From NCBI GenBank assembly GCA_002399285.1, contig DHDI01000026.1, positions 52,461 to 116,460 on the forward strand: DNA of 64,000 nt. The letters run 5' to 3'. Made by a program: the position numbers and the translations under genes. This document shows positions 1-64,000 of the stretch, one piece after another (positions within the stretch are counted from its first letter, which is position 1; the number at the start of each line of letters is the position of its first letter). The notes beneath the pieces were generated by a model, which worked only from the letters and a program-made list of their open reading frames with translations, did no database searches and was not told the DNA's origin. The stretch is from Thermoanaerobacterales bacterium UBA4880 (GTDB taxonomy: Bacteria; Bacillota; Thermoanaerobacteria; Thermoanaerobacterales; UBA4877).

Positions 1-536
1 CCGAATTTTATATCATCCACGTCTGCATCGGTGACGGCAGGTATACTGAGCTTGGTGCCGATCACGTTTACGCCTTTATGATCACTTATGATTCCTGCAT
101 TTTTTACTTCACATACGATGTTTTTATCCTCTACCCCGATAACATCTAGGGCTACAAGTCCGTCGTCGATGAGTATACTGCAGCCTTTTTTTATATCGCG
201 GGGAAGTCCCTCATAATTTATCGGACCAAAGTTATTGTCCCCCTCGATATTCTCTGTAGTCAGTGTAAATGTCTGACCCATTTTGAGTTCCGCCATGCCG
301 GTCTTAAATTTTCCCAACCTTATTTCAGGCCCCTTTGTGTCAAGCATCAGGGCAACTTCGGCGCCCGTCTCACTGCTGATTTTCTTGATATTATCCATCC
401 TGCCCTTATGTTCTTCATGGTCCCCATGAGAAAAATTGAATCTGGCAACGTTCATTCCATTGGCTATGATTTCTTTAAGTATTTCTATGTCTTCACTGGC
501 CGGGCCCATGGTACAGACGATTTTTGTTTTCCTCAT
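1..536 (-). CDS. pyk: pyruvate kinase, N-terminal part (cut by window edge)
   Basis: Pyruvate kinase converts phosphoenolpyruvate and ADP to pyruvate and ATP, the last step of glycolysis. The visible N-terminal ~178 residues start MRKTKIVCTMGPAS and contain the substrate-site stretch ARFNFSHG and the motif LMLDTKGPEIR, both diagnostic of the family; the start of the B domain follows. The ATG at 536 has a good ribosome-binding site (AGAGGTG) seven bases upstream. The rest of the gene lies beyond position 1. It is 12 bases downstream of pfkA on the same strand with no terminator between, the usual pfkA-pyk operon of Firmicutes. Confidence 0.97.
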   Translation of the reverse strand, partial: MRKTKIVCTMGPASEDIEILKEIIANGMNVARFNFSHGDHEEHKGRMDNIKKISSETGAEVALMLDTKGPEIRLGKFKTGMAELKMGQTFTLTTENIEGDNNFGPINYEGLPRDIKKGCSILIDDGLVALDVIGVEDKNIVCEVKNAGIISDHKGVNVIGTKLSIPAVTDADVDDIKF

Positions 537-548
537 TTTACACACCTC

Positions 549-1514
549 TTATATAGAAAGGATTTTGCTGAGGTTATACTTATCCATGTCAAATTTCCTC
601 TTCATTGAAAGTGCTTGATCGACGTCAAAGTCAACCAATTTATTTTCCTTCATGCCTATTATCCTGCGTGTCCTGCCTTGAAGCAGCAGTTCTACAGATT
701 TTGCACCCATTTGGCTGGCAAGTATCCTGTCAAAGGCCGTAGGACTGCCGCCCCTCTGTATGTGCCCCAGGATGGTTGCTCTGAAGTCTGATTCAGGCAG
801 TTTTTCCTTTATCTTATCCAAAAGATCGTAGGCAGAGCATACGCCTTCCGCAAGCACTATTATGCTGTGCAGTTTTCCTCTGGCCTGGCCTTCCCTTATT
901 CTGTCCACCATCTCATCCATATTCAGTTCTATTTCCGGGACCAGTATCAGTTCCGCACCGCCGGCCAGGCCGGCATAGAGCGCTATATCTCCGCAGTGTC
1001 TTCCCATCACCTCGATAATACTGCCCCTCTCATGAGACGTCATGGTATCCCTGATCTTATTTATCGCATCAAGCGCAGTGTTTACCGCCGTTGAGAAACC
1101 TATGGAATAGTCCGTGCTGGCAATATCGTTGTCTATGGTGCCGGGTATGCCTATAGTGTTTATGCCCTGCTCCTCGCTGAGCAGCTGTGCTCCCTTAAAC
1201 GAACCGTCGCCGCCTATGACCACAAGTCCTTCTATTCCATTATCCCGCAAGACTTTAGCCGCTACCGCCCTACCCTCGGGCTGTGTGAACTCCTGGCAGC
1301 GGGCTGTTCTGAGAATAGTCCCGCCCCTCTGTATTATATCGGCTACCGATGAGAGCGTCATCTCTCTGATTTCCCCATTCAGCAGTCCCGAATAGCCCCG
1401 CATTACCCCCACGACATCCAAACCATAATATATGCCCGTCCTAACTACCGACCTTATACATGCATTCATACCGGGTGCATCGCCGCCGCTTGTCAATACT
1501 GCTATTTTTTTCAT
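549..1514 (-). CDS. pfkA: ATP-dependent 6-phosphofructokinase
   Basis: Phosphorylates fructose 6-phosphate to fructose 1,6-bisphosphate, the committed step of glycolysis. The 321-residue product has the bacterial PfkA length and motifs: [11 protein letters not shown] at the N-terminus, GGDGS in the nucleotide site (the Gly variant typical of ATP rather than PPi enzymes), GTIDNDI with the catalytic Asp, EVMGRHCG, and [10 protein letters not shown]. An in-frame start exists seven codons upstream, but ATG 1514 is preferred because AGGAGGGG lies six bases before it. The gene contains two of the over-represented GGCCWGGCC motifs (882 and 963). It is probably co-transcribed with pyk. Confidence 0.98.
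882..890. repeat. over-represented near-palindrome GGCCWGGCC (first of 18 exact copies)
   Basis: The nine-mer GGCCAGGCC, or its complement GGCCTGGCC, was found by eye starting at 882, 963, 4341, 24098, 25576, 28748, 29240, 39204, 42767, 47320, 50335, 51191, 51428, 52042, 54204, 55519, 56993 and 61455. Every copy lies in a coding region and every copy is read as GGC-CTG-GCC (Gly-Leu-Ala) or GGC-CAG-GCC (Gly-Gln-Ala). One-mismatch relatives were fewer (for example 2772, 9817, 17022, 25321, 49004, 52447). No function is known to me; see findings. Confidence 0.75.
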
Positions 1515-1575
1515 TGTTCCCCTCCTGATCGTCATTTACTTTCTGAATATGTCAAATATGTAAAATGTAGAGGGC

Positions 1576-1773
1576 TTACTCTATGCCCCTGCTTATTAAA
1601 GTATCCTGAGCATCCACCGCTTCCGCTTCAGGTACCATCACTTCATAAAACTCCTCGTCCCTCGTGCTCTTAGTCAGAGGCTGCATCTTTACAAGGAATC
1701 CCTCCTGCATCAGTATATTCTTGATCTGTTCTGCCGTTTCCTTACTTGGTGCGACATATACAGTGGTCCACAT
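1576..1773 (-). CDS. small conserved-looking protein, 65 aa, function unknown
   Basis: Encodes a 65-residue soluble protein beginning MWTTVYVAPSKETAEQI. The start is well supported (GGAGGC ahead of ATG 1773). The predicted beta-alpha-beta pattern, with an early helix of the type KETAEQIKNILMQEGF followed by a strand ending FYEVMVPEAE, resembles small DUF2007-like or ACT-like folds that compare two copies of a signal. It lies between dnaE and pfkA in the same direction, 53 bases after dnaE and about 60 before pfkA, so it is probably in that operon. Family assignment is an inference from shape only. Confidence 0.75.
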   Translation of the reverse strand: MWTTVYVAPSKETAEQIKNILMQEGFLVKMQPLTKSTRDEEFYEVMVPEAEAVDAQDTLISRGIE

Positions 1774-1826
1774 AGTTTGCCTCCTTAGAGAATTGTACTA
1801 CATTAATTTTAAGCTACAATTAATTG

Positions 1827-4800
1827 TTATGCAACTGGCTTAACACAATCTTTGCCCAGTAAATTCTCAAGTCTTTCATATAAATCACCTGAAGGAGCGA
1901 CCCACAAACTTTTCTCGGCCTGCAGTTTTTTATTTTCCTTTTCAAAATATATGACCACCGGGGTGTTGCCCCTATGTTGTTTAAGTATGGTTTTGATCTC
2001 ATTCAATATATTGCCGTTGAAGCCGCTGGGCACCCTGATATACAGCTTACCCGCGGCAGAGGACATCGGAAAGATCTCATCACACAGCACCTTTGGCTCT
2101 TCTTCTTCCTTTATGCTTATCCTTCCCCTTACAAAGACGGGCCGATCCTCGGCTAAAATGTTACGGTACTCGTCATAGACGGCCGGAAACACTATCGTCT
2201 CTATGGACCCATAGTAGTCCTCAATAGTCACAAAGGCCATTATGTTATTCTTTCTCGTAAATATGGTCCTGCACTCGGTTATTATTCCGCCGATCGTTAC
2301 CGGTTGACCGTCCGTCAGGTTCATCTGTCTTTCGTCATCATTCTTAAAATCAAGACTGGTTGCGGTAACCGTTGAACTTATCTCCTTTTCATACTGATCC
2401 AGCGGATGCCCTGAGAGGTATATGCCCAGCATCTCCTTTTCAAAATTCAAAAGCACGTCGTATGGATATTCCTTTATATCAGGATAATCTTCGGGTGGAG
2501 CGGAACCTGAAAAGAGAGACATCTGGCCGGAAAAGTTATCCTTTTTCCGCTTGGAAAACCCGTCCATCATTTCTTCATATACGGACATGAGCTGAGACCT
2601 TTTTACATTAAAGCTATCAAAAGCTCCCGATTTTATTAGACTCTCTATTGTCTTTTTATTTACCGAATTCAGATCTACCCTGGATATGAAGTCCTTAAAC
2701 CCCTTATAGAGTCCGTTCTTCCTGACGTCGACCACGTTTTTTACCGCATTTCTTCCCACATTCTTTATTGCAGCCAGGCCGAACCTTATATTGCCGCCCA
2801 CCGCCGTAAACTCCTCCTCGCTCTCGTTTATATCCGGCGGCAATACCTTGATCCCTTTCTTCCTGCATGACTGTATATAGAACGCCACCTTGTCCATGTT
2901 GTCTACCACGCTATTCTGTATGGCGGCCATAAATTCCACGGGATAGTAGTATCTCAGATATGCCGTCTGGTATGCCACTATGGCATATGCGGCGGCATGC
3001 GACTTATTGTAGGCATAATTAGCAAAATCGATCATTTCGTCGAAGATATGATCGGCCACATCTTCCGGCACGCCCTTTCGTATCGCCCCCGGCACTTCTA
3101 CGCTGCCATCCTCCCCGGTTATACCGTGGATAAAATTCTCCCTCTCTTTCTGCATAACATCCATCTTCTTTTTTGACATGGCACGCCTTACCATATCCGA
3201 TCTGCTCAGAGAATAGCCGGCAAGATCCCTTACTATCTGCATCACCTGCTCCTGATACACCATGCAGCCATAGGTGACTTCCAGGATCGGCTTTAGCAGC
3301 GGATGTTCATACTCAATCTCATTGGGATGATTCTTATTGTATATATATCTCGGTATTTGGCCCATGGGGCCCGGCCGGTAAAGTGAGATACCCGCTATGA
3401 TATCCTCAAGATCCGACGGCTTCAGATCCCTCATAAACTGTCTCATGCCTCGGCTCTCCAACTGGAACACCCCGTCGGTATCACCGGAGGATATCATATC
3501 ATACACCCTGTGGTCGTCATAGTCCAGCTTGTCAAGGTCTATATCGATCCCGCGGTACTTCTTCACGCTTGCTATGGTATCCCTGATGACCGTCAGTGTC
3601 CTGAGGCCGAGAAAATCCATCTTTAAAAGCCCCAATTCCTCCAGATTACCCATAGGATATTGTGTTATTATGGCGTCCTCATTCTTCTGAAGCGGAACGA
3701 TATCGGTAAGCGGAAAGCGGGATATGACTACCCCGGCGGCGTGAGTAGAGGTATGTCTCGGCAGACCTTCCAGCCTTTTTGCCATATCTATCAGAGTCTT
3801 TACGTTATCATCGGAATCATATCTTTCCTTTAGGTCGGGATTTAATTCCAAGGCCCTGTCTATGGTCATATTCAGCTCAAAGGGTATCATCTTGGCTATG
3901 GAGTCCACCTCGCCGTAGCTCATGTCCAGGGCACGTCCTACGTCCCTGATCGCCGCCCTGGCCGCCATTGTACCGAATGTAACTATCTGGGCCACTCTGT
4001 CTTTTCCATATTTTTTCACCACATACTCTATAACCTCGCCCCTCCGCTCATAGCAGAAGTCGCAGTCGATATCGGGCATGCTCACCCTGTCTGGATTCAG
4101 GAAGCGTTCAAACAGCAGGTTATACCGTATGGGATCTATTCTGGTTATGCCGAGCGTATAGGCCACCAGACTGCCCGCCGCAGAACCGCGGCCGGGGCCC
4201 GTCACTATATTGTTCTCTCTGGCAAACCGGATAAAATCCCAAACAATGAGAAAATAGTCCACATAACCCATCTTTTTTATGACGGAGAGTTCATAGTCAA
4301 GCCGGTCCGTAAGATCGCTTCCGATGTTATCATATCTTTTGGCCAGGCCGTCATTGCACAGCTTTTTAAGGAATGAAAAATTGTCGTAGCCTTCCGGCAC
4401 CGGGAACTCCGGCAAATACACCCGGTCAAACTCAAAATTGACGTTGCACCTATCCGCAATCAGCACCGTATTTTCAATGGCTTCGGGAGCATAGCTGAAC
4501 AGCTCCGACATCTCCTCCGAGGACTTCAGATAAAATTCTGAGGACTCGAAGCGCATTCTGTCCTGATCTCCTACCTTTTTATTTGTTTGTATACATAAAA
4601 GAATATCCTGGGCCTGTGCATCCTCTTTAAATATATAATGGATATCGTTGGTGGCCACCAGAGGTATACCGGTGTCTTTCGAAAGATTCATAAGACCCTT
4701 TATTACTTCCTTTTCCACGGCCAGACCATGATCCTGAAGCTCCAGAAAAAAATTGCCCTGCCCAAATATCTCATTGTACATCAGCGCAATCTTTTTGGCG

Positions 4801-5261
4801 CCCTCATAGTCACCGTAGGTCAGCCGCGAGGGTATCTCTCCCCCCACGCACGCCGATAGAACTATAAGCCCCTCATGGTATTGTTTAAGGAGCTCATGAT
4901 CGACCCTTGGTTTATAGTAGAAACCGTCCAGCGAAGCCTTGGAAATCAACTTTACCAGATTTTTATAACCCGTGTTATTTTCCGCCAGCAGTATCAGGTG
5001 ATATTGCTCCCTGTCCAGAGTGGGGTCGCAGTCTTTTATAGTCCGTTGAGCTACATAGGTCTCGCAGCCTATGATCGGCTTTATAGAATACTTTTCACAT
5101 TCCCTGTAAAAATCTATAACCCCATACATATACCCATGATCGGTAATAGCTATACTGTCGAAGCCCATTTCTTTAGCCGTCTTTATAAGCTCAGGAATAC
5201 GGCATGCCCCGTCCAAAAGGCTGTATTCCGTATGAAGATGTAAATGTGTAAATCCCGGCAT
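1827..5261 (-). CDS. dnaE: DNA polymerase III alpha subunit, DnaE type
   Basis: Replicative C-family DNA polymerase subunit. The 1144-residue product is close to the 1160 of E. coli DnaE. It starts with a PHP domain (HLHLHTEYSLLDGA, then ITDHGYMYG). The palm follows, with catalytic aspartates in MPDIDCDF near residue 395 and in LLKMDFLGL near 550, and the GPGRGSAAGS loop. A helix-hairpin-helix and an OB-fold domain (VTIGGIITECRTIF) lie in the C-terminal third. No proofreading exonuclease domain is present, so this is DnaE and not PolC. ATG 5261 follows AGGTGA. The upstream regulator gene stops at 5267, so the two are tightly coupled. Confidence 0.98.
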   Translation of the reverse strand: MPGFTHLHLHTEYSLLDGACRIPELIKTAKEMGFDSIAITDHGYMYGVIDFYRECEKYSIKPIIGCETYVAQRTIKDCDPTLDREQYHLILLAENNTGYKNLVKLISKASLDGFYYKPRVDHELLKQYHEGLIVLSACVGGEIPSRLTYGDYEGAKKIALMYNEIFGQGNFFLELQDHGLAVEKEVIKGLMNLSKDTGIPLVATNDIHYIFKEDAQAQDILLCIQTNKKVGDQDRMRFESSEFYLKSSEEMSELFSYAPEAIENTVLIADRCNVNFEFDRVYLPEFPVPEGYDNFSFLKKLCNDGLAKRYDNIGSDLTDRLDYELSVIKKMGYVDYFLIVWDFIRFARENNIVTGPGRGSAAGSLVAYTLGITRIDPIRYNLLFERFLNPDRVSMPDIDCDFCYERRGEVIEYVVKKYGKDRVAQIVTFGTMAARAAIRDVGRALDMSYGEVDSIAKMIPFELNMTIDRALELNPDLKERYDSDDNVKTLIDMAKRLEGLPRHTSTHAAGVVISRFPLTDIVPLQKNEDAIITQYPMGNLEELGLLKMDFLGLRTLTVIRDTIASVKKYRGIDIDLDKLDYDDHRVYDMISSGDTDGVFQLESRGMRQFMRDLKPSDLEDIIAGISLYRPGPMGQIPRYIYNKNHPNEIEYEHPLLKPILEVTYGCMVYQEQVMQIVRDLAGYSLSRSDMVRRAMSKKKMDVMQKERENFIHGITGEDGSVEVPGAIRKGVPEDVADHIFDEMIDFANYAYNKSHAAAYAIVAYQTAYLRYYYPVEFMAAIQNSVVDNMDKVAFYIQSCRKKGIKVLPPDINESEEEFTAVGGNIRFGLAAIKNVGRNAVKNVVDVRKNGLYKGFKDFISRVDLNSVNKKTIESLIKSGAFDSFNVKRSQLMSVYEEMMDGFSKRKKDNFSGQMSLFSGSAPPEDYPDIKEYPYDVLLNFEKEMLGIYLSGHPLDQYEKEISSTVTATSLDFKNDDERQMNLTDGQPVTIGGIITECRTIFTRKNNIMAFVTIEDYYGSIETIVFPAVYDEYRNILAEDRPVFVRGRISIKEEEEPKVLCDEIFPMSSAAGKLYIRVPSGFNGNILNEIKTILKQHRGNTPVVIYFEKENKKLQAEKSLWVAPSGDLYERLENLLGKDCVKPVA

Positions 5262-5266
5262 TATAA

Positions 5267-6568
5267 TCACCTGCTTTTAAACATTCTGACTGATAGAATA
5301 CCCCTTGCCAACTTATCTTCTCCCGACAAAACGGTTATCTCCACCTTGCTGAAGTTTCTGCTCATATCTATGACCTCAGCCAATATGACGATTCGTGAAT
5401 CTATCTGTATGGGACGTGTATAAAAAATATTGAAATTCTCGACCTCGGCTTCATAGCGCTTATTGCCGATCACGGCAGCCAAACCCGCCGCGGCCATAAG
5501 CAAAGAAAGCGACGGAAAACTGGCCATACCGCCATGACTTAACATGAGTGCAGGTACGGTACCCGTAAATGTCGCTTTATTTTGTTCAAATACGGCTTCG
5601 AAGTTCTTCAAAAGCAGATCCTCTATGGTTTCCTCCACCTGAGGTTGGTTATACATATACTGCAGGGCCTTTATAACGTCCTCTCTGGATATGATGCCGA
5701 CCAGTTTTTTTCCGTCAACTACCGGCATGAGCTCTATGCCCTGCCAAACCATCGTATGAGCAGCATAGGCAACCGTCATATCCACGGCGGCCGAGATGGG
5801 ATTCCTCATCATTATATTGCCTATAAGCTCATCGTGACCTGAATCTGCAACATCTCTCGTGGTAATAATGCCTACAAGATCTCCCTTGTCGTTTATAACG
5901 GGGAATCGCGTATGTCCCGTTTTCAGGACCATATCCTTCCAAATGTCCATGTTGTCTCCGGGCTTCAAGCACAGAGGTGACTTTATCATCACGTCTTTTA
6001 CAAAGAGTATCTCCTTTTTCCGCATTTTAAAATATATTGCCCTATTGATCAAAGTAGCGGCAGTAAACGTATCATAGTCGGTCAGTATCACCGGGAGTTT
6101 CATTTCATCAGCCATAACCTCTATATCCTGGGAACACTTAAATCCACCCGTAACAAGCAGCCCGCAGCCCCTGGACAGTCCGACCAACTGAGCATCCTCC
6201 CTATTTCCTATAATTAGAATATCTCCCGGCGTAATATACTTTTCTATTATGTCGGGAGTCATGGCACCGATAAATAACTTATTTACCCTTTTATAAAGGC
6301 CCTTTTTGCCGGCTATACATGTACCGCCCACAATATTTACTAATTCTGAGTACGTAAATTTCTCGATATCACTATCGGCATTGTTTTCTACCCTTATCGT
6401 ACCGACCCTTGGTATGGTATTTACATACCCCTGAGCTTCCGCTTCCTTAATGGCACGATAAGCCGTACCCTCGCTGACGCCAAGCTCCATGGATATCCCT
6501 CTTACCGAAATCTTTGCTCCCGGTATAAGCTCTTTAATATAATTGATTATCTTGTTATGTTTAGTCAT
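5267..6568 (-). CDS. ytoI: HTH-DRTGG-CBS-thioesterase regulator, YtoI-like
   Basis: A 433-residue multi-domain protein matching the layout of Bacillus YtoI. Residues ~1-60 form a winged helix (MELGVSEGTAYRAIKEAE); ~65-180 a DRTGG domain; ~190-305 two CBS motifs (GHTRFPVINDKGDLVGIITTRDV, then a second ending VVDGKKLVGIISREDV); ~310-433 a hotdog thioesterase-like domain (FNIFYTRPIQIDSRIVI). CBS pairs usually bind adenine nucleotides. The ligand and target are unknown; the role as a nucleotide-responsive transcription regulator is inferred. Its ATG overlaps the stop of the HD-GYP gene by one base and dnaE starts six bases past its own stop, so all three are likely co-translated. Confidence 0.9.
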   Translation of the reverse strand: MTKHNKIINYIKELIPGAKISVRGISMELGVSEGTAYRAIKEAEAQGYVNTIPRVGTIRVENNADSDIEKFTYSELVNIVGGTCIAGKKGLYKRVNKLFIGAMTPDIIEKYITPGDILIIGNREDAQLVGLSRGCGLLVTGGFKCSQDIEVMADEMKLPVILTDYDTFTAATLINRAIYFKMRKKEILFVKDVMIKSPLCLKPGDNMDIWKDMVLKTGHTRFPVINDKGDLVGIITTRDVADSGHDELIGNIMMRNPISAAVDMTVAYAAHTMVWQGIELMPVVDGKKLVGIISREDVIKALQYMYNQPQVEETIEDLLLKNFEAVFEQNKATFTGTVPALMLSHGGMASFPSLSLLMAAAGLAAVIGNKRYEAEVENFNIFYTRPIQIDSRIVILAEVIDMSRNFSKVEITVLSGEDKLARGILSVRMFKSR

Positions 6569-7638
6569 TATACCACCTGTTCCATGTCCTCTTTTATGAA
6601 CATAGTCGGATGCTTCATCAGATCTACCATTTCTCCCATATTCATTCGATTGCCCTTACGGTCATAGATGATCCTGACGATCGGCCGCGTCGGCATCTCT
6701 CTGTTTTCAGAGATGACCAAACCCAGCGATCCATCCGAGAGCTTGACTTTTGACCCTATTGGGTATACGGCAATGCTCTCCAAAAATTTAGATAGAAGCT
6801 GCTCATCAAACTGACGGCTCTCCATCGATATCAAGTAATCCACAGCTCTACTGGGGTTTTCCTTCATCTTGTATGGCCTTTTGGATGTTATGGCATCAAA
6901 GACATCGGCAATACTCACAATCCTTGCATACTCGTGTATATCTTCCCCCCTCTTTCCAAGCGGATAACCTGTTCCGTCATACCTCTCATGATGAGCTAAA
7001 GCCACATAAGACGATAATTCCGGTATGTTTTTATTCTCCCTTAATACCTCATAGCCTCTGCTAGTATGTGTCTTAACCAATTCATATTCTTCCGGTGTAA
7101 GCGGGCTGAGCTTATTTATTATATCATTGGGTATAAAATTTTTGCCGATATCATGAAGCAGAGCCCCAGTGCCCAGTTCCAACAGTCTTTGTCTGTCATA
7201 TCCCAGTGACAGCCCCAAAACCAACGACAGAACACATACATTGACAGAATGGGTAAATGTGTACTCATTGGTGCTGCGTATATCTGCCAGGTTTACAACC
7301 ACATCTTTATTTTCCAGAATGTATTCCATGATATTGCCGATCAGCTTCATAGATATATAGGCGTCCTCAGTCCTGCTGAGTTTGATTTTATCCATTTCCT
7401 CAGCCATATTTTTTCTGACATTGATCAGCGTTTCTTCCTTGATGGCATCCTCTATAAATATGTCTTTGGAGACCCCGTCCTTGATATAGATATCATCTAC
7501 ACCCAGTTCCTGAAGTTTTTCTATATATTTATCAGTTAATCTGATGCCGGCAGACAAAAGTATGTTGCCGTTGGAAGAATATAAATTGCGGCCTACTACA
7601 TCACCTTTTTTAGCATGCTCTAAAAGTATTTTTCGCAT
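6568..7638 (-). CDS. HD-GYP domain protein, probable cyclic di-GMP phosphodiesterase
   Basis: The 356-residue protein has an N-terminal ~110-residue domain without a recognised signal or membrane segment, then an HD-GYP domain. The HD motif (LLHDIGKNFIPNDI), the HHERYDGTGYPLG segment with the GYP-type signature, and IVSIADVFDAITSKRPYK are all present, so metal ligands look intact. HD-GYP enzymes hydrolyse cyclic di-GMP to GMP or pGpG. The last ~60 residues (GSKVKLSDGSLGLVI...MPTRPIVRIIYDRKG) form a small beta domain common at the end of clostridial members. ATG 7638 is chosen over 7644 because AGGGGG lies at a proper distance from it. Motility control is a plausible role. Confidence 0.88.
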   Translation of the reverse strand: MRKILLEHAKKGDVVGRNLYSSNGNILLSAGIRLTDKYIEKLQELGVDDIYIKDGVSKDIFIEDAIKEETLINVRKNMAEEMDKIKLSRTEDAYISMKLIGNIMEYILENKDVVVNLADIRSTNEYTFTHSVNVCVLSLVLGLSLGYDRQRLLELGTGALLHDIGKNFIPNDIINKLSPLTPEEYELVKTHTSRGYEVLRENKNIPELSSYVALAHHERYDGTGYPLGKRGEDIHEYARIVSIADVFDAITSKRPYKMKENPSRAVDYLISMESRQFDEQLLSKFLESIAVYPIGSKVKLSDGSLGLVISENREMPTRPIVRIIYDRKGNRMNMGEMVDLMKHPTMFIKEDMEQVV

Positions 7639-7658
7639 TCGCATCCCCCTGTCTAAGC

Positions 7659-8609
7659 TTATACATCCCTGCTCCTTAAGGCCTCTGCAATTTCGTCCAG
7701 TTTTCTGAGTCTATGATTTATCCCCGATTTTCCTATTTTGGGGATCATCATCTCCCCCAGCTCTTTCAAACTGGCATTTTCGTGTTCCAGTCTCAGCCTT
7801 GCAACCTCTCGCAGTCCCTCAGGAAGATGCTCCAAACCCATTTTTTCTTTAATGTAGTTTATGTTCTCTCTCTGTCTTACCGCAGCATTTACCGTCTTGT
7901 CCAAGTTTGCCGTTTCACAATTTACCAACCTGTTTATATTATTTCGTATTTCTTTGAAAGCTCTGATATTTTCCAATGAAAGCAGCGATTGAAAGGCACC
8001 CATTAATTTAAGTGCATCGGATATCTTGTCTCCTTCTTTTAAGTATACAACATAATGATTTTTTCTTTCAATTGTTTTTGCGCCCAACCCATAATGATTT
8101 AAAAGATGTTTTAAAGATGTGGCGTAACTAAGATTATCGGTAACAAACTCCATATGGTAGTTCTTTTCGGGATCGGTAAGCGAACCGCATCCTAAAAAAG
8201 CTCCTCTTATATAGGCCCTTTTGCAGCAGTTTCTTCGGATTATATCTTTATCGATACTGTAACTTATATCGGTATTACCGGTCTCGCCTATTTTGATGAT
8301 ACCAAGGTCTGAAAGAATGTCCTTCTTGTCTGTGCCCAGATTCAGCGTATAGTTATTGTTTTTATTTAAATGATGATTTTTAGTGACAATAATTTTAGCT
8401 TTTATCCCATACTGCTCTTTAAAAAAAATGAATAGAAGACGCGCTATGGCAGCGTTTTCAGTATTTATATTGAATCCTATGTTCATGTTTCCCAATAAAA
8501 CTATACTTCCCGAACAGTGAAGCAGGGCGGAGAGCTCCGCCTTTATACAGCAAGTCTTTTCCGGTACTATCCTCACCAGTTCTTCTTTTACATTCATGGA
8601 AAACGACAC
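7659..8609 (-). CDS. whiA: WhiA family DNA-binding protein
   Basis: WhiA combines a LAGLIDADG-like N-terminal domain with a C-terminal helix-turn-helix. In Firmicutes it affects cell division and chromosome segregation, in actinobacteria it controls sporulation. The 316-residue product begins with the family signature MSFSMNVKEEL and ends in the HTH region LGEMMIPKIGKSGINHRL. The GTG at 8609 is chosen because it gives that N-terminus and has AAGGGTGA five bases upstream. The usual yvcK-whiA adjacency is broken here: an activase cluster (8717-11798) lies between them and whiA instead precedes the HD-GYP gene by about 20 bases. Confidence 0.96.
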   Translation of the reverse strand: MSFSMNVKEELVRIVPEKTCCIKAELSALLHCSGSIVLLGNMNIGFNINTENAAIARLLFIFFKEQYGIKAKIIVTKNHHLNKNNNYTLNLGTDKKDILSDLGIIKIGETGNTDISYSIDKDIIRRNCCKRAYIRGAFLGCGSLTDPEKNYHMEFVTDNLSYATSLKHLLNHYGLGAKTIERKNHYVVYLKEGDKISDALKLMGAFQSLLSLENIRAFKEIRNNINRLVNCETANLDKTVNAAVRQRENINYIKEKMGLEHLPEGLREVARLRLEHENASLKELGEMMIPKIGKSGINHRLRKLDEIAEALRSRDV

Positions 8610-8697
8610 GGATATCACCCTTCTTATGTATAATGCCGATTGGCCGAAAATAGGTTCTATACATATCTATTATATAACAAAAGAAGCAAAAATAAAA

Positions 8698-8718
8698 AAC
8701 CGCTTTTTAAAAGCGGTT
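8698..8718 (-). terminator. rho-independent terminator of the activase cluster
   Basis: A ten-base-pair stem AACCGCTTTT / AAAAGCGGTT is followed, on the minus strand, by TTTTTTATTTT. The hairpin overlaps the stop codon of the BadF-type gene (8717-8719), so it ends that three-gene operon and separates it from whiA. Confidence 0.9.
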
Positions 8719-9703
8719 AGGCCCTATTTAGGCTGCTTTCCTTATTGTATATGCTGTTTGTCCATTTGCCGCACTTATCGCCCCATCTGGCCAAGACACA
8801 GCCATTCTGTACGAACTCTACTACCTCGCACATATTGGCACATCCGTTGCAGTCAAAGCCATTATTCACAAAACTCATATCCGATATCTCAAATCCCTTG
8901 AACCTTGTAACATCTTGTCTTTTTACGGCTTCTTCGGCTAACAGCGCCGCGCCGATCGCACCCATGATCCCATAATATTCGGGCACAACGACATCCATAC
9001 CGAGTGCCCTTTCAAATGCCGCCTTTATGCCCTTATTGGCAGCGACTCCGCCCTGAAACAATATGGGCTCCGCTATATCTTTACCCTTTCCTATATTGTT
9101 GAGATAGTTCCTGACCAGCGCTTCGCACAGGCCGTTGATTATCTCTTCCGTAGAATAACCCAGCTGCTGTTTATGTATCATATCAGACTCTGCAAATACC
9201 GTGCATCTGCCTGCTATTCTGACAGAGGTATTGGCTTTTAGCGCCATATCGCCGAATTTTTCAATGGGTATGCCAAGCCTGTATGCCTGCTGATCCAAAA
9301 AGGAACCCGTTCCCGCGGCACACACGGTATTCATCGCAAAATCGGTCACGATGCCGTTCCGCAAGATTATAATCTTAGAATCCTGACCGCCGATTTCCAA
9401 TATAGTATGTACATCCGGCAGAATACGGCTGGATGCCACTGCATGAGCGGTGATCTCATTCTTTACTATGTCGGCTCCTACGATGAGACCTGCAAGCTGC
9501 CTACCGCTTCCCGTAGTCCCTACGCCGCAAACTTTGACATTGCCGTCTAGTCTGTCTCCGATCTGCCGTATACCATCCTGTACAGCTTTGATAGGCTGCC
9601 CCTGAGTCCTCAAATATACGCTGTCCAGTACATTTCCATCTTCATCTATCAGAGCTATATCTGTACTCACTGAGCCAACATCCACTCCAAGATATGTTTT
9701 CAT
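8717..9703 (-). CDS. BadF/HgdC-type acyl-CoA dehydratase activase ATPase
   Basis: A 328-residue ASKHA-fold ATPase. It shows GVDVGSVSTDIALI (phosphate 1), LEIGGQDSKIIIL, the CAAGTGSFLDQQ motif around the cluster-bridging Cys, AGRCTVFAESDMI, and FQGGVAANKGI. Members use ATP hydrolysis to drive one electron from a 4Fe-4S cluster into a dehydratase or reductase partner. Compared with HgdC (~260 residues) it has a C-terminal tail with CNGCANMC plus GDKCGKW, a possible second Fe-S site seen in the large activase/DUF2229 proteins. Here that large protein appears split over three genes. The partner enzyme is not encoded nearby, so the substrate is unknown. Confidence 0.9.
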   Translation of the reverse strand: MKTYLGVDVGSVSTDIALIDEDGNVLDSVYLRTQGQPIKAVQDGIRQIGDRLDGNVKVCGVGTTGSGRQLAGLIVGADIVKNEITAHAVASSRILPDVHTILEIGGQDSKIIILRNGIVTDFAMNTVCAAGTGSFLDQQAYRLGIPIEKFGDMALKANTSVRIAGRCTVFAESDMIHKQQLGYSTEEIINGLCEALVRNYLNNIGKGKDIAEPILFQGGVAANKGIKAAFERALGMDVVVPEYYGIMGAIGAALLAEEAVKRQDVTRFKGFEISDMSFVNNGFDCNGCANMCEVVEFVQNGCVLARWGDKCGKWTNSIYNKESSLNRA

Positions 9704-9735
9704 ATTTATGCCTCCATAATAACGAACAAGAAGTT

Positions 9736-10818
9736 TTAACAGTATGTATTTACAAAATTCATATTTCTTCTCCTCATAAGGAGATCAACAAATGCCTCTA
9801 TACGTGTGCGATACCCAGCCTGGCCTGTATTCTCATCAAAGCTTAAAGACATTACCGGTATATCCAGGTCTTTGCTCATCTTACTCAATATAGCCTTTGA
9901 TACAACCTCGGGAGTACAGGTGAACGGGAATATTTGGATAACACCGTCGTAGCCGTCATCTGCACAAAGCCGTGTGTTGCCTATGGTATAAATGGCATGT
10001 CCCCCTATTACCTGGTTTAAATAAGGCGAGGCCGTTCTCTTTATTTTACTGAGCCTCCAGGGCATTATACAGGAAAACACAACATCAGTTATGTACTCTG
10101 TTTTTTTAACCTCTACACCCTGCTCATTGAGTTCCTTAAATATATCCTGACTGGCAAAAGGTTCTACAAGCAGATATATCTCCCCGACCACGGCAATACG
10201 TAGCGTAGTATCTGCAGGCTTCGTAAGAGACTTCATCTCCTTGATGGCCTCCAGGCTCAGCCTTTTAATTTCCCTTACATCAGAGGTCCGGTCGATATAA
10301 TTTACGTATTCATTATATTTCTGTGTCACTATACCCCTGCGGGATTCATGGGCACGCAGAACAAGAAGAGCCTTTTCCATCTTATCGAGGTATATCATCT
10401 TTTGCCATGCAATCTTCCCTGCATTTATTACATCTTTTAGCGTCATATCTGGAAAAAGCGAAACCACATTTTTGATAAATCCCTTCAGATCGCCATGAGG
10501 AGGTTCAACTATTATAATCTTTGGATTGTAACCCATATCCCTTACTATCTCGCGCTGCACCTGGCCGTAGTATCCAAATCTGCACGGTCCGAATCCTCCA
10601 AGCATAATAATCGTATCCGCCCCTTTTTCCATGGCTTCAACAAAATTGCCAAGGGTGATCTTCAGCGGCAGACATGCAAACTCCGGACAGTTACGCACCC
10701 CTATTGAAAGAGTTTTTTCAGTAATAGGTGGGGGAACAACCACTTCTTTTCCCATGCCTTCAAAGAAGGCCTTAAGTATTATATCAAGATTTCCCATATG
10801 TGGATATGTCAATTTCAT
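9736..10818 (-). CDS. acyl-CoA dehydratase-related protein (DUF2229-type), subunit 1
   Basis: The 360-residue protein starts MKLTYPHMGNLDI and contains RNCPEFACLPLKITLGNF and MLGGFGPCRFGYYG, the Cys-containing segments typical of proteins related to the D component of 2-hydroxyacyl-CoA dehydratase (DUF2229/CoA-activase associated). These cysteines probably bind an iron-sulfur cluster. No membrane segment or signal peptide is seen. ATG 10818 is chosen because GGAGG lies upstream; it overlaps the stop of the preceding gene (TAATG). It probably works with the neighbouring activase ATPase. The reaction is not known; a reductive activation or low-potential electron transfer role is inferred from the family. 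Confidence 0.8.
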   Translation of the reverse strand: MKLTYPHMGNLDIILKAFFEGMGKEVVVPPPITEKTLSIGVRNCPEFACLPLKITLGNFVEAMEKGADTIIMLGGFGPCRFGYYGQVQREIVRDMGYNPKIIIVEPPHGDLKGFIKNVVSLFPDMTLKDVINAGKIAWQKMIYLDKMEKALLVLRAHESRRGIVTQKYNEYVNYIDRTSDVREIKRLSLEAIKEMKSLTKPADTTLRIAVVGEIYLLVEPFASQDIFKELNEQGVEVKKTEYITDVVFSCIMPWRLSKIKRTASPYLNQVIGGHAIYTIGNTRLCADDGYDGVIQIFPFTCTPEVVSKAILSKMSKDLDIPVMSLSFDENTGQAGYRTRIEAFVDLLMRRRNMNFVNTYC

Positions 10819-11798
10819 TATACAACCTCCTTCCATTGTATCAGATCCATAAATGCCTCAAGACGAGTAATCAAACCTGCTTCACCTGTCTCCTCATCAA
10901 TTGTAAGGGTCAAAAACGGCATCGTGTCTTTTCTTTTGTACTCCCTCTCAACCATATCCTTTATTATAGAATCGGGTCCACAGCCAAAGGCACTGACCAA
11001 AATCACTCCGTCAACCAGATCGTTATCCAGCATATACCTGCCTGCTCCCAGCATCTCCCTCCCATAGGTCCAGAACATATCCTTGGGATAACAGGAAGCG
11101 CCGTAATCTATGGCGCTTTTGCTAAGCATATCGGATGTGATCACCGTTCCCCCGAAATCATTTATTTTTTTTATTATATTCATGCTTATATATTCATCCA
11201 TTATGTTATAGACATGCCCAAGGAGTCCTATCTTTAATGATCCCTCGGTTGATTTTTTAATTGGCTTTGTTCCTTCAGTCATTCTCAATGCATCCTTAGG
11301 AATAAAACCGTCTTTTAAATATTTGGTATAAATTTTCAAGGCGCTTTCCCCCGCTTGTTCCGCGCTTTTTATTTTTCGCATGTCATTAGTAAAAATCCTG
11401 CCTACACGTTTAATCTCACTGCGTGTTTTCCGTCCATATCCTCTGTATAAATCAATATCCATGTCGATGATTGGCGGTATATCCGTCATTGAAGCCCTCA
11501 CAAGATCTGGAAGTCCAAGAAATTTGGGACATAGAAATCTATCTTGCTCCAGGCTTACAACTCTGGGAACAAATATATAATCCACATTTTTCTTTTTTAA
11601 ATTCAAAATATGTCCAAAAAATACCTTCACAGGAAGGCACGCTTCATCAACCGTGTTCATAACACCGTCGTCCATAATCTTTTTATTAGTTTTTTGAGAT
11701 AGTATGACCTGACCGCCCAATTCATTAAAAAAAGCTTCCCATGCCGGATAAAAATTGTAATAGAGCAGTGCTCGTGGAATGCCTATTTTTATACCCAT
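10818..11798 (-). CDS. acyl-CoA dehydratase-related protein (DUF2229-type), subunit 2
   Basis: A 326-residue protein beginning MGIKIGIPRALLYYNFYP, the usual opening of the DUF2229 domain of giant activase proteins. It has EACLPVKVFFGH and ASCYPKDMFW with conserved Cys, and SAFGCGPDSI, which parallels the Cys-bearing segments of the following gene. Both end in a related tail (LTIDEETGEAGLITRLEAFMDL here; SFDENTGQAGYRTRIEAFVDL in the next gene), so the two are diverged homologues. First gene of the three-gene operon; the 192 bases upstream up to yvcK hold a terminator and room for a promoter. Confidence 0.8.
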   Translation of the reverse strand: MGIKIGIPRALLYYNFYPAWEAFFNELGGQVILSQKTNKKIMDDGVMNTVDEACLPVKVFFGHILNLKKKNVDYIFVPRVVSLEQDRFLCPKFLGLPDLVRASMTDIPPIIDMDIDLYRGYGRKTRSEIKRVGRIFTNDMRKIKSAEQAGESALKIYTKYLKDGFIPKDALRMTEGTKPIKKSTEGSLKIGLLGHVYNIMDEYISMNIIKKINDFGGTVITSDMLSKSAIDYGASCYPKDMFWTYGREMLGAGRYMLDNDLVDGVILVSAFGCGPDSIIKDMVEREYKRKDTMPFLTLTIDEETGEAGLITRLEAFMDLIQWKEVV

Positions 11799-11944
11799 AT
11801 AATCGCCTCAATAACATATAATTTTATAAATATTTCGAACTCCATAGTCAATTATAACATACTTCGGCACTTTTAATAACTTATACCCTTAGTTAGATCC
11901 TTTTAGATTCTTTACTTCATTGGTATAAATTATTCAGATTTTAT

Positions 11945-11974
11945 AAAAATCAGCGGTAAAAGCCGCCGATTTTT
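11945..11974 (-). terminator. terminator after yvcK
   Basis: A twelve-base-pair stem (AAAAATCAGCGG / CCGCCGATTTTT, one mismatch that becomes G-U on the minus strand) with A/T runs on both sides. It lies just past the yvcK stop (11991) and could work in both directions. Upstream, 11799-11944 is AT-rich non-coding DNA that must carry the promoter for the activase cluster; I could not fix it. Confidence 0.8.
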
Positions 11975-11990
11975 TTGATCAATTTCTTTC

Positions 11991-13187
11991 CTATTTTATT
12001 TCCTCATGTTTCTTCATCATGAGCATACTCTTTAAATAATAAAATTTGAACAGCCTTGCATGGTCGCTCTTGGGAAGATTATTCAAAGTCAGCTCCATTA
12101 TCTTGTAAGACAGCTTGCTCTCATCATGTCTTATATATCCGTCTTTAAGCTTAATAAAATCTTCAAAGATGACTTTAGCCCCATCGTTGATCTTTTTTTC
12201 TGACCTTACGGGGCCGGCACCGTCTTCATTATAATGTGTTTTTATATGTTCGGGGAGATTTCCTGTGTTTGCAATGATATAATCGATTTTCTTTATCTTG
12301 CCCAGCCTTTTTATCGCATCATAATGATCGTATAGGTCATAGCCTTCCGTTTCACCGGGCTGAGTCATTATATTGGCAATGTATATCTTGATGGCCTCAG
12401 CTTTATTTACCGCCTCGCTTATACCCGAAACGCAAAAATTAGGTAGTATGCTTGTATAAAGACTTCCCGGTCCTATAACGATCACATCGGCTTCCCGTAT
12501 AGCCTCAAGCGTCTCTTCATAAGCCGGAGGTCTCTTCGGATCTAAATAAATATTCTTGATGCATGCATGGCGCTCATGGGCGGCAATAGGTATCTCGGAC
12601 TCGCCTTCTACCACGGTTCCGTCGGAAAGATCCGCCACAAGACGTACATCATTCAAAGTTACCGGCAAGACTTTTCCCGCCACGGACAGTACCTCGCTCA
12701 TTTTCTCCACGCCCTTTTCAAAGCTGCCCGTAATATCACTCATCGCCGCGAGAAAAAGATTGCCGAAACTCTGTCCCTTCAAAGACCCGTCTTTAAACCT
12801 GTAGTTTAAAAGCTTGTTCATTTCCGGTTCGGTATTAGCCATGGCAAGAATGCAATTTCTTATATCGCCGGGGGGCAGGATACCCATCTCCTCCCTTATC
12901 ATCCCCGAGCTTCCTCCATCGTCGGCAACAGTAACAATAGCCACAATATTTGACGTATACTCTTTAAGTCCCCGGATGAGCGTGGACAATCCCGAGCCCC
13001 CGCCTATGACCACTACTTTGGGACCCTTTTGGAGAAGATGATATCTCAGCGCTCCGTCATGTTGGACAATAGATCTGAGGCCTTCATAATACCTCATATC
13101 GGAATACATTGCAGCAAACACTATCGCAATCAAAATGCTGCCGTAAAAAATAAGGCCGCCATCAAAAAAATATGAACAAATAATCAA
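11991..13187 (-). CDS. yvcK: gluconeogenesis factor YvcK / CofD-like protein
   Basis: YvcK proteins bind UDP-sugars and are needed for growth and wall synthesis on gluconeogenic carbon sources. The product (398 residues from TTG 13187) has an N-terminal membrane segment, then VVIGGGSGLSTLIRGL, VADDGGSSGMIREE, PPGDIRNCILAM, and VIGPGSLYTSILPN, all family hallmarks. The start is uncertain: the frame stays open upstream to about 13232 and would add more hydrophobic residues, and the only strong ribosome-binding site (GAGGAGG, 13240-13246, inside rapZ) points at an ACG rather than a normal start. Operon with rapZ and murB. Confidence 0.95.
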   Translation of the reverse strand: MIICSYFFDGGLIFYGSILIAIVFAAMYSDMRYYEGLRSIVQHDGALRYHLLQKGPKVVVIGGGSGLSTLIRGLKEYTSNIVAIVTVADDGGSSGMIREEMGILPPGDIRNCILAMANTEPEMNKLLNYRFKDGSLKGQSFGNLFLAAMSDITGSFEKGVEKMSEVLSVAGKVLPVTLNDVRLVADLSDGTVVEGESEIPIAAHERHACIKNIYLDPKRPPAYEETLEAIREADVIVIGPGSLYTSILPNFCVSGISEAVNKAEAIKIYIANIMTQPGETEGYDLYDHYDAIKRLGKIKKIDYIIANTGNLPEHIKTHYNEDGAGPVRSEKKINDGAKVIFEDFIKLKDGYIRHDESKLSYKIMELTLNNLPKSDHARLFKFYYLKSMLMMKKHEEIK

Positions 13188-13234
13188 TATAATACCCGCA
13201 ATAAATCCAAGGAGGTAAAGTATGCGCTTCGTAT

Positions 13235-14089
13235 TTATCCCTCCTCGATGTCTCTGTGCATGATATATGCATTATAATCTTTTTTCTTCAAGCGATCATA
13301 AAGGAGGTTCGCGATCGTAATGGAACGGTGCCGGCCTCCCGTACAGCCGATGGCGATCACAAGCTGGCTCTTACCCTCCCTGATATAAAATGGAATGAGA
13401 AATTCTATCAGATCGTCAAGCTTATCCAAAAATTCCGTTGCCTCCTTGTTCTGCATGACGTAATGTCTCACCGGTTCGTCATTACCCGTGAAAGGCTTGA
13501 GCTCGTCGACATAGAATGGATTGGGAAGGAACCTCACGTCAAAAACAAGATCCGCATCCAATGGAATACCATATTTATATCCAAAGGATATAACGTTTAT
13601 GATGAGGCCCGAAAACTTTTTGTTTTCAACATAGATATTATACAGCTGTTCCTTCAACTGAGCGGATGAAAGCATTGTGGTATCTATGACGATATTTGCA
13701 TTCTTTTTTATTCCTTCCAACAATTCCCTTTCTCTTTTTATTCCGTCCAGAATATTTCCTTCATCGTTTAAAGGGTGTTTCCTCCTCGTTTCCTTGAATC
13801 TTCTTATAAGTACGGCGTCCGAAGCTTCAAGGAATATTATTTCGTATGAATAGCTCGACCTTTGAAGATATTGTATACCATTGAAAAAGTCATTAAAAAA
13901 TTCCCTTCCCCGTATATCTAATACCAATACGACATTAGATATCTTTTTGGAATCATAACACAAGTCTGCCAGCTTTGGTATAAGCGCCGGCGGAAGATTA
14001 TCTATACAAAAATAGCCTATGTCCTCCATCGCATTCATGGCCTGGGATTTCCCCGCTCCCGACAATCCCGTAATAATTACAAATTTCAT
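13235..14089 (-). CDS. rapZ: RapZ/YvcJ P-loop RNA-binding and nucleotide-binding protein
   Basis: A 284-residue P-loop protein with Walker A GLSGAGKS near residue 8, DNLPPAL, and the C-terminal [11 protein letters not shown] signature. In E. coli RapZ controls GlmZ and so glucosamine 6-phosphate synthase; in Bacillus YvcJ affects competence. The precise role in this organism is not visible. It starts one base after the murB stop and ends about 45 bases before the first normal yvcK start codon, so murB-rapZ-yvcK form one transcription unit tied to peptidoglycan precursor supply. Confidence 0.96.
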
Positions 14090-14090
14090 A

Positions 14091-15029
14091 TCAGTCCACC
14101 CGCATCTCTTCTCCGATTATTTTTATTTCGGGATACATATCCACCCCGAACTTTTCCCGTATCGTAGTCTGTATCAGCTCTATCAGTTTGACGACATCCG
14201 CCGCGCTGGCATTGCCGCGGTTTATTATAAAGCCCGTATGCTTTTCGGATACCTGCGCATCCCCTACCCTTGTTCCCTTTAGACCTGCATCCTCAATGAG
14301 CCTGCCTGCATAATAACCCTGCGGTCTTTTAAATACGCTGCCTGCAGACGGATATTCCAAAGGCTGTTTTTCCCTTCTCCTTAAATTAAATTCATCCATT
14401 GCAGACCTTATCGCATCACTTTCCCCATTTTTTAAAGCAAAGCATGCCTCTAAAACTATCAAGCCCTCTTTTTGAACGATGCTGGTCCTGTATCCGAAAT
14501 CCATGTCGCTCCTATTGATCTTCCTAAGATTTAGATCCTTCATGTCCACGACCTCGCACCATTCGCAGACATCCTTTGTTTCGCCGCCGTACGCTCCGGC
14601 ATTCATGTATATGGCTCCGCCCACCGTGCCCGGTATGCCGCAGGCAAACTCCATCCCCGTAAGCGAGCTCGACAGTGCGGCACCGCACACATCTTTTAGC
14701 GCAGCGCCGGCCCCCACCGTTATCTTATACTCATTGACTTCAATGCCGTCAAGTGCGGCAGTGTCTATGACCGCGCCGGCAATGCCTCCGTCTCTTACCA
14801 AAAGATCCGTACCTTTTCCCACGATTATATATGGGCAGCTGTGGATCGTCAGTATATTTAATACATCGATAAACTCCTCTTTATTTTGGGGGACAACGTA
14901 TATATCTGCAGGCCCCCCCACCTTAAATGAAGTATGCTTCGACATTGGTTCATCCGTCATTATATGTTGCCTGTCAACACAAAAAAGCAAATCGTTATAT
15001 ATCATATCTGCTATAGCCGCTATAGCCAT
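14091..15029 (-). CDS. murB: UDP-N-acetylenolpyruvoylglucosamine reductase
   Basis: MurB reduces the enolpyruvyl group of UDP-GlcNAc-enolpyruvate to give UDP-MurNAc, using NADPH and FAD. The 312-residue product shows the FAD-binding region ([12 protein letters not shown], then [14 protein letters not shown]), [23 protein letters not shown], and the short (type II) active-site stretch [15 protein letters not shown] with the proton-donating Ser. The conserved Glu is in the C-terminal [13 protein letters not shown] 15029 is chosen since AAGGAGAT lies six bases before it; an in-frame start seven codons earlier has no such site. Confidence 0.97.
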
Positions 15030-15154
15030 CGTTTTATCTCCTTTTGGCATTTTTATATCTTATGCTTAAAATAAGGTTTTGAAGCACAGAGTTTACTATA
15101 TTTAAGTTTTTCATATATGTATAATTAAAAAACTTTATTATCATTGGTAAAAAA

Positions 15155-15178
15155 GTAAAGGGTATATATACCCTTTAC
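15155..15178 (-). terminator. 24-bp perfect palindrome, terminator of the zinc-ribbon gene
   Basis: A perfect 12-base-pair inverted repeat (GTAAAGGGTATA and its complement) is followed on the minus strand by TTTTTTA. It overlaps the stop codon of the small zinc-ribbon gene (15175-15177). It lies about 125 bases before the murB start, so it insulates murB from the zinc-ribbon/copA side. Confidence 0.85.
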
Positions 15179-15345
15179 TCATTAATACATACTTTTATCT
15201 TTTTGTCAATACAGCCTTCACTGTCATATTCAAATACATATGCCCCCCATTTTTCAACGCGGAATTCACAACTGCAATCCCTGCAAAAATACTTTTTCTT
15301 TCCTATCTTACCTATATTTGTACTTTTGCATATCGGACAACGCAT
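15175..15345 (-). CDS. small zinc-ribbon protein, 56 aa
   Basis: A short gene with a clear start (GAGGTGA five to six bases before ATG 15345) and its own terminator. The product begins MRCPICKSTNIGKIGKKK and continues YFCRDCSCEF, giving CxxC-x(16)-CxxC, the metal-binding pattern of a zinc ribbon, followed by a short acidic/basic tail ending KVCINE. Function unknown; such ribbons occur in transposase-associated and RNA polymerase-associated small proteins. It lies 17 bases past copA on the same strand, so it may be read from the copA promoter. Confidence 0.75.
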   Translation of the reverse strand: MRCPICKSTNIGKIGKKKYFCRDCSCEFRVEKWGAYVFEYDSEGCIDKKIKVCINE

Positions 15346-15362
15346 TCAAATCACCTCGCTAT

Positions 15363-17771
15363 TTAAGGCTTAAACCGCCTCAATCTTAAAGCGTTGGTTA
15401 CCACAGTTACCGAGCTGAATGCCATGGCCGCCCCCGAGATGGCTGGGTTTAACATCCCCGCTGCCGCAAGAGGTATACTTGCCATGTTATATCCAAAGGC
15501 CCAGAACAGGTTTTGCTTTATATTCCTCATGGTTGCCCTGCTTAATTTTATAGCCGTAACTATGCCTCTTAAGTCACCGCTCATAAGAGTTATGTCTGCT
15601 GTCTCCATTGCAACATCGGTGCCTGTGCCTATTGCTATCCCCACATCAGCTGCTGCCAGAGCCGGAGCGTCGTTTATACCGTCGCCAACCATTGCGACGA
15701 TCCTCCCGGCATCTTTTAGTTTTGTTACCTCCTCAGCTTTACTATCAGGCAATACTTCGGAAAGTATGTGGTCTATGCCGACCTGCTTTGCTATAGCTTC
15801 CGCTGTACGCCTGTTATCACCTGTCAGCATCCAGATATCAATTCCCAGATTTTTAATAGCCTCTATCGCTTCCTGCGAACCCTCTTTAACTGTATCCGCA
15901 ACAGCAACTATACCTTTTACTGCATCCTTGTCAGCAAGTATCATCGCTGTCTTTCCTTCGTTCTCTAAATTCTCTAATAGAGACGACGCTTTCTCCGATA
16001 ATTCCATATTTTTGCTATATATCAACCTCTTGTTTCCTAAATATATCTCATTTCCTTCCACTTCTGCAACCACACCCTGTCCCGGTATTGCATCAAATTT
16101 ATCCGGATCGCCTATCTGCAACTGTTTTTCTGCAATTTTATTTATAATTGCTTCACCTAGCGGGTGTTCACTATTTTTTTCTGCCATCGCCGCAATTTTT
16201 AATATTTCGTCGACATCTGTGCCGTCCAAACTTATAACATCCGTAACCTCTGGTTTTCCCTTAGTTATTGTTCCTGTCTTATCGAAAATTATTGTGTTGA
16301 TTTGTTGGGTCCTCTCCAAATGTTCCCCGCCCTTGATCAGCACCCCGTTTTCCGCCCCTTTGCCCGTACCGACCATTATAGACGTCGGAGTGGCCAAGCC
16401 GAGTGCACACGGGCAGGCTATTACCAATACCGATACGGCGGCTACCAGTCCATCGGCAAATCTGCCTAAAACAAACGTCCATACCAATAATGTTGCCGCA
16501 GCTATCAGTATCACGGCAGGTACAAATATCCCGGATATACGATCGGCCAGTCTCTGTATGGGAGCTTTAGAACCCTGTGCGTCCTCGACCATTTTTATGA
16601 TCTGGGCCAGCGCAGTATCTTTTCCGACCTTAGTCGCCCTGAAATTGAATGACCCGGTCTTATTGATCGTCGAGCCTATGACCTCGTCTCCCTCTTTTTT
16701 CTCGGTCGGAATGCTTTCACCGGTAAGCATGGACTCATCTATTGAGGAATATCCCTTAATTATGATGCCGTCCACAGGTATCTTTTCACCGGGCCTCACC
16801 ACCACGGTATCTCCCGTTTCCACATCCTCCACCGGTATATCCGTCTCCGTCCCGTTTCTTATGACCCGGGCTGTCTTTGCCCGCAGTCCCATAAGCTTTT
16901 TTATTGCCTCGGACGTTTTGCCCTTAGCTGACGACTCAAAATATTTCCCAAGGAGTACAAGAGTTATTATTACTGCGGCCGCTTCAAAATAAAGCTGATG
17001 ATAATTGCCGAGTATCATATTGGCCAGGCTATAGAAGTAGGCTACCGAAGTACCCATGGCAATAAGCACGTCCATATTCGTACTCCCGCCCCTTATGGCA
17101 TGATAAGCATTTTTGTAATATCTCGAGCCTATACCGAACTGAATTGGGGTGTCTATTATAAGTTGGAAGAATGGGTTTGATAAAAATGTCATAACGCCAA
17201 ACCCCATTTCCAAAATCATATTCAATACAAGCGGTATGGTAAGTACGGCGGATATCACAAAAGAGGTCCAGAGGCTCTTCGCCTGCTTTTCTCTCTCCTG
17301 ACTCTCTATATCCACTCCCTCTTCTTTTTCTCTGGCATCGTACCCTGCCTTTCTTACTGCCTTTATCATATCTTGAACATCAATCTCACCGCCATAGTAA
17401 TCAACGGCGGCCGTCTCGGCAGCAAAGTTGACCGTAGCTTTGACGACCCCATGCAGCTTGTTTAATGTCCTTTCGATCGTATTGGCACACGATGCGCAGG
17501 ACATCCCTATGAGCATAAGCTGTGTTCTGTCAAATACCACATCGTATCCCAAAGCCCTAACTTTTTTTACCATATCGTCCGGTTTGACCTGATCGGGATC
17601 ATAAACGACATTGCCTCTCTCTATACTAAAATTGACATTTGCCTCCTTTACCCCGGGGAGTTTTGACAGGCCCCTTTCTATAGTATTGGCACATGCAGCG
17701 CATGACATTCCCTTAAGTTTTAACGTAATATTTCTTTCATTGCTCTTTATATCTCTATTTATTGTGTTCAT
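15363..17771 (-). CDS. copA: copper-exporting P1B-type ATPase
   Basis: Membrane pump that exports Cu(I) using ATP. The 802-residue protein has two N-terminal heavy-metal-associated domains ([16 protein letters not shown] near residue 20 and [16 protein letters not shown] near 88), membrane helices, the actuator motif [12 protein letters not shown], the metal-site CPC in [15 protein letters not shown], the phosphorylation site [22 protein letters not shown], and [11 protein letters not shown]. The CPC plus two CxxC domains point to copper or silver rather than zinc. GGAGG precedes ATG 17771. The promoter and operator upstream are listed separately; copZ follows the same control. Confidence 0.97.
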
Positions 17772-17794
17772 TTTTATTACCTCCTTCCCGCTAT

Positions 17795-17850
17795 ATACCC
17801 TATGGGGGTATTCCTATATTCATTTTATCTCACTTATTTTTCCATGTCAA
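17795..17850 (-). promoter_or_regulatory. copA promoter with CsoR-like operator
   Basis: On the minus strand a -35 box TTGACA (17845-17850) is 17 bases from a -10 box TAAAAT (17822-17827). The operator-like inverted repeat ATACCCCCATAGGGTAT (17795-17811) lies just downstream, around the expected transcription start. It closely resembles the copper-sensing CsoR operator of Bacillus (TACCC...GGGTA core). A repressor there would block copA until copper binds. No csoR gene is in the window. Confidence 0.85.
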
Positions 17851-17882
17851 TACAAATCTGAATGCATCTAATTTAAAGTAAA

Positions 17883-17901
17883 ACGCCGGTAAAACCGGCG
17901 T
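17883..17901 (-). terminator. terminator after copZ
   Basis: Stem ACGCCGG / CCGGCGT with a five-base loop, followed on the minus strand by TTTACTTT. It separates copZ from the copA promoter, so copA and copZ are independent units. Confidence 0.75.
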
Positions 17902-17933
17902 CGGCATTAATCTAAATTTTTATTTATCATCAA

Positions 17934-18143
17934 TTATACGACCACTCTATAACCGGCATCGTCCACGGCAGCCTTTATATCATCCAATGTAACCTTTGCC
18001 GTATCGAGTGTTATATCGGCCTTACCCTCCTCAAGATCCACCCTTACCTGCGAAACTCCCTCAAGAGACTTTATGGCATTTTCCACATTCATTCTGCAGT
18101 GATCACATGACATTCCCTCTACTTTAACAGTTATCCTTTCCAT
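17934..18143 (-). CDS. copZ: copper chaperone CopZ
   Basis: A 69-residue heavy-metal-associated domain protein. The copper site is VEGMSCDHCRMNVENAI (CxxC), and the rest fits the ferredoxin-like HMA fold (GVSQVRVDLEEGKADITL). It delivers Cu(I) to CopA. The ATG at 18143 has GGAGG upstream. It has its own promoter with the same operator as copA, so both should be induced by copper together. Confidence 0.95.
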   Translation of the reverse strand: MERITVKVEGMSCDHCRMNVENAIKSLEGVSQVRVDLEEGKADITLDTAKVTLDDIKAAVDDAGYRVVV

Positions 18144-18165
18144 TTAATCGCCTCCAAATGTTTAA

Positions 18166-18224
18166 ATACCCTAGGGGGGTACCCTATCTATTTATATTCT
18201 ACCCCGACCGTATATTAAAGTCAA
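18166..18224 (-). promoter_or_regulatory. copZ promoter with CsoR-like operator
   Basis: On the minus strand TTGACT (18219-18224) is 17 bases from TAGAAT (18196-18201). The inverted repeat GTACCCCCCTAGGGTAT (18166-18182) follows at the same spacing as at copA. The shared layout implies one repressor for both genes. Confidence 0.85.
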
Positions 18225-18262
18225 TATATCATGAAAAAAATTTGTCCTTTAGTTTAAACTCC

Positions 18263-19564
18263 TCATTTGTCTGTTTTATCCTTTGACATTGTGGAAATAT
18301 ATTCGTTATATTCCCGCTTTGTTTCTTCGGCCGCTTCATCAGGGTCCTCCGCATCAAGCACGACCTGACGCAGATGAGTCATAATGATCTCGTCGAGCAT
18401 TTCAAAATGTTCGCTTCTCGGCAGATATTGAGTTTCGTCAATAATGCCGTTTATCTTCTCCATCAGCTTATCGCCGCTGTACAATCCGTTCTGGGATCGA
18501 TATACAGGTATTAAATTAAAATCTTTCAACTTTACCTGTTTTTCCTCGGAAGTGATCTGCTTCAAGAACTTCATGATCATCTGCATTTTTTTGGGATCGT
18601 TCTGTTTAAACACCGAATACGCTATTACCCTTTTTGTTGCCGCAGCATCCGAAGGGTATGAAATAGCGTCAAATTCCGTGTCCGATTTGTCTTTCAATTT
18701 AATTATGTCCGATATATTGCCGGGCATAAAAACAGTTTTCCCATCCTTTATAAATTTATCCCACGCGCTGGATCTATATATTGTACCGTAATTTGAAGTC
18801 AAAAGCCCTCTTTTGCCTAAATTAGAAAAAAACAAATATCCTTCTTTTATCCTGTCAAAATCTGGATTGCCATCCTCATTATAGATCCCTCCGTCTTTGA
18901 ACAGGAGTGGAAGCAGCGTATAATCATCCACATCTATATATCCGCCCAAGGCATATATCTTATCATTTTTCTTTGACTTATTATTTTCTTCCAAATTGGC
19001 CAGCAGGTTATTAAAGTCAGCTACATTGAGCCCCTTTTCTTCATTTAATCCAAAACCGTCCAAAAGATCCTTGTTTGCAAAAAGTACGTCTGATGTGACC
19101 GCCCAAGGTAATCCATAAATATTATCATCTTTGCATACCTGATCCAATACGCCGGGTATATAAGTCTCTTTATTATCGATACACGCATTAAGCGGTTGAA
19201 GGATGCCTTTCGATATATACCAATAGTTGCCTCCTACAGGCGCTATATCCGGATAAGCTTTGGTCATTGCAGCCGACTCAAGCCGAGCATATCCATCCTT
19301 GGCATTTAAGGGGACAAGGTCTATCACCACACCCGGATTCTTTTTCTGAAATCGCGAAATTTCCTCTCTGATCCATGCAAAGCCTGAGGGGTCTTTTGCC
19401 GTAGGATGAGGAAAATCCATCAAAGTAATTATCCCCTGGAATTCCCTTTCCGACTCCGGTACAACATCCACTCTTTTTCTGTAATATTTATATTGAGATG
19501 GCCAATAAATAAGAAATGAGATCAGCAATAGAGAAAAAAACAGGATAAAAGGACGTTTCCACAT
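18263..19564 (-). CDS. membrane-anchored extracellular solute-binding protein (ABC family 1)
   Basis: A 433-residue protein of the sugar-type solute-binding family: a substrate-domain opening (ITLMDFPHPT), IREEISRFQKKNPGVVIDLVPL, YPDIAPVGGNYW, YGLPWAVTSDVLFANKDLL, and FMPGNISDIIKL. The N-terminus has one hydrophobic helix (FILFFSLLLISFLIYWP) without a lipobox Cys, so it is probably held in the membrane by an uncleaved anchor, unlike most Gram-positive lipoprotein binders. No permease or ATPase genes are adjacent, so it may be a sensor or share a transporter encoded elsewhere. ATG 19564 is one of three close starts, chosen for its distance from GAGGG. Confidence 0.85.
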   Translation of the reverse strand: MWKRPFILFFSLLLISFLIYWPSQYKYYRKRVDVVPESEREFQGIITLMDFPHPTAKDPSGFAWIREEISRFQKKNPGVVIDLVPLNAKDGYARLESAAMTKAYPDIAPVGGNYWYISKGILQPLNACIDNKETYIPGVLDQVCKDDNIYGLPWAVTSDVLFANKDLLDGFGLNEEKGLNVADFNNLLANLEENNKSKKNDKIYALGGYIDVDDYTLLPLLFKDGGIYNEDGNPDFDRIKEGYLFFSNLGKRGLLTSNYGTIYRSSAWDKFIKDGKTVFMPGNISDIIKLKDKSDTEFDAISYPSDAAATKRVIAYSVFKQNDPKKMQMIMKFLKQITSEEKQVKLKDFNLIPVYRSQNGLYSGDKLMEKINGIIDETQYLPRSEHFEMLDEIIMTHLRQVVLDAEDPDEAAEETKREYNEYISTMSKDKTDK

Positions 19565-19670
19565 AATCATCATCCCTCTATCCTATTTATATTTTAACCG
19601 TAAAGCATTATTCTAAGAAAATTATAAGCTTTATTTACGACTGTTCACATTACTCTTTCCGCAATCAATC

Positions 19671-20726
19671 CTATTTGGCCAACTGATTCTTCAGATAGTC
19701 TATTTTCTTCACCGGAGACGGGTCCGTGCCGTAAAGTAATGCGAGATAAACGCTGGAATAGTCTCCTATGTAAATCAAAGAAAAGAGCCTGGAGAGTCTG
19801 TTTCCGCCTGCGGCCTGGACTTCGTTTATTTTATAAACCGCATCTTCCGTTATTTCCTTGGTTATCTCCATGCGCTTTTTAATTCTCGGGTTATCCTCAT
19901 TGTCTTCAAGATATACAAAGACAAATTTCTTCAGGAGGTCCTGCGGAAATTCAAAGCCGACGACCTCATTGTGATTGAGTTCGGAAAATACGTTATAGTA
20001 AGCCAGAGCTTTGCCATTTTCACTCATCTGGCCCTTCCACCTCTGTGCGACTATCTCCGTGGTTCCCGTACTGCCATATATTATAGGCAGTCTTCCACAA
20101 AAATCGTCAGCCAGCTGTTTTGCAGTATTATCCTCAAACTTCACATCCGGTTTTAATTGTTCCCTAATATCCCTCAACGTATCTTCGGCATCCCTTATAT
20201 CGTCCGATGGATCATCGGTAATTCCCGCCTTATAAAGGGACATGATGATCGTTACAAAAGATAAACCTATAGCCGCCCTCGGCTGATAACCGGCAGGTAT
20301 GGTGAGCACCGGATATCCGTCAGAGTCAGCCAGTTCCTTTAATTTGCCTCCCGTAGTTATAGCAATTATCTGAGCGCCCTTTTCTTTGGCTTCATAGTAT
20401 GTCGACAGGGTTTCCTCCGTATTGCCTGAGTAACTGCTGGTAATGAACAGAGTGCCGCCATCTACAAAAGCCGGAACATCATATGATCTTATTACCGTTA
20501 TCGGAACAGGCGCAGTGCCTGTGAGATATACTCTCACCAGGTCTCCTCCTATGGCAGAGCCGCCCATACCCGAAATAACCACATTTTTTACATTCGATAC
20601 TGCAAAATTAAATTTCTCGGAGATAGAGAGCGCTTCCTCCATCTGTTCAGGAAGGTGATAAACGGCGTCCAGCATGTCCTCTTTATCAAGTTTGCTGAGC
20701 CTGTCCAAATCATCCAGTTTATTCAT
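19671..20726 (-). CDS. SIS-domain bifunctional phosphoglucose/phosphomannose isomerase
   Basis: A 351-residue protein with two SIS domains, matching the archaeal-type bifunctional PGI/PMI family and not classical Pgi. Motifs are SGMGGSAIGGDLVRVYL near residue 55, FITSSYSGNTEETLSTYYEAK near 98, IYGSTGTTEIVAQRWKGQMSENGK, and FSELNHNEVVGFEFP with the catalytic Glu/His region. It interconverts glucose 6-phosphate and fructose 6-phosphate, and probably mannose 6-phosphate. It begins five bases after the hprK stop, and hprK's last codons supply its ribosome-binding site (AAAGGATGA), so the two are coupled. Confidence 0.9.
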   Translation of the reverse strand: MNKLDDLDRLSKLDKEDMLDAVYHLPEQMEEALSISEKFNFAVSNVKNVVISGMGGSAIGGDLVRVYLTGTAPVPITVIRSYDVPAFVDGGTLFITSSYSGNTEETLSTYYEAKEKGAQIIAITTGGKLKELADSDGYPVLTIPAGYQPRAAIGLSFVTIIMSLYKAGITDDPSDDIRDAEDTLRDIREQLKPDVKFEDNTAKQLADDFCGRLPIIYGSTGTTEIVAQRWKGQMSENGKALAYYNVFSELNHNEVVGFEFPQDLLKKFVFVYLEDNEDNPRIKKRMEITKEITEDAVYKINEVQAAGGNRLSRLFSLIYIGDYSSVYLALLYGTDPSPVKKIDYLKNQLAK

Positions 20727-20731
20727 GCAAA

Positions 20732-21661
20732 TCATCCTTTCTGCTGCTTAGTTAATTTTTCCAAAAGTCGATCGTCAAATTCCTTGGCCGCATTGTAACC
20801 CATGTCCTTCTGCCGTTGATTCATAGCGGCGACCTCCACTATGATTGCCAAATTGCGGCCGGGTTTAACGGGGATGGTCAGCTTGGGTTTTTTTACTCCG
20901 AGCATCTCCATATACTCGTCATCCATACCTACCCTCTCATAAAATTTGTCCTCATTCCATTGTTCAAGTTGTATGACCAGGTCTATGGTTTTTGACTGCC
21001 GGATGGCTCCCACACCGTACAATGTCCTTATGTCCAGTATGCCTATCCCCCTGATCTCGATATAATATCGAATGAGATCGGGAGAAGTGCCAGTGAGGGT
21101 ATGTTCGTCAGTCAGCTTAATTTCAACGGCATCATCGGCAACTAGTCTGTGACCCCTCTTGATAAGCTCCAAAGAGGTCTCGCTTTTACCTATACCGCTC
21201 TGCCCCAGCAGGAGTATACCTGCGCCGTACACATCCACCAGATCACCGTGAATAGTTATGGCCGGAGCAAGCATATCGTTTAAATAATTATACAGGCTGT
21301 ATATGAGATGCGTGGTCGACTCCTTGGACCTAAAGAGCGGCCTTCTATACTTTACTGCTGCATCTTTGATTTCCTGCGGAACATCTAGGTTTCTGGAGAC
21401 TATGGCACAGGGGAAGGCAAATTTGAAAAGTTCGTCGGCTCTTTTTTTTCTTGTGTCGAGGTCCAGCCTCAGAAAATAAGTGACCTCAGCTTTGCCTATG
21501 ACCTGCACTCTCTCATAGCCAAAATAGTCATAAAAACCTGCCAGCTCAATGCCCGGCCGATTCACATCGGCAGACTCAATGGAAATGCTCTCATCATAGT
21601 TGTCATTTATTACTTCCAGTTTTAAATCCTCCGCAAGTTTAGTTACAGAAATCCTGTCCAT
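20732..21661 (-). CDS. hprK: HPr kinase/phosphorylase
   Basis: HprK phosphorylates HPr on Ser46 in response to glycolytic intermediates and reverses the reaction when phosphate is high; it drives carbon catabolite repression in Firmicutes. The 309-residue product has the Walker A motif LGQSGIGKSETSLEL, GHRLVADDAVEIK, and the signature EIRGIGILDIRTLYGVGA. C-terminal KLTIPVKPGRNLAIIVEVAA fits the family. Located between uvrC (about 50 bases upstream) and the sugar isomerase (coupled downstream), which links catabolite control to hexose phosphate metabolism. Confidence 0.97.
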   Translation of the reverse strand: MDRISVTKLAEDLKLEVINDNYDESISIESADVNRPGIELAGFYDYFGYERVQVIGKAEVTYFLRLDLDTRKKRADELFKFAFPCAIVSRNLDVPQEIKDAAVKYRRPLFRSKESTTHLIYSLYNYLNDMLAPAITIHGDLVDVYGAGILLLGQSGIGKSETSLELIKRGHRLVADDAVEIKLTDEHTLTGTSPDLIRYYIEIRGIGILDIRTLYGVGAIRQSKTIDLVIQLEQWNEDKFYERVGMDDEYMEMLGVKKPKLTIPVKPGRNLAIIVEVAAMNQRQKDMGYNAAKEFDDRLLEKLTKQQKG

Positions 21662-21714
21662 CTTTATCCTCCTCGGACATATTCATAACATATGGTCGTA
21701 AAATGCTCCGCACA

Positions 21715-23592
21715 CTATTTTGAGCCTGCGAAATAATTATACACCTGCTCTGCTGCTTTTGCATTCATTGAAGGTACCTTTTTTAGCTCTTCCACATTTG
21801 CCTTGCTCACGGCTTCAGCCGAGCCAAAATACTTTAAAAGTTCGTTTCGCCTCGTCTTACCTATTCCAGAGATATCATCAAGCACAGACTTGACTTCCTG
21901 CTTTTGTCTCAGATACCTATGATAGTTTATGGCAAATCTATGGGCTTCATTCTGAATGGCCGTTATCAGTCTGAATGCATTACTATTCATAGGTATATTG
22001 ATCTCTTTGTTATTATAAATGAGCCCTCTGGTCCTGTGCCTGTCATCCTTGACCATGCCGCATACGGGTATATCAAAGCCCACCTCATTTAAAACCTGTC
22101 GGCATACGTTGATCTGTCCTCTGCCGCCGTCCACCATGATAAGATCGGGAAAAGTCGTGAACTTGCCTTCTTCGGGGTCGATCCCTTCGCTCTTTAACTT
22201 CTCCGCCTCTTCTATACTGTGGACAAACCTGCGTTCAATGACCTCCATCATACTGGAATAATCGTTTGGCCCTGTGACAGTCTTTATCTTGAATCTTCTA
22301 TAGTCGCTGTTCTTGGACTGACCGTTTTCAAATACTATCATTGACGCCACCGAATTGGTCCCTTGAATATTGGAAATATCATAAGCTTCGATCCGATATG
22401 GTTTGTCGCTCAATTCCAGATAGTCCATCAGTTCTCCGAGGGCTTCCTTTGAGGACTGCATATCGTTTCTCAACCTCTCTCTGTAATTCTCCAGCATATC
22501 CTTGGCATTCTTTTCGACCATATTTACAAAATCCTTCTTTTCTCCTCTTTTGGGAACAGTCATCCTTACATTAGTGCCTCTTTTTGCGGACAGCCAATCC
22601 CCTATCAATTTCAGTTCGTCTATTTCTTCCTGTATCACCACCTCTGCAGGTACATGCGAGATGTTGGAATAAAACTGTTCGACGAATTGAGTCAAGGTCT
22701 CTTTGATATTTTCCCCGTCTATGCCGCTGAAAAAAAAGTGTTCCCGGTCTACCAACTTGCCCTCCCTTACAAAGAACACCTGTATGCACAGGTCTTTATC
22801 CGAGAAGTGATAGCTTATGATATCCATATCCTTCTCCCGAGTCTTAAAGACCTTCTGTCCACAGCTGATCTTCTTAATGGATTCGATTTGATCACGTAGC
22901 TCCATGGCCTTCTCAAACTCCAAGCTTTTTACATGATTCTCCATCTTTTCCTGAAGTATGGCTATCAGCCGATCTTGATGTCCCTCCAGAAACTCGCATA
23001 TTTCACGGCACATCGCAACATAGTCATCCTTGCTTATTCTGCCGGTGCAGGGGGCCTTGCATTCGCCTATATAATAATAGAGGCATTCCCTTATCTTTCC
23101 CATCCGGTCCTCTATATTTATATTGCAAGTCCTGACGGGATACATACGTTTTAAAATGTTCACAGTCTCTTTGGTCGCATAGGCGCTGGCATACGGCCCA
23201 AAATACTTTGCTCCGTCATGACTCACCTTGCGTGTTACAAAGACTCTCGGATAATCCTCGTTCATTGTGATCTTTATATATGGGTAACTCTTATCGTCTT
23301 TAAGCGATATATTGTATTTGGGCCGGTATTTTTTTATAAGGTTGCACTCCAGGATAAGCGCTTCCATTTCATTGTCAGTGATTATATATTCCAGATCATA
23401 TATATGGTTCACCATAGATTTTACTTTGGGAAGCTGGCTTTTTGTGTTGTGAAAATACTGTCTTACCCTGTTTTTTAGTATCTTTGCCTTACCAATATAT
23501 ATTATATTCCCCTGTTCATCCTTCATTATATAGACCCCCGGCTGTGCCGGGAGGACCTTGAGTCTTTCAGCTATCCGAGGAGTCAGTTCCAT
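21715..23592 (-). CDS. uvrC: excinuclease ABC subunit C
   Basis: UvrC makes both incisions in nucleotide excision repair. The 625-residue product has an N-terminal GIY-YIG nuclease (PGVYIMKDEQGNIIYIGKAK), a Cys-rich stretch (CLYYYIGECKAPC) typical of UvrC proteins reported to carry an Fe-S cluster, a UVR motif near residue 210 (EFEKAMELRDQIESI), the RNase H-like second nuclease (VDGGRGQINVC, then RHRTRGLIY), and a C-terminal helix-hairpin-helix (LDDISGIGKTRRNELLKYFGS). Complete. uvrA and uvrB are 3-6 kb away on the same strand. Confidence 0.98.
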   Translation of the reverse strand: MELTPRIAERLKVLPAQPGVYIMKDEQGNIIYIGKAKILKNRVRQYFHNTKSQLPKVKSMVNHIYDLEYIITDNEMEALILECNLIKKYRPKYNISLKDDKSYPYIKITMNEDYPRVFVTRKVSHDGAKYFGPYASAYATKETVNILKRMYPVRTCNINIEDRMGKIRECLYYYIGECKAPCTGRISKDDYVAMCREICEFLEGHQDRLIAILQEKMENHVKSLEFEKAMELRDQIESIKKISCGQKVFKTREKDMDIISYHFSDKDLCIQVFFVREGKLVDREHFFFSGIDGENIKETLTQFVEQFYSNISHVPAEVVIQEEIDELKLIGDWLSAKRGTNVRMTVPKRGEKKDFVNMVEKNAKDMLENYRERLRNDMQSSKEALGELMDYLELSDKPYRIEAYDISNIQGTNSVASMIVFENGQSKNSDYRRFKIKTVTGPNDYSSMMEVIERRFVHSIEEAEKLKSEGIDPEEGKFTTFPDLIMVDGGRGQINVCRQVLNEVGFDIPVCGMVKDDRHRTRGLIYNNKEINIPMNSNAFRLITAIQNEAHRFAINYHRYLRQKQEVKSVLDDISGIGKTRRNELLKYFGSAEAVSKANVEELKKVPSMNAKAAEQVYNYFAGSK

Positions 23593-23674
23593 TTATCATC
23601 ACCTGTATATAAGTATACACCATACTCAATATGATACTTCAATTAATTGAAAATGTCTTGATGTCATGGTCATA

Positions 23675-25063
23675 CTATTTCAAATATTCGCTGATGATGT
23701 GCCTTGCTATCGGTGCGGCTACCTTTCCGCCGCTGCCGCCGTTTTCCACTATCACCGCAACCACTATCTGCGGGTCGTCGGCGGGAGCAAATCCTATGAA
23801 CCATGCATGGGATTGCTTGCCGGCCACTTCCGCCGTCCCCGTCTTGCCGGCCACCGTTATGCCGGAAATACGGGCGGCAGTTCCGGTACCCTTTTTAACT
23901 ACGTTCACCATCATATCTTTTATCTGTTGTGCGGTCGTTTCGGATATGGGCAATAAATATGTCTCATCCTGTCTATTATAATTTACCTTGCCCTCCGAGT
24001 CCGCAATGCCCTTTACTATATATGGATGCATGATGTGTCCGTCATTTGCCACCGCCGACGCGACCATGGCCATCTGCAGGGGACTTGCCAGCACGTCGGC
24101 CTGGCCTATCGATGACAGCGCCAGCTCTCTCTTGCTTGACGGGCCCGGATAGACGCTGGTCTTTATTGGCAGGTCAAAGTCAAGATTTTTATTAAAACCG
24201 AACTTTCCCGCATATTCTTCCATATCTTTTGCGCCCAGCCTCAGCCCCAGATTGATAAACGTAGAGTTACATGATACCTCAACTGCCCTGTTGATATCAA
24301 TATTGCCATGAGCGGTACCGTTATAATCTTTTATTTTCAAACCGTCTACATCGGTGGAGCCTGTGCAGTGAAATGTCAAATCATACAGATCGTCTATATT
24401 CTCCAACGATGCGGATAACGGTATTATTTTAAATACCGATCCCGGAGGATACAGACCCTGTACCGCCCTGTTGAATAATGGGCTGTTTTTCCCTGATTTA
24501 AGCTCCTCCCAATCCTTATCTATGTCATCGGGGTCGAATCCCGGTGACGAAACCAAAGCCAATATTTCCCCGGTCTTTGGGTTCAAGGCCACGGCGGCGC
24601 CTTTTTCCCCGCCAAACGCATCATATGCCGTTTCCTGAAGGTCACTGTCTATCGTAAGTATTACGTCATATCCCCTGCCCTTTATACCTAGTATATCCTG
24701 CTTAAAGAGGGTAAGAGGGTCCTTCGTCTTCATTCCCAGCAGTTCTTTATTATATGCCGCTTCAATGCCGGCTCTCCCATATTGCTTATTGTTATAGCCG
24801 ATCAAGGGTCCTATGGACGCCCCACCGTGATATACCCTGCTTTTTTTATTACCCTCGGTAACCGTTTCAGCTATGGCCTTGCCGTTTCTGTCGACTATAT
24901 TTCCTCTGGTCACCTTATTTTCTTCTTCCCATAACCTCCTGTTATAGTCCGATGTCAAAAGGGTGTCCTTTGTAAAAATTTCAAAATACAGAAGGTATCC
25001 GATCAATAATGAGAACAGCAGCACCGTGGATATCAAGACGTTCCTTATGTTTCTTTTCATCAT
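23675..25063 (-). CDS. class B penicillin-binding protein (PbpA/FtsI-like transpeptidase)
   Basis: A 462-residue peptidoglycan transpeptidase with one N-terminal membrane anchor (VLISTVLLFSLLIGYLLYF). The active-site motifs are SxxK in YPPGSVFKIIP, SxN in VSCNSTFINLG, and KTG in VAGKTGTAEVAG. It is short compared with FtsI or SpoVD and lacks PASTA repeats, resembling PbpA of actinobacteria and clostridia. It overlaps the FtsW/RodA gene by four bases (ATGA) and an FHA gene precedes that, the fha-rodA-pbpA arrangement. It should pair with the FtsW/RodA glycosyltransferase for growth or division. Confidence 0.93.
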   Translation of the reverse strand: MMKRNIRNVLISTVLLFSLLIGYLLYFEIFTKDTLLTSDYNRRLWEEENKVTRGNIVDRNGKAIAETVTEGNKKSRVYHGGASIGPLIGYNNKQYGRAGIEAAYNKELLGMKTKDPLTLFKQDILGIKGRGYDVILTIDSDLQETAYDAFGGEKGAAVALNPKTGEILALVSSPGFDPDDIDKDWEELKSGKNSPLFNRAVQGLYPPGSVFKIIPLSASLENIDDLYDLTFHCTGSTDVDGLKIKDYNGTAHGNIDINRAVEVSCNSTFINLGLRLGAKDMEEYAGKFGFNKNLDFDLPIKTSVYPGPSSKRELALSSIGQADVLASPLQMAMVASAVANDGHIMHPYIVKGIADSEGKVNYNRQDETYLLPISETTAQQIKDMMVNVVKKGTGTAARISGITVAGKTGTAEVAGKQSHAWFIGFAPADDPQIVVAVIVENGGSGGKVAAPIARHIISEYLK

Positions 25064-26268
25064 TGCACCTCTCCTATACTGAGGGAATTCATTATGCCCA
25101 GAAGGCAGAAACTGGTAAGTATGGAGCTCCCGCCGTAACTTACAAACGGCAGGGTAACACCTGTGAGAGGTATGAACTTAGTGACCCCTCCGATGATGAT
25201 AAAAGTCTGAAAAGCAAGCATGGACGATATGCCCGTAAGTAAAAGCTGTTTTGAAGCGTTATTCGATGCCATGGCGCTTAGAAATGCTCTCACAAAAATC
25301 AGAAGATATATAATGATGACCGCCAGGCCTACCAAGAGCCCGAATTCCTCCACCATTATTGAAAATATGAGGTCAGTAGCTACCGCAGGGATGTATTCCG
25401 GGTGACCCAGTCCCAGACCCGATCCGAAAAGCCCCCCCGCGCCTATGGCAAACAGGGACTGTACGATCTGATAGCTCTTGCCGGGAACATCCAGCCATGG
25501 ATTGAGCCACGCGTCAAATCTCACCCGCACATGGGCAAAAATGAGGTAGCTGGCTACGGCGCCGACCGCAAGCATGGCCAGGCCGATCGCCGGATATGCG
25601 GGTTTGCCTGTGGCCGTGTAGACAAACACTATGCCCGTGAGAAAGAAAATGATTGCCGTGCCCAGATCTTTTTGTATAAAAAGCAGTAAAACGACCATGA
25701 GTACGAATCCAGTATATATAAGCACATCCCTCGGCTGCTTGTGATCCTTTAAAAATGATGCCGATGCCAAGCAAAATAATATCTTTACAAACTCAGAGGG
25801 CTGAAACTGAATGCCCTTGATCATGAGCCAGTTGGTCGAACCGCCGTGCTCCTTGCCGAATATTATTGTGACGGCCAGCAGTACCAATGAAAGAAGGGCG
25901 ATTATTTTATAACCGTTCATCATGTGCCCATAATACTTGAACAAAAATGTTATCACGATGAATACGGCGATTCCACCCGCGATCCATATAAATTGCCGGT
26001 AAGCCAACTCCTCATCGACCCGGTATATCATCACAAGACCTATACCGCAGAGGAAATTGCTCAACAGAAAAAGCATTGCATCGCCATTTAAAGCAAAGAT
26101 ACGCATCGTGATAAAACCTATAGTTATAATAGCCATATATCCCAGCCCCATGTATATCGGCTTGGGGTCGAATGGAGTACTTCTTAAGGCAAGCAGCAAA
26201 AAACATATAATAAGAAACAGGTACAAAGTAAAAAGCATAACCCTGTAATACCTGGAAGCTTTCGTCAT
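25060..26268 (-). CDS. FtsW/RodA/SpoVE family peptidoglycan polymerase
   Basis: A 402-residue multi-pass membrane protein of the SEDS family that polymerises glycan strands from lipid II. Family marks: KEHGGSTNWLMIKGIQFQPSE, LIFSIMVEEFGLLVG, GGVTKFIPLTGVTLPFVSYGGSS, and the Arg/Asp-rich loop around YQIVQSLFAIGAGGLFGSG. Ten or so hydrophobic segments can be counted. It lies between an FHA gene and its likely transpeptidase partner. FtsW, RodA and SpoVE cannot be told apart from this alone; coupling to a PbpA-like PBP leans towards a RodA-like role. Confidence 0.94.
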   Translation of the reverse strand: MTKASRYYRVMLFTLYLFLIICFLLLALRSTPFDPKPIYMGLGYMAIITIGFITMRIFALNGDAMLFLLSNFLCGIGLVMIYRVDEELAYRQFIWIAGGIAVFIVITFLFKYYGHMMNGYKIIALLSLVLLAVTIIFGKEHGGSTNWLMIKGIQFQPSEFVKILFCLASASFLKDHKQPRDVLIYTGFVLMVVLLLFIQKDLGTAIIFFLTGIVFVYTATGKPAYPAIGLAMLAVGAVASYLIFAHVRVRFDAWLNPWLDVPGKSYQIVQSLFAIGAGGLFGSGLGLGHPEYIPAVATDLIFSIMVEEFGLLVGLAVIIIYLLIFVRAFLSAMASNNASKQLLLTGISSMLAFQTFIIIGGVTKFIPLTGVTLPFVSYGGSSILTSFCLLGIMNSLSIGEVQ

Positions 26269-26272
26269 ATAA

Positions 26273-26665
26273 TCAGCTCCTATATGTCAGTTTTATCGGG
26301 CCGAATGCAATTATGTCCCCGTCGCTTAACTTCTTCCTCTTTTTGATGATCCTGCCGTTTACCCTCGTCCCGTTCGAACTCTTTAAGTCTTCTATATAAA
26401 AACCTCGCCAATTTTTAGTAATACCCGCATGTTTTAAGGAAACAAACTGATTGTTCAACACTATATCACAATCGCCTTCCCTACCGATGACCGTATCTCC
26501 CTTCAGTTCATACCTGGTTTTTCCGTCATCGTCGGCGATCAAGCAGGCCGACGCCTTCTCTCCATACCATCCTGTCAGCCTTATTATCTGTATCGTATCA
26601 AACAGGAAAGAGTAGACCAAGGATGCCAGTACCCATTTAAATAGACCTGCCAAAAATTCATACAT
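26273..26665 (-). CDS. FHA-domain protein with N-terminal membrane segment
   Basis: A 130-residue protein. An N-terminal hydrophobic stretch (LFKWVLASLVYSFLFDTIQI) probably anchors it to the membrane. Residues ~60-125 form an FHA phosphothreonine-binding domain with the conserved GREGDCDIVLNN, FVSLKHAGI and SSNGTRVNGR. FHA proteins read Ser/Thr kinase signals; next to SEDS and PBP genes it likely couples kinase signalling to wall synthesis, as FhaB does in actinobacteria. Only four bases separate it from the FtsW/RodA gene. No Ser/Thr kinase is in the window. Confidence 0.9.
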   Translation of the reverse strand: MYEFLAGLFKWVLASLVYSFLFDTIQIIRLTGWYGEKASACLIADDDGKTRYELKGDTVIGREGDCDIVLNNQFVSLKHAGITKNWRGFYIEDLKSSNGTRVNGRIIKKRKKLSDGDIIAFGPIKLTYRS

Positions 26666-26668
26666 AGG

Positions 26669-29449
26669 CTATACAACCCCCAAAACATCCTTTAGGTATC
26701 CCTTTAAATACTGTCCGGTATAAGAAGTTTCAATCGCGCTGACCTCCTCCGGCGTACCGGTGGCTATTACTTCTCCTCCTCTGTCCCCGCCCTCCGGTCC
26801 GAGGTCTATAATATAATCGGCCGTCTTGATCACGTCCATATTATGTTCTATAACTATCACGGTGTTGCCCCCTTCCACCAGTCTGTCCAGTACATTGAGA
26901 AGCATCTGCACATCGGCCGTGTGAAGGCCTGTCGTAGGTTCATCCAATATATACAGCGTCTTCCCCGTGGGTCTGCGGGATAATTCCGTAGCTAACTTTA
27001 CCCTTTGGGCCTCGCCACCGGATAATTGGGTAGACGGCTGGCCAAGCTTGATATACCCCAGCCCGACGTCATAAAGTGTTTGGAGCTTCGCTTTTATCCT
27101 GGGTATATTTTCAAAAAACTTCAATGCCTCCTCTACTGTCATATCCAAAATATCCGCTATATTTTTGCCCTTATATTTCACCTCAAGAGTCTCTCTGTTG
27201 TACCTCTTGCCCTTGCATACCTCGCACGGTACATACACGTCCGATAGAAAATGCATTTCTATGCGGATTATTCCATCTCCTCCGCAGGCTTCACAGCGTC
27301 CGCCCTTTACATTGAAGCTGAAACGCCCCGGCTTATATCCTCTCATTTTGGCATCGGGCGTCTGTGAAAAAATCTCTCTTATAAAATCAAAGACCCCGGT
27401 ATAGGTTGCCGGATTAGACCTTGGCGTACGCCCTATGGGCGATTGGTCGATGTTTATCACCTTATCGAGAAATTCGGTTCCCTCTATGCTGTCATGAGCA
27501 CCGGCTTCCTCCCTTGCTCCGTTGAGCTCCTTGGCCAGGGCCTTATAAAGTATTTCATTTACTAGGCTGCTCTTTCCCGAACCCGAAACGCCGGTCACGC
27601 AATTGAATACGCCCATTGGAAAAGACACGTCTATATTTTTAAGGTTGTTTTCCTCCGCTCCCCTTATAGTCAGCCAATGTTCGTTGGGTTTTCTCCTTTC
27701 TTCGGGAACAGGTATGCTCTTCTTTCCGCTCAGATACTGTCCTGTTATCGATCTTTCACATTTCTTTATATCGTCAATGGTACCGCACGCAACTATCTCG
27801 CCGCCATGACTGCCCGGGCCCGGTCCTACATCCACTATATAGTCCGCCGCATACATCGTTTCCTCGTCGTGTTCCACAACTATGAGGGTATTTCCAAGAT
27901 CCCTCAGGTTGAGCAGCGTCTTTAGAAGCCGGCCGTTATCCCTTTGATGAAGCCCTATGCTTGGCTCATCAAGTATATAGAGAACGCCGACAAGTCCTGA
28001 ACCTATCTGGCTCGCCAGCCTTATCCTCTGCGATTCTCCTCCGGATAATGTCGCAGCAGCCCTGGAAAGGGTAAGGTAGTCGAGTCCGACGTCTATCAAG
28101 AATCCCAGTCTCGCCTTTATTTCTTTGAATATCTGAGATGCAATGATGTTTTCTCGGTCAGTCAAAACCAGTGAGTTAAGGAACTTAACAAGATCCCTTA
28201 TCGACAGTTCCGTCATATCTGAGATATTCATTCCACCTACCGTTACCGCCAAGCTTTCGGGTTTTAATCTCTTTCCGTGACATGCCGGGCAGGGAGTCGT
28301 CCTTAAATAATTAAATATCTCTTCTCTTACAAACCCCGACTTTGTATTCTTAAATCTTGTTTCCAACTCATTGAGTATACCTTCGTATTGCTCGTCGTCT
28401 CCATAGAGAAATTTGTTATATTCCTCCTCAGTCATATCTGCAACGGGTATATAGACATCCACACCCATTTTCCTCATGTTGGTGATCATATTGTGATAAG
28501 CCATAGTATCCTTGGCATACAGCCATGAACCTATGGCCCCCGAGGTTATGGCCTTGGTCCTATCCGGTATCAGGAGATTAGGGTCAACCTTAAGATCCGT
28601 ACCCAATCCGCTGCATACGGGGCAGGCTCCAAAGGGGCTGTTAAAGGAAAACACCCTTGGGCTCAATTCCTCAATGCTTATGCCGCAGTCGGGGCAGGCA
28701 TAGTTCTCGCTGAAAAGCCACTCTTCTCCGCCGGTTACTTCTATCATGGCCAGGCCCTCGGAATGCTTAAGGGCCGTTTCAAGAGAGTCCGTTAGTCTAC
28801 CCTCTATGCCCGGCCTTACGATAAGTCTGTCGACAATTACCTCTATGGAATGTTTTTTGTTTTTCTGCAGCTTTACATCCTGATTCACCTCAAAAACCGA
28901 TCCATCGACACGCATGCGTATAAACCCGCTCTTTTTGATGAGCTCAAATATCTTGGCAAACTCGCCTTTTCTGCCTCTTACCAAAGGCGACAGCACCTGT
29001 ATCTTTGTACCCTGCGGCAGCGACATCACCCTATCCACCATCTGATCCACGGTCTGCTGACTTATTTCACGACCACAATTCGGGCAGTGGGGTATCCCTA
29101 TTCGAGCATACAATAGACGGATGTAGTCGTATATTTCCGTGACGGTGCCTACGGTAGAACGCGGGTTCTTGCTGGTGGTTTTCTGATCTATGGATATGGC
29201 GGGAGAAAGGCCTTCTATATAGTCCACGTCCGGCTTGTTGGCCTGGCCTAAAAACTGTCTGGCATAGGCCGATAATGACTCCACATATCTCCTCTGTCCC
29301 TCCGCATAAATAGTGTCGAATGCCAAGGACGACTTACCGGAACCGCTGAGTCCGGTAATAACGACAAACTTATCTCTCGGTATGGATACGTCTATATTTT
29401 TCAGATTATGTTCCCTGGCTCCTTTTACATAGATTTCATCTTTTGACAT
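26669..29449 (-). CDS. uvrA: excinuclease ABC subunit A
   Basis: Damage-recognition ATPase of nucleotide excision repair. The 926-residue product has two ABC cassettes: Walker [16 protein letters not shown] near residue 33 and [15 protein letters not shown] near 630, signatures [14 protein letters not shown] and [14 protein letters not shown], and Zn-binding Cys pairs ([13 protein letters not shown]...[14 protein letters not shown]...CEVCKGKRY). ATG 29449 is chosen with GAGGTG upstream. It lies about 60 bases after uvrB with no terminator seen. Confidence 0.99.
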
Positions 29450-29512
29450 ACAATTTATCACCTCAGATTTAAGTCACAGGCGGACTATCGTTATATTGTA
29501 AAAATACCATCT

Positions 29513-31510
29513 TTATTTTTTTGAAAGGAGCTTTTTTAGATCCATCATCTTATCCCGCAGCTCTATAGCCTTTTCAAATTGCAACTCCTTTGCGGCGGCC
29601 ATCATCTGATCTTCAAGAAAATTGATGGTTACCATCAACTCTTCTTTATTCACAGGCTTTCTGCCATAAGACTTTGCCTTGCCCGTATTATAATCGCCTT
29701 TGGACTCGCTCACCTTTGTCATGGCAAGTATGTCCCTTACCCCCTTATGAACGGAGGTAGGCGTAATATTATTCTCTATGTTATAACGTACCTGTATCTC
29801 TCTTCTCCTACTAGTCTCGTCGATTGCCCTTTTCATAGAATCCGTTATTACATCCGCATACATTATGACCCGGCCCTCAACGTTTCGTGCTGCCCTACCA
29901 GACGTCTGGATCAGGGATACTTCCGATCTTAAAAAGCCCTCCTTATCGGCATCCAATATAGCCACCAGCTCTACTTCGGGAAGATCCAGGCCTTCTCTTA
30001 AGAGATTTATGCCGACCAACACGTCAAATTTGCCCAGCCTTAAGTCCCGTATTATCTCCATTCTCTCCAAGGCATCTATATCCGAATGCATATACCTCAC
30101 CCTTATGCCTATGTTCTTTAAATAATCGGTAAGATCCTCGGCCATACGTTTTGTTAATGTGGTCACAAGGACCCTGTGTCCCTTCTTCGACGTCTTCCTT
30201 ATTTCCGCCACCAGATCGTCTATCTGTCCCGTTACCGGCCGGACGTCTATCGACGGATCGACGAGCCCCGTGGGTCTTATTATCTGTTCGACGACCTGCT
30301 GCGAATGCTCTAGTTCAAAGGGTCCCGGAGTAGCGGATACAAACACCACCTGATTTATCTTTTTCACAAACTCGTCAAACTTTAGCGGTCTGTTATCATA
30401 TGCCGACGGCATTCTGAAACCATGCTCCACCAAAGAATCTTTTCTCGACCTGTCGCCGTTATACATAGCCCTCAGCTGAGGGATGGTCTCATGGGACTCG
30501 TCGATAAAGAGCAAAAAATCATCGGGAAAATAATCTATGAGGGTATATGGCGCGCTGCCCGGCGACCTACCCGACAGATGCCGGGAATAGTTTTCTATTC
30601 CCTTGCAGTAGCCCATTTCCTGAAGCATTTCCAGATCAAACATAGTCCGCTGTTTTAATCTTTCCGCCTCCAATATTTTTCCATCATCCTTAAGTTTTTC
30701 ATACCAACTCTCAAACTCCTCCTGTATACTGTTTATGGCATTCCTCAATTTTTCCTGAGTTGTGGCATAATGCGATGCGGGAAGTATGGAAACATGGCGC
30801 AGGTCTCCCAGAATCTCTCCCGTCAAAACATCTATCTCAGTGAGCCTGTCTATCTCGTCGCCAAAGAATTCGATTCTTATAGCCTTATTTGTAGATGAAG
30901 CGGGAAACACCTCGATGGTATCTCCTTTGACTCTGAACTTGCCTCTTGAAAAGTCAATGTCATTCCTGTCATAATGTATGTTCACGAGATGTTTCAATAC
31001 CTCATCCCTGTCCTTATTCATACCCGGCCTCAGTGAAAGCACCAAATCCCTGTAATCGGAAGGATCACCCAAGCCATATATACATGATACGCTGGCTACT
31101 ATTATGACATCACGTCTTTCAAACAATGCCGCCGTAGCCGAGTGCCGCATCTTATCTATCTCGTCATTTATAGAAGCATCTTTTTCTATATATAGATCAG
31201 ACTCGGGGACATACGCCTCAGGCTGATAGTAATCATAATAGCTGACAAAGTACTCTACGGCATTCTCAGGAAAAAATTCCTTAAACTCACTGCATAGCTG
31301 CGCCGCAAGAGTTTTATTGTGTGCCAGCACAAGTGTCGGCTTCTGAACTCTTTGAATAATGTTGGCCATGGTAAATGTTTTGCCTGACCCTGTCACTCCC
31401 AGCATTGTCTGGTATTTCATACCATCGTCTATTCCCCGCGAGAGTCCGTCTATTGCCTGTGGCTGATCTCCCCTCACCGTATAATCACTAACTAATTTGA
31501 ATTCTCCCAT
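29513..31510 (-). CDS. uvrB: excinuclease ABC subunit B
   Basis: UvrB verifies lesions and loads UvrC. The 665-residue helicase-fold protein has Walker [15 protein letters not shown], the beta-hairpin region [24 protein letters not shown] (Walker B), [27 protein letters not shown], and a C-terminal UVR motif ([20 protein letters not shown]) that contacts UvrC. Complete length. ATG 31510 follows a GGTG site. The gap upstream to the MinJ-like gene holds a weak terminator. Confidence 0.99.
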
Positions 31511-31585
31511 ACTTTCACCGCCATTTAAAATAACCTATTATTTTATTATACCATATTAGGCAACTATATATAAAATCAATCAAAA

Positions 31586-31598
31586 AGAGGCCCCCTCT
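31586..31598 (-). terminator. short terminator-like hairpin after the minJ-like gene
   Basis: AGAGG / CCTCT with a three-base loop, followed by TTTTT on the minus strand, directly past the stop of the PDZ protein gene (31601). The stem is only five base pairs, so strength is uncertain. Confidence 0.5.
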
Positions 31599-31600
31599 CG

Positions 31601-32845
31601 TCAATGGCGGCCCCATTTCTTCCTGATTTTTTCACTTACCTTTTCTAATACGGACGGCGCTTCGGAAACTATAAATGACGGCGGATTCTCCTTAGGTACA
31701 AAAAGGATTCCCAGTTGCCTTACACCATTTTTGTAGTCGCTGTATTCCAACGATTTAGCGGTTCCGTTCGGATCGACTGCATCAACATATATGTGCGGCT
31801 CCGTTTCGCAGAGGACGTTCTTGATGTCCGTTTCACTGTCTATCCGCATACCGTTAATGCCGACTATAACATCCCCCGGACCAAGGCCCATCTTATCTGC
31901 CGCCTGCCCCCTCATTACCTCCAATATTCTCATGCCTCTCTCGGGCGCCACGTACAAGGGTTCGCCTTTGTCCTCCACATATCTTCCATATAAGATCAAG
32001 GCCTCATGACCTATCGGCGCAAAGAGAGCGGCAATATACTTCATTATCGTACTGTTCGCCGCAAAGACGGATAAAGTTATCAGTATTATGCTGAATCCCA
32101 AAAGCCTGATTGCAGAATCCCTGCTCCTTTTTTCCGGTGTTCCGGTAAGAACTATATCGCCATACCCCAGGGCAGCGATACCGTTCATGATAACGAACAC
32201 CGTGCTCTGCGTGACCCCCGGGAGCCGAATGAGCGGCCACCAATCAGGCGTTTCGATCGTTCCGCCGTTTAGAAATGGTCCCGAATAAAGCACAAGCATC
32301 AATATAGGTATCGGCCAAAATCTTTGCAGATTGAAACCTCCCACGATACTGCCGTCCTTTCGCTCCACAAAGATGGGCAATCTATCCCTGTGCCCGTCGA
32401 GCCATATGAGGAGACTTTCCATCAGGTGAAGCACTCCCACCAATGCCATCAGGCCGGCAACATTTATTTTGGGATATCCGAAAATCAAGCTTATCAGAGA
32501 AATGAGGCCCCCGGCATATGAAAAACAGATATACCGGGGATTTATAAGCATCAGGAGTATGGCCAGCGGCCAGACATACTCCAATCCCGATTGATCCATG
32601 GTCACTCCAAGAAACACCATTATAAAGCTGCCTATAAGTCCCCCCAAGAGCCCGAAGAAAACGGAGTCCATCACCCTCTCCTTTATAGGGTACTGGACAG
32701 TTCCCAGAATGTCTTTCTCCATACTGACGGTCCTGCGGTATTGAAAGTACACTAAGAGAACGACCACCCAAAATAATGGCTGAATCAAGGTAAGCGAGTA
32801 GGTTTTTATTATGAGCCAAGCCATCTTCAGAAGTTTTGATAACAT
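31601..32845 (-). CDS. multi-pass membrane protein with C-terminal PDZ domain, MinJ-like
   Basis: A 414-residue protein with seven or eight hydrophobic segments in the first ~300 residues, then a PDZ domain (ERGMRILEVMRGQAADKMGLGPGDVIVGINGMRI). In Bacillus the ftsE-ftsX-ctpB-minJ order is conserved, and MinJ bridges DivIVA and MinD to place the division site. Position directly after ctpA and the TM-then-PDZ plan support a MinJ-like call. Sequence identity to MinJ could not be tested and clostridial members of this family are mostly uncharacterised. ATG 32845 follows AGGTGATA, six bases after the ctpA stop. Confidence 0.75.
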   Translation of the reverse strand: MLSKLLKMAWLIIKTYSLTLIQPLFWVVVLLVYFQYRRTVSMEKDILGTVQYPIKERVMDSVFFGLLGGLIGSFIMVFLGVTMDQSGLEYVWPLAILLMLINPRYICFSYAGGLISLISLIFGYPKINVAGLMALVGVLHLMESLLIWLDGHRDRLPIFVERKDGSIVGGFNLQRFWPIPILMLVLYSGPFLNGGTIETPDWWPLIRLPGVTQSTVFVIMNGIAALGYGDIVLTGTPEKRSRDSAIRLLGFSIILITLSVFAANSTIMKYIAALFAPIGHEALILYGRYVEDKGEPLYVAPERGMRILEVMRGQAADKMGLGPGDVIVGINGMRIDSETDIKNVLCETEPHIYVDAVDPNGTAKSLEYSDYKNGVRQLGILFVPKENPPSFIVSEAPSVLEKVSEKIRKKWGRH

Positions 32846-32850
32846 AACTA

Positions 32851-34056
32851 TCACCTGCTTATTTTCTGTTTCAATACCTCTACCGCCTTGATCAACTGGG
32901 TATCCTTATCTTTCGGAATATTTGACTCCTGCTGCAGCTCTTCCGGAAGCTGCACGACCACGTCGGGTGTTATCCCCTTGCCCTGTATGTCGGTGCCCTT
33001 CGGCGTATAGTATTTTGCAATTGTATATTTGAGACCTGAACCGTCATCAAATTTATATGTGGTTTGAACCAGACCCTTTCCAAAAGTCTTGGTTCCAATC
33101 AGCGTACCTGCGCCATTGTCCCTTATGGCGCCGGATAGTATCTCAGAAGCACTTGCACTCCCGCCGTTCACTAAAACGACCAGCGGAAGGCCAAGCGATT
33201 TAGCGTCGGAGTAGCTATAGTCCTTCTTACCATCTCTGTATTCAGTATATACAACGGTCCCCTTGGGAAGAATTTCATCCGCAATGTTCACACATACATT
33301 CAGCAGACCGCCGGGATTATCTCTTAGGTCAATTATCAATCCCTTGATATTTTGTGACTTAAGTTTATTCACGGCATTTTTAAAGTCCTCGTCCGAGTGC
33401 TCGTCGAACATGGTCAGTCTTATATATCCAATATCATCGTTGAGCTTTTCATAACTCACGGTCTCCAATTTTATAATGGCTCTTTTTATATTAAAATCCA
33501 GAGGCTGTTTTGCCCCTTCCCTCGTAATGGTGACCTTCACAGTCGTCCCGGCCTTGCCCTTCATCATAGCTACGGCGGCATCCAGGTCCTTTCCGGATAC
33601 CTTCTTATTATCCACTTCGGTTATGATATCCAGCGCTCTTATGCCTGCCGTCTCGGCAGGGGAACCTTTTATAGGAGAGACCACGACAATATTTCCCTTA
33701 TCATCGGCAGATACCACCAAACCGACTCCGGCATAGTTGCCGGTAGTCTCAGTCATAAAATCGCTGTATTCTTTCTCTGTCATATACACGGTGTACGGGT
33801 CGTTCAGGGAAGCTGCCATGCCCTTAAAGGCCCCATCGTACAATTTGTTTGTATCCACATCGGAAACATATCCCTTACTCAATATGGTCTTTATATCATT
33901 CAATTTTTTGAATGCCTGTAAATTATCATAATCGCGTCCCGAAAGCACAACCGAACCGCCGGGCAATGGCAGCGGCACAAAGCTGATCAATGCGACGGCA
34001 GCGACAAATCCTACCAAAACAAGAGCAATATCCTTTATGAAATTTTTGTTTCGCAC
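32851..34056 (-). CDS. S41-family carboxy-terminal processing protease
   Basis: A 401-residue exported Ser/Lys protease. The N-terminus carries a membrane anchor (IALVLVGFVAAVALISFV), followed by a PDZ domain (NYAGVGLVVSADDKGNIVVV, GIRALDIITEVDNKKVSG) and the S41 catalytic domain: the nucleophile Ser lies in NGGSASASEILSGA and the general-base Lys in GTKTFGKGLVQ. In Bacillus CtpB cleaves SpoIVFA during sporulation. Here it sits in the FtsEX-EnvC group, so a wall-remodelling or sporulation role is possible. GTG 34056 is used because GAGGTG lies seven bases upstream. Confidence 0.95.
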   Translation of the reverse strand: MRNKNFIKDIALVLVGFVAAVALISFVPLPLPGGSVVLSGRDYDNLQAFKKLNDIKTILSKGYVSDVDTNKLYDGAFKGMAASLNDPYTVYMTEKEYSDFMTETTGNYAGVGLVVSADDKGNIVVVSPIKGSPAETAGIRALDIITEVDNKKVSGKDLDAAVAMMKGKAGTTVKVTITREGAKQPLDFNIKRAIIKLETVSYEKLNDDIGYIRLTMFDEHSDEDFKNAVNKLKSQNIKGLIIDLRDNPGGLLNVCVNIADEILPKGTVVYTEYRDGKKDYSYSDAKSLGLPLVVLVNGGSASASEILSGAIRDNGAGTLIGTKTFGKGLVQTTYKFDDGSGLKYTIAKYYTPKGTDIQGKGITPDVVVQLPEELQQESNIPKDKDTQLIKAVEVLKQKISR

Positions 34057-34131
34057 ACAATATCACCTCTAAAAAATGTATGTAAGTACATTTACACTTA
34101 CCATAAGATTATACAATATTATCAATAAAAA

Positions 34132-34156
34132 AAATAGGTACTGTATGTACCTATTT
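34132..34156 (-). terminator. rho-independent terminator after the EnvC-like gene
   Basis: A perfect ten-base-pair stem AAATAGGTAC / GTACCTATTT with loop TGTAT, followed by eight T on the minus strand. It should limit read-through from ftsEX-envC into ctpA. Confidence 0.9.
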
Positions 34157-34157
34157 C

Positions 34158-34191
34158 CAGACCGGTGACAAAGCGGCAGTCCGGCCTGTCA
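34158..34191. repeat. degenerate palindromic element D
   Basis: CAGACCGG and CCGGCCTG flank GTGACAAAGCGGCAGT-like sequence, giving an imperfect hairpin. The ends and the internal TGACAAA match elements A to C at 44823, 50632 and 55085. It is the shortest and least certain member and lies next to the terminator at 34132-34156. Confidence 0.5.
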
Positions 34192-34217
34192 ATAATCCAA
34201 ATATTTACTTTATGCAC

Positions 34218-35354
34218 CTATTTCAGATACGGCATGGGATCGACCGGCGTACCGTTCTTCCTGACCTCAAAATGTACATGCGACCCGGTGGCAAGCCCGG
34301 TGCTCCCGGCTTTTGCTATCTGTTCCCCTTTTGTTACCTTATCCCCCACTTTTACCAGCAACTTAGAGTTATGGCCATACAGAGTCGAAAGCCCGCTGCC
34401 GTGATCGATAATTACCGCATTGCCATAGCCTCCATAAGAACCTGCAAATATCACCTCGCCGTCGGCAGCTGCTAAAACCCTGCTTCCGGTAGCTGTAGCC
34501 AAATCCACCCCCGTATGTAATTTTTTTGTCTTTAGTATCGGATGCGTCCTCCAGCCGTACGGATCAGAAATTCTGGTATAGTCCGGCGCCGGCCAGCCAA
34601 GCGCGCCGCCGCCATATGTCAGTTTGGACTTTGCCTGTAGCTTTTTTATCATATTACCTATCTCGGCAGATTCCTTCTCAGCCATATCCAGCTCATTTTC
34701 CAGTTGACCCTTTTGTGCATCCAGTCTGCTTACAAGCAAATTCCTGTCCGTTTCCTGATTTTTTAAATCCCTCTTCCTCGAATCTATCTGACTCTTGGTC
34801 GACAACAGCTGAGCCCTTTGATCAAGAAGATCTTGTTTTACCTTTTCTATAACGTCCCTCTTGTCCTTCATTTCTTCAAGTAAATTGTTATCATACTTAA
34901 TGACCCTCTGTATCATATCCAGGCGGGAAATAAAGTCGCTGAAATTAGTGGAATCGAGCAATACCTCCACGTAACCTGTCGGTCCGTTTATATACATCGC
35001 CCTTAGCCTTTCTTTATAAAGGCCGTCCTCTTTATCAAGAGAATCCTGTGCTTGTTCCAAATCGCTTTGTGTCTTTTCACAATTTTGCTGGATCTGGTTC
35101 AGTTGTACCTGCAGAGTTTCCAGTTTAGAATTGGTATCGGTTATTTTTTGGTCAAGTTCTTCCAATTCTTTAAGACACTGGTCCTTTTGTTTAACTACGG
35201 TATTGATTTGTACCTTTGTACTTTTGATTTTTTTATCAACGGTCTGCTTTTGTTTTGTATAATCATTCAGCGTATCGGCGCTGGCAGTACCGAGAAACAA
35301 TGTAATTGCGACTGCGGTAACTGTAAACGCCGAAAATAGTCTTTTGAATTTCAT
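34218..35354 (-). CDS. EnvC-like murein hydrolase (coiled coil plus LytM/M23 domain)
   Basis: A 378-residue exported protein: signal peptide at residues ~1-26 (FTVTAVAITLFLGTASA), a long coiled coil ~30-245, and a C-terminal M23 domain. Zn ligands are present (HTGVDLATATGS for H and D; GSHVHFEVR for HxH), so it may be an active endopeptidase and not only an activator. FtsX interacts with such coiled coils across the membrane, and the gene begins about 20 bases after ftsX. ATG 35354 is chosen with GGGGAGG upstream. Confidence 0.93.
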   Translation of the reverse strand: MKFKRLFSAFTVTAVAITLFLGTASADTLNDYTKQKQTVDKKIKSTKVQINTVVKQKDQCLKELEELDQKITDTNSKLETLQVQLNQIQQNCEKTQSDLEQAQDSLDKEDGLYKERLRAMYINGPTGYVEVLLDSTNFSDFISRLDMIQRVIKYDNNLLEEMKDKRDVIEKVKQDLLDQRAQLLSTKSQIDSRKRDLKNQETDRNLLVSRLDAQKGQLENELDMAEKESAEIGNMIKKLQAKSKLTYGGGALGWPAPDYTRISDPYGWRTHPILKTKKLHTGVDLATATGSRVLAAADGEVIFAGSYGGYGNAVIIDHGSGLSTLYGHNSKLLVKVGDKVTKGEQIAKAGSTGLATGSHVHFEVRKNGTPVDPMPYLK

Positions 35355-35375
35355 CTGTTGCAACCTCCCCATGGA

Positions 35376-36263
35376 TTAAGCTTTAAGAAATTTTCGTATA
35401 GAAAGCGTACTCCCCATTATCCCAATTATAAGGCCAATTGAAAAAAGTATCGGAAAGGCACTGTTTATAATTGTAGCAGAAGGCAGAAGTCCGAATACGA
35501 ACATACTTGTCGCCATATATCTTACCGCATAGCCATAACCCACTTTCAACACCGCCAGAGCTACTGCAGTGCCTATGATACCCAAAACGGCTCCTTCTAT
35601 TATAAACGGCCATCGTATAAACCAATCGGTCGCACCCACATACCTCATTATGGTGATTTCTCTCCGCCTTGCATAAACGGCTGTCCGGATAGTGTTATAA
35701 ATGATCACTATAGATATTACAACAAGCACCGCAATGAGTATCAGGCTTACAATACGTATTATGTAGGTAACATTCAGTATCTTGTCCACGATATCCTTGC
35801 CATACTCAACTTGATCAATCCCATCCATAGTTTTAAGCGCTTTTGCCACATTATCCATATACTCAGGCGATGTTGTACTTATGGTAAATGAAGCGGGCAT
35901 CGGGTTATCGTCCTCAAGACCTGTCAAAAGATCGCCTCTGTCGCCTAGTTGACTTTTAAAATTCTTTAAAGCCGCTTCTTTAGATTCATACTTTACTTCT
36001 TTGATTCCCTGCAAGGTTTTGATCCTTCCATCCAATACGTCTATCTTTTCCTTACTTAAGTCATCCTTTAAAAATGCTCTTATCTGTAGCTGAGATTCCA
36101 CTTGAGACGCAATATTGTCAACGTTCAATATCAATGTCAAAAATATGCCGAGCATAAAGAGGGCGGCTATGACGGATGTAATTGAAGCCAATGTCATCAT
36201 CTTGTTATGTCTGAGGTTATAAAAACCCTCTTTAAAATAATATCCCATATTATTTAGCGACAT
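35376..36263 (-). CDS. ftsX: cell division ABC transporter permease-like protein
   Basis: A 295-residue membrane protein starting MSLNNMGYYFKEGFYNLRHN. It has one N-terminal helix, an extracellular loop (~60-165), then three helices, the FtsX topology. The family segment YNTIRTAVYARRREITIMRYVGATDWFIRWPF is conserved. It passes the FtsE ATPase signal to an extracellular hydrolase, most likely the adjacent EnvC-like protein. It overlaps ftsE by 14 bases; ATG 36263 is favoured by GGGGTGTA upstream. Confidence 0.96.
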   Translation of the reverse strand: MSLNNMGYYFKEGFYNLRHNKMMTLASITSVIAALFMLGIFLTLILNVDNIASQVESQLQIRAFLKDDLSKEKIDVLDGRIKTLQGIKEVKYESKEAALKNFKSQLGDRGDLLTGLEDDNPMPASFTISTTSPEYMDNVAKALKTMDGIDQVEYGKDIVDKILNVTYIIRIVSLILIAVLVVISIVIIYNTIRTAVYARRREITIMRYVGATDWFIRWPFIIEGAVLGIIGTAVALAVLKVGYGYAVRYMATSMFVFGLLPSATIINSAFPILFSIGLIIGIMGSTLSIRKFLKA

Positions 36264-36939
36264 TACTGTATACACCCCTTGTCTCATCCCTTACGATATT
36301 GCCCTTATTAAGCGATATGACACGTTTTTTCAAGCTTGTGACTATATCCTTGGCATGAGTCGCCACCAATACAGTAGTGCCTCTTCTGTTTATCTCACTG
36401 ATAAGATCGATTATTCCCCACGCGGTATCGGGATCAAGATTACCAGTCGGCTCGTCAGCTATAAAAACCGTCGGTTTATTTACAAGGGCTCTGGCTATGG
36501 CAGTTCTCTGCTGTTCGCCGCCGGACAATTCCTGTGGATACCTGTATGCTTTATCCGATAATCCCACTAGAGACAAAACCATGGGGACCTGTTTCCTTAT
36601 TGTACTTCCATGCACCCCAGTAACTAAAAGCGCAAAAGCCACATTATCATACACCGTCTTTTCAGGCAGAAGCTTATAATCTTGAAAAACCACTCCAAGC
36701 TTTCTCCTATAATATGGTATAACCGCAGGTTTCATATGTACTACATCATATCCGTTTACTACGATGTTACCGCCCGACGGATTTTCTTCTTTCAATAAGA
36801 GTTTTAAAATAGTCGATTTACCCGCACCGCTTGGTCCCACCAAAAATGCAAATTCGCCCTTCTCTATAAAAAAGCTTATATCACTAAGCGCAATTACATT
36901 CCCCGAATATTTTTTTGATACTCCTTTGAATTCAATCAT
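36250..36939 (-). CDS. ftsE: cell division ATP-binding protein
   Basis: A 229-residue ABC ATPase: Walker A VGPSGAGKSTILKLL, Q-loop VFQDYKLL, signature LSGGEQQRTAIARA, Walker B VFIADEPTGNLD, and H-loop VATHAKDIV. With FtsX it controls wall hydrolysis at division or elongation. GGAGG precedes ATG 36939. The 36940-37133 gap carries the divergent promoters for this operon and gerAB; no box could be assigned with confidence. Confidence 0.97.
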   Translation of the reverse strand: MIEFKGVSKKYSGNVIALSDISFFIEKGEFAFLVGPSGAGKSTILKLLLKEENPSGGNIVVNGYDVVHMKPAVIPYYRRKLGVVFQDYKLLPEKTVYDNVAFALLVTGVHGSTIRKQVPMVLSLVGLSDKAYRYPQELSGGEQQRTAIARALVNKPTVFIADEPTGNLDPDTAWGIIDLISEINRRGTTVLVATHAKDIVTSLKKRVISLNKGNIVRDETRGVYSNVAK

Positions 36940-37133
36940 TAGTAAACCTCCAGATTGCATAGTAACATGTATATACTTATTTCTTCATTTTTAATCAAAT
37001 TCCTTCTTGAAATGATAAAAATTTTGCTAGTATTTGTTGGAAAATGCATGTGGATAAATATGTTTAAATTGTTAATAACTTACATTGAATATTTACCCTA
37101 TGTTTGGAAAAGTATATATTCGAGGTGAATTAT

Positions 37134-38225
37134 GTGGTTAAAAAAAAGATCTCGATGTCTCAAACAGTATATCTTATGATAATCCTCGTATTATCTACAG
37201 CCGATATATTCATACCGTCAATAGTAGCCAGGCAGGCCGGAAGAGATGCCTGGCTATCGGTAATGATCGCAACCGTATTATCTATATTGCTCAGTTTCAT
37301 ATGGATTTCATTAACTTCACGGTTTCCAAATGAATCGCTTCCCGAATATCTTCCAAAAATATTCGGACAAACTTTCGGCGGATTTATAGCCCTTTCATAT
37401 ATATTTTTTTTCATAACCTCTATTGCAGTCATAGGGAGAGAGTTCAGCGCGCTGATGGCTACCGCCTTTCTTCCCTTTACACCTATCGTAGTATTGATAA
37501 CCGTTATAGTCGCCCTGTCGGTATATGCAGCATTCGAAGACATTGAGGTGATAGCAAGAACAAACGAGGCACTGTTTCCCCTCGGAATGTTTCTCCTTGT
37601 GATGGTAATTTTACTCACCGCCAAAGATATGGATTTCAGTAATTTGCTTCCCATATTGGAAAATGGATTAAAGCCGCCGCTTCTCGGTGCGATCACTCTT
37701 GTCTCATATATGGGGGAGACATTTTTGATATTATATATTTATCCATATATATGCAATAAAGAAACGTTCAAAAGGAGCTTTATTCTGTCTCTCGTCCTGC
37801 TGGAAAGCACGTTTTTGCTTGGTACCGCTACCGTTGCACTGTTCGGCATCGACCTTACCGCAAACCTTATGATACCAACCCTAGCCATGGTACAGGTCAT
37901 CAATTTGGCCAACTTTATACAAAGATTGGATGCAGTCATAATGTCTATATGGGTTGGAGGTATCTTTATAAAACTATCAGTTTACTTTTACTTTTCCGCA
38001 TTATCCATCAGCACCATATTGAAAATGCGGTCATATAAGCCTTTCTTGGTACCCCTTGCCGGTATAGCCATACCCGTTTCCATACTCGCATTTGAGGATA
38101 TCACTGAAGTGACTGTATTTTTAGAAAAGATACTTCCATTATATCTGTTGTCATGGGAGGTGTTGTTGCCCTCAATTATCTTAATCGCCGCTGTCATCAA
38201 AAAGCCTTACGAGCAAAGAAAGTAA
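37134..38225 (+). CDS. GerAB-type spore germination permease
   Basis: A 363-residue protein with about ten hydrophobic segments of the APC-superfamily spore germination family (GerAB/YndE): it opens VVKKKISMSQTVYLMIILVLSTADIF, with YGFFEDIEVIAR-like stretch AAFEDIEVIARTNEALFP and SYMGETFLILYIYPYI. It would sit in the inner spore membrane and help sense germinants. The GTG at 37134 is chosen because GAGGTG lies six bases before it. No gerAA or gerAC partner is adjacent, so it is an orphan. Its last 45 bases overlap the 3' end of the opposing FAD oxidoreductase gene. Confidence 0.9.
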   Translation: MVKKKISMSQTVYLMIILVLSTADIFIPSIVARQAGRDAWLSVMIATVLSILLSFIWISLTSRFPNESLPEYLPKIFGQTFGGFIALSYIFFFITSIAVIGREFSALMATAFLPFTPIVVLITVIVALSVYAAFEDIEVIARTNEALFPLGMFLLVMVILLTAKDMDFSNLLPILENGLKPPLLGAITLVSYMGETFLILYIYPYICNKETFKRSFILSLVLLESTFLLGTATVALFGIDLTANLMIPTLAMVQVINLANFIQRLDAVIMSIWVGGIFIKLSVYFYFSALSISTILKMRSYKPFLVPLAGIAIPVSILAFEDITEVTVFLEKILPLYLLSWEVLLPSIILIAAVIKKPYEQRK

Positions 38226-39245
38226 TTTGAATTCATCCATGTGTTGACTATAAATCAGGTTCTTGACCGGATAGGTGCCCATAGCGGCAACTATTTTGTC
38301 CAAATCCTTATATTGCAGCTTATCATATGCGCTCCGTAAAGTTGAAAGGTACTCCTGCTGTTTTTGATATGGCATTATCGCCCTTTCATAGTTCAACTTT
38401 CCCACTAATGCCCTTGCAGCCAACGTCCCGGTAGCAACGGCATTAAAAAAACCAGAACCTAACAGGGGATCCAAAAAGCCTCCGGAATTACCCACAAATA
38501 AAATATTCTCCATAGTGTGTTTACTTAACAAGCCCGCATTTAACCTTTGTTCAAAGTTATATAAGATATGGTACTCGATCCTGTTACTGAATAGAAACTT
38601 CTCCCAGTGATATTCAGCTTCTTCTTTGTTCGAATAAGGCAGAATCAAAAATATGCATGCCTTATGCGTGTCTATAGGCACCTGACAGGCATAGCCGCTT
38701 CCTACATCCGGCGTTCCCAGCCAAACCCTGAGAGTGTTTTCCGGTAGATCTCCTATAACAATTGATCCCCTCGTCCATGTGGCAATTATTTCTTCCCATA
38801 GATTCAATCGTTTGGGTATCGACTCCTCTCCGGTGGCTACAACCACATAATCAAATTTATCTTTGATCTTTTCTATATCCACCGTCATATTGTAGTTTAT
38901 CTTTGCATTTATACCGCGGGAGATTTGATTTATTACGGACTTCTCCGCTTCGCCGCGCAAAAAATAGTAACCCAAATTCCCCTTTATTGCGGCCGATTTA
39001 TGTGCAGAATACGTTTCAATACATTTGATTGGACCAAGAGGTTTGATATCGACATCATACTTCCTTTTTAAAATGTCTAATGCGTCCCTGTTATTATGAT
39101 AAATATTTAATACGGCCATGCTGTGCATATACGAGATATCCATTTTGTTTCTTTTCTCATATACGGTAGGTATAATGCCAAACCTGTTCAGCTCTTTGGC
39201 ACAGGCCAGGCCGGCTACCCCGGCGCCGATTATAGCAACATCCAT
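38181..39245 (-). CDS. FAD-dependent oxidoreductase, geranylgeranyl-reductase-like, copy 2
   Basis: A 354-residue Rossmann-fold flavoprotein: FAD motif AIIGAGVAGLACAKEL at the N-terminus, VVVATGEES mid-protein, and NILFVGNSGGFLDPLLGSGFFNA, the GD-like flavin motif. The layout fits the geranylgeranyl reductase/digeranylgeranyl-glycerophospholipid reductase group of class A flavoproteins. The substrate is unknown. It is a tandem paralogue of the gene just upstream (three-base gap). The last 45 bases overlap gerAB, read on the other strand, an unusual tail-to-tail arrangement. Confidence 0.85.
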   Translation of the reverse strand: MDVAIIGAGVAGLACAKELNRFGIIPTVYEKRNKMDISYMHSMAVLNIYHNNRDALDILKRKYDVDIKPLGPIKCIETYSAHKSAAIKGNLGYYFLRGEAEKSVINQISRGINAKINYNMTVDIEKIKDKFDYVVVATGEESIPKRLNLWEEIIATWTRGSIVIGDLPENTLRVWLGTPDVGSGYACQVPIDTHKACIFLILPYSNKEEAEYHWEKFLFSNRIEYHILYNFEQRLNAGLLSKHTMENILFVGNSGGFLDPLLGSGFFNAVATGTLAARALVGKLNYERAIMPYQKQQEYLSTLRSAYDKLQYKDLDKIVAAMGTYPVKNLIYSQHMDEFKLLSLLVRLFDDSGD

Positions 39246-39248
39246 AAG

Positions 39249-40334
39249 CTACCTCCTGTAATCAACCCTGAATCGGCTGAATAACTCTTTTACAAAAAGC
39301 GAACCATATTTCACGATGTTAAAATCCGAACTATAAATCAATTTCCTCACAAAGGGAGTACTGAGACCTCTAATTATTATATCGATCTCCTCGTTGCTCA
39401 GACTGTCCAAAGCTTTTCTGAACTCTAACATTTCCATGTTTTTATCTCTATATTGTTTCATACTATTCTCATAATTCTCGCCCTTATATATCGCCCTTGC
39501 CGCCAATGTGCCGCTTATCAACGCAAAGTACTGACCGAAGCCCAGAAAAGGTTCTATGCCGCCTGCTGCGCTCCCTATAAAAAGGAGATTCTTATATATC
39601 ATAGGCATAACATAACCGCTCACATGATCAAGCTTAAATGTCTTTACCACAGAATAAGGCAGATTTGCTATCTCCCAAAACTTTTCCCAATAATAGTCCA
39701 TCTCTTCTCCCGAAATATACGGAATGACAAGGGCCAAGGTTGCCCTCCTGCTGTCAAAGGGTGCAAGATAAGCATATCCGCTTTTGGAATATCTCGTATC
39801 CATCCACATATGCAAAGCCGAAGGGTCAAATGTACCTATGACCTCCGAACCATATACCCATGTATCGACGAGGTCCTGCCAGCAGCCTACGGATTTGCTT
39901 ACGCTGTTATTACCCGTAGCTATTACCACATAATCATAGTCATCCATCAGGTCCCTGTAATCGGCCGCAGTATCAAATTTGACTTTTGTGTTCAGCTTCC
40001 TGTACAACTGATTTTCGACACTGTCACCGCTCTGTCCCCTGATAAAAAAGTACCCCAAATGATTTCTTTTGATTTCTCTATTTACATTGCACCCATGCAT
40101 ATGTATAGAATTAACCATCTGCATGGACTTTATATTAAGTCCAAAGTCGGTCTTTAAGTATTCCAGCGGATCTCCAACAGGTTTAGTTATTACTTCCAAC
40201 AGCGCCGCACAATGGTCAAACAATTCGCCTATCATATATTTTTCTTCAAAAATGTCGGGCTCTATACCATTTTTCTCCAGCTCTATGGCGCATGCAAGCC
40301 CGGATACGCCGGCACCTATGATGGCAACCCTCAA
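39249..40334 (-). CDS. FAD-dependent oxidoreductase, geranylgeranyl-reductase-like, copy 1
   Basis: A 361-residue paralogue of the following gene. It has AIIGAGVSGLACAIEL, VVIATGNNSVSKS, and NLLFIGSAAGGIEPFLGFGQYFA. Shared landmarks with copy 2 include the NHLGYFFIRGQ / NLGYYFLRGE stretch and the central WMDTRYSKSGYAYLAP / WLGTPDVGSGYACQVP region. The likely start is TTG 40334, with GGAGGG eight bases before it; no ATG fits better. Duplicated reductases with diverged substrate loops could reduce two steps of one isoprenoid-like substrate, but this is a guess. Confidence 0.85.
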   Translation of the reverse strand: MRVAIIGAGVSGLACAIELEKNGIEPDIFEEKYMIGELFDHCAALLEVITKPVGDPLEYLKTDFGLNIKSMQMVNSIHMHGCNVNREIKRNHLGYFFIRGQSGDSVENQLYRKLNTKVKFDTAADYRDLMDDYDYVVIATGNNSVSKSVGCWQDLVDTWVYGSEVIGTFDPSALHMWMDTRYSKSGYAYLAPFDSRRATLALVIPYISGEEMDYYWEKFWEIANLPYSVVKTFKLDHVSGYVMPMIYKNLLFIGSAAGGIEPFLGFGQYFALISGTLAARAIYKGENYENSMKQYRDKNMEMLEFRKALDSLSNEEIDIIIRGLSTPFVRKLIYSSDFNIVKYGSLFVKELFSRFRVDYRR

Positions 40335-40417
40335 TTACCATTCCCTCCGTATCCCTTGATAAACTTAAACCATATAAAAATTCCTATGGAAACCGCAACC
40401 GATCCAGCATAGAACAT
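40331..40417 (-). CDS. possible 28-aa single-pass membrane peptide
   Basis: ATG 40417 has GGTGAGG about eight bases upstream and opens a 28-codon frame: MFYAGSVAVSIGIFIWFKF followed by a basic/Gly tail. One hydrophobic helix then positive charges is typical of tiny membrane proteins. It starts 11 bases past the upstream gene and overlaps the start of the oxidoreductase gene, as in a coupled operon. Too short to prove by sequence alone. Confidence 0.5.
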   Translation of the reverse strand: MFYAGSVAVSIGIFIWFKFIKGYGGNGN

Positions 40418-40427
40418 TTGAACTGCC

Positions 40428-40862
40428 TCACCTGATTTTCTTTTTTAAATATACGGCGGTAAACAAAGCAAAAGCTAAAATATCTACAAGCATGCTATAA
40501 ATATAAGTCCAATTAACGTAGACAATAGCCCCCTTCGCCACCCATAAAAACTCCTGAGCCATAAACAGCAGCGCCCACACAAATATATTGATCATCATCC
40601 ATTTCCCATTTTCCGGAATGCTTTGAACATATAAAATGCCCATGTTAAACGCAGGCCCTATCATAAAGAATAATGAAACCCCAAAAATATCTATCACTGA
40701 AAAATTCACATAATAAAATCCCAGGTCGATCGCCGTAATGTCCACAGCCAACTCCGTAAACATGGACAGCAGTCCAAAAGGCAGCGTTTCTTTTAACCTG
40801 CTGCGGTCTGAAAGAACAATGCAAAGAAACCAGCTCAAAAGGAAAGGGAATACCCAAGGCAT
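40428..40862 (-). CDS. small multi-pass membrane protein, CBO0543-like
   Basis: A 144-residue protein with about five hydrophobic helices and a Lys-rich C-terminus (VYLKKKIR). The pattern, with PFGLLSMFTELAVDITAIDLGFYY early and a Trp-rich central part, resembles the CBO0543 family of membrane proteins found in spore-forming Firmicutes. Function unknown. It begins three bases after the preceding gene's stop and GGGAG within that gene's end supplies the ribosome site. Co-transcribed with the helical protein and the FAD oxidoreductases. Confidence 0.7.
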   Translation of the reverse strand: MPWVFPFLLSWFLCIVLSDRSRLKETLPFGLLSMFTELAVDITAIDLGFYYVNFSVIDIFGVSLFFMIGPAFNMGILYVQSIPENGKWMMINIFVWALLFMAQEFLWVAKGAIVYVNWTYIYSMLVDILAFALFTAVYLKKKIR

Positions 40863-40864
40863 GC

Positions 40865-41302
40865 TTAATGAACTCCCAGAGTAAGATTCTTTGGCATATG
40901 CTTTATATTTTCAGCTTCTTCCTGCACTTCAAAATATAATTTCAGTTCATCCTCAATAAACTTCCTCATCATGTCTCTTACTAAAGGGTTTAATATATTG
41001 AGAATGGCTTCATTATAAAAAGTTTCATTTTTATTTAGCTGTTTCTGTATTTCCTCTAACTGGTCCAGGTTATCGAGGCTCATATTTCTCTTGGTAATGG
41101 CCTCGATATTCAGTTCGCTCCAGTACTTCTTAAGCATCTTAATATGATTTTCAGAGACTTTCTGGCATTGGTCCAATAAACCGCCCAACCTGTTATCCTT
41201 AATATTCTTTCTAAAACTTTTGGCCCTTATAATCATCGCATCTTCATGTTCCATTGCCTTTTTCATGCTCAGATACAAATATTCCTGATCTTCTACCTTC
41301 AT
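40865..41302 (-). CDS. all-helical protein, ferritin-like or coat-like, 145 aa
   Basis: First gene of the operon that runs to 38181. The 145-residue product is predicted almost wholly helical: MKVEDQEYLYLSMKKAMEHEDAMII, then LLDQCQKVSENHIKMLKKYW and FIEDELKLYFEVQEEAENI. The recurring E-x(6)-H-E/ENH spacing in long helices resembles ferritin-like four-helix bundles and CotF-type spore coat proteins, but a metal site is not certain. ATG 41302 has AAAGGTGA upstream. I do not recognise the family firmly. Confidence 0.7.
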   Translation of the reverse strand: MKVEDQEYLYLSMKKAMEHEDAMIIRAKSFRKNIKDNRLGGLLDQCQKVSENHIKMLKKYWSELNIEAITKRNMSLDNLDQLEEIQKQLNKNETFYNEAILNILNPLVRDMMRKFIEDELKLYFEVQEEAENIKHMPKNLTLGVH

Positions 41303-41565
41303 ATAATAATCACCTTTAATTATTATTGTAAAAGAATCAGCATTTTATTAGAAATAATTATGCACACTTTACCATATATATCTATCTGTACAAACATAAC
41401 ATGCAAAATCAGCCGACCGGCGACATTGATAAGCATAATTTATTGAAAAGGCATGGCCTATGTTGATATGATTATTTTAACTATCTATGTATTCTGCAAT
41501 ATGAAATGGATAAAACAGGAATCTTAATTATGATAATATCTTTTGATTTTACGGAGGTGATATTT

Positions 41566-41977
41566 GTGAATTGTTCAGACAAACTTTGTTCCTTTGCCGA
41601 AAGCCTGCTCAAAGAGTGTCGGCAAATCTATATTGCTTCTGTAGATGCAGACGGCTATCCACGTGTATGCGTCGTATCTCCCGTCAGGACAGATGGATGC
41701 CGAGTCATATGGTTCATCAGTCCGGTCTTTTCGGAGAAAGTCCGGCAGTTCCGTGAAAATCCAAAAGCCAGAGTATGCTATGGCAAGAACAATGATTATC
41801 AAATTTTAATCGGCACAGCGCTATTTAACGATATCAATATAAAGCGTGCATTATTGAAAAATTGGCTTACAGACTGGTTCCCCGGCTGCCCGGATGATAG
41901 GGACATGCGCCGTCAGATTTACTGCAAATAAGGCCACTCTTTGGCAAGGCGGAGAAACTATAGACATTACATTTTGA
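41566..41977 (+). pseudogene. pyridoxamine 5'-phosphate oxidase-like flavoprotein with +1 frameshift
   Basis: Starts at GTG 41566 with GGAGGTG upstream. The first ~111 codons encode a split-barrel FMN-binding domain (LLKECRQIYIASVDADGYPRVC, RQFRENPKARVCYG, FPGCPDD). The frame then ends early at 41931 with a non-family tail. Moving one base forward at about 41899-41903 gives TCAVRFTANKATLW and a stop at 41975-41977, which is the expected C-terminal strand of this family. So one extra base lies near 41894-41902: either a true mutation, programmed shifting, or a sequencing error. Function unknown; a general-stress or pyridoxamine oxidase-like flavoprotein. Confidence 0.8.
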
Positions 41978-42056
41978 TCAAACGATTCGCCGTATATATC
42001 TAACCTTACGCATTGGCAACACTTTCTAACAGTGGCCTTGAAGTAAATTTGATTTT

Positions 42057-42434
42057 TCATACCAATTGTACAGCCATTTTACCAAGCCAGCAGGCAAACA
42101 ATGCCAAAAACAGGTTTAATCCTGCGTTTAATACCCCGATCAGGTACTCCCCTTCAGTGAAAAAGCAAGTCGTTTCGTAGCTGAAGGTCGAAAATGTGGT
42201 AAACCCACCGATAATGCCCGTGGTCAAAAAGGTCCGCAGATCGTCGGAAATAGGTCTTATACTGGCGCTGGCCTCCATGATCATCCCGATCAAAAAACCT
42301 CCGACAACATTGACTATCAGAGTGCCCACTGGAAAACCTCCGAAATATTTTTGAGACACGGTGGAAACAACATACCGTAGAATTCCTCCGATCAGGCTTC
42401 CAAAACCAACGATAAAAATTCGGCTCAGTTCCAT
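42057..42434 (-). CDS. crcB: fluoride channel Fluc/CrcB
   Basis: A 125-residue four-helix membrane protein that exports fluoride as a dual-topology dimer. Motifs: GSLIGGILRYVVS with the GxxxR-type start, TLIVNVVGGFLIG with the pore Asn, and GGFTTFSTFSYE with the Phe box and sodium-site region. A single copy is present, so it is probably a homodimer. AAGGGGG precedes ATG 42434. The 5' leader is a fluoride riboswitch with a terminator (separate entries), which strongly supports the function. Confidence 0.96.
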   Translation of the reverse strand: MELSRIFIVGFGSLIGGILRYVVSTVSQKYFGGFPVGTLIVNVVGGFLIGMIMEASASIRPISDDLRTFLTTGIIGGFTTFSTFSYETTCFFTEGEYLIGVLNAGLNLFLALFACWLGKMAVQLV

Positions 42435-42466
42435 TTAGCAATAACCCCCTTGGCAGTAAAAAATAA

Positions 42467-42499
42467 GGCTTCTGCTTTTTATCTCTCAAAGTAGAAGCC
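42467..42499 (-). terminator. riboswitch-controlled intrinsic terminator before crcB
   Basis: GGCTTCT (42493-42499) pairs with AGAAGCC (42467-42473), followed by TTATTTTTT on the minus strand. The 5' arm is also the 3' end of the riboswitch aptamer, so ligand binding and terminator formation exclude each other: a classic ON switch. Confidence 0.85.
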
Positions 42500-42534
42500 A
42501 TTAGCATTTCAGCAATATAGTGAGCCTCATCACT
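42491..42534 (-). ncRNA. fluoride riboswitch (crcB motif) aptamer
   Basis: Read on the minus strand, the leader begins AGTGATGAGGCTCACT, then ATTGCTGAAATGC, then TAATGGCTTCTAC. These match the conserved parts of the crcB motif: GATG after the first stem strand, the small hairpin, and the 3' ATGGCTTCTAC segment that forms the pseudoknot. Placement directly before crcB and overlap with a terminator agree. When fluoride binds, the aptamer should keep GGCTTCT from forming the terminator and crcB is expressed. Confidence 0.9.
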
Positions 42535-42540
42535 AAAAAA

Positions 42541-42571
42541 ATTATAACAGTATAATACATGATTTTTGTAA
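42541..42571 (-). promoter_or_regulatory. probable crcB promoter
   Basis: A perfect -10 box TATAAT (42541-42546, minus strand) lies seven bases before the riboswitch start. A weak -35 (TTACAA, 42566-42571) is 19 bases upstream. The -10 fit with the RNA start is good; the -35 is poor. Confidence 0.5.
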
Positions 42572-42661
42572 GATTGTAAAGGGCGTATTTAAAAGCGGTA
42601 TATACTGATAATTTTATGATATTTAAAAAACCTGGTTATCCAGTAAACGGTATATGAGCCG

Positions 42662-43438
42662 CTATTTTATCAGGTCCTTGTTCTTTTCAAAGATTATCCG
42701 AAGGCCCTCCATGGTCAAGAGGCTGTCCACCTCGTTCACTTCCTCCGACTCATCGGATATCAGCCTGGCCAGGCCGCCCGTAGCCACCACAAAGGCGTCC
42801 TTATTCAATTCCCCTTTCATCCTTCTTATGATGTAATCCACCAATCCCACGTACCCGTATATGATACCGGACTGCATACCGGTCACGGTATTTCTCGCTA
42901 TTACGTTCTCCGGCCTTTCCAACTCGATCTTGGGCAGCTTCGCAGTTCGAAGGAACAGGGCGTCGGCGGAGATTCCCACGCCCGGGGCTATCGCTCCGCC
43001 CAAATACTCGGCATTTTCAGTAACGACGCTGAAGTTGGTAGCCGTACCAAAATCTACGATGATTACCGGGCCTCCATATATCTCATATGCGGCCACGGCA
43101 TCCACGATCCTGTCGGCGCCAAGTTCCTTCGGATTGTCATATTTTATATTGAGCCCGGTCTTTATACCGGGGCTGATGATAATAGGCTGTATCCGCAGAT
43201 ATTTAATGCACATGCTGAATAATGCATGGTTAACCGGAGGAACAACCGAGGAAATGATCGCCGAATCGACCGCTTTAATGGAGATGCCGGACCAGTCCAA
43301 CATTTCTTTTACCAGCAGGCCATATTCATCGGATGTTTTGTCTCTGTCTGTGGCATATCTCCAGGAATGAAGCAGTCTATTCTCATCAAAGACCCCCATC
43401 ACAATATTTGTATTCCCTACGTCAAATCCAAGCAGCAC
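42662..43438 (-). CDS. coaX: type III pantothenate kinase
   Basis: CoaX phosphorylates pantothenate in the first step of coenzyme A synthesis. The 258-residue ASKHA-fold protein has [13 protein letters not shown] at the N-terminus, [30 protein letters not shown], and [16 protein letters not shown]. The start is GTG 43438 after AAGGGTGA, five bases past the P1 peptidase stop, so the two are coupled. Confidence 0.96.
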
Positions 43439-43442
43439 AAAA

Positions 43443-44402
43443 TCACCCTTCCTTTGTAAGTTCAGTATAAGATGGCAGCCCCATCACGCCTTCCGCCGAT
43501 TTCACGGCATTTATTATTGCCTTTTCGGTCACCTCGGCAGCGGCTTCACACAGAGTTAAAACATCGAATTTAATATCACCGGTCGACATAGTAAAAATAC
43601 AATCCCCATCATAAATCGTATGAACAGGTTTAATCGCCCGCGCATATCCATCGTGTGCGACCTGAGCCATTTTGTTGGCTTCCTCTTTAGAAAGAGACGC
43701 ATTGATCGCAACCACGGTAAGCGTGGTATTTTTACCAGAGGATTGAGCATCCGAGATATGAGCTTTAATATATTCATAGGTGTTCAAAAAACCGCCGTCC
43801 TGCTTTCTGGCCCCGGCTATTATTCTACCCTGCTCATAGATATCTCCCAAAGCATTGACAACGCTTATGGCACCTATTATAACGCCGCTGCCCAGGTCCA
43901 AGGAATAGCTCCCTATGCCGCTCTTCATCGCCCAATCCATTCCGCATATTTTTCCAACGGTGGCACCCGTACCGGCACCTACCGAACCTTGTTCCACCTT
44001 GCAGTCGGAAGAATTTCTCGCCGCCATATATCCCATCTTTTTATCCGGCCTTATACCCGGCTCGACAATATCCAGGTCATATATAACAGCCGCAGGCACT
44101 ATCGGCACCAGATTGCTTCCTGTGGCAAAACCGATTTTCTTTTCTTCAAGGTACTGCATGACACCGCCGGCGGCATCCAGTCCATAGGCACTGCCGCCCG
44201 TCAACATGACCGCATGTATCTTTTGAACCGTATTGGTAGGGCGGAGAAGGTCCGTCTCCCTTGTACCGGGCGATGAACCTCTCACATCCACGCCGCCTAC
44301 GGCGCCCTCCTCCGCGACAACCACGGTACATCCGGTCAATGCCTTATAGTCGCTGAAGTGACCTACTTTTATCCCCGGAACGTCTGTTATAGTGCCGTTC
44401 AT
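43443..44402 (-). CDS. P1-family (DmpA/BapA-like) self-processing aminopeptidase
   Basis: A 319-residue N-terminal nucleophile hydrolase of the DmpA/ornithine acetyltransferase fold. Family marks: [75 protein letters not shown], and [13 protein letters not shown], where the new N-terminal Thr after cleavage is expected. C-terminal [16 protein letters not shown] fits. It may be a beta-peptidyl or D-amino-acid-specific aminopeptidase; the substrate is not known. ATG 44402 follows AAGGGGAT; an upstream in-frame start lacks a ribosome site. Confidence 0.9.
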
Positions 44403-44593
44403 CTTTATCCCCTTCCCCAAAAAATCTAATAACATTATATCACACATTAAAAAATAACGTATTAATTAAATAAACATGGTTCAGGGCCATGCCCTAAGAA
44501 AGCAAGCTCAGCTTTTCATGATAATTTTAAGCTATAATCATCGCCTGTTCGTATAAATTGGATAGTATGTAATCATAAAAAGGAGTGTAAAAA

Positions 44594-44647
44594 ATGGAAT
44601 ATAATATCAATGTAGAGTTGAACTTACCATGTATGCTTCTATTTTAA
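44594..44647 (+). CDS. possible 17-aa micro-ORF or gene remnant
   Basis: A strong ribosome site (AGGAG, 44581-44585) is eight bases before ATG 44594, opening MEYNINVELNLPCMLLF and a stop. It may be a leader peptide, the stub of a lost gene, or chance. The remaining gap 44403-44923 holds the palindromic element A and AT-rich DNA; I saw no lysine riboswitch or T-box before lysA. Confidence 0.3.
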   Translation: MEYNINVELNLPCMLLF

Positions 44648-44780
44648 CATAATGTTTCCCATGTAAGGCATCAGTGGAAATTGTATATCCCGCTAAACTG
44701 TTATCTGGTTACTGCTTCCCTATGTATCCCCTCCGCAAGACTTGTAATAAAATATATACTTCACAAAATATCCTTATGAT

Positions 44781-44899
44781 AGTATTATATAAAATATAAT
44801 ACTCAGGTTGTAAACAAACTGGCAGGCCGTGACAAATCGTGCAATTTCGCGATTGCGCGGCTTTGTCATCGGTCTGAGTATTATATAAAATCTAATACT
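44781..44899. repeat. palindromic element A with flanking 23-bp direct repeats
   Basis: The core hairpin 44823-44876 has arms CAGGCCGTGACAAA and TTTGTCATCGGTCTG (one bulge, one mismatch). It is flanked by two 23-base direct repeats, 44781-44803 and 44877-44899, differing at one base. Each flank is itself an inverted repeat (AGTATTA / TAATACT). The layout looks like an element inserted with duplication of a terminator-like target, or a duplicated hairpin. Confidence 0.75.
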
Positions 44900-44923
44900 A
44901 CTTAATTCTTTGGGGGAAAACTA

Positions 44924-46201
44924 ATGATAATAAATGCAGAAGGACACCTCGAAATAGCGGGAGCCGATGCGGTGAAACTTGCAAAGGAATTCGGCACTCC
45001 TCTGTGCTGTATTGACGAGAATAAATTGAGAAGCAATATAAGCGAGTATAAATCCAGTCTCGGTAATATCGACTGCGATATTGCATATGCAGGAAAGGCA
45101 TTTCTTACCATAGCCATGTGCCAGATCGTAAAAGAAGAAGATTTAAGTTTGGACGTCGTATCGGGAGGGGAATTATATACGGCAATAAAAGCCGGCTTTC
45201 CCGCAAAGCGCATTTATTTCCATGGTAATAATAAAAGTCCCGAGGAGTTGGAAATGGCCGTACAAAGCGGCGTCGGGACTATCGTGGTGGACAATGCCTA
45301 TGAGCTTGAGCTATTGCGGGGCATAGTATCAGAGGACGGCAAACAGCAGGATATTCTGCTGAGAATTTCTCCCGGCGTAGAAGCCCATACCAATGCATAT
45401 ATAAGCACCGGTCAGACTAACTCAAAGTTTGGCTTCGGTATAAGCGGCAGAGACGCGGAAAATGCCGTTAAGAAAGCTTCAAACATCAGCGGTATCAATT
45501 TAAAGGGGATACACTCCCATATAGGTTCACAGATATTTGCTCTTGAGTCATTTAATGAGGAGATTCATGTATTATGTGAATTTCTTGCCAGAATGAAATA
45601 TGAAAACGGCTGGGAGGCCGAGAGATTAGACATCGGAGGCGGACTGGGCATAAGATACAGCAGTCTTGACACCCCTCCCACAATCAAGGAGTATGGCCGG
45701 GTCGTCATAGACAGTCTCAATAAGGCTGCGGAAAAATTTGGTTTAAAGGTACCAAAACTCATTGTAGAACCGGGCCGTTCAATAATCGGTAATGCGGGAT
45801 ATACCTTATACACCGTCGGAGCAATAAAGGACATTCCCGGAATCAGAAAATATGTATCAGTAGACGGAGGTATGGCCGACAACCCGCGAACTGCACTCTA
45901 CGGCGCCAAATATCATGCGGTAATTGCAAATAAATCCGGCCTTGAATCTGCAGAAACTGTGACTATAGCGGGAAAATGCTGCGAGTCGGGCGACATGCTG
46001 ATATGGGATATAGATCTACCCATCATAGAACCGGGAGATATTTTGGCGATATTTTCAACGGGTGCGTATAATTATTCAATGTCCAGCAATTACAACAGAC
46101 TGCCAAAACCGGCCGTTGTCATGGTTAAAAACGGCCGGGCTCGCATAGCCGTGAAGAGAGAGACCTATGAAGATATAATCAAGAATGACGTCATTATTTA
46201 A
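44924..46201 (+). CDS. lysA: diaminopimelate decarboxylase
   Basis: PLP enzyme of the last lysine step, meso-diaminopimelate to lysine. The 425-residue alanine-racemase-fold protein has the PLP lysine in AYAGKAFLTIAM, the HIGSQIF motif, DIGGGLGIRYSS, VEPGRSIIGNAG, and the active-site Cys in GKCCESGDML, with the closing YNYSMSSNYNRLPKP. Start ATG 44924 with GGGGGAAA upstream. A strong terminator follows. It faces the L25 gene tail to tail. Confidence 0.97.
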   Translation: MIINAEGHLEIAGADAVKLAKEFGTPLCCIDENKLRSNISEYKSSLGNIDCDIAYAGKAFLTIAMCQIVKEEDLSLDVVSGGELYTAIKAGFPAKRIYFHGNNKSPEELEMAVQSGVGTIVVDNAYELELLRGIVSEDGKQQDILLRISPGVEAHTNAYISTGQTNSKFGFGISGRDAENAVKKASNISGINLKGIHSHIGSQIFALESFNEEIHVLCEFLARMKYENGWEAERLDIGGGLGIRYSSLDTPPTIKEYGRVVIDSLNKAAEKFGLKVPKLIVEPGRSIIGNAGYTLYTVGAIKDIPGIRKYVSVDGGMADNPRTALYGAKYHAVIANKSGLESAETVTIAGKCCESGDMLIWDIDLPIIEPGDILAIFSTGAYNYSMSSNYNRLPKPAVVMVKNGRARIAVKRETYEDIIKNDVII

Positions 46202-46219
46202 AACGGCAGCAGGTTAAAT

Positions 46220-46254
46220 AAAAAGAGCGGTGGCTGTGTGCCACCGCTCTTTTT
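46220..46254. terminator. bidirectional terminator between lysA and the L25 gene
   Basis: A perfect 15-base-pair stem from AAAAAGAGCGGTGGC (46220-46234) and its complement (46240-46254), with loop TGTGT. The ends are A-rich and T-rich, so it stops lysA on the plus strand and the L25 gene on the minus strand. Confidence 0.95.
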
Positions 46255-46280
46255 ATGAGATTTTATATCCCACATCCGTT

Positions 46281-46886
46281 TTAAGATTCGCTCTCTTCTT
46301 TCTCCGGCTCTGGTTCCGGCTCCTCTTCTTCCGTCTCCGTAACCTTGGTGTATATGATGCTCAATATCACCTCGTCGGGATCTTCTTTAGTTTCGACCCC
46401 TTCCGGCAGTTTAATGTCTTTGACAAATATGGTATCGCCGATATTCATATTTGAAACGTCCAAACCTATATCGCCCGGTATATCGTTAATAAAGCCGACC
46501 AACGAGAGCTCTCTCATCTGATGCTGCACTATGCCGCCTTTACTATCGACCAGACTTTCGCCTTTAACTGTGATCGGTATTTGTCTTTCGATCTTTTCCG
46601 TGAAGGATACCTCTTGAAAATCAATGTGCAATATATTCCCAGTCACGGCATCCCTCTGCAGTTCTTTCAGTATGGCAGCATACGTGGAACCGTTGACGAT
46701 AACATTGTATACGGCGTTTGCTCCATACTGCTGCAGCATTTTATTCGTATCCTTTTCATTGAGAGAAATAGGAGTACTATCTACATTCTTACCGTACAGC
46801 ACGGCAGGTATCTTACCCTCTTCCCTCAGCTTAAAATTATGACTTTTACCTGGCTCTCTTGTATAGGCGTTAATATCCACAGCCAT
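46281..46886 (-). CDS. ribosomal protein bL25, long CTC form
   Basis: A 201-residue protein: residues 1-95 are the L25 5S rRNA-binding domain (YTREPGKSHNFKLREEGKIPAVLYG), and the rest is the TL5/CTC beta-barrel domain (VKGESLVDSKGGIVQHQMREL). The C-terminus is a short acidic tail rich in Glu and Pro. The Bacillus homologue Ctc is a general-stress protein that joins the ribosome. GGAGGG precedes ATG 46886. Monocistronic by appearance. Confidence 0.96.
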   Translation of the reverse strand: MAVDINAYTREPGKSHNFKLREEGKIPAVLYGKNVDSTPISLNEKDTNKMLQQYGANAVYNVIVNGSTYAAILKELQRDAVTGNILHIDFQEVSFTEKIERQIPITVKGESLVDSKGGIVQHQMRELSLVGFINDIPGDIGLDVSNMNIGDTIFVKDIKLPEGVETKEDPDEVILSIIYTKVTETEEEEPEPEPEKEESES

Positions 46887-47103
46887 ATATGTATCCCTCC
46901 TAATATTTCTGCATACCTAATTATAGCACTCTTCTTATTATCGCGACAAATAATATTATATCAGAACAGCTGCAAAACCGCAATCTTTATGATAGCCCAT
47001 TATATATTATCATCTGCACAACATTGAACAGATATAAATAAGATAACGGCGGATAAGGAGGATTTTATCATTTTTTGTCAAAATATATATTGAGGTGAAT
47101 CAC

Positions 47104-47592
47104 ATGATAACGGTCGGAATAATTACCGTAAGTGACAAGTGCTCGAGAGGAGTACGTATTGATGAAAGCGGACCCGCCATACGGGAAACGGTCCAAAATG
47201 CAGGCTGGTCGGTTTCGGATTATACGATCGTGCCTGATGAAGCGGATAAAATTCAGTCTGAGATGGTCCGCATGGCAGATGAAGAAAACATAGACCTTAT
47301 CCTCACAACGGGCGGCACCGGCCTGGCCCCGCGGGACGTCACGCCCGAGGCCACGATGGAAGTAATACAGCGGGAGATTCCCGGCCTGACCGAAGCCATG
47401 AGGGTGAAGACAATGGAAAATGCCCCCGCGGCGATCCTGTCGCGGTCCGTAGCCGGCACGAGAGGAAAATCGATCATTATAAACCTGCCCGGCAGCCCAG
47501 CGGCCGTTAAAGAGAACCTGGAAGCCATACTCGGCGTTCTGCCGCACGGTCTGGAAATATTACAGGGCAAGATGGGAGATCACGCAAAATGA
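47104..47592 (+). CDS. molybdopterin adenylyltransferase-like protein (MogA/MoaB family)
   Basis: A 162-residue MoCF-biosynthesis-domain protein. Motifs: ITVSDKCSRGVRIDESGP, LTTGGTGLAPRDVTPEAT, SRSVAGTRGKSIIINLPGSPAAV. It adenylylates molybdopterin before metal insertion, or acts as MoaB. ATG 47104 follows GAGGTG. It overlaps the FtsA-like gene by four bases (ATGA), an unusual partner. No other molybdenum cofactor genes are in the window. Confidence 0.92.
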   Translation: MITVGIITVSDKCSRGVRIDESGPAIRETVQNAGWSVSDYTIVPDEADKIQSEMVRMADEENIDLILTTGGTGLAPRDVTPEATMEVIQREIPGLTEAMRVKTMENAPAAILSRSVAGTRGKSIIINLPGSPAAVKENLEAILGVLPHGLEILQGKMGDHAK

Positions 47593-49364
47593 GCGGCGAT
47601 ATTTTTTCACTGGATATAGGCACACGGACAGTAAAGGCCCTGGTGGCCGAGATAGATAAAGGAAATTTATACGTAAAGGCGTCTTCGGTAAAGGAGCATA
47701 AGAGCCGGAGCATGTATGACGGACAGGTACATGATATAGAAATGGTGTCCGACGTGGTCAAGTCGGTAAAGAGCGAGCTGGAAAATTCACTGGGATATCA
47801 GCTTAAAAATGCATCCATAGCGGCTGCCGGGCGCTCGTTGATAACGGTCAAGACACGCAATGACATTGAGATCGACGACGACCGCGAAATCGATATGGAG
47901 TTTGTAAATAACCTGGAACTGGAATGTATCAAAAAAGCCGAGAATGAAGTCAGGCACACCTCGGACAGCGAAGATTTTTACTGCGTCGGTTATAGTACGA
48001 TAACCTATTATTTAAATGACAGCTTTATGACCAATCTCGTGGGGCATAAAGGGAAAAAAGCCGGGGTGGAGCTTATAGCCACCTTTCTTCCCAAGACGAT
48101 CATAGACAGTTTATTTTCAGTTGTAGAAAAGTCAGGGCTGGAAGTGAGTTTTATAACTTTGGAACCCATAGCTGCCATCAACATCGCCATACCGGAGGAA
48201 CTTAGGCTGCTGAACCTGGCTCTGGTCGACATCGGTGCGGGAACTTCCGACATCGCGGTGACAAAGGACGGCAGCGTATTTGCATACGGAATGGTCCCGA
48301 TGGCGGGCGATGAGGTTACGGAAGCGATAGAGAAACATTACTTGATCGATTTTAATACGGCGGAAAAAATCAAGCTCAGTCTCAACGGCAAAAAGGCCGT
48401 GACTTTCAAAGATATACTTGGCAATAAGATCAAAGCCGGCAGAGACGAGGTATACGAGGTCATAAAACCCGTGATAGCAGACCTGGCGAAGGCCATTGCC
48501 GAAGTGATCACGGAATACAACGGCAAGGCTCCGTCAGCTCTGTTCCTGGTCGGCGGAAGCAGTCAGCTACCCTTCATAAAAGAGCTGCTTGCCGACGAGC
48601 TGACTATGCCGGTCCAGCGAGTTACCGTCAAAAAGCAATCCGACTTTTCCAACGTGATAAACAAGGGCAAGACACTCTCCGGTCCCGATGCCGTAACCCC
48701 TCTGGGCATTGCCATAACGGCGGCATCAGGCATGAAACACAATTTCGTGAGGATAACCATCAATAACAGTGAAATAAAATTGTTGAACACAAAGACACTC
48801 AAAATAAAGGATGCGGTGATAGCGGCAGGTATAAAACCGGATATGCTCTTCGGCACGCACGGTAAAACGCTGCAGTTCTATTTCGACAAGGAACTGATGA
48901 TCATACGGGGCGAACCGGCAAGGCCGGGCCAGATAGTCCTCAATGAAGATCCGGCTTCGCTGGAGACACCGGTAAACGACGGTGATAAAATCAATATTAT
49001 ACCTGCCAGGCCAGGCAAAGAACCAGTCATAACAGTCGGTCAGTTCACTGAAACGAAAAACCTCCCCGCAGATGGGAAGGTATTTATCAACGGCGGCGAA
49101 TGTGCTTTTGACACGATCATACATGAAGGAGATATAATTACATATAAAACAAAGAGCGAGTACGTTATAAACATCATGATCAACGGTGAACATGTCGAAA
49201 TGCCGGCAAAAAAGAACCCCATTTTCGTAGATATATTCAAATACTATCCCTTCGACCTGGAAGCCTCCAAAGGACGCAAAGTAACATTGAAGCTCAACGG
49301 AAGGCCGGCCAACTACACCGATGCCATAAAAAATAGTGATGTGATAGATATCTACTGGGAGTAA
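47589..49364 (+). CDS. extended FtsA-like actin-fold protein, 591 aa
   Basis: Residues ~1-385 are an actin-like ATPase of the FtsA/PilM group: LDIGTRTVKALVAE (phosphate 1), ALVDIGAGTSDIAVTKDGSVFAYG (phosphate 2), and ALFLVGGSSQLPFIKELL (adenosine). The region between carries an SHS2-like 1C insert. Residues ~390-591 are a beta-rich extension with several small units (ITINNSEIKLL, ITVGQFTETKNLP, LKLNGRPANYTDAI), a possible ubiquitin-like or POTRA-like set. Canonical FtsA is ~420 residues and ends in a membrane helix, which I do not see here. Not in a dcw cluster, so probably an accessory actin-like protein. Confidence 0.85.
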   Translation: MSGDIFSLDIGTRTVKALVAEIDKGNLYVKASSVKEHKSRSMYDGQVHDIEMVSDVVKSVKSELENSLGYQLKNASIAAAGRSLITVKTRNDIEIDDDREIDMEFVNNLELECIKKAENEVRHTSDSEDFYCVGYSTITYYLNDSFMTNLVGHKGKKAGVELIATFLPKTIIDSLFSVVEKSGLEVSFITLEPIAAINIAIPEELRLLNLALVDIGAGTSDIAVTKDGSVFAYGMVPMAGDEVTEAIEKHYLIDFNTAEKIKLSLNGKKAVTFKDILGNKIKAGRDEVYEVIKPVIADLAKAIAEVITEYNGKAPSALFLVGGSSQLPFIKELLADELTMPVQRVTVKKQSDFSNVINKGKTLSGPDAVTPLGIAITAASGMKHNFVRITINNSEIKLLNTKTLKIKDAVIAAGIKPDMLFGTHGKTLQFYFDKELMIIRGEPARPGQIVLNEDPASLETPVNDGDKINIIPARPGKEPVITVGQFTETKNLPADGKVFINGGECAFDTIIHEGDIITYKTKSEYVINIMINGEHVEMPAKKNPIFVDIFKYYPFDLEASKGRKVTLKLNGRPANYTDAIKNSDVIDIYWE

Positions 49365-49374
49365 AACGACTGCC

Positions 49375-50583
49375 CTACTCCATCATTCTTTGCCCTAAAT
49401 CACCGGCATCTATGGCAAGCCGCGCCACACCGGAATCCATTGCGGCCTCGGCTACCTTTGCCGCCACATAGGCGCCCACTCTATTATCGAAAGCCATGGG
49501 AAGTATATATTCCCTGCTCAGATCGTCACCCACGATACCGGCTATGGCTTTGGCTGCCGCAATTTCCATATCCTCATTTATTTCCCGTGCCTTTACCTCA
49601 AGGGCACCCCTGAATATACCCGGGAATGCCAGGACATTGTTGACCTGGTTGGGAAAATCGGATCTGCCCGTCCCTATTATTGCCGCGCCGCCGGCCTTTG
49701 CATCGTCAGGCCATATTTCGGGGACGGGATTTGCCATGGCAAGCACTATAGCGCCGTCATTCATTCCGGCCACCATTTCTGCAGTCACGATCTGCGGAGC
49801 GGATACGCCTATGAATACGTCTGCGCCCATCATGGCGTCTGCCAAGCCTCCCCTTTTACCGGCCGCATTGGTAAGACCGGCCAGTTCCTCTTTACTCTTG
49901 TCATTTGCCTCCCTGCCTTTATATACGATACCTTTCCTGTCGCATATTATCACGTCCTTTATGCCCGAGTGCAGAAGCAATTTGGCCGTAGCTGTGCCGG
50001 CAGCACCGGCGCCGCTTATCACCGCAGTGATATCTTTTATCTCCCTGCCCACCAATCTGAGCGCATTCAGTATAGCCGCCAGGATCACCACGGCGGTACC
50101 GTGCTGGTCATCATGGAATACGGGTATATCAAGTTCCCGTCTCAATCTCTTTTCCACTTCAAAGCACCTTGGAGCGGATATATCCTCTAAGTTAATGCCC
50201 CCGAATGTGGGGGATATGTTCTTAACGGCAGCCACAATTTCATCGGCGTCCTGCGTGGCAAGGCATATAGGAAAAGCGTCCACCCCGCCGAACGTCTTGA
50301 AGAGGACGCATTTGCCTTCCATGACCGGCATGCCGGCCAGGCCGCCTATATTTCCCAGCCCCAGCACGGCTGAGCCGTCCGTAACCACAGCCACCATATG
50401 TCCCTTCGCCGTATACTCATATGCCAAGTCGGGGTCCTTACATATATCCTTGCAAGGTTCCGCAACGCCCGGCGTATATGCCAGACTGAGGTCGTGCGAG
50501 TTTTCCACCTTCACCTTACCTATAACCTCTATTTTGCCTTTATTTTCCCTATGTAGTTTTAACGTTTCTTCCCTTAAGTCCAT
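49375..50583 (-). CDS. NAD(P)-dependent malic enzyme, short bacterial type
   Basis: Oxidatively decarboxylates malate to pyruvate. The 402-residue product is the short form without the phosphotransacetylase-like domain. It shows LAYTPGVAEPCKDI, DGSAVLGLGNIGGLAGMPVMEGK, KTFGGVDAFPICL, VFHDDQHGTAVVILAAI, the Rossmann motif ISGAGAAGTATAKLLL, and ALANPVPEIWP. ATG 50583 is chosen with GGAG upstream. It converges with the FtsA-like gene with only ten bases between and no terminator seen. The korAB operon lies just upstream in the same direction. Confidence 0.94.
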   Translation of the reverse strand: MDLREETLKLHRENKGKIEVIGKVKVENSHDLSLAYTPGVAEPCKDICKDPDLAYEYTAKGHMVAVVTDGSAVLGLGNIGGLAGMPVMEGKCVLFKTFGGVDAFPICLATQDADEIVAAVKNISPTFGGINLEDISAPRCFEVEKRLRRELDIPVFHDDQHGTAVVILAAILNALRLVGREIKDITAVISGAGAAGTATAKLLLHSGIKDVIICDRKGIVYKGREANDKSKEELAGLTNAAGKRGGLADAMMGADVFIGVSAPQIVTAEMVAGMNDGAIVLAMANPVPEIWPDDAKAGGAAIIGTGRSDFPNQVNNVLAFPGIFRGALEVKAREINEDMEIAAAKAIAGIVGDDLSREYILPMAFDNRVGAYVAAKVAEAAMDSGVARLAIDAGDLGQRMME

Positions 50584-50622
50584 TATCATCACTCCGAATA
50601 TGTGTACTTTGTTCAAAAAAAC

Positions 50623-50713
50623 GGAGCTTACCAGACCGTGCCAATTTTGCGTTTGCGCGAGATTGGCACGGTCTGACAGTTTGAACTACAGCCTAAAAAA
50701 CGGCGTAAGCTCC
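50623..50713. repeat. palindromic element B nested in an outer inverted repeat
   Basis: Core arms CAGACCGTGCCAAT (50632-50645) and ATTGGCACGGTCTG (50662-50675) form a perfect 14-base-pair stem. Outside them GGAGCTTAC (50623-50631) and GTAAGCTCC (50705-50713) form a second stem. Position suggests that the element entered the loop of an older hairpin between korB and the malic enzyme gene. Same family as elements A and C. Confidence 0.75.
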
Positions 50714-50722
50714 ATAATTTAA

Positions 50723-51580
50723 CTATACAAATTGCCTCATAAGCTTTTCGGCATCCTTGGGATTCAGTTTTCTATCAACCAACGGCGGTCCGTCCTTTAT
50801 AAAGTCGAATCTGCCGGAATAGGACTGCTTTTGAATTTTATAAATGACGCCTATGGGTATCCTGTCTCCAAATTCCGCAGCCTTTTCCATAGCCGCGTGC
50901 TTATCGGTATAGTCGTAATCATCCCGCAGACGGTACACCCTCTGTTTGTACCAGGCATAGGTATTGACCTTGTTCCATACCACGCAGGGCTGCAGTATGT
51001 CGACCAAGGCATAGCCGTCATACATGATGGCCTGTTTCATGAGATCTGCCAAATGCGGGGTATCTCCCGAAAAGCCTCTCGCCACAAACCCGGCTCCCAT
51101 CGTAAGCGCAAGGGCTATGGGGTTTACCGGCTCGGCCTTTACTCCGTCGAATTGAAGCGTCGTGTGCTGGCCCATGGCGGTGGTCGGCGAGGCCTGGCCC
51201 TTTGTAAGGCCATATATCTGGTTATCATGCACGAAATGAGCGATATCGATATTGTACCTTATGGTGTGGATGAAGTGGTTTCCTCCCTCTCCATAGGTGT
51301 CGCCGTCGCCCGACTCCGCAATGACCTTGAGGTCCTTATTGGCGAGCTTGATTCCTATTGCCGGGGGCAGCGCCCTTCCATGCAGGCCGTTGAAGCCGTT
51401 GACATTTATATAGTGAGGCATCTTGGCGGCCTGGCCTATTCCCGAAGAGATCACCACCTGATGAGGTTCCAGGCCCAGTTCTTCCAGTGCCTGTTTGAGC
51501 GCCGTCCGTATCATATAATTTCCGCATCCCGGACACCATGCAGGCTGATCATACAGTTTATACTCATATTTCGCAGCCAT
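50723..51580 (-). CDS. korB: 2-oxoacid:ferredoxin oxidoreductase, beta subunit
   Basis: A 285-residue thiamine-diphosphate-binding subunit. WCPGCGNYMIRTAL near the N-terminus gives Fe-S ligands, and GDGDTYGEGGNHFIHTIRYNIDI is the ThDP motif. With the alpha subunit it oxidises a 2-oxoacid (2-oxoglutarate or a related acid) to the acyl-CoA and reduces ferredoxin. The substrate cannot be fixed from sequence; two-subunit enzymes with a fused gamma-alpha chain are usually 2-oxoglutarate-type. Its start overlaps the korA stop (TGATG). Two GGCCAGGCC motifs lie in it. Confidence 0.92.
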   Translation of the reverse strand: MAAKYEYKLYDQPAWCPGCGNYMIRTALKQALEELGLEPHQVVISSGIGQAAKMPHYINVNGFNGLHGRALPPAIGIKLANKDLKVIAESGDGDTYGEGGNHFIHTIRYNIDIAHFVHDNQIYGLTKGQASPTTAMGQHTTLQFDGVKAEPVNPIALALTMGAGFVARGFSGDTPHLADLMKQAIMYDGYALVDILQPCVVWNKVNTYAWYKQRVYRLRDDYDYTDKHAAMEKAAEFGDRIPIGVIYKIQKQSYSGRFDFIKDGPPLVDRKLNPKDAEKLMRQFV

Positions 51581-53250
51581 CACAGAACCTCCTCCTTCAG
51601 TCTGTTATATATTTCTTCACCGCTGAACGCCCTTCCGTCATACTTCAGTATCTTATGACTGCATCTTATCAGGGCTTCTTCCCTGATTATACCGTCAAGC
51701 TGCGCCGTGGCATTTTGCTCTATATCTATGAGCTTTTTCACCTTGGGATACATTGCGGTCAGCTTTTTTGCAGGAAACGGCCATATATCACCGAAAACCA
51801 GTGCTCCGACTGAAATGCCCTCGTCCATGAGAGTTTCCACAGCCTCCCTAACGGCTCCATATACGGAGCCCCAGCATACGATCAGATTTTCCGGGTCTTC
51901 CCTGCCTATCGGCCATGGCTCCTCTATTTCCCCGGCGAGGCCCTCCATCTTCCTCATCCTTTTATCGGTCATGGCGACCCTTGTCTCCGCGCTCTCGGTT
52001 ATATGTCCCCATTCGTCGTGCTCATCACTGTCCACCAGCACGGCCTGGCCCTCTGCCTTGCCCGGCAGTATCCTGGGCGAAACGCCGCTTTCCGTGATCT
52101 TAAAACGCCTGTACCCGTCTTTGTCGACAGCCTCCGGTCCCGAGATATGTCTTTCGATCTTTATCCTATCAAAATCAAAGGGCTTAATAGTGACGTCACA
52201 GTCCGAAAGATACTCGTCGCTCATCAGAAGGACGGGTATCTGGTACTTCTCAGCAATGTTGAATGCCCTCGCCGTCTGGTAAAACGCGTCTTCGGGGTCC
52301 CTTAAAGCGATTATCATTCTCGGGAATTCGCCGTGTCCGGCATGGATCAGGAATCTCAGATCCGCCTGCTCGGTACGCGTCGGAAAACCCGTGGCCGGGG
52401 CCGGCCTCTGGACGTCTATAACGACCACCGGCGTCTCTATCATTCCGGCCAGGCTCAAAGCCTCCACCATCAGGGCAAATCCTCCTCCCGACGAACCCGT
52501 CATGGCCCGTACCCCCGCATATGAAGCGCCCAGCGCCATATTTAGCGCCGCGACCTCATCTTCCACCTGATGTACCATTATGCCCATTTCATCGGATTTT
52601 GAGGCCATAAACGTAAGCACGCCGGAGGAAGGAGTCATGGGATAAGCGCAATAGAACGTACATCCTGCAGCGATCGCGCCCATCGCCACAGCCTGATTGC
52701 CATTTATTATAATATTGTCATCCTTTGCCGTCTTGAGCGGATACCTTGTATCCGTCATATCGTATCCTGCCTTTACAGCCTCAATGTTCGTACGCGCTAT
52801 CTTGTCCGAAAATTGGTCCTTGATCACGCTCTCCGCAATATCCAAAGGCAGACCGAACAGCTTTAAAATGGCTCCGAGACCGGCCGTAGTATAGACACGC
52901 TTGTCCTGTATTTCCCGGGATGCCTCTATCAAAGGCAGATGCATAATATCTTCGTCCTTGGCTATATCATCGTCACAAATTATCATCCCGCCGCTTTTCA
53001 GCTTGGAATCATGAAGATGTATGGTTTCTTCATTCAGGGCGAAAATGACGTCTATGCAGGGACTATATGTATATAACGGCTTATCGGAAAATCTCACCTG
53101 ATTGAAGTTGTGCCCTCCCCTGATCCTCGACATAAAATCATTATTGGTAAAGACATAAAAGCCGCACCGCTTCAGCGTCTTCTCCAGCAGACCGCTCAGA
53201 GTATCCATTCCCTGGCCAGCCTCGCCGCCGATCAATACATTGTATTCCAT
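51580..53250 (-). CDS. korA: 2-oxoacid:ferredoxin oxidoreductase, fused gamma-alpha subunit
   Basis: A 556-residue fusion. Residues ~1-185 are the gamma domain (NVLIGGEAGQGMDTLSGLL, SRIRGGHNFNQVRF), and the rest is the alpha domain (FYCAYPMTPSSGVLTFMA, QVEDEVAALNMALGASYAG, MTGSSGGGFALMVEALSLAG, VVIDVQRPAPATGFPTRTEQ). No delta ferredoxin subunit gene is adjacent. ATG 53250 is preferred for spacing from GGAGG; 53256 is possible. Linked to malic enzyme, so it may feed pyruvate or dicarboxylate metabolism. Confidence 0.93.
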   Translation of the reverse strand: MEYNVLIGGEAGQGMDTLSGLLEKTLKRCGFYVFTNNDFMSRIRGGHNFNQVRFSDKPLYTYSPCIDVIFALNEETIHLHDSKLKSGGMIICDDDIAKDEDIMHLPLIEASREIQDKRVYTTAGLGAILKLFGLPLDIAESVIKDQFSDKIARTNIEAVKAGYDMTDTRYPLKTAKDDNIIINGNQAVAMGAIAAGCTFYCAYPMTPSSGVLTFMASKSDEMGIMVHQVEDEVAALNMALGASYAGVRAMTGSSGGGFALMVEALSLAGMIETPVVVIDVQRPAPATGFPTRTEQADLRFLIHAGHGEFPRMIIALRDPEDAFYQTARAFNIAEKYQIPVLLMSDEYLSDCDVTIKPFDFDRIKIERHISGPEAVDKDGYRRFKITESGVSPRILPGKAEGQAVLVDSDEHDEWGHITESAETRVAMTDKRMRKMEGLAGEIEEPWPIGREDPENLIVCWGSVYGAVREAVETLMDEGISVGALVFGDIWPFPAKKLTAMYPKVKKLIDIEQNATAQLDGIIREEALIRCSHKILKYDGRAFSGEEIYNRLKEEVL

Positions 53251-53471
53251 TCTCATGCCTCCTCACAAGATACTTTCTTTTAAGAATCATTCTTGACTTA
53301 TTATACCATATGCGCAAGATAATACATAACTATTCATGAAGCCGTTCAGCCCGGAAGCAACATACGGATACTCTATAAAAATTTCGAAAAGGGCAGACAA
53401 TATATACGGTCCCCTTTCAATATATACGCAAAGAATATATAATGATTATATAAACGGCAAGGAGGTCAAGT

Positions 53472-55067
53472 ATGAGACGCAGATTTTACAGGATCGTCAA
53501 TTTGTTCATGAGTATGATCTGGCAGCTGCAGCTGGCTCAGTGGAAGGGCTGGTTTAAGGATGATACGCACAGCGATGATCTGTTAAGGCTTTTACTAAAT
53601 ATTTCGAAAAGATACAAGAAAACTGCCGTTGATCTCGGTGGTTTACTCATAAAATTGGGTCAGTTTTTCAGCTCGCGGATAGATATTCTGCCCGACGAAG
53701 TCATACAGGAACTCTCTCAGCTTCAGGACCGGATACCGCCCGTCGACCACAATTCTATTGTAAAAGTTGTCGAAGCCGAATTTAAAAAACCCATAAACGA
53801 GGTTTATACATATTTTTCCGAGGACTCCATAGGTTCCGCCTCACTCGCGCAGGTGCACATGGCTAAGCTGCCCGACGGTGTAGATGTTGCCGTGAAAGTT
53901 TTGCGGCCGGGCATAGAGGAAATTATCAATACAGACCTCAGAGCTCTGCGCAGAGTAATAAATATAGCAAAACATATCAGATGGATGTCCGATGCCGCAG
54001 ACCTTGACGGCCTGTATACAGAATTCTACCATACATTGAAAAACGAGATGGATTATAAGGCGGAGCTTAGCAACGCGGAGACCATAAAGGCCAATCTTGC
54101 CGGCTTCAAGGATCTGTATATCCCCGCATATTATCATGAATACTGTACCCGCCGCGTGCTCACCATGGAATATATATACGGGATCAAAATAACCGACGAA
54201 AAAGGCCTGGCCTCAATATACTGCGATAAGAAAAAAATAAGCAGACTTCTTATAGATACATTTTTTCATCAGATCGTTGAAAACGGCTTCTACCATGCGG
54301 ACCCTCATCCCGGCAACATAATTGTCTTGAAAGACGGCAGAGTGGCGCTGATAGACTTTGGAATGGCAGGAAGCATAACGCCCAAAAATATGAGGAATAT
54401 ACGCAAAATGGTCCTTTCCATAGTATCCCATGAGGTGGACCAGCTTATGGATGCGCTAAACGATATGGGCTTTATTAAACCCGGCGCCGACAAGAAGAGG
54501 CTCGCTTCCGCCCTGGATTATGTGATAGATAAGTTCTGGTCCAGATCCACGCTGTCCGATTTGGATGACGAATTCCTGCGTGTCATAGCCTCGGAGAGCC
54601 AGCAGCTTATATTGGAACAGCCCATACAGCTTCCGCCGGATTTTGCGCTTTTGGGAAAAACCTTTATAACCTTGTTTGGGATATGCACCGCTCTCGACAA
54701 AGATCTGGATTATGGAAAACTAATCAATGAATTTGCACAAAGGATAATAAAGAGCTCAGTTTCCCGTTTCCCGGGAGAGTTTTCGCGAATAAGCCGAAAG
54801 CTGATTACGGACCTTATAGAGCTGCCCAATATGATCGACAGCGGCGCCAAAATAGTCAGGAGCGGCAGCTTCAATGTGGTCTCGCAGCTGCCGGATATGG
54901 ATAAATTAATGGCTGAGGAAAAAAAGAGGACAAGTAAGCTCATGTTTTCGGTATATACCTGCGGCGGCGGGATACTGTCCACCTATCTCATGATGTCCGA
55001 TCATACGGCTGCGGGAATTTCAGGGTTTATAATTACCGCCATACTGTTTGTCAGATCCTTGCTATGA
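53472..55067 (+). CDS. ABC1/UbiB family atypical kinase
   Basis: A 531-residue protein-kinase-like protein: the family KxGQ motif in LLIKLGQFFSSR, the Ala-rich loop SIGSASLAQVHMAKL replacing the Gly loop, VAVKVLRPGI with the catalytic Lys, YHADPHPGNIIVL (catalytic loop) and LIDFGMAG (DFG-like). Two hydrophobic helices end the protein (LMFSVYTCGGGILSTYLMM, GFIITAILFVRSLL). UbiB homologues support isoprenoid-quinone synthesis in proteobacteria, but clostridia lack ubiquinone, so the role here is unknown. GGAGG precedes ATG 53472. Confidence 0.92.
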   Translation: MRRRFYRIVNLFMSMIWQLQLAQWKGWFKDDTHSDDLLRLLLNISKRYKKTAVDLGGLLIKLGQFFSSRIDILPDEVIQELSQLQDRIPPVDHNSIVKVVEAEFKKPINEVYTYFSEDSIGSASLAQVHMAKLPDGVDVAVKVLRPGIEEIINTDLRALRRVINIAKHIRWMSDAADLDGLYTEFYHTLKNEMDYKAELSNAETIKANLAGFKDLYIPAYYHEYCTRRVLTMEYIYGIKITDEKGLASIYCDKKKISRLLIDTFFHQIVENGFYHADPHPGNIIVLKDGRVALIDFGMAGSITPKNMRNIRKMVLSIVSHEVDQLMDALNDMGFIKPGADKKRLASALDYVIDKFWSRSTLSDLDDEFLRVIASESQQLILEQPIQLPPDFALLGKTFITLFGICTALDKDLDYGKLINEFAQRIIKSSVSRFPGEFSRISRKLITDLIELPNMIDSGAKIVRSGSFNVVSQLPDMDKLMAEEKKRTSKLMFSVYTCGGGILSTYLMMSDHTAAGISGFIITAILFVRSLL

Positions 55068-55084
55068 AGTTTTAAACAAACTGT

Positions 55085-55236
55085 CAGGCCGTGACAAATC
55101 GCGCAAGGCAAGGCGGCAAGCCTGCAAATGAAGGAGCATACTTAAACGTATGTGACTGCAATTTGCAGGCGCAGCCAACGCAGCTAAGCAAAATTGCAGT
55201 GCGATTTTGCGGTTGCGCGAGATTGGCATCGGCCTG
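55085..55236. repeat. composite palindromic element C
   Basis: A 152-base element. The outer ends CAGGCCG and CGGCCTG match elements A and B. Inside, CCTGCAAAT (55121-55129) pairs with ATTTGCAGG (55161-55169), and CATAC / GTATG (55137-55152) makes a small hairpin. A further stem CTGAGTAG / CTACTCAG (55234-55264) follows and overlaps the aroB stop codon. It lies between the convergent ubiB-like and aroB genes and could act as a terminator. The inner hairpin resembles repeats I recall from other clostridia. Confidence 0.7.
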
Positions 55237-55260
55237 AGTAGGGCGGCAATGCCTCTCTAC

Positions 55261-56259
55261 TCAGATCAAATTCTTCAATTCTTCTCTACTCAGCAACACC
55301 TTTTCCCAACTTCCTATGACTTTGGGCAGAATAAAGCCTATCTTTCCTGAATCATTCTTTTTATCGTGTATGGCTAAGGCCAATGTTTCCTCATCGATGG
55401 GTATATCCGTATCTAAACCGAAAGCAGCTATCAAGTCCTGTATGGCCGAAAGCTGCGACTTGCTCAGAATGCCCATCCTGTAGGCCATCATGGATTCATA
55501 ATATATTCCTGCCGCCACGGCCAGGCCATGGCTCATGCCGTACCGCAGTTCAACGGCATGGCCTATGGTATGGCCCATGTTCAGGCACGCCCTATCCCCT
55601 TTGTCCAGTTTGTCCCCAGCCACGATCTCTGCCTTGATCGTTATGCAGCGTCTTATCATCTCTTCCACAGTATCTCCATCCATGGTGCAGACGCCTGCCG
55701 CATTACTGTTCAGCCAATCATAAAAATCACGGTCCAGTACGGCATATTTAACGACCTCACCCATGGCGGACCTTATCTCCTCAGCCGGCAATGTCCGTAA
55801 AAAATCCGTACATATGTATACGGCCCCGGGATCATAAAAGGTGCCTATCTGATTCTTAATGTTCTTATAGTCGATCGCCGTCTTGCCCCCGATACAGCTG
55901 TCTATCATTGCCAGCAAGGTCGTGGGTACATTTATAAAACTTACGCCCCGTTTAAAGGTGGATGCCGCGAAACCTGCCGTGTCTCCCACGGCCCCTCCCC
56001 CCACGGCAGCAATCCGGTCGTCCCTGCCAAGCTCCATTTCCATACAGGCATCATATATCTCTGTGATCACGGATATATCCTTTGCCCTTTCTCCCGGCCC
56101 TACGATGATCTTCTCACCGGGAATACCTCTTCCGTATATTTCAAATATCCCTTTATCTATTACACAGAGATTTTTTTTATCTCCTTCCGCAAGCGAGTCA
56201 AAACTCATACTGCAGCCTATATATACGTCATAACCTGTGTCTAACTCCATTCGCTCCAT
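55261..56259 (-). CDS. aroB: 3-dehydroquinate synthase
   Basis: Converts DAHP to 3-dehydroquinate in the shikimate pathway, NAD- and metal-dependent. The 332-residue protein has AAVGGGAVGDTAGFAAST, FINVPTTLLAMIDSCIGGKTAID, NQIGTFYDPGAVYI, and the metal-binding LNMGHTIGHAVELR. The frame is open 29 codons upstream, but ATG 56259 with GGGAG fits the family N-terminus. No other aro genes are adjacent. It is followed on the minus strand by element C. Confidence 0.95.
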   Translation of the reverse strand: MERMELDTGYDVYIGCSMSFDSLAEGDKKNLCVIDKGIFEIYGRGIPGEKIIVGPGERAKDISVITEIYDACMEMELGRDDRIAAVGGGAVGDTAGFAASTFKRGVSFINVPTTLLAMIDSCIGGKTAIDYKNIKNQIGTFYDPGAVYICTDFLRTLPAEEIRSAMGEVVKYAVLDRDFYDWLNSNAAGVCTMDGDTVEEMIRRCITIKAEIVAGDKLDKGDRACLNMGHTIGHAVELRYGMSHGLAVAAGIYYESMMAYRMGILSKSQLSAIQDLIAAFGLDTDIPIDEETLALAIHDKKNDSGKIGFILPKVIGSWEKVLLSREELKNLI

Positions 56260-56398
56260 TTTGTATTTTCTCCCGGCTCTCTCAAATAGATTAATACTCG
56301 TATCAAAATTCCGGCTCTTTTCATTAAAAAAGCCTGCGATAATCATACATCATTCATGCATATCATCGCAAGCTTTCGGGACCAAGTTATTTACATTA

Positions 56399-56494
56399 TT
56401 ATCCGGTCTTTAATATTTCCGTCGAATTCGGGAATACCAGTATGATGATTACATAAGCTTCATCAGCCGGCATATTATGCCCCTGCCATCTCAC
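56399..56494 (-). CDS. possible 31-aa ORF after tryptophanase
   Basis: GTG 56494 has GAGGT nine bases upstream, starting right at the tnaA stop. The product (VRWQGHNMPADEAYVIIIL then VFPNSTEILKTG) has a strand resembling the start of DUF3343-type small proteins but lacks the rest. Probably a remnant or chance; weak evidence. The rest of 56260-56506 holds no other gene. Confidence 0.25.
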   Translation of the reverse strand: MRWQGHNMPADEAYVIIILVFPNSTEILKTG

Positions 56495-56506
56495 TATTAA
56501 ATTACC

Positions 56507-57877
56507 TCATTCGGCCCAGTCAAACTTTGCAAGGAAATGCCTCAGCATTTTCGGCTCATAGGCGAACTTCAGACCTCTTACGCTGTCTCTCCTATTATAT
56601 ATTTTTATCAGCGAATCCGCCACATAGTCCATATGATTATCCGTGTATACCCGCCTCGGTATGGTGAGTCTCATAAGTTCCATTGGAGAAATTATATTTT
56701 TCCCATCTTTGTCCCTGCCCATCATGCATGTACCTACCTCGACAGCCCTTACCCCTGATTCGAGATAGAGCTCGGCGGCCAGAGCCTCTCCAGGGAACTG
56801 TTCGTGGTCTATATGAGGCAAAAATCTGCCCGCATCCACAAAGACGGCGTGGCCTCCCACCGGCGTCTGTATAGGTACTCCAGCGTCCGTGAGCCGCTTG
56901 CCCAGGTACTCTATCTGACCGACCCTCGCTTTGAGATAATCAAAATCCAGAACCTCCCTCAAACCCCGGGATATTGCCTCTAAATCACGTCCGGCCAGGC
57001 CTCCGTATGTTGGAAAGCCCTCATAGCCTATATTTACTTCCCTAACCCTGTTATACAGTTCCTCGTCATCTTTAATTCCTATCATGCCGCCTATGTTCAC
57101 TAGCGCATCCTTTTTTGCGCTCATGGTGAAACCCTGGGTATAACTAAACATCTCCTTCACTATTTCAGGAATAGATTTATCTGCATAGCCGGGCTCCCTC
57201 GTCTTGATAAAGTAAGCGTTTTCCGCAAATCGAGCGGCATCCATAAACACAGGTATTTTATGCTCCCTGCATATCCTCGATACATCCCTTATATTTTCCA
57301 TGGACACAGGCTGTCCACCGGCAGAATTGCAGGTAATGGTGATGAGCATGAACGCTATGTTTTCCGTACCCTTATCAGCGATGAACTTCTCCAATTTTTT
57401 AAGGTCTACGTTTCCCTTAAATGGATTATACTTGGCGGTATCATAAGCATCATCTATAACCAGATTTACGGGTATACCCTTCTTTAAGTTTATATGTGCC
57501 TCCGTCGTATCGAAATGCATATTGCCGATGACATACTGGCCGGGTTTTATGAGTACCATGAAAAATGAATTCTCAGCGCCCCTGCCTTGGTGCGTGGGTA
57601 CCACATAGTTGTATCCGAATACATCCCTTACTGCATCCTGAAGGTGATAAAAACTCCTGCAGCCGGCGTAGGATTCGTCTCCTATCATCATACCCGACCA
57701 CTGATTGTCGCTCATGGCGTTGGTACCGCTGTCCGTAAGAAGGTCTATGAATACATCCTCGGCCTTCAACGCAAATACGTTGAGTCCGGCCTTCTGTAAT
57801 TTTTTTTCTCTTTCTTCCTTTGGTAAAAGATGAATGGGCTCTACCATCTTTATCTTGTACGGTTCAGGTAAATGCAT
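56507..57877 (-). CDS. tnaA: tryptophanase (beta-eliminating lyase)
   Basis: A 456-residue PLP lyase. The family core is clear: [30 protein letters not shown], and the PLP lysine in [11 protein letters not shown]. Tryptophanase and tyrosine phenol-lyase are close; here FDTT replaces the TPL Phe-Thr-Thr-Thr segment, NSAGGQPVS and FAENAYF match tryptophanase, and LRHFLAKF has the His seen in tryptophanase where TPL has Phe. These favour tryptophan to indole, pyruvate and ammonia. GGAGG lies before ATG 57877. No TnaC-like leader or tnaB permease is seen. Confidence 0.85.
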
Positions 57878-57980
57878 AATATCCCTCCATTATATATATT
57901 AAAAACTTTTAACATTAATATATTTCTACATAAATCCTGTATTTCCTTCATAACCCGTCAATTTTGATCAAAAATAAAAA

Positions 57981-58003
57981 GCCGGATGTCCACCCCACCC
58001 GGC
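57981..58003 (-). terminator. terminator after the PrcB-domain gene
   Basis: GCCGG / CCGGC stem with a larger loop, followed by TTTTTATTTTT on the minus strand, just past the stop at 58005. It separates this gene from tnaA. Confidence 0.75.
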
Positions 58004-58004
58004 G

Positions 58005-58376
58005 TCAAAACTCTACTACCTTCAACACGTTCCCCTTGTTGTCAAGGAACCTTATCCTGCTTACATCTTCCGACGGTTTAATAACCCTGATGTCATATGG
58101 ATATGTTACGGCCTGGGTGACCATATCTCCCGGCCTCGGAGAATGTACCAAGGTGAACACATCGGTACTGCCGGTCTCGGAACTTCTCGCGCTGTAAATC
58201 TTAATGCTATATCCCCCGGTCGGCCTTTCTCCCGAAGCCGCAATGAGATAAAAGGTGTTCCCTGCCCTTACGGCCTTATACCCGCCGCTCATTTTTATCT
58301 CATCCAGCTCTTTCTTGACCACATCAGGTATACCATCCAAATCCACCGCCTCCGAATCAGCATTTTTGCGGCACAA
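58005..58376 (-). CDS. PrcB C-terminal domain protein, possibly 5'-truncated
   Basis: A 123-residue protein whose second half (SGGYKAVRAGNTFYLIAASGE..RPTGGYSIKIYSA, then VTYPYDIRVIKP) matches the PrcB_C domain found in secreted clostridial and treponemal proteins. The start is doubtful: TTG 58376 has only AAGGG upstream and no signal peptide, while the frame stays open to about 58447 without an ATG or GTG. Full-length relatives are exported, so this gene may have lost its 5' end. No partner protease is adjacent. Confidence 0.65.
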   Translation of the reverse strand: MCRKNADSEAVDLDGIPDVVKKELDEIKMSGGYKAVRAGNTFYLIAASGERPTGGYSIKIYSARSSETGSTDVFTLVHSPRPGDMVTQAVTYPYDIRVIKPSEDVSRIRFLDNKGNVLKVVEF

Positions 58377-58487
58377 AACCCGTCCGCCCTTTACCCTTGA
58401 ACCATATAGTTTCTGCCTGATATAATCTCCTACTATATCATTATATTACAGGTCATCGAAAAATGGTGCATTCTCTTTTTATTCAAT

Positions 58488-59690
58488 CTAGTTCTGCCTG
58501 CTCAAAACCTTTTCTGCTATCCTGGACGCAAACTCGTCAATCTTATCCATATCATCCTGTGAAGGAGAGAAATTGACTTTGATGCCCGGTTCAACCACAT
58601 CCATCTTGCGGGATTTGAGCATATCCTCCATCATCTTGAGCGCCTCGCCGCTCCATCCGTAAGAACCGAAGGCAGCTCCCACTTTGCCCTTTGCCTTTAT
58701 GGGATTCATGTTTATCAGCACTTCCCATATGGGTTCCACCACATCGGCAGCAATAGTAGGACTACCTACCACTATGCCGGCTGACTGCTGCAGATCAATA
58801 TCCACGTCTTCTTTTGTGACATCGGTCGCATTGACGGTGTATGCCCTCAGTCCCTTTTGCCTGAGGTCACAGGCTATCCTCTCCGCCGCTTTTTTGGTAT
58901 TTCCATATGCGGATACATAATATACCGTAACTTTTTTACCATCATACTCAGGTTCCCTCGCCCACTTTTCATACAGAGCTATGTTTGCAAAAGGATTGTC
59001 CCTCAGTATCGGTCCATGTCCAGGACATATCATGTCAAAATCAAGATCCAGCTTCTTTACTTTATCAATGGCCTCAAGCACTTTGGGCTTAAAAGGACTT
59101 ACTATAGTATTGAAATAATTTCGGACGGCTTCCGTAATGTCGCCCACCTCATCATTGAATATTCTGTCGCCCTCGGGACAATAGTGGCTTCCAAAGGCAT
59201 CACATGTAAACAGTATCTTATCATGTTCGTCATAGGTCATCATCGTATCCGGCCAATGCAAAAACGGCGTATATATGAACCGCAGTTTTCTGTCCCCCAA
59301 GTCAAGCTCGCTACCGTCCATTGCCGCTATCGACGGTATGTCCCTGTTTAAGACCGCCTTCATATTAGTCAGAGCCGCTCTCGTCGCAACCACTTTTGCG
59401 TTGGGCGCCATGTCCAGCAGCTTTCCGACGGTCCATGAATGGTCGGGCTCCGAGTGATCCAAAACTATGTATTCAATTTTGGACGGATCTATAAGGGCCT
59501 TAATATTATCAAGGAATTCCTCATGAAAGCCCTCTTTGGAAGTTTCCACAACCGTCGGTTTCTCCGCCATAATGAGGTATGAGTTGTAAGTCGTTCCCCA
59601 CGGCGTGTCATAGATTATATCAAACTTACGCAATTTAGGGTCTTTGACACCCACATAGTAAATCCCATTCTTGACTTTTCTTATGGGCAT
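58488..59690 (-). CDS. flavodiiron protein (FprA/rubredoxin:oxygen-NO reductase type)
   Basis: A 400-residue two-domain protein. Residues ~1-250 form a beta-lactamase-fold diiron site with ligands in LDHSEPDHSW, FLHWPDTMMTY, and CDAFGSHY, with a later His in CPGHGPIL. Residues ~255-400 are a flavodoxin domain (VYYVSAYGNTKKAAERIA, FGSYGWSGEAL). It reduces oxygen to water or nitric oxide to nitrous oxide and protects anaerobes. AGGAGG precedes ATG 59690. Rubredoxin genes are not adjacent. Confidence 0.96.
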   Translation of the reverse strand: MPIRKVKNGIYYVGVKDPKLRKFDIIYDTPWGTTYNSYLIMAEKPTVVETSKEGFHEEFLDNIKALIDPSKIEYIVLDHSEPDHSWTVGKLLDMAPNAKVVATRAALTNMKAVLNRDIPSIAAMDGSELDLGDRKLRFIYTPFLHWPDTMMTYDEHDKILFTCDAFGSHYCPEGDRIFNDEVGDITEAVRNYFNTIVSPFKPKVLEAIDKVKKLDLDFDMICPGHGPILRDNPFANIALYEKWAREPEYDGKKVTVYYVSAYGNTKKAAERIACDLRQKGLRAYTVNATDVTKEDVDIDLQQSAGIVVGSPTIAADVVEPIWEVLINMNPIKAKGKVGAAFGSYGWSGEALKMMEDMLKSRKMDVVEPGIKVNFSPSQDDMDKIDEFASRIAEKVLSRQN

Positions 59691-59742
59691 TAGTAGATAC
59701 CTCCTTTGTTTATATTGTAATGTGGCATTAATCCAACAATGA

Positions 59743-60150
59743 TTACATGTTGCTCTTTATGATTTCATATATATTGGGCCTATATTTTTTAAGATTAACA
59801 GGCGCTTTGCCGTTAGTCATCGCCATGACCGTATACCCCTGAGCCAGTAAAACATCCTCGCCGGCTCTGTATATATTATACTCGAATTTTATTCTCACGC
59901 CGGTAAATTTACTGACTCTGGTCTTTACCGTGATTACGTCGTCGTAATAAACAGAATGGATATATTTGCAATGGGATTCCACTACGGGCAGATAGACCCC
60001 CATAGCCTCCATCTCTCTGCAGGATAACCCAAGGCTGCGCAGCCACTCTGTCCTTGCCACTTCAAAGTATCGGTAATAATTGCCATAATATACAAAACCC
60101 ATCTGGTCCGTCTCTTCATATCTCACCCTTATGCTGCATTCATATTCCAC
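59743..60150 (-). CDS. acyl-CoA thioesterase, YbgC/4HBT family
   Basis: A 135-residue hotdog-fold thioesterase. The N-terminal RVRYEETDQMGFVYYGNYYRYFEVARTEW carries the catalytic Asp and the YGNYYRYFE helix. It hydrolyses short or medium acyl-CoA. The start is GTG 60150 with AGGAG upstream. This ribosome site sits in the loop of a hairpin (separate entry) and the gene follows csrA by about 115 bases, so CsrA control is possible. Confidence 0.92.
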   Translation of the reverse strand: MEYECSIRVRYEETDQMGFVYYGNYYRYFEVARTEWLRSLGLSCREMEAMGVYLPVVESHCKYIHSVYYDDVITVKTRVSKFTGVRIKFEYNIYRAGEDVLLAQGYTVMAMTNGKAPVNLKKYRPNIYEIIKSNM

Positions 60151-60185
60151 AAGTTATCATCTCCTATCCATATATGATAACTTGT
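60149..60185 (-). promoter_or_regulatory. hairpin presenting the ribosome-binding site, candidate CsrA site
   Basis: On the minus strand ACAAGTTATCA (60175-60185) pairs perfectly with TGATAACTTGT (60149-60159). The 15-base loop contains GGATAGGAG, which holds two GGA motifs and the Shine-Dalgarno sequence, and the stem covers part of the GTG start. GGA in a hairpin loop over a ribosome site is the recognised CsrA target form, and csrA is the upstream neighbour. It could also be a protein operator. Confidence 0.6.
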
Positions 60186-60200
60186 CCCGCCATAAATATC

Positions 60201-60246
60201 AAATGGTAAATGCCTATGGATTATCGTTAAATTTAACTTACCATTT
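60201..60246. promoter_or_regulatory. second inverted repeat after csrA
   Basis: AAATGGTAA (60201-60209) and TTACCATTT (60238-60246) form a nine-base-pair stem, with the palindrome GTTAAATTTAAC (60226-60237) inside. It lies 20 bases past the csrA stop. On the plus strand the right arm is followed by a T-rich tract, but no plus-strand gene enters here; on the minus strand a T-run is lacking, so it may be a regulatory or RNA-stability hairpin. Confidence 0.45.
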
Positions 60247-60265
60247 ATTTTTTTATATATATCCG

Positions 60266-60496
60266 TTACCGGTGATTATCCAAAAGTATTTTTAAGCTAT
60301 CAACCGTATTTTTGGGATTATTAGCTGCGGTTATGTTCTCATTCTTGACATCCAAAAGTTCGGTACGGACTATCTCTATGTTTCTCGGCGCCGCAATGCC
60401 TATGCTCACCTTGTCTTCATCCAGATCCATTATGGTTATAGTTATGTTATCCCCTATTTTGATGCTCTGACCCTTTTTCCTCGTAAGAACAAGCAT
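60266..60496 (-). CDS. csrA: carbon storage regulator CsrA
   Basis: A 76-residue RNA-binding dimer that represses translation, notably of flagellin, by covering GGA-containing ribosome sites. It begins MLVLTRKKGQSIKIGDNITI and has VSIGIAAPRNIEIVRTEL with the RNA-contact Arg. The start is one base after the fliW-fusion stop; the ribosome site (GGGAGATAAGG) lies in the end of that gene. FliW antagonises CsrA in Firmicutes, and the order here is the standard fliW-csrA pair. Confidence 0.97.
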   Translation of the reverse strand: MLVLTRKKGQSIKIGDNITITIMDLDEDKVSIGIAAPRNIEIVRTELLDVKNENITAANNPKNTVDSLKILLDNHR

Positions 60497-60497
60497 C

Positions 60498-61625
60498 TTA
60501 CCTTATCTCCCTTACTATTTTCACACCGTTGGCATCCAGATGATATAGAAAAAGTGGATTTATGAGGTCGGCCGAGTGTTCTTTGGAATCAAAGGTATCT
60601 ACGCAGTTATAGGGGATAATAATGTCCACGGGAGCATCACTGCTGTTCAAAAACATTTTTAACGTCATTGCAGTCTGATATATGCAGAGGTCCGTACAGT
60701 TTCCCGTTAAAATAAAGCATCTGGTTCCGCTTTTGATCAGCTTCTGTACATAGGTATTGAAATCAGGATTAGTGAAGGCATTTAGCGAGTTCTTAGGGAA
60801 TACTTCGGCACTTCCGGCAAACCCCTTAAGACTGTCTACAATCTCACATTCCCGTGTCCCTTCAATGGCATGGGGTGGAAATTCGTTGAACTCCGCCGAA
60901 CTTTCGTGATGGGAGTCATTTAAAAATGCAATGTTCTTGACACCTTCGGCCAACAACTTCTTGGACAGAATAAATATAGGCATTTCCAAATTATGCATCC
61001 TTGGACTGGAAAGCTGCCCCGTTCTGCAAAATCCATTTATCATATCGACTATGAGAAGAGAAATGGCGGACGGACTTTGGTATCTCCGCTTTAATTCGCT
61101 GAATTCCACGGGCGCCAAACCGTCTGCAAATCTGTGTACGTGGCGTATAAAGCCTTCACAGTCTTTATAATAATCTTTTTCCACACCGTAATGATTCAGA
61201 TCTCCCTTAAGGTAATGCTTTATTTCATAGTCGTCGGTATTATCCAATAATATCTGCGAAGCCTTATTATTATCCTTGTTTATCACAATCGGCGCTTTAA
61301 GGTTACATGATATCTCTTCTATATTGTCCGGTATGACGACTATATTATAGATACATACAGAAGATGCGCCCTGTGCACCGAGGTTCTCAACTTCCTCTAT
61401 GGGAATTTCCGGCACATAGTTTGAAACGACATCGGTACCGTCTATTATGACAAAGGCCAGGCCGGGGTCGTCAACGGACTGCAGCCACATAAAGGGCTCG
61501 TTGTCTTCCCTGCTGATGATTATGTATCTCTTGAATCCCTCAAACCCAAGTATTTCGCTTTGAAAATATAATACCTCATTCTCGTCGTATTCAATAGGGC
61601 CGAAATTGCTTGTCTCTATAAGCAT
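60498..61625 (-). CDS. FliW fused to a nicotinamidase/isochorismatase-type cysteine hydrolase
   Basis: A 375-residue continuous frame. Residues 1-~145 are FliW (TSNFGPIEYDENEVLYFQS, ILGFEGFKRYIII, FMWLQSVDDPGLAFVII), the flagellar assembly factor that binds CsrA and flagellin. Residues ~185-375 are a cysteine hydrolase fold with the triad Asp194 (LLIVDM), Lys278 (FPKNS), Cys314 (TDLC) and nicotinamidase-like metal ligands Asp237, His239 and His252. FliW proteins are normally ~150 residues. The hydrolase looks active; nicotinamide or another amide is the likely substrate class. No frameshift or stop lies at the join. Translation coupled to csrA. Confidence 0.9.
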   Translation of the reverse strand: MLIETSNFGPIEYDENEVLYFQSEILGFEGFKRYIIISREDNEPFMWLQSVDDPGLAFVIIDGTDVVSNYVPEIPIEEVENLGAQGASSVCIYNIVVIPDNIEEISCNLKAPIVINKDNNKASQILLDNTDDYEIKHYLKGDLNHYGVEKDYYKDCEGFIRHVHRFADGLAPVEFSELKRRYQSPSAISLLIVDMINGFCRTGQLSSPRMHNLEMPIFILSKKLLAEGVKNIAFLNDSHHESSAEFNEFPPHAIEGTRECEIVDSLKGFAGSAEVFPKNSLNAFTNPDFNTYVQKLIKSGTRCFILTGNCTDLCIYQTAMTLKMFLNSSDAPVDIIIPYNCVDTFDSKEHSADLINPLFLYHLDANGVKIVREIR

Positions 61626-61697
61626 AAAATATCCCCCTATAAATAAAATTCTAATGTTATTTTATCATCATAAGTAAAAAATGTGAATAAATAAAAA

Positions 61698-61719
61698 AAG
61701 GACATAATAAATGTCCCTT
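61698..61719 (-). terminator. terminator after flgL
   Basis: AAGGACAT / ATGTCCCTT around a five-base loop, followed by TTTTTTTATTT on the minus strand, just past the flgL stop (61725). It separates flgKL from fliW-csrA. Confidence 0.8.
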
Positions 61720-61724
61720 TGAAA

Positions 61725-62642
61725 TCACCGCAGGAAATCCAGAAGTGAAGGCTGAATAATCCGCGACCCGACATTAAGAGAAGAAGTATATACATTTATG
61801 GAATTTACAAGATCCATTATCGTCTCCGCAATATCGGCATCTTCCGCATTGGCCAGCAGGTTCGTAAAATTAAGATTGTCATCGGCCAGCCTGTTTTTGG
61901 TAAGCGCCACCCGGTTGTCACGCGCTCCCACATCCGCCCTTACCGCAAGAATATTGTTTATGTGGTCATCCAATTCATCAATATGAGAGGAAATCCCCGT
62001 CGTGTTGCCGGCCTGCAGATCCGCCGCTATATCGTCAAACAGTTTAAAGAGATTGTCGCCACTCCCGGTATCGCCAAATATCTTATCCCCCGTAACGTTT
62101 ATGGTTATCTGATCGTCGGCCCCCACGTTGTATTTGAGCTCCCAGGAATCACCCGCGGCCACATTCGATCCGTTATAGACCACTCCGCCGTTTGCACTGT
62201 TTGTCGTATCCAACGTATATGCCTCAGTCGTAGTCTTCATTCCTCCGAATATGTACCTGTCCGAATACTCCGTGTTGCCTACGTTTACAAGCTGCTGCTT
62301 CAGCTGGTTTATTTCACTTACTATGTCCTCGGTCTCCGTAGGACTGTTCGACCCTTCTACGAGAAGTTCCCGTGCTCTGCTGAGTACGGTCGTCACATTA
62401 TTCAGCGCCGTATCGGTAAGCTTAAGCCATGAATCCGCATCGTCCACATTCTTTTTATACTGGTCTATAGCCGATACGTCCCTGTTCAATTTCATTACCG
62501 TCACTGTGCCGATCGGATCATCGGAAGGGTATTGGATGCGCTTGCCCGAGGCAAGCATTTGCTGAAGTTTATCCATCCGTTCGGTATTCTTGGAGAAATT
62601 CAGCAGAAAATTATCTATCATCATATTGTTGGTCACACGCAT
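61725..62642 (-). CDS. flgL: flagellar hook-associated protein 3
   Basis: FlgL joins the hook to the filament. The 305-residue flagellin-like protein begins MRVTNNMMIDNFLLNFSKN and has LQQMLASGKRIQYPSDDP, with coiled-coil terminal regions and a variable middle. The C-terminus (IAETIMDLVNSINVYTSSL) fits the D0 domain. GGGAGGTAG precedes ATG 62642, overlapping the end of flgK; the two are co-transcribed. Confidence 0.95.
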   Translation of the reverse strand: MRVTNNMMIDNFLLNFSKNTERMDKLQQMLASGKRIQYPSDDPIGTVTVMKLNRDVSAIDQYKKNVDDADSWLKLTDTALNNVTTVLSRARELLVEGSNSPTETEDIVSEINQLKQQLVNVGNTEYSDRYIFGGMKTTTEAYTLDTTNSANGGVVYNGSNVAAGDSWELKYNVGADDQITINVTGDKIFGDTGSGDNLFKLFDDIAADLQAGNTTGISSHIDELDDHINNILAVRADVGARDNRVALTKNRLADDNLNFTNLLANAEDADIAETIMDLVNSINVYTSSLNVGSRIIQPSLLDFLR

Positions 62643-62647
62643 TTAGA

Positions 62648-64000
62648 CTACCTCCCCACTACACCCATTTTATTTACTATGGTATCTATCATCTCATCGA
62701 TAGCGGTTATCATCCTTGCCGCGGCATTATAGGAGTGCTGATATTTGATCATGTCGGACATCTCTTCGTCCATCGACACGCCCGATATCGACTGTCTGTT
62801 GTTATCCACGTACTTGGCCAGAACGCTCTGATTGGCAGTCATTCTTTCAGCCTGCTGGGCATCTACCCCGAGATTGGAAATCAATGAGGTAGTAAAATCT
62901 TCGAAGGTGCCCGTTGTGAATACGCCGGTATCTCCCCTCAGTTTAATGAGCTTAAGGATATTTGTATTGTCGCCGGGAAGTCCATTCGGATCGGAAGCAG
63001 CCGCTATCTTATTGAGATCGTCCTTGATATCATCGGAAATATCCATATCTCCTGCATTCAAACCTGGCGTAGATAGATCTTTGAATAAATTCACTGCGGT
63101 GGTACTGTTCAGGCCGTAACCGGCCCTATGCTGCTCATTAATCGTATCTGTGAAAGTCGTAGCGAAAGTGTTCCATTGATTGATATAGTAATTGACCCCC
63201 TTATATGCGGGATCGCCGTTTCCGTCTCTGGCATCCAGCAGACCTTTGATCCTGCCCGACTTTAGATCCACGGCCACCCCGGTGGTCTTCCAGACAGGAT
63301 TTACCATGTTATCGGTAGGATTGGCTTTGGCTTCGATCTCGTAATAATCGGTATTATCGACCAGGGCCCGGCCCGCTATATCGACTCTCAGCCTTCCCCT
63401 GCTATCCTCATAGCTTGTTATGCTTACCAAATCGGAGAGCTTGTCTAAAAGCAGATTTCTCGAATCTCTAAGATCATTGGCCTTGTCGCCGTTTAATTCG
63501 AATTTATATATCTGATCGTTTAAATCCGCGATCCTCTTGGCATAGGAATTAACCTCGCCTATATTGGTTATTATATTCTGATTTATTTCCTCTCTCTTGT
63601 CAACAAGCTTGTTATATGTTGTCCTTATAGTCTGTGCGACAGCTACGGCTCTTTCCCGGACCGTAGCCCTGGTGGAGAGACTCTCCGGAGTCTTTGAGAG
63701 CTCCTCCAATGATTCGAAGAACTGTTTCATCACAGTGGCAATACCCGTATCCGAGGGCTCGTTGAATATTGCCTCAAGGCTGTTCAAAACTTGAGCCTTA
63801 GCATCCCACTCCCCATAGACGCAGTTTTCTCCTCTGTACTGTGCGTCAAGAAAAATATCCCTTATCTGATTGATGCCGGTTATATCCACCCCAGATCCTA
63901 CCTTTCCCTGCCCATATGTATCAAACATGCCCAGGGCAGGCAAAGGCGCAGCAGCAGCAAGATCCACTCTTTGTCTGGTATATCCCGGCGTATTGGCATT
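62648..64000 (-). CDS. flgK: flagellar hook-associated protein 1 (cut by window edge)
   Basis: FlgK is the first hook-filament junction protein. The visible ~450 residues enter at the conserved NANTPGYTRQRVDL near the true N-terminus, then GVDITGINQIRDIFLDAQYR and the long D1-D2 region, ending with the FlgK C-terminal motif GVSMDEEMSDMIKYQHSYNAAARMITAIDEM. Only the first few residues are missing beyond 64000. Followed by flgL with a short gap. Confidence 0.97.
   Translation of the reverse strand, partial: NANTPGYTRQRVDLAAAAPLPALGMFDTYGQGKVGSGVDITGINQIRDIFLDAQYRGENCVYGEWDAKAQVLNSLEAIFNEPSDTGIATVMKQFFESLEELSKTPESLSTRATVRERAVAVAQTIRTTYNKLVDKREEINQNIITNIGEVNSYAKRIADLNDQIYKFELNGDKANDLRDSRNLLLDKLSDLVSITSYEDSRGRLRVDIAGRALVDNTDYYEIEAKANPTDNMVNPVWKTTGVAVDLKSGRIKGLLDARDGNGDPAYKGVNYYINQWNTFATTFTDTINEQHRAGYGLNSTTAVNLFKDLSTPGLNAGDMDISDDIKDDLNKIAAASDPNGLPGDNTNILKLIKLRGDTGVFTTGTFEDFTTSLISNLGVDAQQAERMTANQSVLAKYVDNNRQSISGVSMDEEMSDMIKYQHSYNAAARMITAIDEMIDTIVNKMGVVGR

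Follow-up and report, generated by a model that had tools for sequence, protein, structure and literature searches.

FliW joined in frame to a nicotinamidase-type hydrolase in front of csrA in a small lineage of Thermoanaerobacterales

A single gene in the window (the whole 64,000-nt stretch of DNA that was analysed, from Thermoanaerobacterales bacterium UBA4880) encodes FliW fused to an isochorismatase-superfamily hydrolase, and the fusion is genuine. The product was judged, at a probability of roughly 0.6, to be a bifunctional protein of a small lineage that would combine the FliW switch with a nicotinamidase under housekeeping expression; L001, a locus of a Thermoanaerobacteraceae MAG, is one member of that lineage. 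To our knowledge FliW is a small partner-switch protein without enzyme activity, and in this protein it is joined to an enzyme that looks like the only nicotinamidase of the cell, transcription of the gene apparently having been rewired to suit. If so, the lineage provides a natural test of a stoichiometry-sensitive regulator tolerating fusion to a housekeeping enzyme, and of motility being tied to NAD supply. The features of the locus, in reading order, were:

62648..63967, minus strand: flgK, start cut off by the window edge (PF22638; longer copy in L001).
61725..62642, minus strand: flgL (PF00669/PF00700; named from position and length).
61696..61720, minus strand: terminator-like hairpin with a T run, between flgL and the fusion gene (putative function).
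61659..61687, minus strand: sigma-A-like promoter TTCACA-17-TAAAAT with TG before the -10, kept in three fusion loci (putative function).
60498..61625, minus strand: fused gene, FliW plus isochorismatase-superfamily hydrolase, 375 aa (ORF, Pfam, homologues).
61206..61625, minus strand: FliW domain, residues 1–140 (PF02623; Foldseek 5dmd, TMt 0.88).
61062..61205, minus strand: junction and helix, residues 141–188, overlapping the N-terminal helix of stand-alone hydrolases.
60501..61061, minus strand: hydrolase domain, residues 189–375 (PF00857; triad D194/K278/C314).
60507..60512, minus strand: AGGGAG within the hydrolase's last codons, ribosome-site-like for csrA (putative function).
60266..60496, minus strand: csrA, 76 aa, with an extended C-terminus (PF02599).

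The fusion ORF was read on the minus strand from ATG (61625) to TAA (60498). Both Pfam domains scored above their curated cut-offs (PF02623, E 3.7e-36, residues 20–139, 124.1 bits versus 25; PF00857, E 1.9e-14, residues 190–352, 54.5 bits versus 27), in agreement with the original prediction of a full FliW joined to a full cysteine hydrolase in one frame. The FliW half fell under the whole-protein cut-off of all 8 matching NCBIfam FliW equivalog models (nearest, NF009793, 124.2 versus 130; best score, NF009798, 145.4 versus 208); these models are lineage-specific, and FliW membership was assigned by Pfam and fold (Foldseek 5dmd_B, E 4e-13, TMt 0.88). Compared with the FliW structures 5dmb, 5dmd and 5jak, this half was 34–35% identical at TMt 0.87–0.90. 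In the hydrolase half, D194, K278, C314, D237, H239 and H252 were in place as had been claimed, and a probable fourth metal ligand, E245, had been overlooked. The triad and the presumed metal ligands D237/H239/E245/H252 were invariant in 5/5 fusion proteins, so that the nicotinamidase-type site appears complete.

Searching 5.8 billion proteins with the fusion returned 38 hits from 2,290 candidates. Five were full-length fusion clusters, namely that of the window and four others 70–74% identical to it; the remainder were the stand-alone hydrolase P0006 (60% identity) and 32 more distant stand-alone hydrolases. When the FliW part (residues 1–145) was searched against the 5.8 billion proteins, with candidates restricted to 206–656 aa and to those sharing exact words, 5 hits were obtained from 101 candidates, all five of them fusions. 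A broader FliW profile gave 376 hits from 7,165 candidates, and both domains occurred only in the five fusions among the best 120 of the 376. These five clusters carry the two-domain architecture that was to be sought among FliW homologues. P0039 (290 aa) is a tandem FliW with two FliW domains in one protein; it resembles the fusion in that FliW is joined to another domain and differs in having a further FliW as partner in place of an enzyme.

A scan of a genome collection yielded 46 loci with one fusion, L001, whose neighbours were the same as in the window; the gene order around the fusion is common to two genomes. Within the GTDB order of L001 (24 genomes), the fusion was found in 2/24 (G001, G024), the halves apart in 20/24 and neither in 2/24, the 20 including G019, where a contig end truncates the hydrolase. 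Neither G001 nor G024 had a P0001-like FliW or a PF00857 match other than the fusion; for G001, FliW was checked with PF02623 as well. Statements on genome content of the fusion lineage rest on G001 and G024, not on the window's own genome. Across the class (37 genomes), FliW was fused in 2/37, separate in 33/37 and without a match in 2/37; FliW elsewhere was thus seen to stand alone, as had been stated, in the other class genomes that have it. FliW was present in 276/398 phylum genomes. Among the matches listed, four long-frame FliW loci (G175, G254, G330 and G246) were considered as further fusions and rejected as over-long starts, a C-terminal tail or ordinary FliW, with no hydrolase in any of the four.

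Nicotinamidase is the best reading of the hydrolase half, given the seven retained residues and the NrtR-hydrolase-PncB gene clusters of relatives. The fusion was compared with PncA and with the residues described in an excerpt of PMC6271260, and it has the Asp-Lys-Cys triad and the Asp-x-His...His (Glu) metal site, a pattern not exclusive to nicotinamidases. Unlike the nicotinamidases (PncA) of B. subtilis (5zn8, 6a8l) and S. pneumoniae (3o90–3o94), which the hydrolase half of the predicted model matches in fold at 22–26% identity, the enzyme here is part of a FliW fusion and lies below, or is absent from, the curated models. In a VIA comparison, for which a model with a confident hydrolase half and a poor FliW half was used (alignment with five FliW rows), 3hb7, 3eef and others tied with nicotinamidases in Z; 3eef has the same D-x-H, E, H pattern as the fusion, and fold and residues alone therefore cannot separate nicotinamidases from other amidases. 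No NCBIfam nicotinamidase model matched the fusion at E <= 1, including NF008623 (PRK11609), against which 5/6 stand-alone relatives scored 21.9–26.8 bits (cut-off 174) and P0006 gave no match. The fusion is not filed under the NF008623 equivalog, and the claim is that it would work like a nicotinamidase.

At L002 (7068–10155) and L003 (7047–10125), an NrtR-type regulator (PF21906), a PncA-like hydrolase and a nicotinate phosphoribosyltransferase lie in a row; these hydrolases are 36–37% identical to the fusion and score ~26.5 bits against the 174-bit NCBIfam nicotinamidase cut-off; they point to a family of PncA-like enzymes, seen in two NrtR-hydrolase-PncB clusters, whose scores are far too low for that model. 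One PF00857 match each was found in 22/24 order genomes (below cut-off in G019), that of G001 and G024 being the fusion, and neither fusion genome had another PF00857 protein or NadA. Nicotinate phosphoribosyltransferase was detected in 24/24 order genomes, all below the TIGR01513 cut-off; those of the fusion genomes scored 487 and 490 bits (NF006415 cut-off 243) and are encoded by genes unlinked to the fusion. NadA was absent from 10/37 class genomes, both fusion genomes included, and all 10 have a PF00857 match; the 15/37 without PF00857 all have NadA. This pattern has a chance of 0.0019 if genomes are independent (they are related, and completeness is not given), and its fit to a nicotinamidase role is only suggestive.

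The fused hydrolase is, by its sequence, kin of the order's own single-copy PF00857 enzyme. In a tree of 58 rows, the fusions and P0006, together on a long branch (1.22), grouped with 19 stand-alone enzymes of the order (support 99/91). The divergent P0036, whose C-terminus looks frameshifted, and the incomplete hydrolase of G019 were omitted from this tree, and L001 and L049, near-copies of P0003 and P0005, were omitted from both it and the FliW tree (20 rows), which did not resolve the position of the fusions among the order's FliW proteins. The order's stand-alone PF00857 hydrolases (L050–L068) are 39–47% identical to the fusion and have the same residues. They differ, as do those of L002 and L003, in being unfused and away from fliW, and the order enzymes have a loop of ~10 residues that is missing from the fusion. 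P0006 itself is a stand-alone protein of 233 aa on a 1,655-bp contig; it is 60% identical to the fused hydrolase and groups with the fusions.

Since the fusions share a long branch with P0006 and lack the loop, the substrate may have shifted. An active hydrolase whose substrate in this lineage is not nicotinamide would also account for the missing NCBIfam nicotinamidase match and for the other amidases that tie in fold, and was considered an unlikely reading. Against it stand the Asp-His-Glu-His metal set and the triad, which agree with those of nicotinamidases, the occurrence of relatives in NAD-salvage clusters, and the lack of any PF00857 match besides the fusion in genomes that have no NadA.

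Read in order, the locus consists of flgK, flgL, the fusion and csrA, followed by genes for a 4HBT thioesterase and for a protein that combines ODP and flavodoxin domains; flgK and flgL are named from domains and position. The hairpin after flgL and the TTCACA-17-TAAAAT element were present in 3/3 fusion loci (window, L001, L049), with the -10 ending 33–36 nt before the fusion ATG, and in 0/11 unfused loci was either found within 160 nt (L069–L077, from 9 of the 20 unfused genomes of the order, and L106 and L107, from 2 others of the class). This contrast in the terminator-like hairpin and sigma-A-like promoter between the fusion loci and the unfused loci examined is a new observation. The 42-column promoter block, chosen after its conservation was noticed, is 79–93% identical versus 42–49% at third codon positions, and the z score for folding of the window hairpin is -4.55. 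The promoter scan alone was near chance (12 found versus 9.3 expected in the region); the weight of the promoter and terminator reading is carried by conservation and by the difference from unfused loci. In the window and L001, an inverted repeat overlaps the -10. An operator with a regulon was considered and rejected: with <=2 mismatches allowed, the block gave 3 hits in G001 and 4 in G024, the reversed control 2 and 4, and so no regulon is shown.

The start of csrA lies one base past the fusion stop codon, which bears out the close coupling noted earlier; stop and start read TAA G ATG in the window, TAA T ATG in L001 and TGA T ATG in L049, and a putative GGAG-type ribosome site for csrA is placed inside the hydrolase's last codons. 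The end of fliW overlaps the csrA start in 9/9 unfused order loci (L069–L077), and the hydrolase must therefore have entered an overlapping gene pair; no overlap was seen in L106 and L107 of the same class. For B. subtilis, an excerpt of PMC6529632 describes fliW-csrA as translationally coupled and flagellin, FliW and CsrA dimers as near 1:1:1. With the same coupling here, the amount of enzyme would be tied to CsrA.

The flagellin switch looks intact, judged from the extended CsrA and conserved leader of fusion genomes (the leader from two). C. jejuni CsrA binds FliW through V51 and N55 (excerpt of PMC7829508); by eye, V50 and N54 of the fusion-locus CsrA seem to match these, given one missing residue. 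The one-residue gap is common to nine order CsrA proteins; in two of these, Ile or other changes surround the gap or the downstream spacing is different. Flagellin is present in both fusion genomes, and its leaders (L128, 1210–1409; L129, 1306–1494) are 98% identical over 130 nt, with third codon positions of the flagellin gene 63% identical between the two species (37% differ). In each leader one GGA lies in a hairpin loop and a second at the ribosome site, an arrangement that resembles the two-site layout described for CsrA targets in an excerpt of PMC7652899. The GGA-loop hairpin count of the G001 leader was reached in 3.8% of mononucleotide shuffles and whole-leader folding was unremarkable (z -1.49 and -0.59), and the case for the leader thus rests mainly on conservation. 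Shared with the flagellin-FliW-CsrA switch are a gene directly before csrA, the extended CsrA C-terminus and GGA sites in the flagellin leader; the fusion differs from known FliW genes in its C-terminal hydrolase and in being preceded by a terminator-like hairpin and a promoter of its own.

The locus would be explained most economically by a housekeeping nicotinamidase placed in the fliW-csrA junction under a private promoter, with salvage free of flagellar gene expression. In an ancestor, the order's nicotinamidase-type hydrolase would have come to lie between fliW and csrA and then have been joined in frame to the FliW C-terminus; the architecture, kinship and gene order are observed and the event is reconstructed from them. 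Going by its retained parts, the FliW half would keep the usual switch, in which free FliW binds CsrA and flagellin is translated, and surplus flagellin captures FliW and lets CsrA shut flagellin off. The hydrolase half would convert nicotinamide to nicotinate by the Cys-Lys-Asp/metal mechanism, as its residues, the genome content and the relatives' gene clusters suggest, and the nicotinate would probably go to nicotinate phosphoribosyltransferase, these cells having no NadA. Swimming and non-swimming cells alike need NAD salvage, and the gene would for that reason have been insulated from the late flagellar genes by the terminator and supplied with a vegetative-type promoter of its own; both elements are present in sequence, and their roles are putative. 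No cross-talk between the two halves would be needed.

A signal from NAD metabolism to FliW-CsrA is possible. Nicotinamide, its product or NAD status, acting through occupancy of the hydrolase site, could alter the meeting of the FliW half with CsrA or flagellin, so that NAD supply would set translation of flagellin and, via CsrA, of other mRNAs, and the promoter would keep such a sensor present in all growth phases. The long-helix tether in all 5 fusions and the csrA gene directly behind are in keeping with this, as is conservation of both halves: for the three fusion genes read as DNA, proteins are 70–79% identical with third codon positions at 42–49%, which argues that both domains are held by selection. 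dN was 0.10–0.22 in both domains and dS undefined (saturated) for most pairs; the one defined NG86 dN/dS was 0.094 (FliW, window–L001; 0.167 by YN00). Against it, the junction is the least conserved part (50–69% identity versus 67–78% for FliW and 76–84% for the hydrolase; dN/dS up to 0.41 by YN00 in one pair), and the structure model, in which a long helix tethers the two domains, gave no confident arrangement of them (pTM 0.64; mean pLDDT 58 at residues 141–150). A pure sensor would not need the full catalytic set that is kept, and the private terminator-like hairpin and vegetative-type promoter would fit a housekeeping salvage enzyme in the fliW slot at least as well. Overall, sensing was considered unlikely.

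Enzymes of the isochorismatase fold are often oligomeric, and FliW domains would thereby be brought together; the hydrolase could accordingly be pictured as a catalytically idle domain that only dimerises or positions FliW. With seven active-site residues invariant in 5/5 fusions and the hydrolase the best conserved part, this was given very little credence. An error of sequencing, assembly or annotation, for which nothing speaks beyond the usual risk of metagenome assembly, is refuted for the lineage by five fusion clusters of several origins, in which the frame runs through from end to end, and by three genes read as DNA, the missed stop suspected at 61140–61220 being cleared by the four in-frame clusters 70–74% identical to the window's and by the L001 and L049 genes, which have no stop.

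By titles and abstract starts, no description of a FliW-hydrolase fusion was found in the literature; it is absent from those portions of PMC3485029 (FliW with nicotinamidase) and PMC8849057 (FliW with isochorismatase). Sequence sources already name the parts, P0005 being labelled 'FliW protein./Isochorismatase family.'

Further observations were made in the window and in related genomes. A short ORF with a PrcB_C domain lies at 58005–58376 (minus strand) of the window; in L001 this domain is the C-terminal end of a 439-aa S-layer-homology protein (10190–11509), and the copy in the window may be a truncated form or a domain on its own. A membrane-type ORF, considered as a niacin transporter, was set aside for want of a Pfam or NCBIfam family match. 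An HTH + 3H regulator, which we take to be NiaR-like, was found in 6/6 genomes tried, and in both fusion genomes (G001, G024; loci L117, L119) it adjoins that membrane-type ORF.
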